Source of the DNA: a bacterium
Lineage (GTDB): Bacteria; Hydrothermota; UBA3072; JAPDKE01
Direction: 5' to 3'
DNA length: 54,135 nt
Assembly (NCBI GenBank): GCA_029258725.1
Contig: JAPDKE010000032.1
Coordinates: 1-54,135, forward strand
Below, piece by piece: positions 1-54,135 of the stretch (within the stretch, counting starts at the first letter, position 1; every line of letters begins with the position of its first letter). The translations under genes were made by a program, and so were the position numbers. Below the pieces are notes generated by a model. That model was not told the DNA's origin, made no database searches, and saw only the letters and a list, made by a program, of their open reading frames with translations.

Positions 1-1
1 A

Positions 2-145
2 ACAGGGACCTCCTTCTATGCTGGTCTGAGGCTGGGGCTTGGAAAATCCCTGGTGCTCATGGGGGAGGAGAGGTGGATATTCTTCCCGGGCGAGGGCTGG
101 AAGATATACTACACTGCGGGTCTGTCCCTGGTATCGGCATGGTGA
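2..145 (+). CDS. C-terminal end of an outer-membrane-type protein (partial)
   Basis: An open frame runs from the window edge to a TGA at 143-145 and gives about 47 residues. They alternate hydrophobic and polar or aromatic residues (FYAGLRLGLG, IYYTAGLSLVSAW) and end in Trp. An amphipathic beta-strand pattern with a terminal aromatic residue is typical of outer-membrane beta-barrels. The start lies outside the window, so the family cannot be named. A strong terminator follows directly. Confidence 0.55.
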   Translation, partial: TGTSFYAGLRLGLGKSLVLMGEERWIFFPGEGWKIYYTAGLSLVSAW

Positions 146-151
146 AACCCG

Positions 152-175
152 GGGGAGGGGCAACCCTCCCCTTTT
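152..175 (+). terminator. Rho-independent terminator
   Basis: GGGGAGGG (152-159) pairs perfectly with CCCTCCCC (164-171) around a GCAA tetraloop, followed by TTTT. It lies 6 nt after the stop of the partial gene. The same 8-bp stem is reused in the terminator at 24481-24503. Confidence 0.85.
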
Positions 176-179
176 CAAT

Positions 180-208
180 TTGACTTTTTTCTCGCTTCGT
201 GATATAAG
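180..208 (+). promoter_or_regulatory. Sigma70-type promoter, leaderless start for the lipoprotein gene
   Basis: TTGACT (180-185), a 17-nt spacer and TATAAG (203-208). The ATG at 215 begins 6 nt after the -10 box, which is where transcription itself should start. No Shine-Dalgarno sequence is possible between them. Confidence 0.7.
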
Positions 209-214
209 TAAATC

Positions 215-775
215 ATGAAAACAAGGTATCTTTTCTTTCTTCTTTTTCTTTCAGGATGTTACAGTTATTTCACCTACGAAACCGAGGAAATGAGATACTC
301 CATCCCCCAGACGGGATGGAGCACTCCAGGATTTACCCTGGTCCTCTATGGAGAGGGATGTGTATGCTTTGATATTCCTGAAGATGTTGAACTTGACACG
401 GTGGAGATATACGGGTCGATAGAGAACCCCACATCCACGGATATGGACCTTGAGATAAGGATTCCGGAGACAACAGTTCTTGACTGTGGAGAGAGTGAGG
501 TCTATCTTGAGGGAACGGAACCCTCGTATATATCCTCTGCTCCTGTGCTTTTCTCAGGTGAAATAAAGGCAGGAGAGAAGATTGATTTTCATTATTCTTC
601 TCTTGAATACCCCGTGCTTCTTACATCCATCAATCAGGAAAAGATGAGCATAGTGGTGAAGAATGTTGCTGAGACCTTCTCTCTTCAGGAAAAGGACTCT
701 CTTGTTGTATCCTTCCACGTCAGGGTGCATGGTAAAACGGGTCTATTTTCAACCCTCACGAACCTTCTTTACTGA
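215..775 (+). CDS. Predicted lipoprotein of unknown function
   Basis: 186 residues. The N-terminus has a positively charged start (MKTR), a hydrophobic stretch and the lipobox LSGC with the acceptor cysteine at residue 15, so the mature protein should be lipid-anchored in the envelope. The rest is beta-rich (many V/I/T/Y alternations, with acidic residues around 55-75 and 95-105) and matches no family I recognise. The ATG at 215 follows the promoter at 180-208 with no room for a leader. The stop codon overlaps the start of the next gene (TGATG), so the two are probably translationally coupled and form a two-gene envelope unit. Confidence 0.75.
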   Translation: MKTRYLFFLLFLSGCYSYFTYETEEMRYSIPQTGWSTPGFTLVLYGEGCVCFDIPEDVELDTVEIYGSIENPTSTDMDLEIRIPETTVLDCGESEVYLEGTEPSYISSAPVLFSGEIKAGEKIDFHYSSLEYPVLLTSINQEKMSIVVKNVAETFSLQEKDSLVVSFHVRVHGKTGLFSTLTNLLY

Positions 776-1290
776 TGCTTTTGCTTTTCGCCTTCACGGG
801 AAGGTTGATAACGGCAGAGGGAATAACGGGGAATGAAATTTCCCTGCTTAAAATATCTCTGGGAAATAAGGTATACATAAGAACAACCCCTGTGGCAGAT
901 TTCCTCCTCCTTCCCGACCTCGGGATTAAGGTATGTATTCCTCCATTTTCCATAAGAGCCTCCTGCGTTTTCCCTGCATATTCTCCGGTTTTAAATCTAA
1001 AAAGGGATGGGGGTTTTTGCTGTGCCTTTTCTTTTGACGGGAATAACCGGGTAATTGAAGGAAGAATCAGGCGCTTTCCTGAATTCAATGACTTTTCCCT
1101 GATTGGAGGTCTTCGTAAGGACTGGATTTTGATGGAAGGAGGGTTCAGCACACAGGAAGGTCTATTGCTTGGAGCAGGTATTGAATTGAGAAAGGGAGGT
1201 CTTTTTCTCAAACTTGGATTTTTCTATCCGGGAATAAAGGGCTATCTTCCCGTAATACCCATCTTGAATGTGGGGTGGAAGGGGTATTAA
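775..1290 (+). CDS. Exported protein of unknown function, possibly a small beta-barrel
   Basis: 171 residues. The start ATG shares its A with the preceding TGA. Residues 1-14 (LLLFAFTGRLITA) look like a short signal peptide. The remainder is glycine-rich and strand-like (GGLRKDW, EGGFSTQEGLLLGAG, RKGGLFLKLGFFYPG) and ends in Gly-Tyr, which would suit a small outer-membrane barrel. No conserved domain is recognised. Its last 4 nt overlap the end of the convergent PLP-enzyme gene, so there is no intergenic terminator between them. Confidence 0.6.
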   Translation: MLLLFAFTGRLITAEGITGNEISLLKISLGNKVYIRTTPVADFLLLPDLGIKVCIPPFSIRASCVFPAYSPVLNLKRDGGFCCAFSFDGNNRVIEGRIRRFPEFNDFSLIGGLRKDWILMEGGFSTQEGLLLGAGIELRKGGLFLKLGFFYPGIKGYLPVIPILNVGWKGY

Positions 1291-2450
1291 AGAGAAGATA
1301 AAGCCTGTTCCAGGTCCTCTATCAGGTCTTCCACATTTTCAATTCCGCACGAGAGTCTCAGAAATCCTGGACCCATTCCCATTTTTTCTCTTTCCTCAGG
1401 TGTCAAAGATGCATGGGATGTGTTGAATGGCATGGATATGAGGCTTTCCACACCTCCAAGGCTCGTTGCCTCTTTTATAATTTTTAAATTTCTCATGAAT
1501 CTCAATCCATCCTCATCATCTCCCCGTATTTCAAAACTCACCATCCCGCCAAATCCCCGTGTTAACATCCTTGTTGCAAGGTCAAACTGCTCATAACTCT
1601 CAAGTCCGGGATATATCACCCTTCTTATTTTTGGATGTGCCTCAAGCATCCTTGCAATTCTCATTGCATTTTCATTGTGTCTTTCCATTCTTATCTCAAG
1701 TGTTCTCATTCCCCTTTCAACGAGATATGAAGAAAATGGGTCCAGCTGGGCACCCGTTCTCACCATCTTCTCCCACACGAGTTCCATATCCTCCTTCTTT
1801 CCCGCACTGAATCCCGCAATCACATCGGAGTGTCCGTTTAAGTACTTGCTTGCAGAGTGAACCACCACGTCCGCCCCATGGGAAAGTGGGTTGAGGTTGT
1901 AGGGGGTCAAGAATGTGTTGTCAACCACAAGTTTTATTCCGTGTTCTTTCGCTATTTCAGATATTTCCTCAAGGGGAAGCAATTTGAGCATGGGGTTTGA
2001 AAGGGTTTCAAAGAAGAAGAGTTTTGTGTTTTCTCTTATCTCCTTTTTTACTTCATCGGGGTCTCTCATGTCCACGAAACTTATTTCTATTCCTATTTCA
2101 GACACAATGTTTTTGAAAAGCGAAAGGGTTCCTCCGTAAAGGTCGTGGGTGGTTATTATGTGTTCTCCCTTTTTCACAAATGCCAGGATTGTGCAGAATA
2201 TTGCGGAAAGTCCTGAAGAGAAGGCAACCGCATCTTCTGCTCCTTCAAGCATTGCGAGTTTTTCCTCAAGTTCTCTCCGTGTGGGATTTGAATGGCGGGA
2301 GTAAACAAGTACCTCTCTTGTTTTTCCCTCAAGTATTTTTTCGTAATCCTCATCAGTCAATGCGTAGGTGGATGAAAGGTAAACAGGAATGTTTATGCTC
2401 TTTCTCTTCTCTCCCTTCCCGTGAACTGCGCGTGTTCCAAATCCTTTCAT
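1287..2450 (-). CDS. Cys/Met metabolism PLP-dependent enzyme (cystathionine gamma-synthase/lyase type)
   Basis: 387 residues, the normal length for the family. It has the features of trans-sulfuration enzymes of fold type I. There is a SSGLSA phosphate-binding loop at about 78-83, Asp177 in VVDNTF contacting the PLP ring, and Lys202 in HSASKYLNGHSD forming the internal aldimine. The C-terminal half has GGVESLISMP and LRLSCGIEN. It would act in the cytoplasm on cystathionine, O-acyl-homoserine or methionine; family members are too similar to assign the reaction from sequence alone. The start has a GGAGGTGAAGG ribosome site and a sigma70 promoter at 2476-2503. It is probably monocistronic. Confidence 0.9.
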   Translation of the reverse strand: MKGFGTRAVHGKGEKRKSINIPVYLSSTYALTDEDYEKILEGKTREVLVYSRHSNPTRRELEEKLAMLEGAEDAVAFSSGLSAIFCTILAFVKKGEHIITTHDLYGGTLSLFKNIVSEIGIEISFVDMRDPDEVKKEIRENTKLFFFETLSNPMLKLLPLEEISEIAKEHGIKLVVDNTFLTPYNLNPLSHGADVVVHSASKYLNGHSDVIAGFSAGKKEDMELVWEKMVRTGAQLDPFSSYLVERGMRTLEIRMERHNENAMRIARMLEAHPKIRRVIYPGLESYEQFDLATRMLTRGFGGMVSFEIRGDDEDGLRFMRNLKIIKEATSLGGVESLISMPFNTSHASLTPEEREKMGMGPGFLRLSCGIENVEDLIEDLEQALSSL

Positions 2451-2475
2451 CCTTCACCTCCGGGTTTTTGTTTTT

Positions 2476-2503
2476 AATTTAAGAAATTTTTGAGAAAAGT
2501 CAA
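2476..2503 (-). promoter_or_regulatory. Sigma70-type promoter of the PLP-enzyme gene
   Basis: On the minus strand, TTGACT (2503-2498), a 16-nt spacer and TAAATT (2481-2476). About 20 nt of leader containing GGAGGTGAAGG precedes the ATG at 2450. The element closely resembles the mnmG promoter at 52364-52392 (same -35 and -10 boxes and a similar A/T-rich spacer). Confidence 0.6.
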
Positions 2504-2532
2504 ATGAGGAGATATTAGCAATATTTCCTCTT

Positions 2533-2631
2533 TCACCTCACCACCATCACCTTCTCCGTGTGTTCATAGGAACCGGCAGTAAACCTTACAAAGTAAACAC
2601 CAGGAGCACTATCAAAATCATTATCGTTATT
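2533..2631 (-). pseudogene. Remnant of a type A (T9SS-like) C-terminal sorting domain
   Basis: Minus-strand frame of about 32 codons with no start, closed upstream by a TAA (2632-2634). It reads N-D-F-D-S, then APGVYFVRFTAGSYEHTEK, then VMVVR and TGA. This is nearly the end of the LVIVD protein at 7931 (SGVYFVRFTAGRFERTEK, VVLMK). It must be the surviving C-terminus of a deleted secreted protein, a paralogue of its neighbours. Confidence 0.8.
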
Positions 2632-2660
2632 TTATTTATTCACTCTCTTTGTATATTTCC

Positions 2661-2686
2661 CCCCTCCCCCTCACAGGGGGGAGGGG
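2661..2686. terminator. GC-rich hairpin, possible terminator
   Basis: CCCCTCCCCC (2661-2670) and GGGGGAGGGG (2677-2686) are perfect complements around TCACAG. It lies 48 nt beyond the stop of the small gene at 2735 and could end that transcript. Neither strand shows a clean U-tract, so termination is not certain. The stem resembles those at 152 and 24481. Confidence 0.45.
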
Positions 2687-2734
2687 ATTTACTTTAACCT
2701 TTGGATAAAAATTAGAAAATCTTCGAAAAATTTT

Positions 2735-2896
2735 TCATCTTCTCTCTAAATAGGCCGCCTGGGCTTCTAGTTTTGCCGCTTGCATTTCTAACTTTCTAGC
2801 TGCTAATTCGTTACCTCTTCTCCGATAAGCCTCTGCTTGCATTCTCAACTTTGCTGCTTTCATTCTTAGTACCGCAGCTTTCTGAGCATTACTCAT
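2735..2896 (-). CDS. Small Ala/Lys/Arg-rich coiled-coil protein, 53 aa, unknown function
   Basis: A complete reading frame of 53 codons with an excellent ribosome site (AAAGGAGGTAAGG) just before ATG 2896. The product is one long amphipathic helix in recognisable heptads (LRMKAAK, LRMQAEA, YRRRGNE, LAARKLE, MQAAKLE, AQAAYLE). It is strongly basic in its first half and has no Pro and only one Gly. No family is recognised. It is preceded by a sigma54-like promoter and a leader hairpin, and it lies directly downstream of a sigma54 activator gene on the same strand. It may therefore be a target of that activator. The ribosome site and heptad pattern argue against chance. Confidence 0.65.
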   Translation of the reverse strand: MSNAQKAAVLRMKAAKLRMQAEAYRRRGNELAARKLEMQAAKLEAQAAYLERR

Positions 2897-2922
2897 TCCT
2901 TACCTCCTTTCTTTTTCCCCTC

Positions 2923-2965
2923 CGGCACCAAGAGGGGGTTTCTTACCGTTCCAGGCTCGGTGCCG
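2923..2965 (-). promoter_or_regulatory. Leader hairpin of the small coiled-coil gene
   Basis: CGGCACC (2923-2929) and GGTGCCG (2959-2965) form a 7-bp perfect stem enclosing 29 nt. In the minus-strand transcript it would lie in the leader just upstream of the GGAGG ribosome site. A role in mRNA stability or translation is possible; it fits no known riboswitch. Confidence 0.4.
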
Positions 2966-2984
2966 CCTTTTTGTAAAAAATTTT

Positions 2985-3000
2985 TACAAAAGATGTGCCA
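2985..3000 (-). promoter_or_regulatory. Sigma54-like (-24/-12) promoter
   Basis: On the minus strand, TGGCAC (3000-2995), 5 nt, then TTGT (2989-2986). The consensus is TGGCAC-N5-TTGC, so the invariant GG is present and only the last C of the -12 GC is changed to T. A near-perfect 23-bp palindrome, TTTTGTAAAAA and TTTTTACAAAA (2969-2979, 2981-2991), overlaps the -12 region. Transcription would begin near 2974 and read the small gene at 2896. The adjacent gene encodes a sigma54 activator, which supports the call. Confidence 0.45.
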
Positions 3001-3048
3001 GGGGAAGTGGTTGAATGTAAAGAAATTATTGCAAATGATTGTTTAAGA

Positions 3049-3132
3049 ATTGAACATTATTGAAAAAATGCACGTTTTTTTCTTTTCCACCTTTATTTAA
3101 AGCCTGCCTTTTTGTCCAGTTATTGAACAATG
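3049..3132. promoter_or_regulatory. Possible enhancer (activator-binding) repeats
   Basis: ATTGAACATTATTGAA (3049-3064) and TTATTGAACAATG (3120-3132) share TTGAACA and parts of an inverted TTCAATAA. They lie about 75-90 and 146-158 bp upstream of the inferred sigma54 start near 2974, the usual range for enhancer sites. The region is A/T-rich, so chance similarity cannot be excluded. Confidence 0.3.
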
Positions 3133-3151
3133 TAAAGCAAAATTTAACAGT

Positions 3152-4732
3152 TCATTCCCTCTCTATCCCGTATCTCTTCATCTTTGTGTAAAGGGTTGTG
3201 CGGCTTATACCAAGTTCGCGGGCGGTTTTTGAGATGTTCCAATTGTTATCCCTGAGGATTTCAAGAATATAAATTTTCTCTATCTCGTCGAGTGACCTCT
3301 CATTTACCTCCTTTTCTTTTCTCTCACGGAGAGAAAGCGGAAGGTGTTCTTCCCTGATTACATTTCCCTCCGACATGGTGGATGCATACTTTATTATATT
3401 CTCAAGTTCTCTCACATTTCCCGGATAGTTGTATTCAAGCAGTATTCTCATAACCTCTGGCGACACCTTCTTTTTATACCGCGATGCAAAATAATTCACA
3501 AACACAGGAATGTCCTCCTTTCTCTTTCTCAAAGGAGGTATCTCCACAACCGCGGTATTTATCCTGTAATAAAGGTCTTTTCTGAACTTCCCCTCCTCCA
3601 CAAGTTTTTCAAGGTTGTGATGGGTTGCACATATAAACCTTATATCTGCCTTCCTCAAAACATTTTCTCCAAGTCTTGTAAATTCTTTATACTCAATAAA
3701 TCTCAAAAGTTTTACCTGAATGCTAGGAGAAAGGTCCCCTATCTCATCAAGAAAAACAGTTCCACCTTCCGCAGTCTCCACCTTTCCCCGCTTGGGTCTC
3801 ACCGCTCCAGTAAATGCACCTTTGGCATATCCAAACAATTCACTCTCTATGAGATTTTCGGGTATGGCAGCACAGTGAATGGGAACAAATGGCTTTTCTC
3901 TCCTTGGACTCATCTCATGGAGCAGTTTCGCAAAAACCTCTTTTCCCACTCCGCTTTCTCCGGTAAAGAGAACCGTAAAATCTCCCTTTGCAAGTTTTCT
4001 TATCCGTGAAAATACCCTCCCCATTCTTTCACTTCTTCCTATTACCACCCCCCTGTAAATAAAAGGTACCGGACGGAGAGCCTCGGGATAAAAATGCTCA
4101 AGAAATCTCTCAGCAACCTCAATGACTTTCTTTCCTATCTCCACATGTTCATCACTAAAAAGATTCTCCACATTCCTGCTATCAAAGTAGAGAATTCCCT
4201 TAATATCCCCGTATTTATCCTTCATCGGGAAGGCAAGCACCGAAAGGATGTTCAATTTTTTTATTGATTCACTTTCCTTAAACCTTTCATCCTTCACCGC
4301 ATTCATAATACATACCGGCTCTCCCGTTGAAAGGATATGAGAAATGATGGAGAAAGAACATTCGATTTCATTAATCGTTGCCTTTTTTATTCTCCCGGTG
4401 GTGAAGTATATAAACCGCAGATTTTTCCCCACATATTTGGGATGAAGCAAGTAAAATCCCCTTTCCGCTCCAAATGCCTCTCCCAGGAATTTAAGCACAT
4501 AGGTAAGAAAACCATCCGGACAGGTATGCCTTTCCAGTGAACGCACCATCATTTCAAAAACCCTGTAAAGGAGGTCTTTTATTTTTCTCTCTTTCTCATA
4601 TTTCTCTATCTTCTCTCCCAGGTCCTTCTCCATGCGGGAGAGAATCTCCATGAAGATTTCTCTCTTCTCTCCCCTGAGTTCTCTTCCAAACCTTTCAAGC
4701 ACTTTCCTGTATTCCTGCCAGACGCTTCTCAA
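3152..4732 (-). CDS. Sigma54-dependent transcriptional activator with GAF sensor domain
   Basis: About 526 residues. There is an N-terminal helical stretch, then a GAF domain (about 50-210). The AAA+ sigma54-interaction domain has Walker A GESGVGKE, the sigma54-contacting loop GAFTGA and Walker [13 protein letters not shown] Fis-type helix-turn-helix closes the protein ([20 protein letters not shown]). It should remodel sigma54 RNA polymerase in response to a ligand or partner sensed by GAF. The likely start is TTG 4732, which has AAAGGAGGTGG correctly spaced; an ATG at 4759 has no ribosome site. The gene overlaps the end of the kinase gene by about 38 nt, pointing to coupled expression. The sigma54-like promoter just downstream (2985-3000) is a plausible target. 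Confidence 0.9.
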
Positions 4733-7700
4733 AATTCCACCTCCTTTTTTGCACCTCAATAAACCTTTGGGGGTCGGGTGCCTCCCCGCTCAATTCTTCA
4801 AGCAATTTTTCACTCTCCTCTCTTTTTCCTGCAAGGTCAAGATATTTCCAGTGAACGATTGGTATTCTGGAAGCATAAGGAAAGAGCATCTCCTGAAGAT
4901 ATCTTTTTTCTTCACCCGAAAGAAGTTTTATAAGATCACATCCTATTAACGCACATTCTGTATTCCGTCCTGCATAGAGAAAGTAAGAGACTGCTTTTTG
5001 AAGTATGTCTTTTGCCTGTTCTGTTTCTCCACGAGAAAGGTGGTAAAGAGCCTTTACCCCGTTCCATAATCCGTAAATTTCATTTTTATTATCAGGCTCA
5101 ACTCTGGGAAATTCCACATTCTCTTCTCTGTAAATCTTTAACTGCGTAAGCAATAGCAAAGCAGATTCTTTCTGAAAAGAAAATCCGTGCTTTTCGCCAA
5201 TTTCCTGCACTTTCCTGATAATTTTTTCTGCTTCTTCCTCTTCTCCCCATGCATAGTAAATTTTTGCACGAAGAATATCAATTATACCACCCCCTCTTAT
5301 ATCCTTTATCTCCTCCGAAAGTTTCTTCCTTCTTTCTGCAAACTCCATCGCCTTCTTTAACCTTCCCTTAAGGAAATTCAACCATGCAAGAGATTGATAA
5401 ATACGTGAAAGAGTAGGAGGAGAGCAGTTTTCAAGGGAGAGTTCGGATAGAAGGGAAAGTGCTTTATCTATCTCCCCACTTTTTTCCAGAAACCTGGCGA
5501 TCCTGTTTACAAGATAAACCCTGTCCCTCTGAGATGTAATATGGGGAAGATATGCCAGAACTTCCTTCACATATTTTTCTGCCTCCCTCATCCTTCCAAG
5601 AACCACAAGGGCAGCCACCACATGCACGGTGGAGTAATAGAGAGATTCCCATAAACCATGCTTTAAAGAAAGTTCTCTTTCTTTCACAAATAATTCATAT
5701 GCCTCTTCCCACCTTCCAAGAGACGCAAGAGAAACTCCCATGTTTCCATAGGACGCTGCAACCACATCCTGTTCTTCTCTTCCACCATATTTTATCGCCC
5801 TTTTATGCCATTTTATTGATTCCTCCAGGTTTCCCTTTTCATATTCCATGAAGCCCACAGTATTACAAAGTGCAGGATATAGAGAATCTCCCCTCTTTAT
5901 TTCCTTCTTTCCTATTTCTGCCACTTTTTCCGCTTCCTCCATTCTTCCAAGAACCACCAGCGCTGAAAGATAAGTTACAATTGAAGGAAGATACATATAA
6001 TGTCTTCTGCCCTCTATCAGCCTTCCAAAAATCCTGTATGTAGTCTCAAAATCTCCTTTTAAAAATGCCACCATACCCTCGTAATACTCCCTCAACTTTC
6101 TGGGGATCCTGCTCTTATACTTTTTAATATGCTCTTCCAGTTTTTTAGCATCTCCTTTCATCTTCAAGATTTTTGCCGCCTTCCACCATATCTCCGTGAA
6201 TTCCCTTCCTTGAATCCCGCATTCTTTCAGCATTTTCTCACACACCCGGAGGACATCATCCAGTCTCCCTTTGTTTTCGTATTCTTCAAGCGCATCCTCA
6301 TAATACATGAGGGCAAAGTCTTCCATGCCTATATCCAGGAAGAAGTCCCCTGCTTCCTCACTGTATTCTTCCATTATCGCATCCTGCACAAAAAGCCCAA
6401 CCTCCCGGTACATATACCACAAAATCTTTTTCACCTCTTCTCTTATTATCTCATGCGAAATAAATGCCCTTCCTTTTTCAGTATAAACCAGACCTTTCTT
6501 TTTCAAGGAATTCAAAGCCTTTTTCTCCACAGGAAGTTCCCTTACAGGATAACCCGGGAAATAGGCGAGGAAGAGAAGGAGAATTTCCTCGTCCTTTGAA
6601 AGATGGAGGAAAAGTTCTCTCATAATCGTTACATTTTCTCCCTTCCCTTTCAAAAATGCCTTACCATAGAATGGATTGGCGTTGCTTAATGCATAGATAA
6701 ATTCTTTATGTTTCTTCTCTATGGAGGGCTGGAGATATTCAAGATACTCAAAAAATGCTTTCTTATCCAATCCCTGCAGTTTTAATTTCTCCCCCGGAGG
6801 TAAATCCCCGGAGAAGGGGCGAAAGGCTCCTGCTATGAGAAGTGGGGAAGATAAAGTGATGGGAAAAAGCCTTTTTATGAAGTCAAGTTTGGCAAAATCT
6901 TCATGAATATCATCCAGTGCAATGAATACCGGAAAAATCCTCACAACCTCTGGTACATCTCCTTCAACACCCCATATTTTTTTCCTTCTTTTTATCTCCC
7001 TCTCCACCTCCCTTACGGTCCTCGCATAAATAGAAAGCCATCCTTCTTTCCTTGCAAGGTTTACAAAATATCTTAAAAGCGTGGTCTTCCCTATGCCTGC
7101 CTCTCCCTCAATCCAGAGGATGCCCCCTTTCTTTTTACAAATAAACTCATGGAAAATCCTGATTTCACTTTCCCTTCCAAAAATTTTCACTTTCTCTTCC
7201 TCTTCCAGTTTTTTTATTATTTCCCGTGCGGGGAAAGGTCTTTCTTCTCTGTTCCAGGAAAGCATCTCCCTGAGAATTTCCTGGTAAGTCTTTGGAGAAA
7301 TCTCTATAACAGGCTTCTTCCTCATCCTCAATGAATCCTCTATTTTCCTGGCATAAAATGGAGGACGGTCGGTGAGGAAATGGTATAAAATACATCCAAG
7401 GGAATAAATGTCCGAGTGGGGAGTTAAGGGTTCTCCCTTTAAGGCCTCGGGAGAGGCATAGAAAAGATGCCCCACTCCTTCAGGTTTTTCCCCAACCTTC
7501 ACCGCCATTCCCACATCGGTTATCTTAATCTCGTTACTCTTAAGAAGTATATTCTCAGGAGAAAGGTCCCCATGCACCCATCCCTTTTCATGAAGATGAC
7601 CAAGAAAAAGCAATAACTGACGGAAAATCCTCATGCGTTCAGGCAAAGAAAGGGATAAGAGACAGCGGGAGAGAGGCACCCCCTTGAATGGCTCATAAGT

Positions 7701-7934
7701 GATGAACTCAGGAGTTATTTCAAGGGGAGAGAGTAAAAGGGGATGGGAAACATCCTTCCGGAATGCAAGGACTTTTTCAGTAAACCGCCTGCCCCTGGGG
7801 AGTTTGAGTACAACATCTCCCCCTGCCCATTTATCATACGCATAGTATACCGAAACCTGGCTCCCCTCCCCGAGCTTCTCCTTTATTTCAAACCTCTTAT
7901 AGACCATTTCCGGAGCAGGTTGTAACCTCTTCAT
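4695..7934 (-). CDS. Ser/Thr protein kinase-AAA ATPase-TPR fusion (PknK-like layout)
   Basis: 1079 residues. The N-terminal kinase domain (about 12-245) has a glycine-rich loop (LGEGSQVSVY), Lys44 in VVLKLP, HGDLSPEN (Asp123, Asn128) and DVG (Asp140) in place of DFG. It keeps the catalytic residues but is a non-RD kinase. An AAA_16/STAND-like ATPase follows, with Walker A GEAGIGKTT (277-285) and the probable Walker B VFIALDDIH. From about 520 to the end it is TPR-like helical repeats. The layout resembles PknK and myxobacterial kinase-ATPase-TPR regulators. No transmembrane segment is seen, so it should be cytoplasmic. It overlaps the upstream propeller gene by ATGA and the downstream sigma54 activator by tens of nt, so the three are probably co-expressed. 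Phosphorylation of the activator is an inference. Confidence 0.9.
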   Translation of the reverse strand: MKRLQPAPEMVYKRFEIKEKLGEGSQVSVYYAYDKWAGGDVVLKLPRGRRFTEKVLAFRKDVSHPLLLSPLEITPEFITYEPFKGVPLSRCLLSLSLPERMRIFRQLLLFLGHLHEKGWVHGDLSPENILLKSNEIKITDVGMAVKVGEKPEGVGHLFYASPEALKGEPLTPHSDIYSLGCILYHFLTDRPPFYARKIEDSLRMRKKPVIEISPKTYQEILREMLSWNREERPFPAREIIKKLEEEEKVKIFGRESEIRIFHEFICKKKGGILWIEGEAGIGKTTLLRYFVNLARKEGWLSIYARTVREVEREIKRRKKIWGVEGDVPEVVRIFPVFIALDDIHEDFAKLDFIKRLFPITLSSPLLIAGAFRPFSGDLPPGEKLKLQGLDKKAFFEYLEYLQPSIEKKHKEFIYALSNANPFYGKAFLKGKGENVTIMRELFLHLSKDEEILLLFLAYFPGYPVRELPVEKKALNSLKKKGLVYTEKGRAFISHEIIREEVKKILWYMYREVGLFVQDAIMEEYSEEAGDFFLDIGMEDFALMYYEDALEEYENKGRLDDVLRVCEKMLKECGIQGREFTEIWWKAAKILKMKGDAKKLEEHIKKYKSRIPRKLREYYEGMVAFLKGDFETTYRIFGRLIEGRRHYMYLPSIVTYLSALVVLGRMEEAEKVAEIGKKEIKRGDSLYPALCNTVGFMEYEKGNLEESIKWHKRAIKYGGREEQDVVAASYGNMGVSLASLGRWEEAYELFVKERELSLKHGLWESLYYSTVHVVAALVVLGRMREAEKYVKEVLAYLPHITSQRDRVYLVNRIARFLEKSGEIDKALSLLSELSLENCSPPTLSRIYQSLAWLNFLKGRLKKAMEFAERRKKLSEEIKDIRGGGIIDILRAKIYYAWGEEEEAEKIIRKVQEIGEKHGFSFQKESALLLLTQLKIYREENVEFPRVEPDNKNEIYGLWNGVKALYHLSRGETEQAKDILQKAVSYFLYAGRNTECALIGCDLIKLLSGEEKRYLQEMLFPYASRIPIVHWKYLDLAGKREESEKLLEELSGEAPDPQRFIEVQKRRWNFEKRLAGIQESA

Positions 7935-10132
7935 TTCATCAATACCACCTTTTCGGTTCGTTCAAATCTGCCTGCGGTGAATCTTACAAAGTAAACACCG
8001 GAAGGAAGATGGAAATCATAATCTATACCATGCCTGCCATGCTTCATGTCTCTATCCAGTATTCTCTCCACGCACCTCCCAAGAATATCATAAATCTCAA
8101 GGGTAACATGAGTATCTTCTGGAAGGAAAAACTCTATATTCAGGGTCTTCGTGAAAAAGTGAGAAGAAAGAGAAAGGGTATATTCTTTTTCTTTTTCAGA
8201 AGGAGGAAGCCCCTGAAGGGTGAATAGATAAATTTGAAGACCTGCACCACTATTTGCCACATAGATATAATTGTCCTGAACAAAAACATCATACGCTGTG
8301 GCATGCCTCTCATAATAACCAACTTCATAAGGAGAAAAAGGGTCGGAGACATCTATCACCCTCACACCAGGACTTCCATCCACCACATAGGCATAGTTAT
8401 CGGAAACAAACACCGCATATGCAGAGCCCGGTGTATTGCAAAAGCCTGTCTGATAAGGAAAAGAAGGGTCCGTAATATCTATGACACTTAATTCTGAATC
8501 TCTATCCGCAACATAGGCATAATTACCTGAGACAAAAACATCGTATGCATAACCCAAGCTATCATAATAACCAACCTCATAGGGAGAGGAAGGATCGGAG
8601 ATATCTATTATCCTCAAACCTCCCCAACCATCAGCTACATAGGCATAGTTGCCGGACACAAAGACACCTTCTGCAGAACCCAAGGTATTGTAATAGCCAC
8701 TCTCGGAAGGAGAGGAAACATCAGATATGTCTATTATCCTCAAACCTCCCCAGCTATCAGCTACATAAGCGTAATCACCCGAAACAAAGACACCGTATGC
8801 CATATCCGGAGTATCATAATAACCTACTTCGGCTGGAGAGGAAGGATCAGAAATATCTATAATTCTTATACCCGAATTCCCGTCCGCAATATAAGCATAA
8901 GTACCAGACACAACAACGTCATATGCGTTGTCAGGAGTGTCACAACAACTAACTTTCTGAGGAGAAGACGGATCAGATATGTCTATTATCATCAAACCTG
9001 CCTTCCTATCCGCCACATAGGCATAGTTGCCGAAGACAAAAACACCCCATGCACAGTCCGGGGTATTATAATAACCTGCTTCATAAGGAGAGGAAGGAGT
9101 GGATATATCTATTACCCTTAATGAATGATAATCCGCCACAAAGGCATAATTTCCAAAAACAAAAACATCCAATGCATAGCCTGGTGTATCGAAATCACCC
9201 ACCATAAAGGGGGAAGAGGGCTCTGATATATCTATTACACTTAAACCACCGAAATAATCTACCACAAAGGCATAGTTACCAGAAACATAAACACCCAAAG
9301 CCCAGACCAGGGTGTCGCAATAACCCACCTCATAAGGGGAGGAAGGAGTGGAAATGTCTATAATCCTTAAACCTGAACTTCCATCCGCCACATAGGCATA
9401 GTTACCGGAAACAAAAACACCATATGCCCAGTTCGGGGTATCACAATAACCTTCCTCTTGAGGAGAAGAGGGAGTGGAAACGTTTATGATATAAACTCTT
9501 CCTTCGTATACCCCATCGTTATCAAAATCGTCTCCCACAACCACACAGGCATAATTTCCCCAAATAAAAACATCCATTGCATAGCCTGGGGTATGATAAT
9601 AACCCACCTCATAGGGAGAAGATGGATTGGATATGTCTATTATCCTCAAACCTGAATAGGCATCCGTCACATATGCATAGTTACCCGAGACAAAAACATT
9701 ATTTGGATAGCCCTGGATAAAATATCTTCCCATCTTCTCAGGAGCGGCAGGATTGGATACATCCCATATCTCAAGTCCTCCTGGACCATCGGCAATGTAA
9801 AGCCTCTCGGTGTTCTCATCGTAAAAAAGAGCACTTACCATACCCCTTGTGCGCATCTCGCCGACGTATAAAAGGCTTTCAGGATTATCTCCATCAAGAA
9901 CATATACCCCTCCTCCTGAACCAAGAAAAATAAGGTTTCTTGTCGTGTCCACTGTAACGGCATAAGCAGGACCAAAGGGCCAGTTGCCCACAAAAGTAAC
10001 ATTAAGTGAATCAAATCCAGAAAGAGAAACAAAAGATCTCTTAACCCAAGATGTATTCTCTTCAACAAACCTAAAACCTCTACCCCCTGAAACCTCCCAA
10101 ATATAGGGTGTTACAAAAATTAACCATATCAT
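7931..10132 (-). CDS. Secreted LVIVD-repeat beta-propeller protein with T9SS-like sorting domain
   Basis: 733 residues with a short signal peptide (MIWLIFVTPYIWEV). Then come about 12-13 LVIVD-type repeats of about 42 residues, each built on a pattern like GNYAYVADGSSGLRIIDIS followed by DPSSP. The last about 80 residues form a type A sorting domain (VTLEIYDILGR, HLPSGVYFVRFTAG, TEKVVLMK). It should be exported across the outer membrane and attached to the cell surface. Twelve to thirteen blades exceed one 7-blade propeller, so two propellers or a long solenoid is likely. The TGA stop overlaps the kinase ATG (ATGA). The start has AAAAGGAGGGAGG upstream. It is a paralogue of the protein at 10190. 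Confidence 0.9.
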   Translation of the reverse strand: MIWLIFVTPYIWEVSGGRGFRFVEENTSWVKRSFVSLSGFDSLNVTFVGNWPFGPAYAVTVDTTRNLIFLGSGGGVYVLDGDNPESLLYVGEMRTRGMVSALFYDENTERLYIADGPGGLEIWDVSNPAAPEKMGRYFIQGYPNNVFVSGNYAYVTDAYSGLRIIDISNPSSPYEVGYYHTPGYAMDVFIWGNYACVVVGDDFDNDGVYEGRVYIINVSTPSSPQEEGYCDTPNWAYGVFVSGNYAYVADGSSGLRIIDISTPSSPYEVGYCDTLVWALGVYVSGNYAFVVDYFGGLSVIDISEPSSPFMVGDFDTPGYALDVFVFGNYAFVADYHSLRVIDISTPSSPYEAGYYNTPDCAWGVFVFGNYAYVADRKAGLMIIDISDPSSPQKVSCCDTPDNAYDVVVSGTYAYIADGNSGIRIIDISDPSSPAEVGYYDTPDMAYGVFVSGDYAYVADSWGGLRIIDISDVSSPSESGYYNTLGSAEGVFVSGNYAYVADGWGGLRIIDISDPSSPYEVGYYDSLGYAYDVFVSGNYAYVADRDSELSVIDITDPSFPYQTGFCNTPGSAYAVFVSDNYAYVVDGSPGVRVIDVSDPFSPYEVGYYERHATAYDVFVQDNYIYVANSGAGLQIYLFTLQGLPPSEKEKEYTLSLSSHFFTKTLNIEFFLPEDTHVTLEIYDILGRCVERILDRDMKHGRHGIDYDFHLPSGVYFVRFTAGRFERTEKVVLMK
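8290..9660 (-). repeat. Tandem coding repeats of about 126-129 bp
   Basis: The central part of the 7931 propeller gene is a run of near-identical units of about 42 codons. On the plus strand a block like CATAGTTGCC recurs about every 126-129 bp (for example near 8642, 9024, 9276 and 9400). The copies are more alike than those in the paralogue at 10190, suggesting recent amplification or gene conversion. Confidence 0.75.
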
Positions 10133-10189
10133 TCCACACCTCCCTCCTTTTAATTCAAAAGCCTTAAACCTAAGGAGTGGCTGTTTTTC

Positions 10190-12334
10190 TTATTTAATCA
10201 TTATCACCTTCTTCGTGCTTGTAACACCTCCTAAGGAAAGTTTGACAAAGTAAATACCTGAAGGAATAGAAAGGTTCCATTCCATCCTATGCTTTCCCGC
10301 TTCCATATATTTATCAAGAAGCGTCTCCGCTTTTCTTCCAGCAACATCGTAAAGTTCAACCACCACACGTGTGGCATGAGAAAGCGAAAAACTGAGGGAT
10401 ATAACACTTCCCACACCGAAAATGCAAAATCTCTCTGCTTTTCTCTTTCTCCCCACCACCTCCAGATACTCACCATAAGTTTGGAATCCTGCCTCTCCAC
10501 ATGCAACGTATGCTCGATAATCATAAACAAATACATTCGCTCCACCGTATGGAAGCCCTTCATAATATCCGGCAAGCAAGGGTGAGGAAGGATCCGAGAT
10601 ATCTATCACCTTAACCGCCTCATTGAAACTCCAGGTAAAAACAAGGAGATATGCATAATTCTGGTATGCGAAAACATCGTTGATCAAGAAAGTGTTATTA
10701 TCAGTATAATAACTGATCACCGCAGGAGATGAGGGATCGGATACATCCAGAATTGCCAGACTATCTGCTCCATACGCTACATAGAGACAGGAATCTAAAA
10801 GAGAAATACCACTTACATGAGAAAGATAAGATGGAGGTTTGTACTCTCCAATCTTTACCGGTGAAGATGGATCAGAAACATCTATAATTATCACACCACT
10901 ATCCAAGTCTCCAAGATAGAGATAAATGCTATCAACCACCACATCTATGGCATATTCTGATGGAAAACTTCCTATTTCAGATGGATTTGTAGGATTGACG
11001 ACGTTTACTATCCTCAACCCACTATCAGCATCAGCAATATATGCAAATGTATCCACAACAAAGATCTTATTTGCGTACCCTGGAGTATCATAATAACCAA
11101 TCTCGAATGGTGAGGAAGGAGAAGAAACATTTACTATCCTTAATCCAGCATATCCATCTACAACATATGCAAGGGTATCGATTACAAACACATCATATGC
11201 ATATCCTGGGGTATCGTAATGTCCGATCTCATCAATGGAAGTAGAATCTGATAAATCCAGGATTCTCAACCCTCTAAATCCATTTGCAACATACGCATAT
11301 GTTCCTGCAACAAAGACATTTCGAGTATATCCGGGAACTTCACAATAGGAAGTCTCAACAGGAGATGCAGGAACTGAAACATCTATTATACGTAAACCAC
11401 CTTCTTCATCCGCAACATACGCACGGTTTCCATAAAGATAAAGTTCCTCTGCTGATTCCGGAGTATCGCAATAACCTAAAACCGCAGGAGAAGAGGGATC
11501 AGAAATGTTAACGATACCAAGCCCACCATCTCCATCGGCAATATACATAAGGGTATCAACCACCCAAACATGTTTAGCATTTCCAGAAGTACTATATTCG
11601 CATACAAGAACTGGAGATGTGGGGTCTGATACATCAATTATTCTCACATCTCCATAGGCAAGATATGCGTAGTTCCCAGCAATCCAAATTTCATCTGCAA
11701 CATCCCATGTTCCGGGGTCGTAGTAACCCACCTCGGAAGGAGAAGATGGATTGGAAACATTTATTATCCTCAGCCCAGAATAACCATCTGCAATGTAGGC
11801 AAGAGTATCACGAATAAAGACTGCATATGCATATCCATCGGTATCATAAGAACCTACTTCTGAAGGAGAAACTGGATCTGAAACCTCGAGAATTCTCAAA
11901 ATCCCATCCGCCACATATGCGTAGTTACCAGCAACCCAAACATCGAGCACATCACTGGTTGTAAAATACACCGAGAGTCTCTGAGGAGAAACCGGATTTG
12001 AAACATCCCATATCTCAAGACCTCCTATGTCATCAGCAATGTACAGAATCTGAGTATTTCCATCATAGAAAAGCGCATTTACCATTCCTCTTGTATGAAT
12101 TTTACCGGTATAGGAAGGACTATCAGGAGTCGTGATATCGAGTAGGTAAACTCCTCCACCGGAGCCAAGAAACACCAAATTTCTTAAGGTATCCACGGTA
12201 ACAGCGTAGGAGTAACCAAAAGGCCAGTTTCCAAGAAAGTTAACATTCAGGGAATCAAATCCTACCTGAGTCCTGAATGGCTCGGTTGCTTGGGATGAAA
12301 TACTTCCCAAAAGGAGAGAAATCCATAGCATCAA
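10190..12334 (-). CDS. Secreted LVIVD-repeat beta-propeller protein with T9SS-like sorting domain (paralogue)
   Basis: 714 residues with a signal peptide (MMLWISLLLGSISSQA). About 12 LVIVD-type repeats follow (GLRIIDVSDP, GLRIVNVSSP, and DTLAYVADG or GTYAYVANG), then a type A sorting domain ending in IPSGIYFVKLSLGG and KKVIMIK. The first about 100 residues after the signal peptide closely match the 7931 protein (both contain VTFVGNWPFG/VNFLGNWPFG followed by a YAVTVDT motif), so the two arose by duplication. It has a GGAGGAATTG ribosome site. It starts 47 nt after the stop of the FrhB-like gene, with no obvious promoter between them, so read-through from the redox operon is possible. It could be a surface sensor or binding partner for the signalling proteins encoded downstream. 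Confidence 0.9.
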   Translation of the reverse strand: MMLWISLLLGSISSQATEPFRTQVGFDSLNVNFLGNWPFGYSYAVTVDTLRNLVFLGSGGGVYLLDITTPDSPSYTGKIHTRGMVNALFYDGNTQILYIADDIGGLEIWDVSNPVSPQRLSVYFTTSDVLDVWVAGNYAYVADGILRILEVSDPVSPSEVGSYDTDGYAYAVFIRDTLAYIADGYSGLRIINVSNPSSPSEVGYYDPGTWDVADEIWIAGNYAYLAYGDVRIIDVSDPTSPVLVCEYSTSGNAKHVWVVDTLMYIADGDGGLGIVNISDPSSPAVLGYCDTPESAEELYLYGNRAYVADEEGGLRIIDVSVPASPVETSYCEVPGYTRNVFVAGTYAYVANGFRGLRILDLSDSTSIDEIGHYDTPGYAYDVFVIDTLAYVVDGYAGLRIVNVSSPSSPFEIGYYDTPGYANKIFVVDTFAYIADADSGLRIVNVVNPTNPSEIGSFPSEYAIDVVVDSIYLYLGDLDSGVIIIDVSDPSSPVKIGEYKPPSYLSHVSGISLLDSCLYVAYGADSLAILDVSDPSSPAVISYYTDNNTFLINDVFAYQNYAYLLVFTWSFNEAVKVIDISDPSSPLLAGYYEGLPYGGANVFVYDYRAYVACGEAGFQTYGEYLEVVGRKRKAERFCIFGVGSVISLSFSLSHATRVVVELYDVAGRKAETLLDKYMEAGKHRMEWNLSIPSGIYFVKLSLGGVTSTKKVIMIK

Positions 12335-12381
12335 TTCCTCCTTTCTCCTCCCTCAACGGGAAGAAAGTAAGGGTTTAAGGT

Positions 12382-13407
12382 TCATCCGAGTTCGGGTATT
12401 TCTTCTTCCTTAAAGGTTGTGAGGGGTGGGACGTCCTCAAGGGAAAGACCGGGAGTGTATTCAAAGGCAGCCTGGGTATTGAGGGCAACATGCAGGAATA
12501 GACGCTGCAATTCTATATCCTGGGGACATGCATCCTCACAGAGTCCACACCCCACACAGGAAAGGCTCATGTGAGTGAGCCTTCCAACATGATAGAAGAA
12601 GATATCTGTGGGCATTCTCACACCGCCCTTCTTATTCCCCCAGTCAAAGAAACTATCAGGGCGGTAATCAAAAACAGGAGATTCCCAGAAACACTCCTTG
12701 CAGTAGCATATTGGACAGAGGTCCTTGCAGTTATGACATCCAACACACCTGGAAAGAAAACTCATGAGATTTTCAAGCCCGTAAACCTCTTCCCGGGTCT
12801 TCTTCCTAACCTCCTCCCAGAACTTTCTCCTTTCCTCTGTTTCCTTCCTTATCGCCTCCTCATCCCTCTCCTTCACCTCAATTCCAAGACTTTCAAGCGC
12901 ATTCCTTCCCTTTTCAGTACCTGCATAAAATCCATCCTGTGCAAAGGAATAGGCTATGTCAAAGTGGGCATAAGGATAGGGATAGAGACATCCCCTGCAT
13001 GCCCTTCTTATACCATCCTTCGCCTTTGCAAGCTCAATGGGATTTTCTCCCTTTTCAACCACGTTTATGTAATCCTCAATTGTGAACACGCCCGGACACT
13101 CAAAACTTATAATCAAAAGATTTTCAAGACCTGCCTGCCTGAATTTCACAAGTTCCACAAGTGCCCTGAGTTCACATGGCTTCATCACAACAGCAACGGG
13201 TTCATCAGGTGAGGCAAGCCTTGTGAGTTTTGAAACTTGGGTTGCCATGGAAACGGGCATAACAGGAGCAAACGGGTCTGCATCCTCCACGAGTTCAGGA
13301 TTTTTTATAAACAGCGGGAAAGGAACCTTCCCGTAGGTAGTCTTTGCAGGAACGAGAACAGCAGCCACAATATTTTTCTCAAGCAGTCCTTTCAGCAATT
13401 CCTTCAT
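12382..13407 (-). CDS. FrhB/FdhB-like iron-sulfur flavoprotein with two ferredoxin clusters
   Basis: About 341 residues from ATG 13407, which has GGAGGTGAAG upstream (a GTG 6 nt earlier is less likely). The first half resembles the coenzyme F420 hydrogenase/formate dehydrogenase beta-subunit C-terminal domain (VVMKPCELRALVELVK, IISFECPGV, CRGCLYPYP). The second half has two ferredoxin-type [4Fe-4S] motifs, CVGCHNCKDLCP and CVGCGLCEDACP, plus extra cysteines (CYCKEC). Such proteins bind flavin and pass electrons between a soluble carrier and FeS partners. It is the last gene of an operon with MvhD and a fumarate-reductase-like pair, so it is a likely electron-input or output subunit. Whether the carrier is NAD(P)H, ferredoxin or F420 cannot be told from the sequence. 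Confidence 0.8.
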   Translation of the reverse strand: MKELLKGLLEKNIVAAVLVPAKTTYGKVPFPLFIKNPELVEDADPFAPVMPVSMATQVSKLTRLASPDEPVAVVMKPCELRALVELVKFRQAGLENLLIISFECPGVFTIEDYINVVEKGENPIELAKAKDGIRRACRGCLYPYPYAHFDIAYSFAQDGFYAGTEKGRNALESLGIEVKERDEEAIRKETEERRKFWEEVRKKTREEVYGLENLMSFLSRCVGCHNCKDLCPICYCKECFWESPVFDYRPDSFFDWGNKKGGVRMPTDIFFYHVGRLTHMSLSCVGCGLCEDACPQDIELQRLFLHVALNTQAAFEYTPGLSLEDVPPLTTFKEEEIPELG

Positions 13408-13416
13408 CTTCACCTC

Positions 13417-13833
13417 CTACCATTCCCTTTTTCCTGCAAATGGTCCCGGACCCTTCTTCCTGGTCTCCTCCGTTATCTCGTGCATCGTATCCGCAAATTT
13501 CTTTCCTTCGGATGCGGATATCCACCTGAGATATACCCTGTCCTCGGGAAGTCCAAGGGATTTGAATACCTCCTTCAGGAGTTTTATCCTCCTTCTCGCC
13601 TTGTAGTTTCCCGAGATGTAATGGCAGTCTCCGGGATGGCATCCTCCAACCACAACCGCATCCGCCCCCTCAATAAAAGCCCTTATGATGTATGCAGGGT
13701 CAACCGTCCCGGAACACCATACCCTGATGGGACGGACATTTACAGGATACTGTATCCTTGATGTCCCCGCAAGGTCTGCTGCTGCAGATGTGCACCAGTT
13801 ACAGAAAAATCCAACTATCTTTGGCTCAAACAT
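13417..13833 (-). CDS. mvhD: MvhD-type [2Fe-2S] electron-transfer subunit
   Basis: 138 residues with the MvhD signature: Cys11 and Cys14 in FFCNWCTSAAADLAG, Cys40 in VWCSG, and Cys65 and Cys70 in VVGGCHPGDCHY. MvhD carries a [2Fe-2S] cluster and docks onto HdrA or related flavoproteins, passing electrons from hydrogenase, formate dehydrogenase or another donor. Here no hydrogenase or Hdr gene is present. The neighbours are an FrhB-like donor and a fumarate-reductase-like pair, so it probably bridges those two. It starts directly after the stop of the HepT-like gene and ends 9 nt before the FrhB-like start, with GGAGG-like ribosome sites. Confidence 0.9.
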   Translation of the reverse strand: MFEPKIVGFFCNWCTSAAADLAGTSRIQYPVNVRPIRVWCSGTVDPAYIIRAFIEGADAVVVGGCHPGDCHYISGNYKARRRIKLLKEVFKSLGLPEDRVYLRWISASEGKKFADTMHEITEETRKKGPGPFAGKREW

Positions 13834-14226
13834 CTATTCCTCCTTTTTTATCTTTTCGCGGACGAGATGCAAAAATTTCCTAATCACAGGTATCCTGCTT
13901 TTCATTTCCTCTATCTCCTCCCATTCACAAAAATAAGGCAGCGTTCTTTTCATGCTCAAGCTCTCCAGTTCACACGCCATGCGGGAAGGAATGATTTTCT
14001 CCTGTTTCAATAAGAAAAACCTTCCCTTATATCTTTCAGGCACAGGCTTTTCCCTATTTACCAGCACTATCCCTGCTATATCCAGCACTCCCTGTACAAC
14101 ATTTTCTACCGCTTTCTCCACGGCGCGTTTCATAGTTTTAATTTTATACACTTTCTCGTCCACGCCATTGATAAAAGCAACCTCTTCCTCAACAAAAGAA
14201 GCAAGCCTCTCTATCCTCTCTATCAT
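13834..14226 (-). CDS. HepT/DUF86-like helical protein with an apparently degenerate active site
   Basis: 130 residues, all alpha. The pattern resembles HepT (DUF86) toxins: ERLASFVEEEVAFI, KRAVEKAVENVVQGVLDIAG, then LLKQEKIIPSRMACELESL. The RNase motif expected near the end (R-N-x-L-V-H-x-Y) reads KRTLPYFCEW, keeping Arg but lacking the His and Tyr. No nucleotidyltransferase antitoxin gene is adjacent; the two MNT genes in this window are about 38 kb away. It overlaps the flavoprotein gene by ATGA and abuts mvhD, so it is firmly inside the redox operon. It may have been recruited as an accessory or assembly protein. The family assignment rests on pattern only. Confidence 0.55.
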   Translation of the reverse strand: MIERIERLASFVEEEVAFINGVDEKVYKIKTMKRAVEKAVENVVQGVLDIAGIVLVNREKPVPERYKGRFFLLKQEKIIPSRMACELESLSMKRTLPYFCEWEEIEEMKSRIPVIRKFLHLVREKIKKEE

Positions 14227-15899
14227 ATCCCTGCAGGAAGGAAGGGGTCAAATTCCTTCCTGTGTTTTTTCAAAAGTTCCAGGTTCCTGTACTCTGGAAG
14301 GAGTATCGGGGTTACAAGTTTTGTCTCTATTCCCGCCTCCCTCAGTTCCTCTTCATATTTCTTTATATGCTCTATGGTAAGTTTCCCAACCGTTGTCTTC
14401 TTTGCAAGTTCTGCTGCTTTTATTCCTGCTCTCCTTCCAAAGACGTTGTAGTCAAGAACAGAATTTCCCATGAGCCTGTTTCTTCCATGAACCCCTCCGG
14501 TAACCTCTCCTGCTGCAAGTAAGTTTGGTATGGTAGTCTCGCACCACTCATTTATCTCTATACCACCATTCTGGTAGTGAAGGGTTGGATATATGAGCAT
14601 GGGCTCCTTTGTTATGTCTATGCCAAATCTTCTATATTGTCTTACCATTGCAGGGAAGTTTTTCTCTATGGTTCCGGGACCATTCAAAAGGTCTATTATC
14701 GGAGAATCAAGCCATACACCAACATGCCCATCAGGTGTCTTTATACCCCTACCCTCTGCACACTCCCTTATTATCGCAGATGCCTCAACATCCCTTGGTT
14801 CAAGAGGATAGACAAAGAGTTCCCCATACTTATTCACGGGCTGACCACCAAATCCCCTTATCTTCTCCGTTATCAAAAATCCAAGTATCTGAGGAGGATA
14901 AACTGCACCCGTTGGATGGTACTGCACGGAGTCCATGTAAAGCAGCTTTGCCCCCGCACGATACGCCATCACAACCCCATCCATCGTTGCACCATAGTGA
15001 TTTGTGGTCGGGAATCCCTTTATGTGGAGCCTTCCAAATCCTCCCGTTGCTATTATCGTTGCCTTCGCCTTGACCACCGTGTATTCACCGGTCTCCATGT
15101 TCATGAGAATTGCACCCGCACACTTTCCTTCCTCATCCAGCACAAGTTCAACCGCAGGGTTGTACTCAAGAACGAGTATATCCTCGGGATGGTTTCTCAC
15201 CTCATCCCTCAAAACCCTCATTATCTCAGCACCCGTGTAGTCCTTGCATGAAAGCATCCTTCTCCTTGATGTTCCTCCTCCAGGCTTTGTCTGGTAATGA
15301 CCATCCGGGAGCTTGTCCCACATAACGCCCAGGTCCTCAAGGAACTTCGCTATCTTGGGTCCCTCGGTTGTGAGAACCTTTAAAAGTTCGGGCTTGTTAT
15401 CAAAATGACCTCCTCCAAGTGCATCTATGTAGTGAATAACAGGAGAATCGTGGGGATTGACCGCTGCCTGCATTCCTCCCTGGGACATCATGGAGTTTGC
15501 ATCCCCAAGCCTCAACTTCGTACAGAGAATAACCTTTGCCCCCTCCTTCCTTGCCCATATTGCCGCCATGCATCCTGCACCACCCCCACCTATTATGAGA
15601 ACATCGGTCTCGTAATCGGGGGGCTCTATTACAAAGTTATCAGGGTCTATCCTGGAATGGGATTCAAGAACCTCAGCAACTTTTGCAGTTAAGAGTTCTC
15701 CTTTATTGGGTCCAACCCTTACCTCCCTCCTTGCATCGGGCTGGTAATCTGGATGATACTTTCTCAAAACCTCTTCTCTCTCCTCCTCACTCATGGGCTT
15801 CACAAAATTTCGCAGCCCCTTCTTCGCCATCTCAAGCCTCTGGGGTCTCGTGCGTTCAACCATTTTAAGTGATTCTCTCATGTATTCAGGATATCCCAT
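14223..15899 (-). CDS. Fumarate reductase/succinate dehydrogenase-like flavoprotein, soluble type
   Basis: 558 residues. An unusual extension of about 95 residues (with RVGPNKGELL near 61-70) precedes the FAD-binding fold, which starts at VLIIGGGGAGCMAA (about 100-113). Catalytic features of the family are present: YHPTG, IIRECAEGRG, LHYQNGGI and NRLMGNSVLDYNVFGRRAG. The His that binds FAD covalently in membrane SdhA/FrdA is missing: the segment reads LGDANSMMSQGGMQAAV. FAD is therefore probably non-covalent, as in soluble fumarate reductases. The preceding gene encodes its FeS partner and no membrane anchor is present. It should reduce fumarate, oxidise succinate, or act on a related dicarboxylate, in the cytoplasm. 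Ribosome site AGGAGG precedes the ATG. Confidence 0.85.
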   Translation of the reverse strand: MGYPEYMRESLKMVERTRPQRLEMAKKGLRNFVKPMSEEEREEVLRKYHPDYQPDARREVRVGPNKGELLTAKVAEVLESHSRIDPDNFVIEPPDYETDVLIIGGGGAGCMAAIWARKEGAKVILCTKLRLGDANSMMSQGGMQAAVNPHDSPVIHYIDALGGGHFDNKPELLKVLTTEGPKIAKFLEDLGVMWDKLPDGHYQTKPGGGTSRRRMLSCKDYTGAEIMRVLRDEVRNHPEDILVLEYNPAVELVLDEEGKCAGAILMNMETGEYTVVKAKATIIATGGFGRLHIKGFPTTNHYGATMDGVVMAYRAGAKLLYMDSVQYHPTGAVYPPQILGFLITEKIRGFGGQPVNKYGELFVYPLEPRDVEASAIIRECAEGRGIKTPDGHVGVWLDSPIIDLLNGPGTIEKNFPAMVRQYRRFGIDITKEPMLIYPTLHYQNGGIEINEWCETTIPNLLAAGEVTGGVHGRNRLMGNSVLDYNVFGRRAGIKAAELAKKTTVGKLTIEHIKKYEEELREAGIETKLVTPILLPEYRNLELLKKHRKEFDPFLPAGI

Positions 15900-15908
15900 C
15901 TTTTCCTC

Positions 15909-16598
15909 CTATGTGATTTCAAGATTGAGGTCCCTTTCATAGTAAATCTTTTTCAATTCCTCAAGGGGAAGGCTCATCAATCTCCTGAACTCCTCCTCAT
16001 ACTTCCCTTCCTCTATCTCCTTTATCCTCTGGAGTATAAACTCTCCCTTCTTTGAGAGATACTTCCCGTAAAGCCTTCTTGCAAGGATTGCACACAGGAA
16101 CTGGCTTATCTCCGCAGGACACCTTGCAGAACACAAACCGCACATGAGACAGTCAAAGGAAAGTTCTGCCGCAGTCTCAAAGTCTCCCCTCATCATCGCA
16201 TTGACATAGTCCATGACATTGAGTTCCTGCGGGCATATCTTGGTGCACGTATTGCAGGAAACGCATCTGAAGAGTTCGGGATAGTAGCGATTAAAGACAG
16301 AAACATCCGGTTCAAGTTCCTCAATATCATAAACAGCCTTTGGTGCAGGGGTGTAGGGAATCTGGACTATGTGCATGTTTTCTACCACTACCGTCTGGCA
16401 TCCAAGACCTCCATGGAGCCTGTAGTCTCCAGGAAGCCGGTAAAGGGATGCACATGCCCCACAGAACCCCTCCCTGCATCCCACACCTTTTTTTAACTTA
16501 AACCCCGCATACTCCAGGGCGGTTATTATGGTTGAGCCCTCAGGCACCATGTATTTTTTACCGAGAACGTATATGGGTATGAGTTTCCTCTCCTCCAT
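15909..16598 (-). CDS. Fumarate reductase/succinate dehydrogenase-like iron-sulfur subunit
   Basis: 229 residues. The N-terminal half is a [2Fe-2S] ferredoxin domain (Cys41, Cys46 and Cys49 in CREGFCGAC, and Cys67 in GLGCQT). The C-terminal half has two ferredoxin-like motifs, CVSCNTCTKICPQE and CLMCGLCSARCPAE, as in SdhB/FrdB and the N-terminal part of TfrB. It lacks the CCG domains that let TfrB reduce heterodisulfide. It would wire the flavoprotein to MvhD and the FrhB-like protein. It is the first gene of the five-gene operon, with GGAGGAGAA before ATG 16598 and a sigma70 promoter at 16621-16649. Confidence 0.85.
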   Translation of the reverse strand: MEERKLIPIYVLGKKYMVPEGSTIITALEYAGFKLKKGVGCREGFCGACASLYRLPGDYRLHGGLGCQTVVVENMHIVQIPYTPAPKAVYDIEELEPDVSVFNRYYPELFRCVSCNTCTKICPQELNVMDYVNAMMRGDFETAAELSFDCLMCGLCSARCPAEISQFLCAILARRLYGKYLSKKGEFILQRIKEIEEGKYEEEFRRLMSLPLEELKKIYYERDLNLEIT

Positions 16599-16620
16599 TT
16601 CTCCTCCTTTTCTTAACCCT

Positions 16621-16649
16621 TTTATAAATTATTTTCCTGTGTATGTCAA
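16621..16649 (-). promoter_or_regulatory. Sigma70-type promoter of the redox operon
   Basis: On the minus strand, TTGACA (16649-16644), a 17-nt spacer and TATAAA (16626-16621). The TGA of the -35 box is also the stop codon of the upstream TPR gene (16648-16646). About 15 nt of leader with AAGGAGGAG precedes the ATG at 16598. Confidence 0.75.
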
Positions 16650-17986
16650 CCGGTTAATTGGAAAGGAACTCCGGCATTCTCAGAAAGTCTTTTTGCCTCC
16701 TCCCGGTATTTTTTTGCCTTTTTACCATCTCTTTCACGATAAAATAGATAAAGAAGAATGTACATCTTCCTTCTCACCTCTGCATTTTTTATTTCTTCTT
16801 TCTCCATTTCTTTTATTCTTTCCATTTCGGGAATAAAATAACCACATGAAAGCAAAAATATAAAAACGTTTATAATCCTCACCATGTCTTCCGTATCATC
16901 CTTATCCAGGTCATCAATCACTTCTTTCAAAATCCCAAGTCCCTCATTTGCATCCCCATAAACAAGAGAATACTTGCCTTCAAGAATCCGGAGGTCCACC
17001 TCCGGGCTTTTCCACTCCATGTTTTCAAGCATCTTTTTTGCAACGCCCATCCATCTCTCCACCCCTTCCTTTTTTCTCATTGAGAGGTTAAGCTCTCCAA
17101 GTCTTATGGCAACCTCAAACATACCATAGAGGTCATGTGCCTTTTCTCTCAATTCATAAGAGAGAAGATACCTCCTCTCTGCATCCAGGTACCTGTAAAA
17201 GAGTTCATATATGGAACCTATCTCAAAATAAACTATCCCAAGCCCATAGATATCTCCTATCTCCTTCAGATATTCCTCTGCCTTTTTCGCAGCCCGAAGT
17301 GCCTCCCGGTACCTTCCCATTCCATCATAAACAATCGCAATGTTTATCCATGCCGAACCAATCCCATGTTTGTGTTCCAGTTTTTTTCTTATTTCAAGAG
17401 ACTTTTTCAGACACTCAAGTGCCTTTTCATATTCCTGCATTTCAGTATAAACAACACCAAGATTGTTGAGTGCCATTCCAATCCCCATGAGGTCCCTTAT
17501 CTTTTCCCTCATTCTGTAGGTCAGGTTGTAGTGTTCTGCAGCCTTTTTCAATTTTCTCATTCCATAGTAAACAGAACCCAGGGTATTGTAGGCAATGGAT
17601 TTTTCTATCAGCACATCCTCGCCTTCCTCCAGAGTTCTGAGTATTTCGAGAACCTGATTCACCGTCTCTATGGTGCTTTTATACCTCCCCATCCGGTAAA
17701 GAACATTTGCCTTCCAGTTCATCACCCTTGCCCTCTCAAATGGAATCCCTTTCACCTCCTTTTCTCCCTTTTCCGCATATTCCAGAGCCTCAGGAAGTTT
17801 CCCTTTTCTCTCAAGTGCGTGGGATATTCTCACATACGCATAACCTCTTGCAACTTTATCATCCGTAATTCTCAGGACATACTCACAGTCCTTCACCGCA
17901 TCATCGTATCTTCCCTTCAATGCAAAAACCCCTTCCCTTGCCAGGAGTGCTCTTACTGCATACTCTCTTATTTTCTCATGCGTCAT
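16646..17986 (-). CDS. TPR-repeat protein, partner of the tandem cyclase protein
   Basis: 446 residues made almost wholly of TPR helices. Typical repeats read AYNTLGSVYYGMRKLKKAAEHY, split at about 34-residue spacing, with ALNNLGVVYTEMQEYEKALECL and AWINIAIVYDGMGRYREALRAA later in the chain. No signal peptide or membrane segment. The ATG overlaps the stop of the cyclase gene (AAATGA). In homologous cyclase-ATPase-TPR proteins the TPR region is usually fused, so this looks like the C-terminal half of one ancestral protein now made separately. It probably binds the cyclase protein as a scaffold or sensor. Confidence 0.8.
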   Translation of the reverse strand: MTHEKIREYAVRALLAREGVFALKGRYDDAVKDCEYVLRITDDKVARGYAYVRISHALERKGKLPEALEYAEKGEKEVKGIPFERARVMNWKANVLYRMGRYKSTIETVNQVLEILRTLEEGEDVLIEKSIAYNTLGSVYYGMRKLKKAAEHYNLTYRMREKIRDLMGIGMALNNLGVVYTEMQEYEKALECLKKSLEIRKKLEHKHGIGSAWINIAIVYDGMGRYREALRAAKKAEEYLKEIGDIYGLGIVYFEIGSIYELFYRYLDAERRYLLSYELREKAHDLYGMFEVAIRLGELNLSMRKKEGVERWMGVAKKMLENMEWKSPEVDLRILEGKYSLVYGDANEGLGILKEVIDDLDKDDTEDMVRIINVFIFLLSCGYFIPEMERIKEMEKEEIKNAEVRRKMYILLYLFYRERDGKKAKKYREEAKRLSENAGVPFQLTG

Positions 17987-20583
17987 TTCTTTCCTTCAAG
18001 TTTTTCGTATGCCTCTATTGCCCTTGTGAAATACTCAATTGCCTCCTCATTTGCATAAACGCTCTTTGCCCTCTCACCGGCCTCAACCGAGTAAACAAGA
18101 GCCTTCTCGTAATCCCTTCCCTTGTAAAAGTGATAGGATAAAAGTCCCAGGAATTCCTCCTTCCTGTCCTTCATTTTTTCTTCTATAAATATTCCCACCC
18201 TCCGGTGGAGTTCTCTTCTTCTGGCATATGAAAGCGTGCCGTAGGCAACCTCCTGTGTGAGAATGTGCTTGAAGAAGAGTTTTATCTTTCCCTTCTCCTT
18301 CTCCCTCTTTATGAGGTCAAGCCTCTCAAGACTCTCAAGCGCACTGTCCAGGACTTCTTTTCTGGGATAAAGACCCTCAAGGAGGGGAAACTCAAACTCC
18401 CTTCCAAGGACCGAAGCCATCTGAAGAACATCCTTTTCATAGAACTCAAGGCGGTCAATTCTGCTTAAAATCACACCCTCAACAGTATCAGGAAGCAAAA
18501 GATTCTTCACATCCCCCGCTATCTTCCATCCTCCCTTTTCATCCTCCACAACAAACCCCTGCTCTATCATTGATTTCACTATCTCTTCCGTATAAAAGGG
18601 ATTTCCCTGAGACTTTTCAAATATGAGTTTTTTAAAACCTGGCGGGATTGCCTTTATATTGAGAAGGGAAGAAACAAGTTTGACTGTCTCCCTTCTTGAA
18701 AGTTCTTTAAGATATATCTCGGTGTAGTAAGGAAGGCGTTTGAATTCCTCATCCTCAATGGGTCTGAAAACCGGCATGAGGAGTATCTTTTTGTCAGAAA
18801 GGTTCCCGGCAATGAAGTTTATGAGTTCAAGGGAAAGAGAGTCTATCCAGTGGATATCCTCAATCACCAGGCATACGGGATTCTTTCTGGATGAGAGAAG
18901 AGAAAAAACGGCTTCAAATAGTTTCTGTTTTCTGAGTTTCGGGGCAAGGTAACGTGTAAGATTTGTTTCCTTTACCGGAATTCCCATCATCTCCCCGAGC
19001 AGGGGAGCCCATTTCTTCAGTTTTCCGGGCAGGCTCTCCTTCAACCTTTTCGCCTTCTCCTTTGGTGGAGCATCAGAAGAAAGGGAAAGGAAGGAGGAGA
19101 GAATATCTCTCCAGGGATAGTAAGAAAACGTCCTTCCATAAGAAAGACAGTCGCCCTCATAAACCTCAAATCCCTTCTTTTTCAGTTCCTTCACGCACTC
19201 CCTTGTGAATCTGGATTTCCCTATCCCCGGGTCTCCGGTAATTCCAAGGACCTGCCCCTTTCCCTCCAGCACCTTCTCCACAATCTTTCTGAAAATCTCC
19301 ATCTCCTTCTCTCTTCCCACCATCTGTTCTGTTTCGGAAATCCAGCGTGTGAGCGATACCCTTTCTTCTTTTTTTCTCCTTAAAAGATAAGCAAGCATCT
19401 TTTCCCTTTTTCCCTTGAATTCCCTCTCACCAATTCCCTCATACTCAAACCAGGTAAACGTGCGGTTGAATATGCTCTCACTCACAAGTACCCCATTCTC
19501 AGGAGCAAGAGAGGCAAGCCTTGCGGCAGTGTTTACCGCATCCCCCATAACTGTATATTCCCTTCTTGTTCCAGAACCAACAGGGGCGGCAAATACCCTT
19601 CCCGCGTTCAATCCCGCCTTTATTTTGAGTTTTTTAATCTCAGGATGGGAAAACAGTTCATGAGCAAATAAAACTGCTCTTCTCTCGTCATCCTCGTGCA
19701 TTTTCGGAAATCCAAAAACAACAAGTGCCCTTGATGCATTGTGATAGAGGTCAAGCTTGTTGAGCCATCCATCGTATTTTCCAAGGGTTTCCACAAGGAC
19801 CGAATAAAATGTTCGGAGGATTTCGTATGCCTTCTCAGGCGACTTATCAAATGGAACCCCGTAGAAGTGAATAAAGCCGGCTGTCGCTTTTCTATGCTCG
19901 CCGTCCTTTTCGTCAAAAACCGGTCTTGCCTTTATTCTTTTCATCAACCATCCCGGGATGTACTGCTCCACCCCTTCTATTTTCTCCTCCGGAATTATCC
20001 CCCTCTTTCCCTTTCTCTTAACCTTCTTTATTTTCCACTCCCCTCTCCCCACCTGCTCATAGCTTCCCTCCACCCTGCTTCTTGTTCCTGAATCAACAAC
20101 TATTTCTCCCGGACCTGCCCTTTCAACAAGTTTCATAACCCTTTCGGCAGTCTTCCCTCCCAGGAAATAGTCACTCCCCAGGTCCGCCCAGAATATCCTG
20201 CCTGTTGATACACCGGCATGAATTCTTATGGTGAATCTTCCAACATCCGTCTCCACCTTTCTGTGTTTTTTTACAAAATCAAGGGAATCCTTCGCAGATT
20301 GCACCGCACTTTCAGGCTCCTCAAACATTGCAATGATTGCATCCCCTCCAAACCGGTAGATATCGCCTCCATTTTCTGAAATTATCTCAATAAGAGGGGA
20401 AAAGAATCCATTTATTATCCTTGTCAACTCCTCACTGCCCTCTCTTCCAAGCTCCATGAGTTTTTCACTCATCGGGGTGAATCCTGAAATGTCAAGATAG
20501 AGAAGACTTCCTGAAAATATTTCATATCCCTCTCTCCCCCTCACCCTTCGGGGGACAAAACTCAAAAATACCTCCTCCATCAT
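17983..20583 (-). CDS. Tandem class III nucleotide cyclase-AAA ATPase-TPR protein (soluble adenylyl cyclase-like)
   Basis: About 866 residues from ATG 20583 (or 20580), both just after AAGGAGG; an upstream in-frame ATG at 20634 lies in the promoter. The first cyclase domain (about 10-180) has the metal-binding aspartates in YLDISGFTPMS and RFGGDAIIAMF, but its counterpart of the Asn-Arg catalytic segment reads GGKTAERV. The second cyclase domain (about 235-405) lacks the first Asp (GFIHFYG) but has the catalytic segment MGDAVNTAARLASL. The two halves are complementary and should form one working site, as in mammalian soluble adenylyl cyclase. A STAND-like ATPase follows (GDPGIGKSRF), then TPRs. 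It would make cAMP or cGMP in the cytoplasm. Confidence 0.88.
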   Translation of the reverse strand: MMEEVFLSFVPRRVRGREGYEIFSGSLLYLDISGFTPMSEKLMELGREGSEELTRIINGFFSPLIEIISENGGDIYRFGGDAIIAMFEEPESAVQSAKDSLDFVKKHRKVETDVGRFTIRIHAGVSTGRIFWADLGSDYFLGGKTAERVMKLVERAGPGEIVVDSGTRSRVEGSYEQVGRGEWKIKKVKRKGKRGIIPEEKIEGVEQYIPGWLMKRIKARPVFDEKDGEHRKATAGFIHFYGVPFDKSPEKAYEILRTFYSVLVETLGKYDGWLNKLDLYHNASRALVVFGFPKMHEDDERRAVLFAHELFSHPEIKKLKIKAGLNAGRVFAAPVGSGTRREYTVMGDAVNTAARLASLAPENGVLVSESIFNRTFTWFEYEGIGEREFKGKREKMLAYLLRRKKEERVSLTRWISETEQMVGREKEMEIFRKIVEKVLEGKGQVLGITGDPGIGKSRFTRECVKELKKKGFEVYEGDCLSYGRTFSYYPWRDILSSFLSLSSDAPPKEKAKRLKESLPGKLKKWAPLLGEMMGIPVKETNLTRYLAPKLRKQKLFEAVFSLLSSRKNPVCLVIEDIHWIDSLSLELINFIAGNLSDKKILLMPVFRPIEDEEFKRLPYYTEIYLKELSRRETVKLVSSLLNIKAIPPGFKKLIFEKSQGNPFYTEEIVKSMIEQGFVVEDEKGGWKIAGDVKNLLLPDTVEGVILSRIDRLEFYEKDVLQMASVLGREFEFPLLEGLYPRKEVLDSALESLERLDLIKREKEKGKIKLFFKHILTQEVAYGTLSYARRRELHRRVGIFIEEKMKDRKEEFLGLLSYHFYKGRDYEKALVYSVEAGERAKSVYANEEAIEYFTRAIEAYEKLEGKK

Positions 20584-20596
20584 AAAACCTCCTTTT

Positions 20597-20631
20597 TCCG
20601 GGAATATACCCGGAAGAAACCAGCATGTCAA
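20597..20631 (-). promoter_or_regulatory. Sigma70-type promoter with operator-like inverted repeat (cyclase gene)
   Basis: On the minus strand, TTGACA (20631-20626), a 17-nt spacer and TATATT (20608-20603). A perfect inverted repeat, TCCGGG (20597-20602) and CCCGGA (20609-20614), brackets the -10 hexamer exactly. A bound protein would block polymerase, so this is a candidate repressor operator. It is the most G/C-rich block in an A/T-rich region. Confidence 0.6.
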
Positions 20632-20719
20632 CAAAATTTCATGACTTCAAAAATTTAAAAGCTTCTTATTATATTCTCAAAATTCTAAGACAAAATTTTA
20701 AAAATTTTGAAATTTGCTC

Positions 20720-20747
20720 TTGACAAATTTAAAAATCTTATTATAAT
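20720..20747 (+). promoter_or_regulatory. Sigma70-type promoter, leaderless start for the DUF2089 operon
   Basis: TTGACA (20720-20725), a 16-nt spacer and a perfect TATAAT (20742-20747). The ATG at 20755 begins 7 nt after the -10 box, at the expected transcription start, so the mRNA should be leaderless. Confidence 0.8.
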
Positions 20748-20754
20748 TTTTGTG

Positions 20755-21108
20755 ATGCGCATGCCAGACCGGTGTCCTTTCTGCAAAGGCAAACTTGAGG
20801 TTACTGGATGGAGGTGTTCCTCCTGTGGGGTTGAGGTAAAGGGAAGGTTTTCCCTTCCTCCTTCTTTTGAGCTGGATGAGCAGGAATGGGAGTTTGTGAA
20901 ACTTTTCCTTGAGGTGAGGGGAAATCTTTCGGAACTTGCAAAGATTCTTGGTATTTCTTACCCCACGGTGAGGGCAAGGCTTGATGAGATAAGAAAGAAA
21001 CTGGGGCTTTCTCCGCAGCCAAAAACAAAAAGAGAGGAAATACTTGAGATGCTTGAACGCGGGGAGATATCTGTTGAGGAGGCGCTTGAAAAACTGAAGG
21101 AAACATAA
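20755..21108 (+). CDS. DUF2089-type zinc-ribbon/HTH regulator
   Basis: 117 residues from ATG 20755, chosen because the promoter places transcription start there (an upstream ATG at 20707 lies in the promoter). An N-terminal zinc ribbon has CPFCKG and CSSCG. It is followed by a helix-turn-helix-like region typical of DUF2089 (LSELAKILGISYPTVRARLD). The C-terminus is a short helical motif, EEILEMLERGEISVEEALEKL. A related motif occurs in three of the next four proteins. It is probably the transcriptional regulator of this envelope operon, and the motif may mediate contact with those proteins. The next gene starts 10 nt after the stop, with AAGGAGG at the junction. Confidence 0.85.
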   Translation: MRMPDRCPFCKGKLEVTGWRCSSCGVEVKGRFSLPPSFELDEQEWEFVKLFLEVRGNLSELAKILGISYPTVRARLDEIRKKLGLSPQPKTKREEILEMLERGEISVEEALEKLKET

Positions 21109-21118
21109 GGAGGTGAGG

Positions 21119-23182
21119 ATGTTTTTTATTTTTTCCTTAACCATCCATGCCACCTTCACTGACACTCCCCCTGTAATTGATGGAAGGATTGAGGATGTAT
21201 GGAAGCGTGCAGAACCGGTAACTGCCTTTTTTCAGCAGGAGCCGGATAATGGAGAACCTGCAACCGAGTCGACCGAGGTTTACATTCTCACGGACCGGGA
21301 GGCACTCTACTTTGGTGTGATATGCCATACCCCTGGAAGGCATCCTGATGCAAGGGTTACGGAATGGGATAATGTAACAGGAGACCTCATAACCTTCATT
21401 CTTGATACCTTCCGGGATGGAAATACCGCATATGTCTTCAAGGTCTCTGCGGGTGGTGCGCAGTGCGATGGGATAGTTTCAGCGGGTGGGAGCAACTGGT
21501 GTTATTCCTGGAATGGAGTGTGGTTTGCAAGGGTTAAGGTTTACGAAGATAGATGGACATGTGAGGTGAAGATTCCCTACAAATCCATAAGGTTCGGGAA
21601 TCCTCCATGGGGGATTGAGATAAGAAGGTATATTCCTCCAAGGGACGAAGTGGTATACCTCAAGCCATGGAAACAGGATGAACAGTTCAGAATTTCTGAA
21701 ATACCGGAATTTGCAGGAATAACGCCGGAGGTTAAAGGAAGGTTCTTTGAGGTTTATCCTGTGGGGGTTGCTGGAGCATGGCTTGACTCTGTACCCACCC
21801 GGGAGGACATTATTGCAAGGGCAGGGCTTGACCTTTCATGGAGCCCCACAACCAGATTCACCCTTAATATAACGGTCAATCCGGACTATGCCGAGATAGA
21901 GGCAGACCCCTATTCCTTCACCCTTGGAAAGTATCCGGTCTATCTTGCAGAAAAAAGACCCTTTTTCCTTGAAGGGCAGGAAATGTTTGATGTCAGGGGG
22001 TCCTTCTCCCTCGGCGGTGGTCCACTGGAACTTTTCTACTCCAGAAAAATAGGAATGCCCGCTGCAAACGACTATATTCCCATAAGGATTGGAGTTAAGG
22101 CAACACTTCAGGAAAGGCTCTTTGAAGGAGGGATTATCTACGCATGGACAGGAGAAAAGAATTCTATTCCTGAAGCACACTTCCTCGTCCTGCGTCCCAG
22201 GTTTCTTTTTGGAAGAGGTTCTGGAATAGGAGCATTTGTGGAGGGGAAACTTTCATCCCAGGAAACCCTTGCGGTATTATCCGGAGATGTGGTTCTTTCC
22301 ATGGGGAGAGGAAAGGCTCTCTTCCAGTATGCCTTCTGTGATTCATCGGGGGTAAAGGGAAATGGGCTTTATGCAACCTACAACTGGGTGGGAAGGGGAA
22401 TATGGTTTGGAGTGGGTTATAAAAACGTGGACTCCCTATTCCCCATCTCCTCCATTGGATATGTCCCCTATCACGGGGAAATACTTGGAGGAGGGATAGG
22501 AAGAATGCACTTCTCCATCGGTCCCTTCCGTTCTCTGTGGTACGGGGTGTTTGGGGGAATAAACAGGGAAAATACACCTGAGTTTTCAAAAAGCATAGGA
22601 ATATACCACAACTTCACCCTGAGAAATCTGTGGGGTTTCAACATGAATGCACACATTGGAGAGGTGTATGAAAACTACATGGACTCAACCTATCATTTTA
22701 TCACAAAAAACATACACCTGAGTTTCTGGAATAACTGGGCTTCAAGGGTCCACGTAAGGATAAGTGCAGGTGGAGCCTACTCCCTCAATTACCATACATC
22801 ATCCGTTGGATATCAAACGTGGGTGCGTCCGAATGTGGCATGGAGGATATTGCCTCAACTGCTGCTTGATACCGGCTTATCCTTAACCTCATGGGAGAAT
22901 CCGGATACAACCGAATGGAGTGATTACATCTCCTGGAGTGGAAACCTTTGCTGGTATTTCTCCCCAACCCTCTCCCTTGCCGTGAGATTGAGCAGGACCT
23001 GGCTTGAAGGAAAATGCGTTGAAACAAGAATAAATCCTGTTCTTTCCTGGATGTTCTCGCCAAAGAGCTGGTTTTACGTGGTTTACTCACTCTATGGTTC
23101 AGGAGATGAATTACCATGGAGGGACCCCGAACACTGGGATAGTTTTGGGGTTCTCAAGGTAAGATACCTTGTTTACTTCTGA
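21119..23182 (+). CDS. CBM9-like/DUF5916 outer-membrane protein
   Basis: 687 residues from ATG 21119 (ribosome site AAGGAGG; an in-frame GTG 6 nt earlier is too close to it). There is a short signal peptide (FFIFSLTIHATF), then a carbohydrate-binding family 9-like sandwich beginning PPVIDGRIEDVWKRA (about 20-200). The long DUF5916 region has the signature GKYPVYLAEKRPFFLEGQEM (about 280-300), followed by many amphipathic strands. The chain ends VRYLVYF, an aromatic terminus expected for a barrel inserted by Bam. The family is common in Bacteroidota and relatives. The substrate is unknown. Its place between the DUF2089 regulator and the short-motif proteins links that regulator to the envelope. 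Confidence 0.85.
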   Translation: MFFIFSLTIHATFTDTPPVIDGRIEDVWKRAEPVTAFFQQEPDNGEPATESTEVYILTDREALYFGVICHTPGRHPDARVTEWDNVTGDLITFILDTFRDGNTAYVFKVSAGGAQCDGIVSAGGSNWCYSWNGVWFARVKVYEDRWTCEVKIPYKSIRFGNPPWGIEIRRYIPPRDEVVYLKPWKQDEQFRISEIPEFAGITPEVKGRFFEVYPVGVAGAWLDSVPTREDIIARAGLDLSWSPTTRFTLNITVNPDYAEIEADPYSFTLGKYPVYLAEKRPFFLEGQEMFDVRGSFSLGGGPLELFYSRKIGMPAANDYIPIRIGVKATLQERLFEGGIIYAWTGEKNSIPEAHFLVLRPRFLFGRGSGIGAFVEGKLSSQETLAVLSGDVVLSMGRGKALFQYAFCDSSGVKGNGLYATYNWVGRGIWFGVGYKNVDSLFPISSIGYVPYHGEILGGGIGRMHFSIGPFRSLWYGVFGGINRENTPEFSKSIGIYHNFTLRNLWGFNMNAHIGEVYENYMDSTYHFITKNIHLSFWNNWASRVHVRISAGGAYSLNYHTSSVGYQTWVRPNVAWRILPQLLLDTGLSLTSWENPDTTEWSDYISWSGNLCWYFSPTLSLAVRLSRTWLEGKCVETRINPVLSWMFSPKSWFYVVYSLYGSGDELPWRDPEHWDSFGVLKVRYLVYF

Positions 23183-23194
23183 TGGAGGTGGGAG

Positions 23195-23839
23195 ATGAAT
23201 GAAAAACTAAGGGTTTTGAAGATGCTTGAAGAGGGGAGGATAAATGCCGATGAGGCGGAAAGGTTGCTCCATGCACTGGATAGAAAAAGCATAAAAAGCA
23301 GAATAACGGAGTCCCTCATGCACCTCCTCAACTTCGGAGCATGGACAGGAGAAATGGAACTTGAGAGTTCCTCTGTTTCTCTTCTGGTGAGCATGGGAGA
23401 CCTGGAGATAAAGAAAGGGGAGGTTCCCAGGATAGTATACTCGGGATGGGTGAGAAAAAGGGGTGAGAGAATTATCCTGCGGTTTGGCGACGCAACCCTT
23501 GAACTTCCCCCTGGAAGTTCTCTTGACCTTGAGGTCTCAATGGGAGATGTTAAAGGGGAGTTTGATGGCAGACTCAACCTCCTCATATCCATGGGTGATT
23601 GTAATCTCTCGCTTGGAAGGGCATCAGAGGTGTATGTGGAGAACAGCATGGGTGATGTTATCTTCAAACTTCCTGAAGATGCAGGATATGAGGTGGATGT
23701 GTTCTTATCCATGGGTGAGGTATCCTCCGAGTGGGAACTTGAGGAAAAAATTCACAGGATCCGGGGAGTTATCGGGGATGGTAAGGGAAAAATAGAGGGA
23801 AGTGTTAACATGGGAAACCTTGAAATAAAAAGGAGGTAA
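23195..23839 (+). CDS. DUF4097-like protein with N-terminal SHOCT-like motif
   Basis: 214 residues. The first about 28 residues are the SHOCT-like helical motif (LRVLKMLEEGRINADEAERL). After a linker come repeating short beta strands of the DUF4097/adhesin type, in which SMGD or NMGN recurs about every 20-25 residues (VSMGDLEIK, VSMGDVKGE, ISMGDCNLS, NSMGDVIFK, LSMGEVSSE, NMGNLEIK). This gives a right-handed beta-solenoid look. There is no signal peptide. It resembles YvlB of Firmicutes, which belongs to cell-envelope stress regulons. The start has GGAGGTGGGAG upstream. Confidence 0.8.
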   Translation: MNEKLRVLKMLEEGRINADEAERLLHALDRKSIKSRITESLMHLLNFGAWTGEMELESSSVSLLVSMGDLEIKKGEVPRIVYSGWVRKRGERIILRFGDATLELPPGSSLDLEVSMGDVKGEFDGRLNLLISMGDCNLSLGRASEVYVENSMGDVIFKLPEDAGYEVDVFLSMGEVSSEWELEEKIHRIRGVIGDGKGKIEGSVNMGNLEIKRR

Positions 23840-23841
23840 AA

Positions 23842-24096
23842 ATGGCAGGAGGAGTTGTTGCACTTGTTGTTGGTCTTGTCTTATGGACACTCAATTTAAC
23901 CGGATATGGATTCAGATGGAGCCGGGACTGGCCTCTTCTCATAGCCCTTTTTGGGATTTATGAACTTGTAACCCATATAAGAAGGGAAAAAAGGAAAAGA
24001 CCGGTAGATGTAAGGTCGGTTTTGAAGGAACTTGAGGAGGGGAAGATAGATGCGCAGGAGGCACTGAAAAGGATAGAAAAAGGAGGTAAGAAATGA
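23842..24096 (+). CDS. Small membrane protein with C-terminal SHOCT-like motif
   Basis: 84 residues. Two hydrophobic segments (about 3-20, GGVVALVVGLVLWTL, and about 29-43, WPLLIALFGIYELV) resemble DUF5668/LiaI-type membrane proteins. A basic stretch (RREKRKRP) follows, then the short motif VLKELEEGKIDAQEALKRI. The membrane part plus the shared motif suggests an anchor that could hold the regulator or the other motif-bearing proteins at the membrane. The ribosome site AGGAGG lies in the end of the preceding gene. Its last 4 nt overlap the next start (ATGA). Confidence 0.75.
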   Translation: MAGGVVALVVGLVLWTLNLTGYGFRWSRDWPLLIALFGIYELVTHIRREKRKRPVDVRSVLKELEEGKIDAQEALKRIEKGGKK

Positions 24097-24476
24097 AGGA
24101 GGAAAAATTAAGAATTCTGAAGATGGTGGAGGAGGGGAAAATAACGGCGGAGGAGGCTGAAAGACTGCTTGCCGCTCTTGAAAAACCCCAGGTGAGTGGG
24201 ACAAAGGCAGGGTGGCTGAAGGTGAGGGTGTGGGAGAAGGGAAAGGAGGTGGTGAAGGTGAATGTCCCCATTTCTCTCGTAAAGGCTGCTCTCAGACTGG
24301 GAGGAAGATTTGATTTTGTGCCCAGGGAGGTGGGGGAAAGGTTAAAGGAGCATGGAGTAAATCTTTCATCTGTTGAAGATTTTGAGGAATTGCTTGATGC
24401 CATCGGTGACAACATCCCCTATAAACTCGTGGAGGTTGAGGACGAGGATGAAAGGGTTGAGGTGGTGATTGAATGA
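24093..24476 (+). CDS. Cytoplasmic protein with N-terminal SHOCT-like motif
   Basis: 127 residues. It opens with the shared motif (KLRILKMVEEGKITAEEAER), nearly identical to the start of the 23195 protein. Then come a linker and a compact alpha/beta region (WLKVRVWEKGKEVVKVNVPI, split by short turns) ending in acidic residues (EDEDERVEVVIE). No signal or membrane segment. No function is known. It is the last gene of the operon, with a terminator 4 nt beyond the stop. Confidence 0.75.
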   Translation: MKEEKLRILKMVEEGKITAEEAERLLAALEKPQVSGTKAGWLKVRVWEKGKEVVKVNVPISLVKAALRLGGRFDFVPREVGERLKEHGVNLSSVEDFEELLDAIGDNIPYKLVEVEDEDERVEVVIE

Positions 24477-24480
24477 AAAA

Positions 24481-24503
24481 GGGGAGGGGAATCCCTCCCC
24501 TTT
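24481..24503 (+). terminator. Rho-independent terminator of the DUF2089 operon
   Basis: GGGGAGGG (24481-24488), loop GAAT, CCCTCCCC (24493-24500), TTT. The stem is identical to the one at 152-171. Confidence 0.85.
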
Positions 24504-24508
24504 AATTA

Positions 24509-24537
24509 TTGACTTTCGAGAGCATTTTCGATATAGT
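24509..24537 (+). promoter_or_regulatory. Sigma70-type promoter of the GNAT-enolase operon
   Basis: TTGACT (24509-24514), a 17-nt spacer and TATAGT (24532-24537). Transcription should start near 24544, giving a leader of only about 6-7 nt before ATG 24551 with no ribosome site. Confidence 0.65.
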
Positions 24538-24550
24538 GAAAATTCGAGAA

Positions 24551-25234
24551 ATGATACGTCATCTAACAACCATTGATGATTTTAAACAATGCATAAGAAT
24601 TCAGAGAGAGGCCTGGGGTTTCCAGGATATTGACATGGTTCCCATTCCCCTTTTTGTTCTTGCAAGGGATGGAGGAGGAATTGTTATAGGAAAGGAAATA
24701 GACGGGAAAATCGTGGGATTTGCATACTCCTTCCCCCTCTACAAAGGAGAATGGGTCCAGCACTCCCACATGCTTGCTGTCCTTCCTGAATATCAGGGAA
24801 GGGGGATAGGATATGAACTGAAAATGAAGCAGCGTGAAATCGCAATTGAAATGGGATACCGCAAGATACAGTGGACATTTGATGTTCTTCAGGCAAAAAA
24901 TGCATACTTCAACCTCCATAAACTCGGAGTTATCGTGAGAGAATACCTCCCCAATTATTATGGAGAAATCTCATCCACGTTATACAGTGGACTTCCCACG
25001 GATAGACTGCTTGCCGAGTGGTTTATAAAGGAGGAAAGGAAAAAGAAAGAAGTTCTTGCAAGGGTTGAGATTCCAGCAGATATTCAGAAACTCAAAAGCG
25101 AGAATATAAAAGAGGCAGAAAGATGGCAGGAAAGGATAAGGAAAGAACTCACAGAACTTTTCTCACGGGGATACTACATCTTTGATGTTGAAAGAAAAGA
25201 AGGAAGAGTATTCTATCTTCTGACCCATGATTGA
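24551..25234 (+). CDS. GNAT-family N-acyltransferase, probably an amino-acid N-succinyltransferase
   Basis: 227 residues from ATG 24551, chosen from the promoter position; an in-frame ATG at 24509 lies in the -35 box. The acyl-CoA-binding motif is HMLAVLPEYQGRGIGYELK. The next gene, overlapping by 8 nt, encodes an OSBS/NSAR-family enolase. In Geobacillus and Deinococcus this GNAT-enolase pairing supports conversion of D-amino acids to L-forms by N-succinylation and racemisation. By analogy this enzyme should transfer succinyl from succinyl-CoA to an amino acid. The substrate is inferred from context, not from residues. Confidence 0.75.
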   Translation: MIRHLTTIDDFKQCIRIQREAWGFQDIDMVPIPLFVLARDGGGIVIGKEIDGKIVGFAYSFPLYKGEWVQHSHMLAVLPEYQGRGIGYELKMKQREIAIEMGYRKIQWTFDVLQAKNAYFNLHKLGVIVREYLPNYYGEISSTLYSGLPTDRLLAEWFIKEERKKKEVLARVEIPADIQKLKSENIKEAERWQERIRKELTELFSRGYYIFDVERKEGRVFYLLTHD

Positions 25235-26345
25235 AAAGGTTACCTTATACCTGGTTGAAATGGAACTTGTTTTCCCGTTTGAAACAAGTTTCGGGGTGGA
25301 AAAGAAAAAGAGGTTTGTTCTGGTTGAGGTGGTTGAGGATGGAATATCAGGATGGGGAGAGGCTCCTGTTTCACTTCATCCCCTTTACAGTTATGAAACA
25401 GCAGGAACTGCATGGAGTGTTCTTGAGAAAAGTTTTATTCCTTTTCTTTTTAAGGAAAAAATAGAAAACCCTTATGAATTCCATGAAAAAATAAAAAAAT
25501 TCCGCGGGCATCCCATGGCAAAGGCATCCCTTGAACTTGCCCTTTTTGACCTTTACGCAAAGAAGAATAAAAAGCCTCTGCGGGAAATCTATGGAGGGAC
25601 AAAAAAGGAGGTTGAGGCAGGGGTGAGTCTGGGGATAGAGAAGGATATTGAGATTTTATTTGAAAGGATTTCTTATTTTCTGGAAAAGAACTACCGGAGG
25701 ATAAAACTTAAGATAAAACCCGGATGGGATGTGGAGGTGATTGAAAAGGTAAGAGAGAAATTCCCGGATATTGCCCTCTCTGTGGATGCAAATCAGGCTT
25801 ATAAGGAAAATGATATTGAGCACCTGAAACTGCTTGACAGATTCAACCTCCTCATGATAGAGCAGCCATTTCCTGCCGATGAACTTGAACTCCACAGAAG
25901 GCTCCAGGAGGAGATTGAAACCCCGATATGCCTTGATGAAAGCGTATGCTCTTTGAAGGACATGAAAAGGGCATGGAAGATGAAGGCAATGCGCATACTC
26001 AATGTAAAACCTGGAAGGGTGGGAGGGGCATGTGAGGTTCTGAAAATGCACGAGTTTGCCCTTGAAGAAAAAATACCCTTATGGTGTGGTGGAATGCTTG
26101 AGAGTGGAGTAGGAAGGGCACACAACCTCCATCTTGCAACCCTTTCCTCATTCGTTCTTCCAAACGATATATCAGAAAATAAGCGATATTACGAAAGGGA
26201 TATAACCTATCCACTTTTTGAGATAACTTCCCGCGGAACCCTCATGGTTCCTGAAAAAGAGGGAATAGGGGTTGAGGTGGATATCTCTTTTCTGGAAAAG
26301 ATAACCTTAAAAAAGCAATCATTCCCGACAAAATCCTTTACTTGA
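25227..26345 (+). CDS. Enolase-superfamily o-succinylbenzoate synthase/N-succinylamino acid racemase
   Basis: 372 residues, full length. It has the muconate-lactonising-subgroup residues: the Lys pair in IKLKIKPG, metal ligands Asp in SVDANQAY, Glu in IEQPF and Asp in CLDESV, and the opposite catalytic Lys in LNVKPGRVGG. GMLESGVGRAHNLHLA near the end is typical. The family contains menaquinone-pathway OSBS and N-succinylamino acid racemase. The adjacent GNAT and the absence of any other men gene favour the racemase role. The stop TGA at 26343-26345 lies within the -35 box of the next promoter. Confidence 0.85.
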   Translation: MIEKVTLYLVEMELVFPFETSFGVEKKKRFVLVEVVEDGISGWGEAPVSLHPLYSYETAGTAWSVLEKSFIPFLFKEKIENPYEFHEKIKKFRGHPMAKASLELALFDLYAKKNKKPLREIYGGTKKEVEAGVSLGIEKDIEILFERISYFLEKNYRRIKLKIKPGWDVEVIEKVREKFPDIALSVDANQAYKENDIEHLKLLDRFNLLMIEQPFPADELELHRRLQEEIETPICLDESVCSLKDMKRAWKMKAMRILNVKPGRVGGACEVLKMHEFALEEKIPLWCGGMLESGVGRAHNLHLATLSSFVLPNDISENKRYYERDITYPLFEITSRGTLMVPEKEGIGVEVDISFLEKITLKKQSFPTKSFT

Positions 26346-26369
26346 CAAGTCTTTCTTTTCCTCTATAAT
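26342..26369 (+). promoter_or_regulatory. Sigma70-type promoter, leaderless start for the polysaccharide cluster
   Basis: TTGACA (26342-26347), a 16-nt spacer and TATAAT (26364-26369). ATGATG begins at 26377, 7 nt after the -10 box. The -35 box includes the stop codon of the preceding gene. Confidence 0.8.
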
Positions 26370-26376
26370 CCTTTTC

Positions 26377-27372
26377 ATGATGGAATTGCAGGAAAAGTTC
26401 AAAGGCAAAAAGGTTCTGATTACAGGAGGACTGGGATTTATTGGAAGCAACCTTGCAATCCGCCTTGTTGAACTCGGGGCGGAGGTTACCCTTGTGGATG
26501 CAATGATTCCTGAGTATGGAGGTAATCTCTTCAATATTGAGCCCATAAAGGATAAGGTTCACGTTAACTTTGCGGATATAAGGGATAGATACGCAATGGA
26601 GTATCTTGTTCAGGATAAGGACTTCGTATTCCATCTTGCAGGGCAGGTTTCTCATGTGATGAGTCTTTCTGACCCTTTCCCTGATATTGACATAAACATA
26701 AAGGGAACTGCTGTGGTGATGGAGGCATTGAAGAAGAGAAATAAAGATGCAGTGCTTGTTTATTCAGGAACAAGAGGACAGTATGGTCCTGCCACAAAAT
26801 TACCTGTTTCTGAAGATGCTCCACTGAGGCCCAAGGGCATTTATGAAATATCAAACCTTGCAGCAGAGCAGATAATAAAGGTCTACAATGATATACACGG
26901 GATAAGGTCGGTCCTTTTAAGACTCACCAACATATACGGTCCAAGGGCACAGATGAAGCATCCAAAATACTGCGTTGCAAACTGGTTTATAAGGCTTGCA
27001 CTGGATAATGAAACAATAAAGGTCTTTGGAGATGGGAGTTTAAAAAGGGATTTTCTTTATGTTGATGACTGCGTCCGAGCAATGTTAATGTGTGCCGTGA
27101 GCGAAAAGGCCTATGGAGAGATATTCAACGTTGGAGTTGATAAGCCCGTAACAATTCTTGAGTATGTAAAAAAGGTGATTGAAATAGCAGGGACTGGAAG
27201 GTGGGAGTTTGCCCCCTTCTCTCCTGAAAGGGCTGCTCAGGAACCAGGAGACTTTTACTCGGATATAACCAAGATAAGAACCAGGATTGGATGGGAACCT
27301 GAAATTTCCCTTGAGGAGGGGATAAAAAGAACAGTGGAGTATTACAGGAAATACAGGAGGTATTACTGGTGA
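26377..27372 (+). CDS. NAD-dependent nucleotide-sugar epimerase/dehydratase (extended SDR)
   Basis: 331 residues. The N-terminal Rossmann motif is TGGLGFIGSNLAIRL, Asp40 in VTLVDA binds the NAD ribose, and downstream elements are typical of nucleotide-sugar SDRs (VFHLAGQVSHV, NIYGPRAQMKHP, DFLYVDDCVRAML). The catalytic YxxxK reads YEISN, so the usual lysine is Asn; I checked this in the DNA near 26840-26855. It may use a different residue or catalyse an unusual reaction. It heads a four-gene cluster with an acyltransferase, a glycosyltransferase and a sugar aminotransferase, and so probably makes a precursor for surface glycan. The next gene overlaps by GTGA. Confidence 0.8.
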   Translation: MMELQEKFKGKKVLITGGLGFIGSNLAIRLVELGAEVTLVDAMIPEYGGNLFNIEPIKDKVHVNFADIRDRYAMEYLVQDKDFVFHLAGQVSHVMSLSDPFPDIDINIKGTAVVMEALKKRNKDAVLVYSGTRGQYGPATKLPVSEDAPLRPKGIYEISNLAAEQIIKVYNDIHGIRSVLLRLTNIYGPRAQMKHPKYCVANWFIRLALDNETIKVFGDGSLKRDFLYVDDCVRAMLMCAVSEKAYGEIFNVGVDKPVTILEYVKKVIEIAGTGRWEFAPFSPERAAQEPGDFYSDITKIRTRIGWEPEISLEEGIKRTVEYYRKYRRYYW

Positions 27373-28103
27373 TTCATCCTGAAGCAAGAATAGAAGAGGG
27401 TGTGTCTCTTGGTAAAAATGTAGTAATAGATAAGGATGTGGTTATTGAAGAAGGAGTAACTGTTGGAAACAATGTGGTGATCTATCCCGGAGTGAAAATA
27501 GGAGAAAACACAAGAATATTTGACAATGCGGTTCTCGGAAGACCCCCACTTGCCACGGGCAATATTGCAAGAAAACTTAAAAAGGAATATCCTCCCCTTG
27601 AAATCGGAAGGGAATGTGTGATAGGCGCAGGATGTGTGATTTATACTGGAACAAAAATAGGGAATGAGGTTCTCATAGGAGACCTGGCTGCAATAAGGGA
27701 AGAATGCGAGATAGGAAATCGGGTGGTAATAGGAAGGTGTTCGGTTCTGAATTACAACATTATTATCAAGGACAGGGTGAGGATTATGGATACATGCCAT
27801 TTTGGAGGAGATATGCTCATAGAGGAGGATGTTTTTATTTCTCCCCATGTATGCAGTGCCAATGACAATTACATGGGGATATTCCCGGATAGAGAAAGAA
27901 GGGGGGCGATTATAAGAAGAGGAGCCCTTATAGGAACAAATGTCACCCTTCTTGCCTGGATAGAGATAGGAGAGTATGCAGTAATTGGGGCTGGCTCAGT
28001 GGTGAATAAGGACATTCCTCCCAGGAAAGTGGCAGCAGGCGTTCCGGTAAGGATAATAAAGGATGTTCCTGAAGAATGGCTGAAGCACATGGAAAAGAAA
28101 TAA
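27369..28103 (+). CDS. Left-handed beta-helix (hexapeptide) acyltransferase
   Basis: 244 residues starting at GTG 27369, overlapping the SDR stop (TGGTGA). Hexapeptide repeats fill most of the protein (IEEGVSLGKNVVIDKDVVI, VTVGNNVVIYPGVKIG, AVIGAGSVVNKDIPP). The end has the typical AAGVPVRIIKDVP. Enzymes of this fold transfer acetyl or other acyl groups from CoA to sugars. The most likely substrate is an amino-sugar made by the SDR and the DegT-type aminotransferase encoded nearby. It acts in the cytoplasm as a trimer. Confidence 0.85.
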   Translation: MIHPEARIEEGVSLGKNVVIDKDVVIEEGVTVGNNVVIYPGVKIGENTRIFDNAVLGRPPLATGNIARKLKKEYPPLEIGRECVIGAGCVIYTGTKIGNEVLIGDLAAIREECEIGNRVVIGRCSVLNYNIIIKDRVRIMDTCHFGGDMLIEEDVFISPHVCSANDNYMGIFPDRERRGAIIRRGALIGTNVTLLAWIEIGEYAVIGAGSVVNKDIPPRKVAAGVPVRIIKDVPEEWLKHMEKK

Positions 28104-28948
28104 AAATTTCCCTCTGTATTCCTGCATATAACAGACCCGGAGAACTTGAAAGATGCCTTATATCGGTGAAAAAGGCAAAAAAGAAACCCTGGGAGGTAAT
28201 TGTATCCGATGACAGTAAGGAGGAGGTAAGGGAAAAGATTAAGGAAATCTGTAAAAAATACGGAGCGAGATATCTACCCGGTCCCCGCAAGGGACTTGCA
28301 ATGAATGAAAAAAATCTTGTGAAAAATGCGAAAGGAAACTTCATTGTGTTCTTTGGAGACGATAACCAGGTAACCCCAGAATATTTTGAGGAGATGGAAA
28401 AGAACTATCTTGAATATGCTGAAAAATACGGTGAAAGGATAATCATTACCGGAAAGGAAATAAGAGATGGAGTGGAAGTCACACCGGGAGAACTCACCTT
28501 TCTGGGGTATCAGGCAAAAGAGATTGAGGATAGAGAAAATGCGAAGGCAATTGTAATATGCAGTACTCTTTTCCCAAAAGAATTTCTTGACAGGGTTTAT
28601 TTTGATCCGGTTCTTGACTATGGGCTGGATGAGGTTGACCTTGTATATCAGGCCCTTTATCACGGATACCGCATCATATTCTGCCCTTCCATTATAAACA
28701 TTCATCTTCGTTCTCCTGCAGGAAGAGAAAAATATCACTGGATGCTCGAGAGAAACAGAGTGTATGAAATGCTGAAAATATACGGTGTTTATCAGAGAAA
28801 TATCTTAAAATTTATTCTCTATCTTTTCGCAGGTCCTCTTCATCTTTTACTTCACGCAATAAAAACATGGAAATTTTCTCTTATAAAGGGAATTCCTTCT
28901 GCCATACTTAACTTTTACCACTTTTACAGGAGGTGGAAATGGAGATAA
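28076..28948 (+). CDS. Family 2 glycosyltransferase
   Basis: 290 residues. It has a GT-A fold start ([19 protein letters not shown]), a probable VSDDS nucleotide site and [10 protein letters not shown] holding the metal-binding acidic residues. The last about 50 residues are hydrophobic ([17 protein letters not shown]) and could associate with the membrane. It should add a sugar to a lipid-linked surface glycan. The start ATG overlaps the acyltransferase gene by 28 nt, and its own stop overlaps the next start by 10 nt. Confidence 0.85.
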
Positions 28949-30042
28949 AATTCGGTGACCTTTCAAGGGAGTATCGGGAGATAAAGGAGGAGATAGATAG
29001 AGCAATAAAGAAGGTTCTTGAGAAAGGATGGTTTATACTGGGAGAGGAGGTGGAAAGATTTGAAGAGGAATTTGCTCAATACTGCGGGGCAGGATATGCT
29101 GTGGGTGTTGCCTCAGGAACAGAGGCAATAGCAGTTGCACTCATGGCACTTGGAATAGGTCCGGGGGATGAGGTTATAACCGTATCACACACAGCGGTTC
29201 CAACCGCAGTTGGAATATGGATGACAGGAGCAACCCCTGTTTTTGTGGATATTGAGGAAGAAGGAATGCTGATGGACCCGGAGAAGATTGAGGAAAAAAT
29301 TACAGAGAAAACAAAGGCAATACTTCCCGTTCACCTTTACGGACAGATGGCGGATATGGAAAGAATCTGTGAAATTGCAAAGAAACACAATCTCTATGTC
29401 GTGGAGGATGCAGCACAGGCACATGGAGCGGAGTATAAGGGTAAAAAGGCAGGTGTTTATGGTGATGTTGCGTGTTACAGTTTCTATCCAAGTAAGAACC
29501 TCGGGGCATACGGGGATGGTGGGGCAATAGTGACAAACAATGAGGAAATTTACAAAAAGGCAAAACTCATAAGGAACTATGGTCAGGAGACGAGGTATCA
29601 TCATAAAATAATGGGGATAAATTCAAGGCTTGATGAGATACAGGCTGCAATTCTCAGGGTGAAACTGAAGTATCTTGATGAATGGAACGAGAAAAGAAGG
29701 AAAATTGCAGGAATATACGATGAAGGGTTGAAGGATGTGGTGAAAACCCCGCTGGAGTTACCAGGAAGAAAGCATGTTTATCATCTGTATGTGATAAGAA
29801 CCGGGAAAAGGGATGAACTTATGGAGTATCTTAAAAAGAAAGGCATCTCAACCCTCATTCACTATCCAGTTCCTGTTCATTTGCAGGAATCCTTTCGTGA
29901 ATTTACCTCCTCCCGTCTGGAGAAAACAGAGAAAATTGTTGGAGAGATTCTTTCTCTTCCCATGCATCCTTTTCTTAAAGAGGAAGAAATAGAATTTGTA
30001 ATCATGCACATGAAAGATTTTTTTCTAAATAAGCAACCGTAA
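28939..30042 (+). CDS. DegT/DnrJ/EryC1-family sugar aminotransferase
   Basis: 367 residues from ATG 28939, with AGGAGG correctly spaced (an in-frame GTG 6 nt earlier overlaps the ribosome site). Family motifs are [29 protein letters not shown], and the PLP-binding lysine in [16 protein letters not shown]. Such enzymes transfer an amino group to a keto-sugar nucleotide. The substrate could be the product of the SDR at 26377. The 3' end overlaps the convergent glycosyltransferase gene by 41 nt. Confidence 0.9.
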
Positions 30043-31183
30043 GTTCTGCTATTCTCTCCGGTGAAAACAGGGCATGAATTTTCTCCCTCGCCTTTTTTCC
30101 CAGAGTTTTTATTTGCTCTGGATGATCAAGAAGATAAATAATTTTTTCAGCAAGCCCTTCATCATCACCTGGATTCACAAGAATCCCATCCTTTCCATCC
30201 TCAATTATGTTTTCTTCTTTTCCAAACCCTCGTGTACTCACCACACAGCATCCATGTTCCATTGCTTCAAGGGTTGTATATCCATAAGCCCCATCAAGAG
30301 CGTGATTTACAACTATATCAGCAATGGCATAGTAATAAGAGAGATAGTGCTTTGGCTTGGGTCCCACAAAATGTATTTTTCTTTTTTCCTCCGGCGTGAG
30401 AAGGCTTTCCAGATAATTTTTAAAGGTGGTTCCCTGGTAAGGAGTATCATGCCCCACCATAATAAAGTGAACGTCTTTCTTCTTTTTTATCACCCTCTTT
30501 GCAGCCTTTACCACAACATCCGCTCCTTTTCTCTTTTCAAGCTTGCTCACAAAAAGACATATTTTTGTCTTTTTTTCTATTTCTTTTTTATGAAATTCAC
30601 TCCTTTCCACGGGATCAGGTATTACAGTTATCCTGTCTTTATCTATCTTCAACATTTCTGCAATCTTCTCCTTTATAGCCACACTTGCAGCAAGCAGAAA
30701 ATCTGCCCTTTTTATGACTGTTTTCTCCTTGAACTCAATCCATCGTTGAAACAGCGACCCCTTCTTTCCCCCAGATATCTCCCTGGTAAAGAAGGAAGGA
30801 CCATGGAGTTTTATAAGAAATGGTGTCTTTTTAAAGAAGGAATAGAAAAAAAGAGAAGTGTGCCAATCACATCCCTCTATAATCTGGATTTCGTATTTTT
30901 TAATGATTCTGTGAATCTTCATCATCACAAGAACATCATAGATAAAATGATTGTATACCTTCGTAAATAAATTCCTTTCCCTTTTGAAGAGGGGTATTCT
31001 CTCCACCACTATTCCCTCTTTCTCCTTCATCTTCCGGGGATTCAGGGCGGGAGCCAGTACAAACACATTCACTCCCTTTTTTTTCAGTCCATTTACCATA
31101 TTTATCAAATAATTGGTAATGCCTCCATAAGGAATTCCATATACATGCGGTGGATATTCGGGGAACACAAAAAGATATTTCAT
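30002..31183 (-). CDS. Family 4 glycosyltransferase
   Basis: 393 residues with GT-B features. The N-terminal domain has a glycine-rich loop ([20 protein letters not shown]). The C-terminal domain has [21 protein letters not shown] and the E-x7-E region [20 protein letters not shown]. It should transfer a sugar from a nucleotide donor to a surface glycan. It follows the dockerin-like secreted protein gene with an ATGA overlap, so it is read in the opposite direction from the SDR-DegT cluster. Confidence 0.88.
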
Positions 31184-32562
31184 TTTATCACTGCTATCTT
31201 TGCAGAAAATCCCTTCCCTTTAAGGATATAAATTCCAGGTGGAACATTCAGATTCACATATCCATCAACAATTTTCAATGTCTTCCTCTTCCTCCCGTCC
31301 ATTCCAAAGAGAAGTATCTCACCTTCATGATAAGGGACCGGTACTCTGCCTCCACTTAATGTAACCGCAGAAGAACTGAGCAGGCTTCTATGGGAATGGA
31401 ATCCTGCATCAACATATTTTATTTCTGTGAAGGATGCATCCTTCAGCACAAATACAGAACCGTGAAGATTACGGGGAGCTGTGAAGGCAATTGCATAGAC
31501 TCTTTTCCCCTCCATTTCTCCCTTCATGTTCAATCCATCTATCTCCCATTCCAGTTCACCATCGGTTATTACCTCAATTCCTCTTACTCCCTCAATATCA
31601 GCATATACCCTCCCCTTCATGAGATAAAAATCCTCCGTCACGTTACCATCTTTTCCTCTTCTCCCATTCTGAAGAGACCATCTCCATAAAAGCACAAAGG
31701 CACAGAAATCGTCAAAATCAATAATGGAATCAGGGTAAACCGAAATATAAGGAATGGTCCCGGTAAAGGGAGCAAGTTCCTTGAAAGGCATCCTTTCTTT
31801 TTTCCATAAACTTGCAAAAATGGCGAAATCTTCAATATCCACAGCTCCATCAAGGGTATAATCTCCTTTGAGAGAAGCGTAACATTTTATCACTAAATCG
31901 TCATCGGGAGAACCTTCTTTTATTTCATTCTGATTACCATCAAGTGGCCAGTTACCCCTTACACTCCTTATTGAGTCCGAAATAAACCTTATTACAACCG
32001 TATCCATGGACCGGAAGAGCGGTATGGTGTAGAAATAGAAGTGATGCGTTGTATCAAGTCTCCCGGGGGTATACTCTATTTCATACTTACCCAATTTTAC
32101 CTGGTAATGAAACGTATCCCCTTTATGATAGGAAAAAACCCTCACTCCCTCTTCAGGAAACGACATTCTGCTGTATTTAAACACAGCCGATATAAAGGTA
32201 TCTGAAACAACTGTCCCGGTTGGGGGATAATAACTCAATGTCCATGGGGGAGTGGGAGATACACATTTGCATGTATCAAGAATTGTTTCATTTCCTGTAA
32301 AAATGAAGAAGGTATAGTGATAATAAAAACCATTGTAGAAGCTGGCTTTGTGAAGAAAGGAATCTGGAAATGGAGAATAGAGCCTGGGGCTCCATCCACT
32401 CGGATCGGTAACATACGTGATATGACTGCTCTTTATCTTGATGGAATCAACCTCATAATCCATGGATTCGGGCTTTTCCCATCGGATAAGAATATAATCA
32501 CTTCCGATGGTATCAGGATAGGCACGCAGATTGATAAGATAGGAAAAGAGAAACCATATCAT
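31180..32562 (-). CDS. Secreted protein with dockerin-like repeats and T9SS-like sorting domain
   Basis: About 460 residues from ATG 32562, which lies 7 nt after a -10 box. A signal peptide (MIWFLFSYLINLRA) is followed by Fn3/Ig-like strands. Near 230-300 come two dockerin-type calcium motifs (GDYTLDGAVDIEDFAIFASLW, the first 20 or so residues, and a second around DSIIDFDDFCAFVLLW). The end is a sorting domain (GEILLFGMDGRKRKTL, VPPGIYILKG, IAVIK). Dockerins usually bind cohesins or fold back on their own chain. No cohesin is visible in this window. The gene is coupled to the GT4 gene by ATGA, an odd partner for a surface protein. Confidence 0.8.
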   Translation of the reverse strand: MIWFLFSYLINLRAYPDTIGSDYILIRWEKPESMDYEVDSIKIKSSHITYVTDPSGWSPRLYSPFPDSFLHKASFYNGFYYHYTFFIFTGNETILDTCKCVSPTPPWTLSYYPPTGTVVSDTFISAVFKYSRMSFPEEGVRVFSYHKGDTFHYQVKLGKYEIEYTPGRLDTTHHFYFYTIPLFRSMDTVVIRFISDSIRSVRGNWPLDGNQNEIKEGSPDDDLVIKCYASLKGDYTLDGAVDIEDFAIFASLWKKERMPFKELAPFTGTIPYISVYPDSIIDFDDFCAFVLLWRWSLQNGRRGKDGNVTEDFYLMKGRVYADIEGVRGIEVITDGELEWEIDGLNMKGEMEGKRVYAIAFTAPRNLHGSVFVLKDASFTEIKYVDAGFHSHRSLLSSSAVTLSGGRVPVPYHEGEILLFGMDGRKRKTLKIVDGYVNLNVPPGIYILKGKGFSAKIAVIK

Positions 32563-32569
32563 CAAATCT

Positions 32570-32598
32570 AAAATAATCTATATTGAAATAATTGTCAA
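32570..32598 (-). promoter_or_regulatory. Sigma70-type promoter, leaderless start
   Basis: On the minus strand, TTGACA (32598-32593), a 17-nt spacer and TATTTT (32575-32570). ATG 32562 starts 7 nt after the -10 box. Confidence 0.65.
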
Positions 32599-32602
32599 TA
32601 TT

Positions 32603-33928
32603 TCAGATATATCCCAGCCCCCTGAGGTGCGTTTTTAAATCCTCATCCATCTCCTCTTCTCTTGTGCCCCGGGGAAAATATTTCTTTTTTTTCATTATTC
32701 TCTCTTTCATTTTTTTTGCCACCTCCTCATACCTTTTTTCATCAATAAGATTGTGCTCTTCCCAAGGATCTTCTTTCAGATTATAAAGTTCGTCTTTAAA
32801 CCTTGAAGAATAGATGTATTTCCAGTCCCCCTCCACACATGCCACAAATTCTCCCTGACATCTTTTCCCATAAACCTTTACTTCCTTTTCATCGGGGAAG
32901 AAATATGAGAAAATTATGCCTTGATCATCTTCATACTGTGGAATATCCACACCGAGTTTTTTTAAAACAATGTAAAACACCTCCTTTTCCTGGACAGGCC
33001 TTTCCTCTCCACCCTTCCTTTCACTGCCAGGAAACTTTACCAGAAATGGTATTCTTATTACCGGATTATAAAGGAGAATATGATCCATCAATCCCTTTTC
33101 TCCCAGCATCTCTCCATGGTCAGAAATTATTATGATCATGGTATCTTCATAAATTTTATTTTTCTGCATATATTCTATTACTCTTTGAAGCTGACTGTCC
33201 AGATAATATACAGCATTGGCATACAATGCCTTAAAAAAACCCTCTTCTTCCGCCGTGAGTGGCTTACCTTTCAGGAGAACCCTATTCCTTATCTCCCACA
33301 TTTTTTCATCAGAAATCCACCGGGAAGGAGTGAATTTGTTTTTATAATAGTAATATATCCAATGGGTATCCAGATAATTTACCATAATAAACCACCTGTT
33401 TCTCTGTTGAGAGCGAAGTATACGAAATAGATACGAATTGAGTTCTTCTGCCTTGATTTTAAAAGCAGGTTTTAAAAAAGAAAGGCGCTTTACAAAAGGC
33501 ATTTTCTTTAACCTTCCATATATTTTCCTTTTAATACGATACTTCAACCGGTGCCAGGACATAAAACCCAGATTGTAAAAATGCTCAAATCCCTTCTCAA
33601 AACCATATTCTGGATTGAGATATGGATGATAGGCAAGAAAAATCGTGGTATAACCATTCTTTCTGAGTATTTCCGGTAGAGTGGGATATTTTCCGCTGTA
33701 TCTGAGATTTCTCTTTGTAACTCCATGGACGAGTGGAGAGAGTCCTGTGAGCATGGAAAAATGTGTGGGTATGGTCCAGCAGGAGGATGCCCATGCGTTA
33801 TTAAATACCAGACATTCTCTGGAAAAATCATCAAGGAAGGGAGTGGTATCCATTCTTTTATTGAACACCCCCACAAAGTCTCTTCTTAAGGTATCTGTAA
33901 TAATAAGAAGAACATTCATATCTTTCAT
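32603..33928 (-). CDS. Sulfatase-fold (alkaline phosphatase superfamily) enzyme
   Basis: 441 residues, cytoplasmic or membrane-associated; no clear signal peptide. It has the metal site NVLLIITDTLRRD and IIISDHGEMLGEKGLMDH. The nucleophile region reads WTIPTHFSMLTGL. In true sulfatases the motif is C/S-x-P-x-R with a formylglycine. Here the aligned residues are Thr and His (T-x-P-x-H), as in phospho-transferring members such as phosphoethanolamine or phosphoglycerol transferases. It may therefore be a transferase or phosphodiesterase acting on glycan. It ends in LKTHLRGLGYI, a C-terminal tail shared with two other proteins in this window. It starts leaderless at ATG 33928. Confidence 0.75.
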   Translation of the reverse strand: MKDMNVLLIITDTLRRDFVGVFNKRMDTTPFLDDFSRECLVFNNAWASSCWTIPTHFSMLTGLSPLVHGVTKRNLRYSGKYPTLPEILRKNGYTTIFLAYHPYLNPEYGFEKGFEHFYNLGFMSWHRLKYRIKRKIYGRLKKMPFVKRLSFLKPAFKIKAEELNSYLFRILRSQQRNRWFIMVNYLDTHWIYYYYKNKFTPSRWISDEKMWEIRNRVLLKGKPLTAEEEGFFKALYANAVYYLDSQLQRVIEYMQKNKIYEDTMIIIISDHGEMLGEKGLMDHILLYNPVIRIPFLVKFPGSERKGGEERPVQEKEVFYIVLKKLGVDIPQYEDDQGIIFSYFFPDEKEVKVYGKRCQGEFVACVEGDWKYIYSSRFKDELYNLKEDPWEEHNLIDEKRYEEVAKKMKERIMKKKKYFPRGTREEEMDEDLKTHLRGLGYI

Positions 33929-33933
33929 GAAAA

Positions 33934-33963
33934 TATTTAATCAGTCTCTCTCTGTTTTGTCAA
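33934..33963 (-). promoter_or_regulatory. Sigma70-type promoter, leaderless start
   Basis: On the minus strand, TTGACA (33963-33958), an 18-nt spacer and TAAATA (33939-33934). ATG 33928 follows after 5 nt. Confidence 0.6.
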
Positions 33964-33979
33964 GGAAATATTCCTTCTT

Positions 33980-35221
33980 CTATGAATTGGAACGGATTGC
34001 AGTCCGTATAAAAAATACATAGTTTGCAAGAAAATACACAAAATAACCAATAAGAGAAGCGATCGCAGCCCCGGTGATCTTAAGAGGTGGAAGAAGTAAC
34101 AGGAGAAATGCGAGATTGAAAACAAAAGATATAAGACCCGCTATGGAACCGTAGAGGGGCAACTTCAGAGATTTTAATCCCTGATCAAAAATATTTCCTA
34201 TGGACCATCCTATATGGGCGAGAAGAAGTATTCTGAGAGGAAGAAGGGCGGGAAGAAACGCCTCTCCGTAAAGAAATTTTATCACCCATGGAGAGATGAA
34301 ATAAAGGAAAAGTGAGAATATAATAAGAAAGAATAAAGACCCCAAAGCATATTTTTTTATCCTCCTTACAGCCCTTTCTCTCTCAAGAGGAGCGGTTGAG
34401 GGAACGATAGTAAGACCTATGGAGTGCGAAAGGAAAAGAAGAAACTCACTTATATTCACAGCAACTGAATAAAGACCTATCTCTTTCGGGTCAAAGAAGG
34501 AAATGAGAAGAGCCTGATCTGCCCTTTTATTTCCAATCTGTGTAAAAACTCCTAAGTGCATTTTCAATCCCATACTAAGTTGCTCCTTCATCAGGAAGCT
34601 GTCTTTCTTCCACCGGGAGGGGGGACACACCAACCCTGCAACAAGAACGAAGGTAAGAAATCCCATAAATATCTGAACCCCTGTAAAAGAAAGAATTACA
34701 GGCTGTATTTCCAGTTTTCCTTTCAGGAAAAAAAACATAACAAATGCAAAATAGAAAAAACGGGGAAGAAACCTGAGAAGATTAAAAACCATATAGTTCT
34801 TTATTCCGTTAAAAATCCATATCGCATAATCGCTGAAAAGAGAAAAAGGTATTGTCAAAAGAACAATGCGGGCAAGAAATATATATCTCTTATCATGAAA
34901 GAGGTAATACACAAATGCCTCGGAAAATAAAAGTATTATCCCTCCGAGCACTATGGAAAATATTAAGGAATTTGCCAGAAGGGATGGGATTTTCTCCCTT
35001 TCCCTTGCAGAAAAGTAAGTATTGCTTCCCCCTATACTCAATCCTCCAAGCCATACAAGTATGGCTGGCCAGAATCTCAATGCATAAAGATTTCCTTTCC
35101 CTTCGGGACCAAGACTCCTTGCAATTATTATTCCCGCTGCAAGGTCCACAAAGGATATAATTATTCTCGTGATAAAGTTTCCACTTATATGGAATATCTC
35201 CTTTCTCAAAAAGACCTTCAC
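33980..35221 (-). CDS. Polysaccharide flippase (Wzx/MOP superfamily)
   Basis: 413 residues with about 12 hydrophobic segments spread over the chain. The start is typical of Wzx-like oligosaccharide exporters (FITRIIISFVDLAAGIIIARSLGPEG, the first half of it especially). It should flip lipid-linked glycan units across the inner membrane. The start codon is GTG 35221, 6 nt after a weak -10 box, with no ribosome site. It belongs with the surrounding glycosyltransferase and nucleotide-sugar genes, but I see no Wzy polymerase or Wzz in this window. Confidence 0.85.
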   Translation of the reverse strand: MKVFLRKEIFHISGNFITRIIISFVDLAAGIIIARSLGPEGKGNLYALRFWPAILVWLGGLSIGGSNTYFSAREREKIPSLLANSLIFSIVLGGIILLFSEAFVYYLFHDKRYIFLARIVLLTIPFSLFSDYAIWIFNGIKNYMVFNLLRFLPRFFYFAFVMFFFLKGKLEIQPVILSFTGVQIFMGFLTFVLVAGLVCPPSRWKKDSFLMKEQLSMGLKMHLGVFTQIGNKRADQALLISFFDPKEIGLYSVAVNISEFLLFLSHSIGLTIVPSTAPLERERAVRRIKKYALGSLFFLIIFSLFLYFISPWVIKFLYGEAFLPALLPLRILLLAHIGWSIGNIFDQGLKSLKLPLYGSIAGLISFVFNLAFLLLLLPPLKITGAAIASLIGYFVYFLANYVFFIRTAIRSNS

Positions 35222-35227
35222 ATCTAA

Positions 35228-35256
35228 GTTAAAACACGCAGAAAAGAAAAAGTCAA
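35228..35256 (-). promoter_or_regulatory. Sigma70-type promoter, leaderless GTG start
   Basis: On the minus strand, TTGACT (35256-35251), a 17-nt spacer and a weak -10 TTTAAC (35233-35228). GTG 35221 follows after 6 nt. Confidence 0.4.
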
Positions 35257-35286
35257 GAGAAATGGGCAGAAAGTAATTTCAGAACG

Positions 35287-35314
35287 TTGACTTTTTATTG
35301 AACTTCCTTATAAA
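35287..35314 (+). promoter_or_regulatory. Sigma70-type promoter of the flavin reductase-CNT unit
   Basis: TTGACT (35287-35292), a 16-nt spacer and TATAAA (35309-35314). A leader of about 20 nt carries AAGGAGG (35331-35337) before ATG 35343, so this one is not leaderless. Confidence 0.7.
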
Positions 35315-35342
35315 ATCCATTAACAAAAAGAAGGAGGTGAAG

Positions 35343-35906
35343 ATGAGCGTTATTCCCCCTATACCCTACACGGTTGCTCTCCTTACGGTTAAGGATGAAA
35401 AGAAGGAGGGGAACATAACCACCGTGATATGGGTGGGAACCTTCTCGCAGGCCCCATTCATCCTGGGGGTTGCCCTCAAGAAGAAAAGGTATTCATACGG
35501 GCTTATTAAAAAGTACAGAGAATTTGGAATAAACATACCATCGGCAAAGAACCTCGTTGATGCTGATTTCTGCGGATACACATCCGGGAGTTCTGTTGAT
35601 AAATTCCGTGAAACATCCTTCACCCCGGTTCCAGCAAAGAAAATAAACGCTCCAATGATAAAGGAATGCCCGGTTAGACTTGAATGTAAATTGCTTGAGA
35701 TAAAGGAATTTCCTGACCATGACCTAATCACAGGAGAGGTGATTCATGCCGAGATTGACCCATCCGTGCTTGATGAGAATGGAAACCTTGACCTTGCAAA
35801 ACTTAACCCGATAATTGCATCCCTTTCTGGAAGAACCTACCACAGGATTGGTGAAAAGATAGGAGAATGGGGAATTTCCATAAAGGAAAGGGGCAAGAAT
35901 GCTTAA
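35343..35906 (+). CDS. Flavin reductase-like (FMN-binding split barrel) protein
   Basis: 187 residues from ATG 35343 (ribosome site AAGGAGG). The pattern is that of the flavin reductase-like domain: PYTVALLTV, ITTVIWVGTFSQAPFILGVA, EFGINIPSAKNLVDADFCGY, and LECKLLEIKEFPDHDLITGEV near 120-140. It should bind FMN and reduce flavin or an electron carrier in the cytoplasm. Its partner is unknown. It overlaps the start of the nucleoside transporter gene by 8 nt, so they are co-expressed, though no functional link is obvious. Confidence 0.8.
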   Translation: MSVIPPIPYTVALLTVKDEKKEGNITTVIWVGTFSQAPFILGVALKKKRYSYGLIKKYREFGINIPSAKNLVDADFCGYTSGSSVDKFRETSFTPVPAKKINAPMIKECPVRLECKLLEIKEFPDHDLITGEVIHAEIDPSVLDENGNLDLAKLNPIIASLSGRTYHRIGEKIGEWGISIKERGKNA

Positions 35907-37164
35907 TCTTATAAGTTTCCTTGGTGTATTTATAATCATGTTCCTTGCATGGCTCATATCTTCGGACAGAAAAACAATAAACCTCAGGCTCATTTTCTGG
36001 GGAGTGGGGCTTCAGTTCTTCATAGCAGGTTTTGTTTTTCTTTTTCCCGCCGGAACCAGATTCTTCATGTGGTTAAACACCGGGGTTATAAAACTGCTTG
36101 AGGCAGCATCAAAGGGGACAGAGTTTGTATTTGGAAGGCTCGCACTCCCTCCGGGAAATGAAAACTCCCTTGGATTCATTCTTGCCTTTCAGGCACTCCC
36201 CGCCATAATCTTCTTCTCCGCACTTATGGGAATCCTTTACTTTCTGGGGATAATGCAGTGGATAATAAAGGCATTTGCAAGGGTTTTCACAAAACTCATG
36301 GGGGTATCCGGGGCAGAATCCCTGTGTACGGCAAGCAACATATTCGTCGGGATTGAATCGGTCCTCACGATAAAGCCTTTTTTAAGGAACATGACCACAT
36401 CGGAACTTCACACCATCTTGACCGCCGGAATGGCAACCGTTGCATCAAATGTCCTCGCTATCTATGTGTTTACATTAAAGGACCTGTTCCCGGGTATTGC
36501 AGGGCACCTCATCTCCGCATCTCTTCTCTCCGCCCCGGCAGCCCTTGTTATCTCAAAACTCGTTTATCCTGAAAAGGAAAAACCTGAAACCCTGGGTATG
36601 CACGTTGAGCCCCATTATGAGCGCGAAAGCAGTATATTTGAGACAATCATCACCTCATCCATGGAGGGGGTGAAACTCATAGTGGGAATTGTGGCGCTTC
36701 TTATATCGGTCCTGGGTCTTGTGGCGCTCGTGGACATGCTGCTTGGCTGGATTGGAGGACTTCTCCATCTCCCGAACCTTAGCCTCAAAACCATCCTGAA
36801 GTTCCTCTATTATCCCCTGACTTTAATTCTGGGTGTTCCTCCAGGAGAGGCGGGGGTTGTTGCGGGAATAATAGGAGAAAGGATGATAGTTACGGAGGTT
36901 GTGGGATACCAGGACCTTGCAACTGCTCTCTCAGATGGGCTTATCTCCATGAGAACTGCAGTAATAACCGCATACGCCCTCTGCGGATTTGCCCACTTTG
37001 CATCCATGGCAATATTCGTTGGAGGAATATCCGCCCTTGTCCCTGAAAGAAGAAAGGACCTTGCAAGGGTTGGTTTCAGGGCATTGATTTCCGCAATCTT
37101 AACAACCCTGATGACAGGGGCAGTTGCAGGGCTTTTCTATGCGGGAAGACCCCACATGTTCTAA
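35899..37164 (+). CDS. Concentrative nucleoside transporter (CNT/NupC family)
   Basis: 421 residues, strongly hydrophobic, with about 10 membrane segments. CNT features include QALPAIIFFSALMGILYFLG, GAESLCTASNIFVGIES and LTAGMATVASNVLAIYV. It should import nucleosides driven by Na+ or H+ across the inner membrane. The 3' end faces the RHH-like gene across a hairpin at 37169-37195. Confidence 0.9.
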   Translation: MLNLISFLGVFIIMFLAWLISSDRKTINLRLIFWGVGLQFFIAGFVFLFPAGTRFFMWLNTGVIKLLEAASKGTEFVFGRLALPPGNENSLGFILAFQALPAIIFFSALMGILYFLGIMQWIIKAFARVFTKLMGVSGAESLCTASNIFVGIESVLTIKPFLRNMTTSELHTILTAGMATVASNVLAIYVFTLKDLFPGIAGHLISASLLSAPAALVISKLVYPEKEKPETLGMHVEPHYERESSIFETIITSSMEGVKLIVGIVALLISVLGLVALVDMLLGWIGGLLHLPNLSLKTILKFLYYPLTLILGVPPGEAGVVAGIIGERMIVTEVVGYQDLATALSDGLISMRTAVITAYALCGFAHFASMAIFVGGISALVPERRKDLARVGFRALISAILTTLMTGAVAGLFYAGRPHMF

Positions 37165-37168
37165 AAGA

Positions 37169-37195
37169 AGGATTTTCTGGGGAGTATAAAATCCT
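37169..37195 (-). terminator. Hairpin between convergent genes, possible terminator
   Basis: AGGATTTT (37169-37176) and AAAATCCT (37188-37195) form a perfect 8-bp stem with an 11-nt loop. Read on the minus strand it is followed by TCTTTT, so it may end the APS-kinase operon. It includes the last base of the 37195 gene. Confidence 0.45.
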
Positions 37196-37377
37196 CAGAG
37201 ATAACCCAGTTCCCTGAGCCTTTTCTTTATCTCCTCTTTCTCCTCGGGGTCTATCTCAAGAGTGTTTTCAAGGGAGGAGGAGAGAAGCTTTATTATGAAC
37301 TTTTCAACCTCCATCCCTTCACGCTGTGCCCTTTCCTCCAGCATCCTGTAAAGGGAATCGGGTATCTCAACCTTCAT
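37195..37377 (-). CDS. Small RHH-like protein with an LGY tail
   Basis: 60 residues. The N-terminal half (VEIPDSLYRMLEERAQREG, then VEKFIIKLL) resembles ribbon-helix-helix (CopG/Arc) proteins. The C-terminal about 20 residues are a charged tail, EEKEEIKKRLRELGYL. Almost the same tail ends the APS kinase of this operon ([15 protein letters not shown]) and a weaker form ends the sulfatase-fold enzyme at 32603. It is either a DNA-binding regulator of the operon or a protein whose tail contacts the kinase. GGAGGTG precedes ATG 37377, which directly follows the Usp-like stop. Confidence 0.65.
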   Translation of the reverse strand: MKVEIPDSLYRMLEERAQREGMEVEKFIIKLLSSSLENTLEIDPEEKEEIKKRLRELGYL

Positions 37378-37755
37378 TCACACCTCCTCAATCTTGCATT
37401 CTGTTTTTATCTTTTCTCCCTTTGGTATAACAAACCTTTCAGGCCTCTTCTCCCTGCAGTATTTCTCCATTATTTCCTGTAAGACGCCTTTCTCAATCAC
37501 GGCTTCAACATCACCAAGTTTCTTTTTTATCTCCTCAAGCCTTTCATGTGCCCTTCTTTCAAGTTCATCCACTATTATGCGCTTCACCTCAAGGGAGGGA
37601 TTCTCCCCCAGAAATCCCGCATACATGAGCCATGAGCCAACGCTTTCGGGCAGTTCCTCCTCTATCACATAAAGAACAAGCAGGTCTTTTTCCCCCTTAA
37701 CCCTTTCCACTGCCTCATCTGTATCCCTTTCAGGAGTAAGAACCAGTATCACCAT
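37378..37755 (-). CDS. Universal-stress-protein-like domain protein
   Basis: 125 residues. It begins with a strand and helix resembling UspA (VILVLTPERDTDEAVERV, DLLVLYVIEEELP), followed by long helices. The ATP-binding G-x2-G-x9-G-S/T motif near the C-terminus is absent, so it would be a non-nucleotide-binding Usp relative at best. It overlaps the end of the DASS transporter gene by 7 nt. Such Usp domains often associate with transporters; that role is an inference. Confidence 0.55.
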   Translation of the reverse strand: MVILVLTPERDTDEAVERVKGEKDLLVLYVIEEELPESVGSWLMYAGFLGENPSLEVKRIIVDELERRAHERLEEIKKKLGDVEAVIEKGVLQEIMEKYCREKRPERFVIPKGEKIKTECKIEEV

Positions 37756-39119
37756 ACCTCAACCCCCAGTAAAGGCCAGTAAAACCTTCCAACGAGGAGA
37801 AGGATGAGATAGAGAATGAAGGTGAGCATAACCCCGAACTTTATGGAGAACCTGAGTTCGTAGTATCCCGATGAGAAGGCTATTGCATTGGGTGGTGTTC
37901 CCATGGGCAAGCATAATGCAAGTCCTCCTGGAATGGTTATGCAGAGAGTTAAGAGAACAGGGTCAAAGGGAAGTCCATAAACCACAGGAAGCAAAAGGGC
38001 AACAGTTGCAACATTGCTCATTCCCTCGGTGAGAACAAGAGAAAGAAGAGAAAAAACTGCGAGGGTTGTAAACGGAGTTTTTGCAAGGGAGAAGAAGTAT
38101 CTCTGTGAGATATATGCTGCAGCACCGGAACGAACCAAGGAAACACCAAGTGCCATTGCCCCTGCATACATGAGTATAATCCCCCAGTTGACCCATCTCT
38201 CAACATCCTTCCAGGTTATACCGCGGAATAAAAAGAGAAGTGAAGAGGAAAGTATTGCAATAAGAGAGATGTCAATCCAGCGATTGAAGAATATCCAGCC
38301 TGTGAGGGTGAGAATGTAAACGAAAAGGACAACCCTCTCGTCCCTTTTTAATCTTCCCATTCCCTTTAATTCTTCTTTTGCCTTTTCCTTAAAAGAAGAA
38401 ACCTCAGGAGTGTCTCGAAGGGCAAGCGTAAGGATGAGTGTTCCTGCAAGCAGCCCTCCAATGGATACCGGCATTGCATACATGGACCATCTCAGAAAGG
38501 AAATTCTTATCCCGAAATTTTCCTCAAGCATTCCAATCGCAAGAGGAGCCCTTGCTCCTCCAAGCAGTGTTCCTATTCCCCCTATCACACATCCCCAGGC
38601 AAGGGACAGGAAGAGAAACCTTGAAAAGAGGGATTCCTTTGGTCTGAGTTTCAGTATCCCCGCCATCTCAATCACTATCGGAAAAAGTATTGCAGCAGCG
38701 GCATGTTCCGGCATGAAAAATGAGAGGACCGCCCCTGTCCAGAACACTCCAAGAATAAGGTTTCTTCCTGAACTTGCAAATTTTGAGATTATGTGGAAGG
38801 CTATCCTTCTTGAGAGCCCTGTCTTCATCAATCCCCCTGCAAGGATGAAACTTCCAAGAATGAAGAATATGGCTCTGTTCCCAAAGAGAGAATAGGACTC
38901 TGAAAGCGGAAGAATTCCCAGGAGGGGGATTAAGGCAAAGACAAGGAGTCCTGTAACGGAAAGGGGGAGGTATCGGGTGAGCCAGAGGGAAAATGTGAGA
39001 AAGAAAAGCCCGAGGGAACGATTTGCAGGGGTGGATATTTCATGGATGGGAGATGTGAGAAAAAAAATAAAAAGAAGAACACCGAGACATAAAATTGCCT
39101 TTTTTATCCTCTCCAGCAT
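37749..39119 (-). CDS. DASS/SLC13-family anion transporter
   Basis: 456 residues with about 11-12 membrane segments. It carries the two SNT-like elements of divalent anion:sodium symporters: an MSNVATVALLLPV motif and GTPPNAIAFSSG near the C-terminus. The family moves sulfate, succinate and other dicarboxylates. Linkage to APS kinase suggests sulfate, but a dicarboxylate cannot be excluded. The start has GGAGGT immediately before ATG 39119, inside the end of the preceding gene (16-nt overlap). Confidence 0.85.
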   Translation of the reverse strand: MLERIKKAILCLGVLLFIFFLTSPIHEISTPANRSLGLFFLTFSLWLTRYLPLSVTGLLVFALIPLLGILPLSESYSLFGNRAIFFILGSFILAGGLMKTGLSRRIAFHIISKFASSGRNLILGVFWTGAVLSFFMPEHAAAAILFPIVIEMAGILKLRPKESLFSRFLFLSLAWGCVIGGIGTLLGGARAPLAIGMLEENFGIRISFLRWSMYAMPVSIGGLLAGTLILTLALRDTPEVSSFKEKAKEELKGMGRLKRDERVVLFVYILTLTGWIFFNRWIDISLIAILSSSLLFLFRGITWKDVERWVNWGIILMYAGAMALGVSLVRSGAAAYISQRYFFSLAKTPFTTLAVFSLLSLVLTEGMSNVATVALLLPVVYGLPFDPVLLTLCITIPGGLALCLPMGTPPNAIAFSSGYYELRFSIKFGVMLTFILYLILLLVGRFYWPLLGVEVW

Positions 39120-40411
39120 ACCTCCCCATCCGACGAAACCTTTATGGAGAATTCAGAAAGAATGGAAGGGAAAAGGTCGTAGATGGAAAGGTTATCCTTT
39201 GTGAATTCTCTTTCTTTTACAAATAAGAACGCATCATCACGTGTATGCATTCCCTCTATATGTGTTTCACCTGAAAGAGTCTCTTTCTTCAAATTTCCCT
39301 TGAGGTCAAATCCATCAACGGGTTCAAGTATCAAATCGGGACCCAGGTCCGTATATGGACCTGAGTAAACCTCCTCCCTCCTCCACACCTTCTTTATAAC
39401 CCTTTCCCCATCCACCGTTAGTTTTTCAAGATAAGACGCAACCTCCTCTCTCACCCTTTCATAGTCACCGGGTTCAACACTCCCCTTCTCCTCTCTTCCC
39501 TTCAGGTTTATATATATCCTCCCCGGAATAAGTGAATACGCAACGGTTTTTTCCGATATGTCCCTTATGTCCTCTGGAGGCTCCTTATCAAAAAAGAGAT
39601 ACCCTCCATCCTCAAGGTACTTGTTGACAAAAACCTCTTTTTTCAGGGTGCAGAATCCGTGGTCTGAAAGTAAGATAAGCAATGCATCCTTTGCCTTTTC
39701 CGCAAGGGAAATGCTGAGTTCCTCAACCTCACTGTAAAACTTCCAGAACCTTTCATCTTTTTTCTTCCAGAAGAAGTGATTTATCCGGTCGGTCTCCATC
39801 ACGTGGAGATGGAAGTAGTCCCACCTCTCCCTTATTAGTCTCTCCGCAAGTTCAAACCTCTTCCTGAGTGCAAGAAAGAGGTCTTCAAGATATTCATCCT
39901 TTCTGTCCTTTGCCTTTACCGGATTTGCATCTATTATGTATCCCATTTCTTTAAGAACCCTGCTGAACTCAGGAGGATAGGTTGCCTTTTCTATTTTCGT
40001 GGAGAGGAATCCTGATACAAGAATCCCGTTCACCTCAAACGGAGGGGTGGTCATGGGAATGTTTATGGATATAACCCTTTTCTTTTCCCGTGACAGAACC
40101 TCCTGGATAAACTCTGCCTTTCTGTCCTTTCCCGTGGGAATGAAGAAGGAAAGAGGGGAGGGCTTCCGGTCTATGAATCCAAATATCCCGTGCCCTCCCG
40201 GATTTTTTCCTGACATGTAGGAGGTCCATGCAACCGATGATATGGTTGGAAGAACCGAGGTCATTCTGCCAAAGGCTCCCCCGGTTATGAGTTTTGAGAA
40301 AAGGGGAAAACGCCCCTCCTCCATTCCCTTTTTAAGGAAGGAGAAGGGAACCCCATCCCAGCTTATTACAAGAACCCTTTTTCTTCTCTTAAATATACCC
40401 AAGGTCCTCAA
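39104..40411 (-). CDS. Type I phosphodiesterase/nucleotide pyrophosphatase-like enzyme (alkaline phosphatase superfamily)
   Basis: 435 residues. The metal site is [17 protein letters not shown]; the nucleophile is probably the Thr in [15 protein letters not shown]. Later metal ligands lie in [18 protein letters not shown] and [13 protein letters not shown]. It may hydrolyse phosphodiesters, nucleotide sugars or PAP/PAPS-type nucleotides. Its setting between APS kinase and a DASS transporter favours a sulfur-nucleotide link, but this is inference. Start codons available are TTG 40411 or TTG 40402, both inside the end of the APS kinase gene, so the start is uncertain. No signal peptide. Confidence 0.8.
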
Positions 40412-40982
40412 GCCTCTTTTTTATTATCTCTTCCTCTTCCTCACTGTAAACCTGAGGCTCTATGTATCCAAGTTCCTCAAGTTTCCTCAGTATTTTCTGG
40501 AGGCTCTCCTCGGGTGTCTCTTTGTCGGTCTCGCATACAACCTCAGGATTCAGAGGCTCCTCATACGGGTCATCTATTCCTGTAAAGTTCTTTATCTCCC
40601 CTTTGAGTGCCTTTTTGTACATTCCCTTAACATCCCTCTTCATGCATACCTCAACCGGACACTTAACGTAAACCTCAACAAAGTCCTTCAAAAGCTCCCT
40701 TGCTTCCTGCCTTATCTCCCGATATGGGGATATTGCAGCGGTTATAACCACTATCCCGTTCCTCTGCAAAAGATATGCAACATGGTATATTCTTCTTATG
40801 TTCTCATCCCTGTCCTCTTTTGAATAACCAAGTCCACGGGATATGTGCTGACGCACAACATCCCCGTCAAGGACCTCAACCTTGAATCCTCTTTTTACAA
40901 GTTCATCTTTGAGCATCTGCGCAAGGGTTGACTTCCCCGAGCAGGGAAGACCGGTGAACCATACCGTGAATCCTTTTTCCAT
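40389..40982 (-). CDS. cysC: Adenylylsulfate (APS) kinase
   Basis: About 197 residues from ATG 40982 (GGAGGTGAGG upstream; a GTG at 40988 is too close). Walker A is [12 protein letters not shown]. Other APS kinase features are [21 protein letters not shown], the first part especially, DENIRRI, and [11 protein letters not shown]. It makes PAPS from APS and ATP. The end carries two copies of an LGY tail, [11 protein letters not shown] and [12 protein letters not shown], the second being extra to the usual family end. It is the first gene of a five-gene operon. No ATP sulfurylase or sulfotransferase gene is present in the window. Confidence 0.92.
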
Positions 40983-41011
40983 CCTCACCTCCTCTTTTAT
41001 CTTTTTGGGTG

Positions 41012-41040
41012 AGAATAATGAAAAATTTAAACTCTGTCAA
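41012..41040 (-). promoter_or_regulatory. Sigma70-type promoter of the APS-kinase operon
   Basis: On the minus strand, TTGACA (41040-41035), a 17-nt spacer and TATTCT (41017-41012). A leader of about 20 nt contains GAGGAGGTGAGG. Confidence 0.7.
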
Positions 41041-41121
41041 CCTTGCGATTTTCCTCAAAAATAATCTTCCCGAAGTGGGTTTTTTGGGATTTGTGTGAGA
41101 GTGAAACGGTCTCAACTGCAA

Positions 41122-42162
41122 TCAATGGATAAAATAAAACAATATTTTATTGCCTTTTATCCTTACCCCTTCTTTTTCTATCCAGTAATTCTCACCCTGC
41201 CGTCTCACCCGAACACCCAGTTTCAAAAGAGCAACATAAGCCGCCTCTTTTAAAGGATAGTGAACCCTATATCCATGTTCTTCACCAGGAAGCAGCACAT
41301 CAGTGTGTAGAATTATCTTTAAAGTATCATTTAATAAAAACCCTTCAAGAAAGGGAATGAGTGTAGTATCTCCACTATACCCGAGAAATTCAATAGCATC
41401 TGCACGGAGCCTCCAGGGTTCATTCACATCCCTCGCATATTCTATAAGATACCTTCCATATCTCCTGTAATCTATCGCCCCCATCGCAACCATCGCCCAC
41501 TTCTGAGTAGCAGAATCAAGATTGAAATACTCCTCCTCAAGAACCCGCAAAGCACACTCTCCCATCCTCCGAAGATATTCTATAAGATGCCGTGACTTAA
41601 GAACCCTCATGCACCTTATAAACACATGAGCCTTCTCAGCACACGAAACACGATACCTCTCATTTACCATCTTTATCACTTCATAACCTATAAAAGTGGT
41701 TACTCCCTTCTCCACATTTTCCTCCTTCTCCATATAAGACACCATCAACTCCACAACCTCCCTGTCCACATCCATCTTCTGTAACACCTTAGCAGCCCGT
41801 ACCAGAATAATATCATTGCACAACAGGGTATCCCTGAGTATCATTTTTACCTGAGAAAGCCTTAGTCCCAATCGTTCAGCATCCATCAAAAGACTCTGTA
41901 TTGCATATCTTCGAACTTTCATATCCTCTCTCTTATTCAAACCTACTTCAAGAAGAAAGTCTTTCGTCCCCTTTCTTGCGTTCATGCTAATCTGTTCGAG
42001 AATGGTTATCCTTAAAGCATTGCTTGTCATACGAGAAAAAGCCTTCCTTAAATCCCTGAAATTGTAATTTCCCTTCTTCACCTCCGCCACAAGACTATCA
42101 TCATAGGAAAAGTAGTAAGAGCCCCCCATGGAAAATAAAAAGAAAGTCATGTAAAGATACAT
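41122..42162 (-). CDS. HEAT-repeat-like exported protein
   Basis: 346 residues. The first about 15 residues (MYLYMTFFLFSMGGS) look like a signal peptide. The rest is all-alpha with HEAT/armadillo-like spacing (VRRYAIQSLLMDAERL, LVRAAKVLQKMD, WRLRADAIEFLGYSGDTTLI, LKEAAYVALLKLGV). It probably mediates protein contacts in the periplasm. The ribosome site AAAGGAGGTC precedes ATG 42162. No partner gene is adjacent; the next gene upstream is divergent. Confidence 0.65.
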   Translation of the reverse strand: MYLYMTFFLFSMGGSYYFSYDDSLVAEVKKGNYNFRDLRKAFSRMTSNALRITILEQISMNARKGTKDFLLEVGLNKREDMKVRRYAIQSLLMDAERLGLRLSQVKMILRDTLLCNDIILVRAAKVLQKMDVDREVVELMVSYMEKEENVEKGVTTFIGYEVIKMVNERYRVSCAEKAHVFIRCMRVLKSRHLIEYLRRMGECALRVLEEEYFNLDSATQKWAMVAMGAIDYRRYGRYLIEYARDVNEPWRLRADAIEFLGYSGDTTLIPFLEGFLLNDTLKIILHTDVLLPGEEHGYRVHYPLKEAAYVALLKLGVRVRRQGENYWIEKEGVRIKGNKILFYFIH

Positions 42163-42205
42163 GAAGACCTCCTTTCATGTGATGCTGTTTCTTCACTATA
42201 TACCT

Positions 42206-42227
42206 TCTCCCTCATATAACAGGGAGA
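42206..42227 (-). repeat. Inverted repeat upstream of the HEAT-repeat gene
   Basis: TCTCCCT (42206-42212) and AGGGAGA (42221-42227), 8-nt spacer. It lies in the 232-nt gap between divergent genes, about 45 nt upstream of the HEAT gene start and close to a TATAGT-like sequence. It could be an operator. Nothing else is recognised in 42163-42359. Confidence 0.35.
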
Positions 42228-42359
42228 GATGATTCCTAACTCCTGCCTCTTATTTGCATCAAATCTTTTCTCTTCCATTTTACATATCTTCCTGTGTGGG
42301 GTCAAGGATTCGCTGAATCTGCGCTGGCTGCCTGAAAAACGGTACCATTAACTTCTGAG

Positions 42360-42386
42360 TTGACAGGAAAGGCTCTCAGGTATAAT
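42360..42386 (+). promoter_or_regulatory. Sigma70-type promoter, near-leaderless start
   Basis: TTGACA (42360-42365), a short 15-nt spacer and TATAAT (42381-42386). ATG 42395 follows after 8 nt with no ribosome site. Confidence 0.65.
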
Positions 42387-42394
42387 CTCTCCTC

Positions 42395-43573
42395 ATGAGG
42401 GTTCTTTACATCACGACTGCGTTTGCAAGGCATGAAAGGGACCACATAACACCATGGCTAACCGAGACAATAAAGGTTTTGAGAAGGAAAGGGGTGGAGG
42501 TTGAGGTCTTCACCTCTTCGTATAAGGGTCTCGGGAACCAGACTGTTTGCGGGATACCGGTTTACAGGTTCAGGTATTTTTTAAAAAACCTTGAAACCCT
42601 GACACACGAGGAGGCGGTTCCGGAGAGAATAAGAAGAAAAAAGATTTTCCTTTTCTTAATCCCCTTTTATCTTGGATCAGGGATAATCCATGCATTCCTG
42701 CATTCAAGGAGAAAGAAGTATGATATAATCCATGTTCACTGGCCATTCCCCCATATTCTCTTTGCACTTCCCTGGAAACTGAAAAAAGTCCCTGTTATTT
42801 CAACCTTCCACGGGGTTGAGATCATGTGGATAAAAAAGAAGATGCCGTATCTTTTACCTTTCATAAAATTCTCAATAAGGATTTCCCACGCTGTAACCTG
42901 CAACTCTTCCTATACACGCTCGCTTTTACTCGGGGTGGAAAAAAGTAAAGAAGTAAAAATAATTCCCTTCGGGAGCGGGATAGAGGTGAAGGAGAAAAAG
43001 AAAATAAAAAGAAAAATCCCATCGGTGCTTTTTGTTGGAAGGCTTGTTGAGAGAAAGGGGGTGACATACCTCTTGAAGGCATGGAGAAAGGTAAGGGAAA
43101 GGAAACATGCACATCTTTTCATTGTGGGTGATGGTCCTTTGAGAAAAGAACTTGAACGCGAGGCAGAGGAACTCGGAATAGACGACAGCGTTACCTTCAC
43201 GGGATACATAACCAATGAGGAACTTGACCGAATGTACCGGAGTTCTGATCTGTTCGTCCTTCCTGCATGTGTTGACAGTAAAGGGGATACGGAGGGGCTG
43301 GGGGTCGTTTTGATTGAGGCATTATCAAGGGAAATTCCAGTTGTTGCATGTGCAGTGGGAGGAATTGTTGATATAGTGAAACACATGCGCACGGGAATTC
43401 TTGTTCCTGAAAAAAATCCCGATGCCCTTGCAGATGCAATTTTAACCCTGCTTGAAAATAAAAAACTTGCCTCCCGCCTCGCCAGGGAGGGGAAAAGATG
43501 GGTTGAGGAAAACTTCTCCTGGGAGGCGGTGGCAAAGAAACTTATCTCTTTATATCACTCTATCTCAGGATAA
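42395..43573 (+). CDS. Family 4 glycosyltransferase
   Basis: 392 residues, GT-B fold. Its C-terminal domain has VLFVGRLVERKGVTYLLKA, HLFIVGDGPLRKELE and the E-x7-E region EGLGVVLIEALSREIPVVA. It should add a sugar to surface glycan or lipid and is probably linked to the polysaccharide cluster upstream, although it is a separate single-gene unit. Its last 14 nt overlap the end of a convergent adhesin gene. Confidence 0.88.
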   Translation: MRVLYITTAFARHERDHITPWLTETIKVLRRKGVEVEVFTSSYKGLGNQTVCGIPVYRFRYFLKNLETLTHEEAVPERIRRKKIFLFLIPFYLGSGIIHAFLHSRRKKYDIIHVHWPFPHILFALPWKLKKVPVISTFHGVEIMWIKKKMPYLLPFIKFSIRISHAVTCNSSYTRSLLLGVEKSKEVKIIPFGSGIEVKEKKKIKRKIPSVLFVGRLVERKGVTYLLKAWRKVRERKHAHLFIVGDGPLRKELEREAEELGIDDSVTFTGYITNEELDRMYRSSDLFVLPACVDSKGDTEGLGVVLIEALSREIPVVACAVGGIVDIVKHMRTGILVPEKNPDALADAILTLLENKKLASRLAREGKRWVEENFSWEAVAKKLISLYHSISG

Positions 43574-45422
43574 GAATCCTGGTTTTTTCTTTTCTTTCTC
43601 CCTCAATTACCGCGTAATACACTCCCGGAGGTAAGGGAAGGGTAAGTTTATATCTTCCCGGTCCCTCAAACCGTGTCTCTTCAAAAACCTTCCTTCCGGT
43701 AACATCATACACAGAAATGCAGGTGTATCCTGCGCTCTTCCTTGTATAGTAAAGCCCATTCACAAATGTCCTCCCCACTCCCTCGGGTCCAAAGGAGCCT
43801 CCAAGAACAACCGGGGTTGTCCACGGATTACCGAAAATGTCTTTGAGTGTCCCATCCGGATATATCGTGTCTCCGGGGACTATGGTTGTGCTTGAATCCT
43901 CAAGGAATATATAGAGAACCGTTTTCTCGTCATTCCACTTTACCGAATCAACCGTCCCCCAGGTATGTCCTCCAGAAGGAGTGAGTGCATAATCAAGGCT
44001 TTCGGGTGAAATATCCCCTGACATGCTCTCAGAGAAGTAAATCGCGACGATGTCGTCAGTGTCAACCCCTGATTGAACCACACTTCCATCGGATGCAACG
44101 GCAGAGTCTGCATGGGGAGGGATGGTATCCACGATCACAAAATCCTTGCTCAGAAGGTTGTTTGAAATAACCGTATCATTACTTACCAGGTTCACCGTTA
44201 GAGTGTAAAGAGAATCGGCAAAGGTAACAGGCCAGTCCGGGAAGGTGAAAAGGATGAAGGTGGTATCAAATACAACAAAGGTATCGCAGCAGTAAAGGAG
44301 CGTATCCATAGAAGATGGAGCGATGGTGCAGGAAAGGGAAAGAGTATCAAACGAAAGCACATTTGAAGAAAGGGACACAATAGGGGTAATCGTGTCAGGA
44401 TTGTAAAGGGTATCGGGCGGTGACAGAATTGAATCTACTGCAGCATCAAATGGAACAAAATATACAAGGTAACCATTACCCAATCCATCTCCGCAGATGA
44501 AAAATCCATCCTCATAAGAAAGGACCTCGTGAAGTGGTATATCAACCTCACCTTCATAATATACGCCTCTTCCAAGATAAATCCCTGCAAGGGAATAAAC
44601 ATCCACATACACTCCATCTCTTCCACAGAGTATGGAATTCTCCAGTGAGGCAACCTCTTCACCGGTAATGGAAGGATAGAAATAAAGCCGTGTTCCCGTG
44701 CTTGTCCATACTCCGAGCCCGGCTTCCCCAAGTTCCAGGACAGACTCTCCTGGATAGATGGCAACATCCGGCGGATTGCTCACCGTAACCGCCACAGTAT
44801 CCATCCAGAGAGAGATTCCGTCAGGGGAATATTTGGTGATAAAGTATCCTTCCCCATCCCCGAATTTCCCACCTGCATAACAGGAATAGGTAGATGTTAG
44901 GGCAAGACCTCCTCCTTCTCCTTTACAGATGGTATCTCTCCAGATGAGTGTCCAGTCAGGGGTTCTTTTCTCAATTATAACATCGTTTGAGTCCAGGGTA
45001 GTTCCCACCAGGAAAAGATTGCCTGAAGAATCGCACATCATACCAGAATACTTCACATCCCGTGGGAATGTATCCAGTGAAAGCCTGTTACCAAGTGTAT
45101 CATATTCTGCAAGGAAGTGTTTGAAAACTCCCCAATCACTCTGGTAGGTCCCAAGAATATGAAGGACACCGGTTGAATCCAGGGAGATAAATTCGCCATA
45201 GGTGGACAAAGAGAAAGGTTGTGGGGTAAAACTATCCACCCATACCGGATTTCCATCGTAATCAAATTTTTCCACAAGAGCATACATCCCGGTAGCGGTT
45301 CCGGTGCAACCCGTGACCACCACCCCACCCCGTGTCAACACCATGTCAAGAAAGATGCAATTAAAACTCTCATGGGTGGCAACCCATGAAATACCATAAT
45401 TGAAGGCAAGCAAAAGAAGCAT
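43560..45422 (-). CDS. Secreted Ig/adhesin-like protein with T9SS-like sorting domain
   Basis: 620 residues. A signal peptide (MLLLLAFNYGISWVA) leads into a propeller-like region of repeated short strands (about 20-320: GVLHILGTYQSDWGVF, GNLFLVGTTLDSNDVI). This is followed by Ig/SbsA-like regions (IVAIYFSESMSGDI near 460). The last about 80 residues are a sorting domain (ISVYDVTGRKVFEE, LPPGVYYAVIEGE, ILILR). It should be exported to the surface. It lies 13 nt after the gingipain-like gene and is probably its co-expressed partner. Confidence 0.8.
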   Translation of the reverse strand: MLLLLAFNYGISWVATHESFNCIFLDMVLTRGGVVVTGCTGTATGMYALVEKFDYDGNPVWVDSFTPQPFSLSTYGEFISLDSTGVLHILGTYQSDWGVFKHFLAEYDTLGNRLSLDTFPRDVKYSGMMCDSSGNLFLVGTTLDSNDVIIEKRTPDWTLIWRDTICKGEGGGLALTSTYSCYAGGKFGDGEGYFITKYSPDGISLWMDTVAVTVSNPPDVAIYPGESVLELGEAGLGVWTSTGTRLYFYPSITGEEVASLENSILCGRDGVYVDVYSLAGIYLGRGVYYEGEVDIPLHEVLSYEDGFFICGDGLGNGYLVYFVPFDAAVDSILSPPDTLYNPDTITPIVSLSSNVLSFDTLSLSCTIAPSSMDTLLYCCDTFVVFDTTFILFTFPDWPVTFADSLYTLTVNLVSNDTVISNNLLSKDFVIVDTIPPHADSAVASDGSVVQSGVDTDDIVAIYFSESMSGDISPESLDYALTPSGGHTWGTVDSVKWNDEKTVLYIFLEDSSTTIVPGDTIYPDGTLKDIFGNPWTTPVVLGGSFGPEGVGRTFVNGLYYTRKSAGYTCISVYDVTGRKVFEETRFEGPGRYKLTLPLPPGVYYAVIEGERKEKTRILILR

Positions 45423-45435
45423 ACCTCACCCCCTT

Positions 45436-48400
45436 TTATTCAAGTTTCAGAATCCTGAAGTTCCCCTCGCCTGTTCTTATAAAGTAAACTCCTGCAGGTA
45501 AACACCTGACATCCATTCTTCCTTTATATACCCCTTTTTCCCTTTTTCTTCCCGCTATATCAAAGATAGCATATTTTTCTCCTCTTTCAAGTGGAAGATA
45601 CAGAATCCCTGTGGTAATGATGCCTCTCCCTTTTTTACCCTTTTTCTCAATCCCTTCCATCATGCATTCAGACCCGAAGGTTATCTCATCAAGATACCAT
45701 CCCTCAAACTGAATCTCATCCTCCTCACTGTAAAATGTGAATCTTATCCTGGTTGTATCTCCGGGACTGAGAGGTATCTTGTACCTGTAATGCTCCCATC
45801 CCTGAGAAGGTCCAGCAAGGACATCCAGGAACTTCCATCCTCCCTTCTCGTAGTCCACCATGCAGAAGTCCCATCCCCCCTCGGTATGATACCACGTCCA
45901 GAACTCAAGATAGGCGCCGGGAAGAACCTCAAGGGGTGGGGTGATGAGAGATGAAGTAAACCCGGAAGGATAGGTATGGAGGGAGTCTATACCGCAGTAG
46001 AAGGCATAACCGGAAAGGAAGTACCTGTAAGAAGTCGTATCCCAGTAATCTCCGCAAGTCCACCCGGTAAGGTCTGAACAGTCCCAGTGATAAGAAGAAT
46101 ATCCCACGGGGATATACATGGTATCCTTTCCAGCATAAATCTCCACCATTCTCTTCTCTCCTGAAAGGTCCTGAAAGAGGAAGGAAACAACGAGGGAATC
46201 GCCAGGAGAGAGCGAGGAGATACAAAGGGTTTCTGGAAAAACCGCAAGGGTATCAGGAGAAGAAAGATGAATAGCACAGGAAGGAGATGCAGCACCTCCG
46301 GTATTTGTAAAAACAGAATAAACATTCCCACTTCCACCGGGCAGGATTTTTTCAAAGGAGTAATTTTTGAGAACAATATTCCAGTTTTTAACCTCAAAGG
46401 TAAGGGTTCTTCTGGTTGTATCCTGGGATACGAATTTCATAATCAATACGCATACATCTCCATCAGATGCAGTGGAGTCTATTCTTCCTGAAAAGAAAAC
46501 CGTGTCTTTATCCCCTGGAGGAATAAGGAGAGAAAGGGTTGTATCAGCCTGAAGGGGCGGGTTTGAGGAAACTGTGATGGACTTTACCGTATCCGAAAGG
46601 TTGTTTGTGAGGCAGACCTCAAATCCAATTGTCTCTCCTGGTTCTGGAATCCCATCCCCATCCTCATCCTGGAGTATAAGGGAATCAAGGGAAATTGAGG
46701 GGGTGTAGAAAAGGGTATCAATAAATGGAATGTGGTTGAAGGCGAAAACACAGAGTTCAAAGGTATCAGGTGGTGCAAGTGAAAGGAATATATTTCCTGT
46801 TGCGTCCGTGTTTCCCCTTGCAAGGAGGCTATCGTGCCACAAAACCGAAACGCGTGCATTCTCCACCCCTGCAAAAACATAAATTCCAGCAGGTTCAACC
46901 TCAACAGTAACTCTTAAAGATTCAGGAATTCGTGTATAGACATACATCGTGGGATCGGCAAGGAGTGTCAGGGTGTATTCCATCCATCGGTAATCGTTTT
47001 CCTCTCCTGCACGAGGGACGAAGTATAGTTTGAGTTCATTGAATACCTCCCCAAGGGATTTTTCTTCTCCATAAAGCAACTCAAAAAACTTTCTGTCGAA
47101 AACATCGGAAACCCCGTATCCAGGGAATCCGGGAATGTACCATCCGTATCGGGAGTTTCCTATGTAGAATCCTCCACCCGAATCTGCCAGAACAAATGCC
47201 TCCCCAAAGGAGGCGTAATCAAATGCACATGTCCAGCATCCTACGGAATAAAAAATACCCGTGATCCTATCTCGATTTTTCAGCGTATCAAGCGCATCGG
47301 AAAAAAGGTAATCCGTACCTGTCTGAATCACGGAAATATTTCCATGCCCATCGTGGTTTATTATATTCATTCCCCTGTTTATGGAGTCAACCACCCATGA
47401 GGAGTTATAGGAGTAAAGAAGGGCGTAAAGTCTTTTGACAGGATAGGGAATGTAAGGCACTATCATTTCCTTTGCAAGCCCGCTGTATGTTTCTCCATCA
47501 AGGGAATTTCCCAGGAAGAGCACATTTTCCTGGTAATCCTGCCTCACTGCGCGCTCGTAGGTGATAACCTTGTTTACGAAAATCTCAACATCCTGAGGAA
47601 ATGTAACCGGTGCCCTTCCAACAACCACGTCAGGGACAAGGTCGCAGGAGTCTTCAATTTCACCAAATACATTATCCCCATCCTCATCCCAGGTTCCATC
47701 AAGGTCTGCATAGTAGAGGTCACAGGGAATTGAGTCCTCATCAGGGTAGTAGCCCGCATCACTCGGCATCGCAAACGCCTCTCTTTCAGGAATTATGGAA
47801 ACATCGCCACCAAGAATGGCATAAACAACCCCGGAGTCAGGGAGGGTTTTAAGATAGTTTCTTATCTTTTCCTGCCTGTCCCTTCCGGTGTATCTTCCCT
47901 CAATCCACTGGACCGTTCTTACCTCTGTGAGTATTCCCTTTCTCTTGTGCCACTCAACAAGGGAAGTAAAATAAGGAACAAGCAATGAATCCGTGATAAT
48001 AACGCAGTCAAATGCTCCCTCTCCAGGTAAAAGGAATTTTACCGGTTTCCCTCCTTCAATCTCATACTCCCTGATCACAATGAGTTTTTGCTCGCAGGGA
48101 AGATATATAACAGGATGGAGTATAAACTTCTTCACCCTTTCCCCCCTCATCCATCCATATCCCTTAAACTCAACCCATTTTCCAGGGTAAACAGGAAGGG
48201 AGTAGTATTTTTCATCAGGAGGGGTGAATGTGAATTTTTCGGGATGTGAGAGGGGGACGGAACGCTGTGCAGGATAAACGGGTAAGGAGAGATTGATGGT
48301 TTCTGCCATGAGAATCTTAAATTCAGGATTTCCCTTAACCAGGAGTGGAATCTCTGGAAGCAAGGGAGCACCTGGTTTGCCGTAGAGATATCCTTCTTTT

Positions 48401-48474
48401 ACTTCAATCACCGTGTATCCATCCTTTTCATGGATTAAAGGAGAAGAAAGAAAAAGGGAAAAAAGCACTATCAT
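45436..48474 (-). CDS. Secreted gingipain-like (C25) cysteine peptidase with sorting domain
   Basis: 1012 residues. A signal peptide (MIVLFSLFLSSPL) and a propeptide-like region precede the C25 catalytic domain (about 145-500). That domain shows YAILGGDVSIIPERE, VVVGRAPVTFP, the catalytic His in INHDGHGNIS and the catalytic Cys in IFYSVGCWTCAFDYASFGEA. Ig-like domains follow, then a type A sorting domain (AIFDIAGRKREKG, CLPAGVYFIRTGEG). It should be a surface protease of gingipain type. It overlaps the rmuC start by ATGA, so this surface enzyme is co-transcribed with cytoplasmic genes. Confidence 0.88.
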   Translation of the reverse strand: MIVLFSLFLSSPLIHEKDGYTVIEVKEGYLYGKPGAPLLPEIPLLVKGNPEFKILMAETINLSLPVYPAQRSVPLSHPEKFTFTPPDEKYYSLPVYPGKWVEFKGYGWMRGERVKKFILHPVIYLPCEQKLIVIREYEIEGGKPVKFLLPGEGAFDCVIITDSLLVPYFTSLVEWHKRKGILTEVRTVQWIEGRYTGRDRQEKIRNYLKTLPDSGVVYAILGGDVSIIPEREAFAMPSDAGYYPDEDSIPCDLYYADLDGTWDEDGDNVFGEIEDSCDLVPDVVVGRAPVTFPQDVEIFVNKVITYERAVRQDYQENVLFLGNSLDGETYSGLAKEMIVPYIPYPVKRLYALLYSYNSSWVVDSINRGMNIINHDGHGNISVIQTGTDYLFSDALDTLKNRDRITGIFYSVGCWTCAFDYASFGEAFVLADSGGGFYIGNSRYGWYIPGFPGYGVSDVFDRKFFELLYGEEKSLGEVFNELKLYFVPRAGEENDYRWMEYTLTLLADPTMYVYTRIPESLRVTVEVEPAGIYVFAGVENARVSVLWHDSLLARGNTDATGNIFLSLAPPDTFELCVFAFNHIPFIDTLFYTPSISLDSLILQDEDGDGIPEPGETIGFEVCLTNNLSDTVKSITVSSNPPLQADTTLSLLIPPGDKDTVFFSGRIDSTASDGDVCVLIMKFVSQDTTRRTLTFEVKNWNIVLKNYSFEKILPGGSGNVYSVFTNTGGAASPSCAIHLSSPDTLAVFPETLCISSLSPGDSLVVSFLFQDLSGEKRMVEIYAGKDTMYIPVGYSSYHWDCSDLTGWTCGDYWDTTSYRYFLSGYAFYCGIDSLHTYPSGFTSSLITPPLEVLPGAYLEFWTWYHTEGGWDFCMVDYEKGGWKFLDVLAGPSQGWEHYRYKIPLSPGDTTRIRFTFYSEEDEIQFEGWYLDEITFGSECMMEGIEKKGKKGRGIITTGILYLPLERGEKYAIFDIAGRKREKGVYKGRMDVRCLPAGVYFIRTGEGNFRILKLE

Positions 48475-49334
48475 TCCATCCTCCTTATTTTTTCAAATGC
48501 ATCTCTCAATCTCCGATACGTATCGTTTACATCAGATGCCCTGTTGTATGCGTTGGTGAGGTGTCCGTAAAAGATCTTCCATGCTTTTTCCACATCATCC
48601 ATGGCTCTCGCAATTTCCCTGAGGCTATTTGCCACCTTCTCCGCCTTCTCTGAAAGTTTCTTTGCATGAACCCCGGCACGGATTAACTGAAGGTTCTGAA
48701 GAAGGGTTGTGGGGGAAACAACCTGAACCCCTCTTTTTGCATAGTCCCTCAAAACATCATGCGCCTCCTGAAGCAGGAAGTAAAAAACTCCTTCGGATGG
48801 AATATAGGCAAATGCAAAGGGCAAGGAGCCCTGGTCAGGACGGACGTAATCGCCTGCTATCTTCTCCAGGTGCTTTCTAACATCGTTTACAAACTCCTTC
48901 TTCAGCTTCTCCCTTTCCATTCCTTCTGCCTCAAGCATCTTCATATACTTTGTTAGGGGAAATTTCGAATCTATACAGAGAATACCCTCTGATGTATAGA
49001 TTGACGCATCGGGCTTTTTTCCCCAGGGAACCTCTTTTCTTATTCTGAACATCTCCCCGGGAAGAACATCTGAAAGGATGAATTCAAGGGTGAATTCCCC
49101 GAACTTTCCCCTTTCCTGTGATACTGCGAACATCTTCTCAAGCGACTGGTAAAGGTTCTTTATCTCCTCCACATGGGTTGCAAGGGTCCCGAGTTTTTCC
49201 GAAAGCCCAAGTTTCATCCATGCTCCGCTTATCGCAGGTTCCACATCCTCAACCCTCATTCTTTCCCTTCTCACCAGAAGAAGGATGATAACCAGAAGAA
49301 GAACTATGATGGAAATGTAAAATGCAATCGTCAT
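48471..49334 (-). CDS. rmuC: RmuC-family DNA recombination protein
   Basis: 287 residues. An N-terminal hydrophobic anchor (IAFYISIIVLLLVIILLLV) is followed by a short helical stretch and the RmuC nuclease-like domain (GKFGEFTLEFILSDVLP, VPWGKKPDASIYT, LCIDSKFPLTKYMKM). RmuC limits DNA inversion and rearrangement and is predicted to be a nuclease of the PD-(D/E)xK type. It is shorter than E. coli RmuC (about 475), mostly because the coiled-coil is reduced. It overlaps both neighbours by ATGA. Confidence 0.85.
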   Translation of the reverse strand: MTIAFYISIIVLLLVIILLLVRRERMRVEDVEPAISGAWMKLGLSEKLGTLATHVEEIKNLYQSLEKMFAVSQERGKFGEFTLEFILSDVLPGEMFRIRKEVPWGKKPDASIYTSEGILCIDSKFPLTKYMKMLEAEGMEREKLKKEFVNDVRKHLEKIAGDYVRPDQGSLPFAFAYIPSEGVFYFLLQEAHDVLRDYAKRGVQVVSPTTLLQNLQLIRAGVHAKKLSEKAEKVANSLREIARAMDDVEKAWKIFYGHLTNAYNRASDVNDTYRRLRDAFEKIRRME

Positions 49335-49588
49335 TTTGATACGGTTATCTTTTTGATTTCTCCCTCATCATCCACGGTTGCCCTCAGGATTTTCTCATGC
49401 TCGGTTCCATCTGGAAGGGTTATCTTTTTCCTGAAGGTATACGTCTTTATCTTCCTGGGTGGAACGGGCAGCATCCCCGCCTTTGCAAAAAGAGAGGAAG
49501 GATGGGATACTTCCTCCTCCCTTATCTCAGGTTCCACCCCCTCAAATTCAGGAAATTGCTCAACTATCTTCTTTATGACAGGGTCCAT
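49331..49588 (-). CDS. Small protein of unknown function (85 aa)
   Basis: 85 residues, acidic in the first third and basic later (PPRKIKTYTFRKKI, TLPDGTEHEKILRATVDDEG). The end looks like a small beta-sheet. No domain is recognised. It has a GGAGGTTAAA ribosome site and overlaps the protease-like gene by 16 nt and rmuC by ATGA. Its tight placement between a caspase-like protease and RmuC suggests a shared role, for example as a binding partner or inhibitor; that is inference. Confidence 0.7.
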   Translation of the reverse strand: MDPVIKKIVEQFPEFEGVEPEIREEEVSHPSSLFAKAGMLPVPPRKIKTYTFRKKITLPDGTEHEKILRATVDDEGEIKKITVSK

Positions 49589-50523
49589 TTTAACCTCCCG
49601 AGTGGATTACCATACAGAACAAACTGCAAAAGGGTCTTCTCGTCGTCCTTATCAAGATATCCCTGCTCCTGCACAGTCTTTCTGAAAAACTTGCGCTTTG
49701 CCTCAAGCAATGCCTCACCGCATGTTTTTCCATTTTTGAGTTCCTGGAAGTAGAGTTTTACGAGAAGGTCTGCCTCGGTTGATGGTGGATAATAGGGACC
49801 GTAGGCAATGGTGGTTGAACCCAGGAAAGAGACCGCACCTTTCTTGAGGAATGTCAACGCAATGGATTCATCACACTTCTTATCAAGAATATAAGCACCA
49901 TAACATGCCTCGGATGCAACCACTCCCGAAAAATCGGGGATTGAATGTGGGGAGAGAATTACAGGATATTTCCCTTTTCCCTCACCATACCAGTAAGGAG
50001 ACGTATCAGACCCGTGGACGTTGAAGTAAAGGATTTCTTTTTTTAAGGAAGGGAGGTCCTTTTCTTCGGATGGAGGGGAGACAACCATTTCCTCCTTTCC
50101 CACTTCTTTATACACCTCCAGTGCAGCCTCCTTCCATACCGCAGCGGTAACTCCGAGGCTTTCTGCCCCCACCTCTTTCTTGCCAATGGACCTCAAAAGG
50201 GCAATGAGCAAATCAAGGCTTCCACCATCCGGAAGTCTTGAGAGTGCAAGTTCTGGAATGAGATAGTCATCGTCAAGGGATGCATAGAGATTGTCGGTGT
50301 AAACATACAGGTCAGGGTCGTAGGTTGGATTTTCAACCTTTTTAAAAGGAAAGAGTTCATCCCCTCCAACAAGAACGACCGTATCCCCGGGTTTTGCATG
50401 CTTTTTTATCCCATCCGGTTCAATTATCTCCCATCCCACACGCTCCATCTCCTTAAGTAGCCTTTCCTTCCCTTCCTTCCCGAACCTCCTCTCCACCCTT
50501 TCCGGAACCCACACCAGATACAT
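49573..50523 (-). CDS. Cytoplasmic caspase/C25-like (clan CD) peptidase
   Basis: 316 residues with no signal peptide and no sorting domain. It has the clan CD catalytic pair: His in [17 protein letters not shown] and Cys in [12 protein letters not shown], followed by [21 protein letters not shown] as in C25 and caspase-like peptidases. The first about 110 residues contain a strand-rich region ([24 protein letters not shown]) as in the C25 fold. It should cut proteins inside the cell. The ATG at 50523 has AAGGAGGGGAA and lies 71 nt inside the mnmG gene. Its link with RmuC and the 85-aa protein is unexplained. Confidence 0.75.
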
Positions 50524-52357
50524 TTCCCCTCCTTATGTAAATCCACAATCCCATAACATCTGATGGCGTCACTCCGGGTATCCTCATCGCCTCACCGAGT
50601 GTCCTGGGTTTTGCCTGTGCAAGTTTCTGTCTTGCCTCTATCTTCATGAGTTTCACATCATTATAGTCAACCCAGTCGGGAATTTCAATCTTTTCAAGTT
50701 TTTCAAGTTCCTTTGCCTTCCTCTTTTCTCTTTCTATGTATCCCTCATACTTTGCTCTTATTTCAACCCTTAAGGCAACCTCAGGTGGGACCTCACCGAT
50801 GAATTCAAAAAGGTCCCTGAGTTCTATCCTGGGTCTTTTGAGAACAATCCAGAGGGGAACCGCATCCTTAACCGGGCTTTCCCCCTTTTTCTCAAGGACT
50901 TTATTTATGAGGACAGGTTTTACTCTTTTTTGCAATTTTTTAATTGTCTCCTCAACCTTCTTCATTCTATCCTTAAGCCTTTCGTATGCCTCTTTTGATA
51001 CAAGTCCAAGTTCGTATCCATAGTGCATGAGTCTTTCATCCGCGTTGTCCTGTCTCAAAAGCAATCTGTATTCAGCCCGGGATGTGAACATGCGATATGG
51101 CTCTTTCGTTCCTTTAGTCACAAGGTCGTCAATGAGGACCCCGGTGTATGCCTCGTATCTTTTAAGAACAAGCCCTTTCCTTCCCTCAAGTTTGAGTGTT
51201 GCGTTTATCCCTGCTATTATCCCCTGGGCTGCTGCCTCCTCGTATCCAGATGTTCCATTTATCTGTCCTGCAAGGAATAGGTTTTCTATGAGTTTTGTCT
51301 CAAGGGTGTGGTATAACTGGGTCGGATAGACAAAGTCGTATTCTATTGCATATCCCGGTCTTAGAACTTCAACCTCCTCAAGTCCTGGAATGGTTTTCAG
51401 GAACTTTATCTGGACATCCTCTGGAAGGGAGGTTGCAACACCATTGAGGTAATACTCGTTTGTGTCAAGCCCTTCGGGTTCAACAAAAACAGGATGCTTA
51501 TCCTTATCCCTGAACCTCACAACCTTGTCCTCTATGGAAGGGCAGTATCTTGGACCTATTCCAACAATAACACCCTGGTAAAGGGGGGAGCGGTCAAGGG
51601 AGGAAAGGATTATTTCATGGGTTTTCGGGTTTGTGTAGGTGAGGTGGCAGGGAATCTGCGGGGGATTGAAGTCTTCGGTTCGGTGGGAGAAGTGCTCGGG
51701 GTCTTCATCACCGGGGTCAAGTTGCATTTTTGAAAAATCTATGGTCTTTCCATCCACCCTGGGTGATGTTCCTGTTTTGAGTCTTCCAAGTTTGAATCCG
51801 AGTTTTTCAAGGGAGGCGGAAAGTCCATACGCGGGAAATTCCCCAAGTCGGCCTGCGGGGAAGTTTTTCAATCCTATGTGTATGAGACCTCTCAGGAATG
51901 TTCCTGTTGTTAAGACCACTGCATCCGCATAGTATTCAAAACCCGTCTGGGTTTTCACTCCAATTACCTTTTTCCCTTCAACCAGCAGTTCTTCAACCAC
52001 CGCCTGTTTTAGGGTGAGATTCTCCTGGTTTTCAAGGGTCTTTCTCATCTCCTCCCTGTATTTTTTCCTGTCTGCCTGTGCCCTGAGGGACCAGACTGCT
52101 GGTCCCTTTCTCCTGTTGAGCATTTTGAACTGTATTCCGGTCTTGTCGGTATTGAATCCTATCTCCCCTCCAAGTGCATCCACCTCAAAAACAAGCTGGC
52201 TTTTTGCAAGTCCTCCAACCGATGGGTTGCATGACATCTGCCCGATGGTATCCAGGTTTATTGTGAGAAGGAGGACCCGGAATCCCCTTCTCGCACCAAC
52301 AAGTGCAGCCTCAATTCCCGCATGCCCTCCTCCAACCACAATGATATCGTACTTCAT
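50453..52357 (-). CDS. mnmG: tRNA uridine 5-carboxymethylaminomethyl modification enzyme MnmG (GidA)
   Basis: 634 residues. The FAD-binding start is [21 protein letters not shown]. Family blocks follow ([23 protein letters not shown], first part), [34 protein letters not shown] and the C-terminal [18 protein letters not shown]. MnmG with MnmE modifies the wobble uridine of several tRNAs. The normal family end falls near WIYIRR. About 22 further residues, from [11 protein letters not shown] to the stop, are encoded by sequence shared with the next gene. Translation probably starts leaderless at ATG 52357. No mnmE gene is in the window. Confidence 0.93.
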
Positions 52358-52363
52358 GGAAGA

Positions 52364-52392
52364 AATTTAAGAAAATTTTAAGGAAAAGTCAA
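52364..52392 (-). promoter_or_regulatory. Sigma70-type promoter, leaderless start for mnmG
   Basis: On the minus strand, TTGACT (52392-52387), a 17-nt spacer and TAAATT (52369-52364). ATG 52357 follows after 6 nt. The -35 box includes the stop codon of the nucleotidyltransferase gene. Confidence 0.7.
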
Positions 52393-52721
52393 ATGGGGGT
52401 GCCAGTTTTAATTGCCTCTTTTACCACCGACATGGTATAATTTTTATAATATTCCACCTCTTCCTCTGATTTCAGAATCACATCTGCAGGAATGCGTTCC
52501 TTTGCAAGGGCTTTCAGGAGTTTTCCCGTAAGTTTCATTTTTATCTGTATGGGAATGGCGTTTTCAGTCACGATGAGAAAATCCCAGTCGCTTTTTACAT
52601 CCTCCATTCCCCTTGCTCTTGAGCCAAAAAGCACAATTTTTTTTACTCTTACATTCTCTTTTTCCAGGGTCTTTAAAATAGCCTGTTTTGCTCTTTTGAG
52701 TATTTCTTCTCTCTTCTCCAT
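52389..52721 (-). CDS. Minimal nucleotidyltransferase (MNT family)
   Basis: 110 residues. The polymerase-beta-like motif is VLFGSRARGMEDVKSDWDFLIV (the GSRARG and SDWD parts). MNT proteins often act as antitoxins that AMPylate HepT toxins. No HepT gene is next to it; the only HepT-like gene in the window (13834) lacks the RNase motif. It may be an orphan or work with a distant partner. It has its own promoter just after the XRE gene. Confidence 0.8.
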   Translation of the reverse strand: MEKREEILKRAKQAILKTLEKENVRVKKIVLFGSRARGMEDVKSDWDFLIVTENAIPIQIKMKLTGKLLKALAKERIPADVILKSEEEVEYYKNYTMSVVKEAIKTGTPI

Positions 52722-52741
52722 GATTTTTCTCCTTTTTAATG

Positions 52742-52770
52742 AATTTAATCAAAAGGATATAAAATGTCAA
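52742..52770 (-). promoter_or_regulatory. Sigma70-type promoter of the MNT gene
   Basis: On the minus strand, TTGACA (52770-52765), a 17-nt spacer and TAAATT (52747-52742). The -35 box abuts the stop codon of the XRE gene. AAAAAGGAG precedes ATG 52721. Confidence 0.65.
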
Positions 52771-53106
52771 CTACAACTCCTTCAATCCCTTAATCACCGC
52801 TTTAACTACATCAATCTTCTTCTCATCCATTCCCCTCAATTCCATCTGGAGGGATTCAATGATTTTCTCTTTTTCATCCTTATCAAACTCAAAAATTTGA
52901 GAAAGTGGGATTTTAAGGGCATCGGCAATCTTTTTAAGGGAGATAATGGAAGGGTTTACAACCGCCCTCTCAATCTCTCCAAGATAGGTGGGATGAAGAC
53001 CCGCCTCATGTGCAAGTTTCTCAATGGAATACCCCTTCCTGTTTCTTAAATCCCTTATTCTGGTCCCGAGCACCTGCAAAAATTCTTCCATGCCTTTATC
53101 CTTCAT
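52771..53106 (-). CDS. XRE-family helix-turn-helix regulator
   Basis: 111 residues. It has a Cro/CI-type HTH (LGTRIRDLRNRKGYSIEKLA, AGLHPTYLGEIERAVVNPSI) and a C-terminal helical tail. It is probably a small repressor. It may control itself and the divergent gene at 53237, whose promoter region carries direct repeats of ATAGACTG. AAAAAGGAG precedes ATG 53106; a second Met, residue 6, is a less likely start. Confidence 0.85.
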   Translation of the reverse strand: MKDKGMEEFLQVLGTRIRDLRNRKGYSIEKLAHEAGLHPTYLGEIERAVVNPSIISLKKIADALKIPLSQIFEFDKDEKEKIIESLQMELRGMDEKKIDVVKAVIKGLKEL

Positions 53107-53178
53107 TTTTCACTCCTTTTTGTAGAAAATAAACCCCGATTTTGAAAACATAAAGAGGAGATAGACTGCATTTTTTAC

Positions 53179-53207
53179 TTGACAAAGATGGATATAGACT
53201 GTATAAT
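53179..53207 (+). promoter_or_regulatory. Sigma70-type promoter with flanking direct repeats
   Basis: TTGACA (53179-53184), a 17-nt spacer and TATAAT (53202-53207). ATAGACTG occurs at 53161-53168 and again at 53194-53201, 33 bp apart (three helical turns), a possible binding site for the divergent XRE regulator. The ribosome site AGGAGG (53225-53230) precedes ATG 53237. Confidence 0.7.
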
Positions 53208-53236
53208 ATTTAAAAAACTTAAAAAGGAGGTGCTGA

Positions 53237-53665
53237 ATGAAGAGATTGGTTGTATGGACCTTTGTATGTGTCTTTCTTATAGGAGCAGAATGTATGGAAT
53301 TGATGGAAGAAATGGAAGCTAATGAACTTCAACATCGATACCGAACACCCGAAAAGCTAGAGACTACCCCACCAAAGGTAGAGATAATTTACCCTCAGAA
53401 TATGGCTACTGTACCACCTGGAAGCTATGTTACCATCAAAGTGCATGCTTGGGATGAAAGTGGAATTAGAAAGGTGGTATTTAAGATATCCGGTGCACGA
53501 ACCATTACTTATGCAGATTATGACCCTCCTTATGAATATGTATGGAAAACTCCAGAACGGAAAGGTCCTTATATTCAGGTGGGTCATTCAATAGAAGTCA
53601 CTGCGTATGACAACTATGGAAACACCAGAAGTGTGCGTATTCATGTAAATGTAGGAAGACCATAA
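53237..53665 (+). CDS. Exported protein with one Ig-like domain
   Basis: 142 residues. It has a signal peptide (MKRLVVWTFVCVFLIGAEC); Cys19 might be a lipid site, but the preceding residues are not a classical lipobox. From about 47 it is a single Ig-like fold of bacterial surface-protein type (PKVEIIYPQNMATVPPGSYV, then IKVHAWDESGIRKVVF, and SIEVTAYDNYGNTRSVRIHV). It probably sits in the periplasm or on the surface. It is small for this family and could be the remaining N-terminal part of a longer protein, since a LamG remnant lies 5 nt downstream in another frame. Confidence 0.7.
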   Translation: MKRLVVWTFVCVFLIGAECMELMEEMEANELQHRYRTPEKLETTPPKVEIIYPQNMATVPPGSYVTIKVHAWDESGIRKVVFKISGARTITYADYDPPYEYVWKTPERKGPYIQVGHSIEVTAYDNYGNTRSVRIHVNVGRP

Positions 53666-53670
53666 AATTA

Positions 53671-53772
53671 TATAATATTCGCTTTGACGAAGTCCGTATT
53701 TACAACCGCGCCCTGGGTGAGGAGGAAATCCAGGCGCTTTATCGGTATTACACAGGGAGGAGGAAGAAGTAA
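53671..53772 (+). pseudogene. Remnant of a LamG/concanavalin-type domain
   Basis: A frame of about 33 codons, with no start of its own, reads IRFDEVRIYNRALGEEEIQA, then LYRYYTGRRKK and TAA. FDEVRIYNRAL-EEEIQALY is the typical end of LamG-like (Laminin G_3) domains. It is more G/C-rich in codon use than its surroundings. It is the tail of a lost surface protein. Confidence 0.75.
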
Positions 53773-53835
53773 GGAAACCCCGAAACAAAAAAGTTTATCA
53801 AAACTTCAAAAATAACTCATCTCTGTTTCATCAAC

Positions 53836-53869
53836 TTGACTTTTCTATATCACTGATTAATATAGAAAA
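53836..53869 (+). promoter_or_regulatory. Promoter with 10-bp inverted repeat operator (MNT gene)
   Basis: TTGACT (53836-53841), 16 nt, TAATAT (53858-53863). TTTTCTATAT (53841-53850) and ATATAGAAAA (53860-53869) form a perfect inverted repeat covering the spacer and -10 region, so a repressor bound there would block the promoter. AGGAGG lies before ATG 53894. Confidence 0.55.
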
Positions 53870-53893
53870 TGAATAAACGCAGGAGGTAAATGT

Positions 53894-54135
53894 ATGGAAA
53901 AAAGAGAATTGAAAAAACTTTTAAGGAATCATCGGAAAGAACTGGAAAAATTTGGAGTAAAAAGGATAGGAATTTTTGGTTCCTTTGCACGAAATGAAGC
54001 CACGGATAAAAGTGATATAGACCTTGTCGTGGAATTTGAAAAAGACAGAGGGGGAATGAAAGATTTTGTAGAACTGATAGATTTTCTGGAAAAACTTCTG
54101 GGAAAGTCCGTGGATTTACTTACCCCCGGTGGTAT
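53894..54135 (+). CDS. Minimal nucleotidyltransferase (partial, runs off the window)
   Basis: The first 80 residues are present, with the frame open to the window edge. The polymerase-beta motif is IGIFGSFARNEATDKSDIDL. It belongs to the MNT family, as does the 52389 protein, but to a different subtype (GSFAR-SDIDL versus GSRAR-SDWDF). The partner HepT gene, if any, would lie just beyond the window. AGGAGGTAAATGT precedes the ATG. Confidence 0.85.
   Translation, partial: MEKRELKKLLRNHRKELEKFGVKRIGIFGSFARNEATDKSDIDLVVEFEKDRGGMKDFVELIDFLEKLLGKSVDLLTPGG

Follow-up and report, generated by a model that had tools for sequence, protein, structure and literature searches.

A protein kinase-AAA-TPR sensor and a GAF-AAA-Fis activator, together a split regulator, probably switch on the adjacent gene for a 53-aa helical hairpin through two upstream sites and a sigma54 promoter, a reading to which we give a probability of about 0.7. 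The genes lie in a stretch of 54,135 nucleotides (the window), one contig (C14) of a genome of 2.1 Mb; the nearest genomes among those compared share only its class. WOR-3, the group concerned, has no cultured member, and sigma54 regulons do not seem to have been described in it; the literature searched included no paper naming both. The genome follows a plain pattern in which the sigma54 promoter comes after the gene of its activator, TTGT being apparently accepted at -12, and this makes targets predictable.

In the proposed mechanism, a single operon would make an LVIVD propeller, the kinase-AAA-TPR sensor and the GAF-AAA-Fis enhancer-binding protein. A signal would switch on the kinase/activator pair, and the activator would bind TGT-N11-ACA sites at 3040-3056 and 3113-3129 and loop to sigma54-RNA polymerase at 2986-3000. 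A short transcript, its leader about 78 nt long, would then be started and would encode a helical hairpin of 53 aa that would stay in the cell. The palindrome that spans the -12 element may serve as a third site, used for shutting transcription off. Sequence statistics support the promoter, the competence of the activator, the adjacency of promoter and activator as a rule of this genome, and coding selection on the heptads of the small protein; binding, activation and the signal at this locus are what we infer. The features are as follows.

2526..2620, minus strand: Por-tail remnant of an LVIVD-propeller 3' end that has been deleted, with the small gene on one side and a Cys/Met PLP enzyme gene on the other; from identity
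2735..2896, minus strand: small gene, 53 aa, an orphan, predicted heptad-repeat helical hairpin; from the ORF, lag-7 test, single-sequence fold and charge
2902..2910, minus strand: ribosome site AAAGGAGGT, 5 nt ahead of the ATG; from sequence
2923..2965, minus strand: leader hairpin, 10-bp stem CGGCACCGAG/CTTGGTGCCG (arms 2923-2932 and 2956-2965); from sequence
2969..2991, no strand: exact 23-bp palindrome across the -12 element, holding a third TGT-N11-ACA (2972-2988); from sequence
2986..3000, minus strand (read 3000..2986): predicted sigma54 promoter TGGCAC-ATCTT-TTGT (TGGCACATCTTTTGT), predicted +1 near 2974; from motif and genome-wide placement
3040..3056, no strand: candidate enhancer site 1, TGTTTAAGAATTGAACA, a TGT-N11-ACA near-palindrome centred at about -74
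3113..3129, no strand: candidate enhancer site 2, TGTCCAGTTATTGAACA, a TGT-N11-ACA near-palindrome centred at about -147, 73 bp from site 1
3152..4732, minus strand: GAF-AAA+(sigma54)-Fis activator, TTG start at 4732 preferred over 4759; from domains and alignment
4695..7934, minus strand: protein kinase-AAA-TPR sensor, overlapping the activator gene; from domains
7931..10132, minus strand: LVIVD beta-propeller that carries a Por secretion tail, the stop codon overlapping the kinase start; from domains

The promoter and its activator

The sequence TGGCACATCTTTTGT is the sole sigma54-like site of its score on either strand of the 54-kb window. It lies in the right orientation at 3000..2986, as the preliminary description had claimed, with GG at -24, a 5-nt spacing to the -12 element and, within that element, a T where the consensus has C. 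This T had been named as the weak point of the site, a concern that seems to fall away because the genome encodes sigma54 (rpoN; PF04552, E 8e-52, contig C42) and places TTGT sites before starts. TTGT is as frequent as TTGC here, and 8 of the 9 other TTGT sites sit 40-49 nt before a Shine-Dalgarno (SD) sequence and start, so that TTGT looks to be accepted at -12 in this genome. Genome-wide, TGGCAC-N5-TTGT is found 10 times and its reversed control 4 times; for the strict form TGGCAC-R-N4-TTGC-W the counts are 6 and 0. The 16 perfect sites are the 10 with TTGT and 6 that read TGGCAC-N5-TTGCA. An SD and ORF start follow 40-56 nt downstream of 11 of the 15 other perfect sites, as compared with 3.9% of random positions. 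In the 298 kb examined, scrambled motifs and variants with N4 or N6 spacing hardly occur, and no such sequence stands ahead of a start. At the window site -24 and ATG are 104 nt apart, more than the 40-56 nt at most other genomic sites. A sigma70 promoter for the small gene was also sought; the only site found lies outside the leader and is no more than chance would give.

Of the 16 perfect sites, 7 lie 3' of an activator gene (one of 16 PF00158 matches), on its coding strand and no more than 200 bp away, with about 0.02 expected given 16 sites and 4.2 Mb of strands; they are found on C7, C10, C14 (the window), C15, C22, C26 and C43. Among the genes behind the sigma54-like sites of the genome are csm1, a pilin gene (C8), a lipoprotein-like gene and genes for secreted proteins.

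Several of these places can be described further. On C43, a CARF (Csx14/NE0113)-AAA-Fis regulator (L036:7437-11198) lies 13 bp before TGGCACAGGTTTTGT, which sits 45 nt ahead of csm1/cas10; the regulator has GVATDV in place of GAFTGA, and its sigma54 role is thus only putative. On C8, a type IV pilin-like gene lies behind TGGCACGGAATTTGCA, with a second site, TGGCATGGAATTTGT, about 550 bp upstream (L045:5233 and 5780). On C2, TGGCACTTTTTTTGT (L042:6438) precedes rpmH-rnpA (ribosomal protein L34) by 42 nt; a sigma54 promoter would not be expected there, and the match may be due to chance.

The activator itself carries PF00158, HTH_8 and GAF domains, with Walker A (GESGVGKE) at residue 267 and, as had been stated, an intact GAFTGA loop, found at residue 314. 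Walker A, GAFTGA, a Fis-type HTH and an N-terminal sensor domain are thus all present, as in an enhancer-binding protein. TTG 4732 is more likely to be its start than 4759 because it has its own SD. The kinase retains residues K44, D123, N128 and D140 and contains TPR repeats, which make it a candidate receptor of the RRNPPA kind. The propeller, kinase-AAA-TPR and GAF-AAA-Fis genes follow one another in head-to-tail overlaps. Single fused proteins of about 1650 aa match the kinase in their N-terminal part and the activator in their C-terminal part, and by this alignment the pair is the split form of the fused kinase-TPR-GAF-sigma54 regulators that are common in WOR-3. The association of kinase and activator had been proposed earlier and is strengthened by a second WOR-3 genome, G001, in which the overlapping pair is conserved.

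Between activator and promoter lie the TTGAACA repeats (ATTGAACA, 3049-3056 and 3122-3129) reported in the preliminary description, which are halves of two TGT-N11-ACA near-palindromes. This 151-bp gap holds two TGT-N11-ACA sequences against 0.028 expected, and the whole 54 kb holds 10. The paired-palindrome score of the two repeats is reached by 4.8% of Markov sequences (p about 0.05); alone it is modest, and the count in the gap is the stronger evidence. A search of the whole genome with the palindromic consensus, allowing up to two mismatches, returned three places, two of them the enhancer candidates, a result that is partly circular because the consensus was built from these two sites. 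In Clostridiales, TGT-N10-12-ACA is the commonest class of enhancer motif for Fis-type activators, the sites are mostly 100-250 bp further up than the promoter, and for 65% of the activators the target is one operon (PMC6615313). The candidate sites upstream of the promoter belong to this class by motif. Because of rpoN, the placement of sites by activators and starts, and the TGT-N11-ACA sites, it is very likely that 2986-3000 is a sigma54 promoter controlled by the adjacent activator, as the earlier proposal of such control had it.

The palindrome over -12 is exact, with arms 2969-2979 and 2981-2991 pairing at 11 of 11 positions, and was equalled in 4 of 3000 Markov sequences. Looked for as a common feature of sigma54 promoters, it was not seen at the other sites. 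The leader hairpin is likewise where it had been described, though its stability does not exceed that of shuffled sequences (z = -0.65), and an Rfam search of the leader gave no family near threshold. A further strong G+C hairpin, CCCCTCCCCC-TCACAG-GGGGGAGGGG, lies at 2661-2686 between the small gene and the next gene and is terminator-like on the plus strand.

The small gene and its product

The ORF at 2735-2896 (minus strand) encodes MSNAQKAAVLRMKAAKLRMQAEAYRRRGNELAARKLEMQAAKLEAQAAYLERR, and the 53 codons, strong ribosome site and clear heptads claimed for it are all there, the SD being perfect. Identity at lag 7 is 19 of 46 positions, with every other lag from 1 to 19 giving 2-9, and was matched by none of 20,000 shuffles. 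Pairs of identical heptad residues with degenerate codons use different codons in 11 of 18 cases, and at lag 21 the DNA is no more than 43% identical. The heptads are thus kept by selection on the protein and do not reflect a recent DNA repeat. A hydrophobic-moment test (95-105 degrees) was negative; it is unsuitable for an Ala-rich heptad, and lag-7 identity was used instead. The protein is A/R-rich with a net charge of +8, in keeping with its description as basic and helical, and a single-sequence AlphaFold2 run predicts a two-helix hairpin (mean pLDDT 97) rather than one long coil. Its sequence has neither the hydrophobic N-terminus of a secretion signal nor a proline tail. By a synonymous measure, its codon usage falls below every 53-codon window of 134 long ORFs, and the gene is therefore foreign, young or oddly selected.

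Searches for relatives of the small protein yielded only chance-level matches in whole-genome tblastn across the phylum, no homologue in the genome-contig, viral-contig and plasmid collections, and no significant sequence match in Pfam, NCBIfam or PDB. Synaptobrevin (Pfam, 0.011) and a PHROG match (0.016) fell below the cut-off, as is usual for coiled coils. A fold search with the hairpin likewise gave nothing significant.

By sequence, the closest relative that was found is a candidate division WOR-3 bacterium (G001, record WFRC01000251.1), which places the source genome in WOR-3. Its split pair shows 34% identity for the kinase and 51% for the activator, and was the only other orthologous split pair found in a search of genome contigs with the kinase alignment. 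Behind this pair, neither a small ORF nor a sigma54-like site occurs within the remaining 1.1 kb of the contig. The preliminary description had presented the small protein as the output of the propeller-kinase-activator operon, and conservation of this output is not supported: ORF and -24/-12 element are missing beside the G001 pair (1.1 kb), and the protein has no relatives in the collections searched. A single distant comparison cannot refute a promoter in the source genome, but it makes the small gene lineage-specific. We read the small protein as a lineage-specific, intracellular output.

Fused regulators and small secreted peptides in WOR-3

Behind fused regulators of WOR-3 there is a recurrent order of genes and sites: the regulator, 100-500 bp, a sigma54-like site, 39-64 nt, and then an ORF of 44-84 aa. 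The sites read TGGCAC, TGACAC, TGTCAC or TGGTAT, N5, and TTGC or TTGT. The N-terminus of the small ORFs is hydrophobic and the tail usually acidic and Pro/Gly-rich, for example ...EEEPIPMPPASGNVWLNPQ in L131, ...DPDDIPVPPPPPIEPGTG in L114 and ...AEDPDDFLPPDIPGA on C22 of the source genome, and the tail is present in two copies in L113, L139 and L141. The loci are L131, L114, L126, L128, L125, L107, L111, L147, L159, L162, L166, L153, L163, L139, L141, L113, L118 and C22 (L034:5582-5770), and their regulators have the fused order kinase/PAS-AAA-TPR-GAF-sigma54-Fis.

A fixed rule was applied, which asked for a sigma54-like site within 700 bp and, 35-70 nt beyond that site, a small ORF whose N-terminus is hydrophobic. 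By this rule, formed partly on the same data and applied to related genomes that are not independent, the arrangement is found in at least 14 of 32 fused WOR-3 regulators against 0 of 288 other genes. The 14 comprise 12 of 30 fused regulators recognised by a regular expression plus L162 and L166, which the expression had placed among the other genes. L141 and L153 also carry the arrangement and miss the threshold for the hydrophobic run. Among GAF activators under 800 aa it occurs in 2 of 30; L114 is cut by its contig. Pfam and NCBIfam models gave no match to the secreted peptides, and the literature searched contained no description of the regulator-peptide arrangement. Fused regulators and small secreted peptide genes are a candidate new family of peptide-signalling systems, and the larger interest lies in this family-wide pairing, beyond the window locus.

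A second small ORF of 64-71 aa follows the propeptide in L034 (C22; +190 after the promoter), L153 (+372) and L159 (+452). It has an Sm/Hfq-like pattern, IxxxDGxxxxGEIxxxD, and its match to Hfq is below threshold (E 0.096).

Role of the hairpin and comparison with known systems

Our preferred guess for the role of the hairpin, and a tentative one, is that it may act in feedback, as a partner of the kinase/TPR protein or of the activator. The fused relatives suggest a different history, possible if doubtful, in which the small gene replaces a secreted signalling propeptide and the TPR sensors are receptors for the product of their own promoter, exported and matured in the relatives and here an intracellular hairpin. 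Such a history would fit the 14 or more of 32 fused regulators followed by site and small ORF (0 of 288 other genes), the short, Pro- or Gly-rich tails, doubled in L113, L139 and L141, and the window pair being a split form of such a regulator. However, the window product has no signal sequence, proline tail or relative among the propeptides, and the shared origin of rule and data, like the kinship of the genomes, applies here too. The most extended version of this idea is one we think unlikely: that the WOR-3 kinase/PAS-AAA-TPR-GAF-sigma54 regulators and their small genes form a new peptide-signalling family, each product being the ligand or feedback partner of the very TPR sensor by which its gene is switched on, with the window as a split version whose product is now an intracellular helical hairpin.

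The 95-bp propeller remnant behind the small gene (2526-2620), which matches an LVIVD gene end on C18 (L179) at 93% identity and another such end, at 7926-8023, at 72%, leaves some room for the view that the small protein is an unrelated effector recombined under a promoter whose ancestral target was a secreted LVIVD propeller. The atypical codons and orphan status of the gene point the same way, and two other activator-adjacent sites (C15, C26) drive a secreted or lipoprotein-like gene; yet the remnant could equally derive from the neighbouring propeller array, the events are undated, and the small gene has a good ribosome site at a proper spacing. It is improbable that the protein is a PspA- or Rop-like hairpin binding the AAA domain of the activator or RNA. 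Its best fold matches in PDB, all non-significant, are the hairpins of ESCRT-III, PspA and Vipp1 (E 1.3-2.9, TM 0.86-0.90 over 50 residues), its charge is +8, and PspA does inhibit the activator of its own sigma54 operon, but any long helical hairpin scores alike. The PspA/IM30 family gave no Pfam or NCBIfam match and only this non-significant fold match, no sequence match was found in PDB, and the activator has a GAF domain, unlike PspF. Rop variants reached a TM of about 0.4 with E above 4 and no sequence match, which does not place the protein in Rop/Rom. Finally, the promoter-like site and ORF could be meaningless products of chance, as their absence in G001, the orphan status and the codons would allow; the genome-wide placement of sites, the lag-7 heptads with codon variation and the perfect SD make this very improbable. 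Taken together, the features first described are confirmed, and the regulatory part of the preliminary interpretation has more support than was available to it at the time, the part on function being hypothetical.

Among known systems, the window most resembles the Type Ib sigma54 enhancer-binding proteins (NifA, FhlA and Clostridiales groups), with which it shares the GAF-AAA+-Fis order, GAFTGA, TGT-N10-12-ACA above -24/-12 and a regulator gene adjoining its target. In contrast to these, its sensor is a separate kinase-AAA-TPR protein, its target is one orphan gene of 53 aa and its -12 element is TTGT. PspA binds the AAA domain of PspF and inhibits this activator of its own sigma54 operon; the window is similar in that a helical-hairpin protein would be made from a sigma54 promoter adjoining its activator, but there is no sequence similarity, the protein has 53 aa as opposed to about 220, and the activator has GAF. 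Rop binds RNA and, like the window protein, is a short helical hairpin with heptads, whereas the window protein is A/R-rich and +8, without sequence match and with a fold TM of about 0.4. RRNPPA systems are laid out as a TPR receptor with an adjacent propeptide. The TPR sensor is shared, and in the fused WOR-3 relatives a secreted propeptide gene lies directly downstream, its tail sometimes repeated. RRNPPA systems have been described as cytoplasmic receptors of Firmicutes (PMC9765709), whereas here the regulator is of the kinase-AAA-TPR-GAF-sigma54 type and the small protein of the window is not secreted. If functional, the phylum-wide pairing would be peptide signalling outside Firmicutes, built on sigma54, and the window locus would be a variant of it with a non-secreted product.
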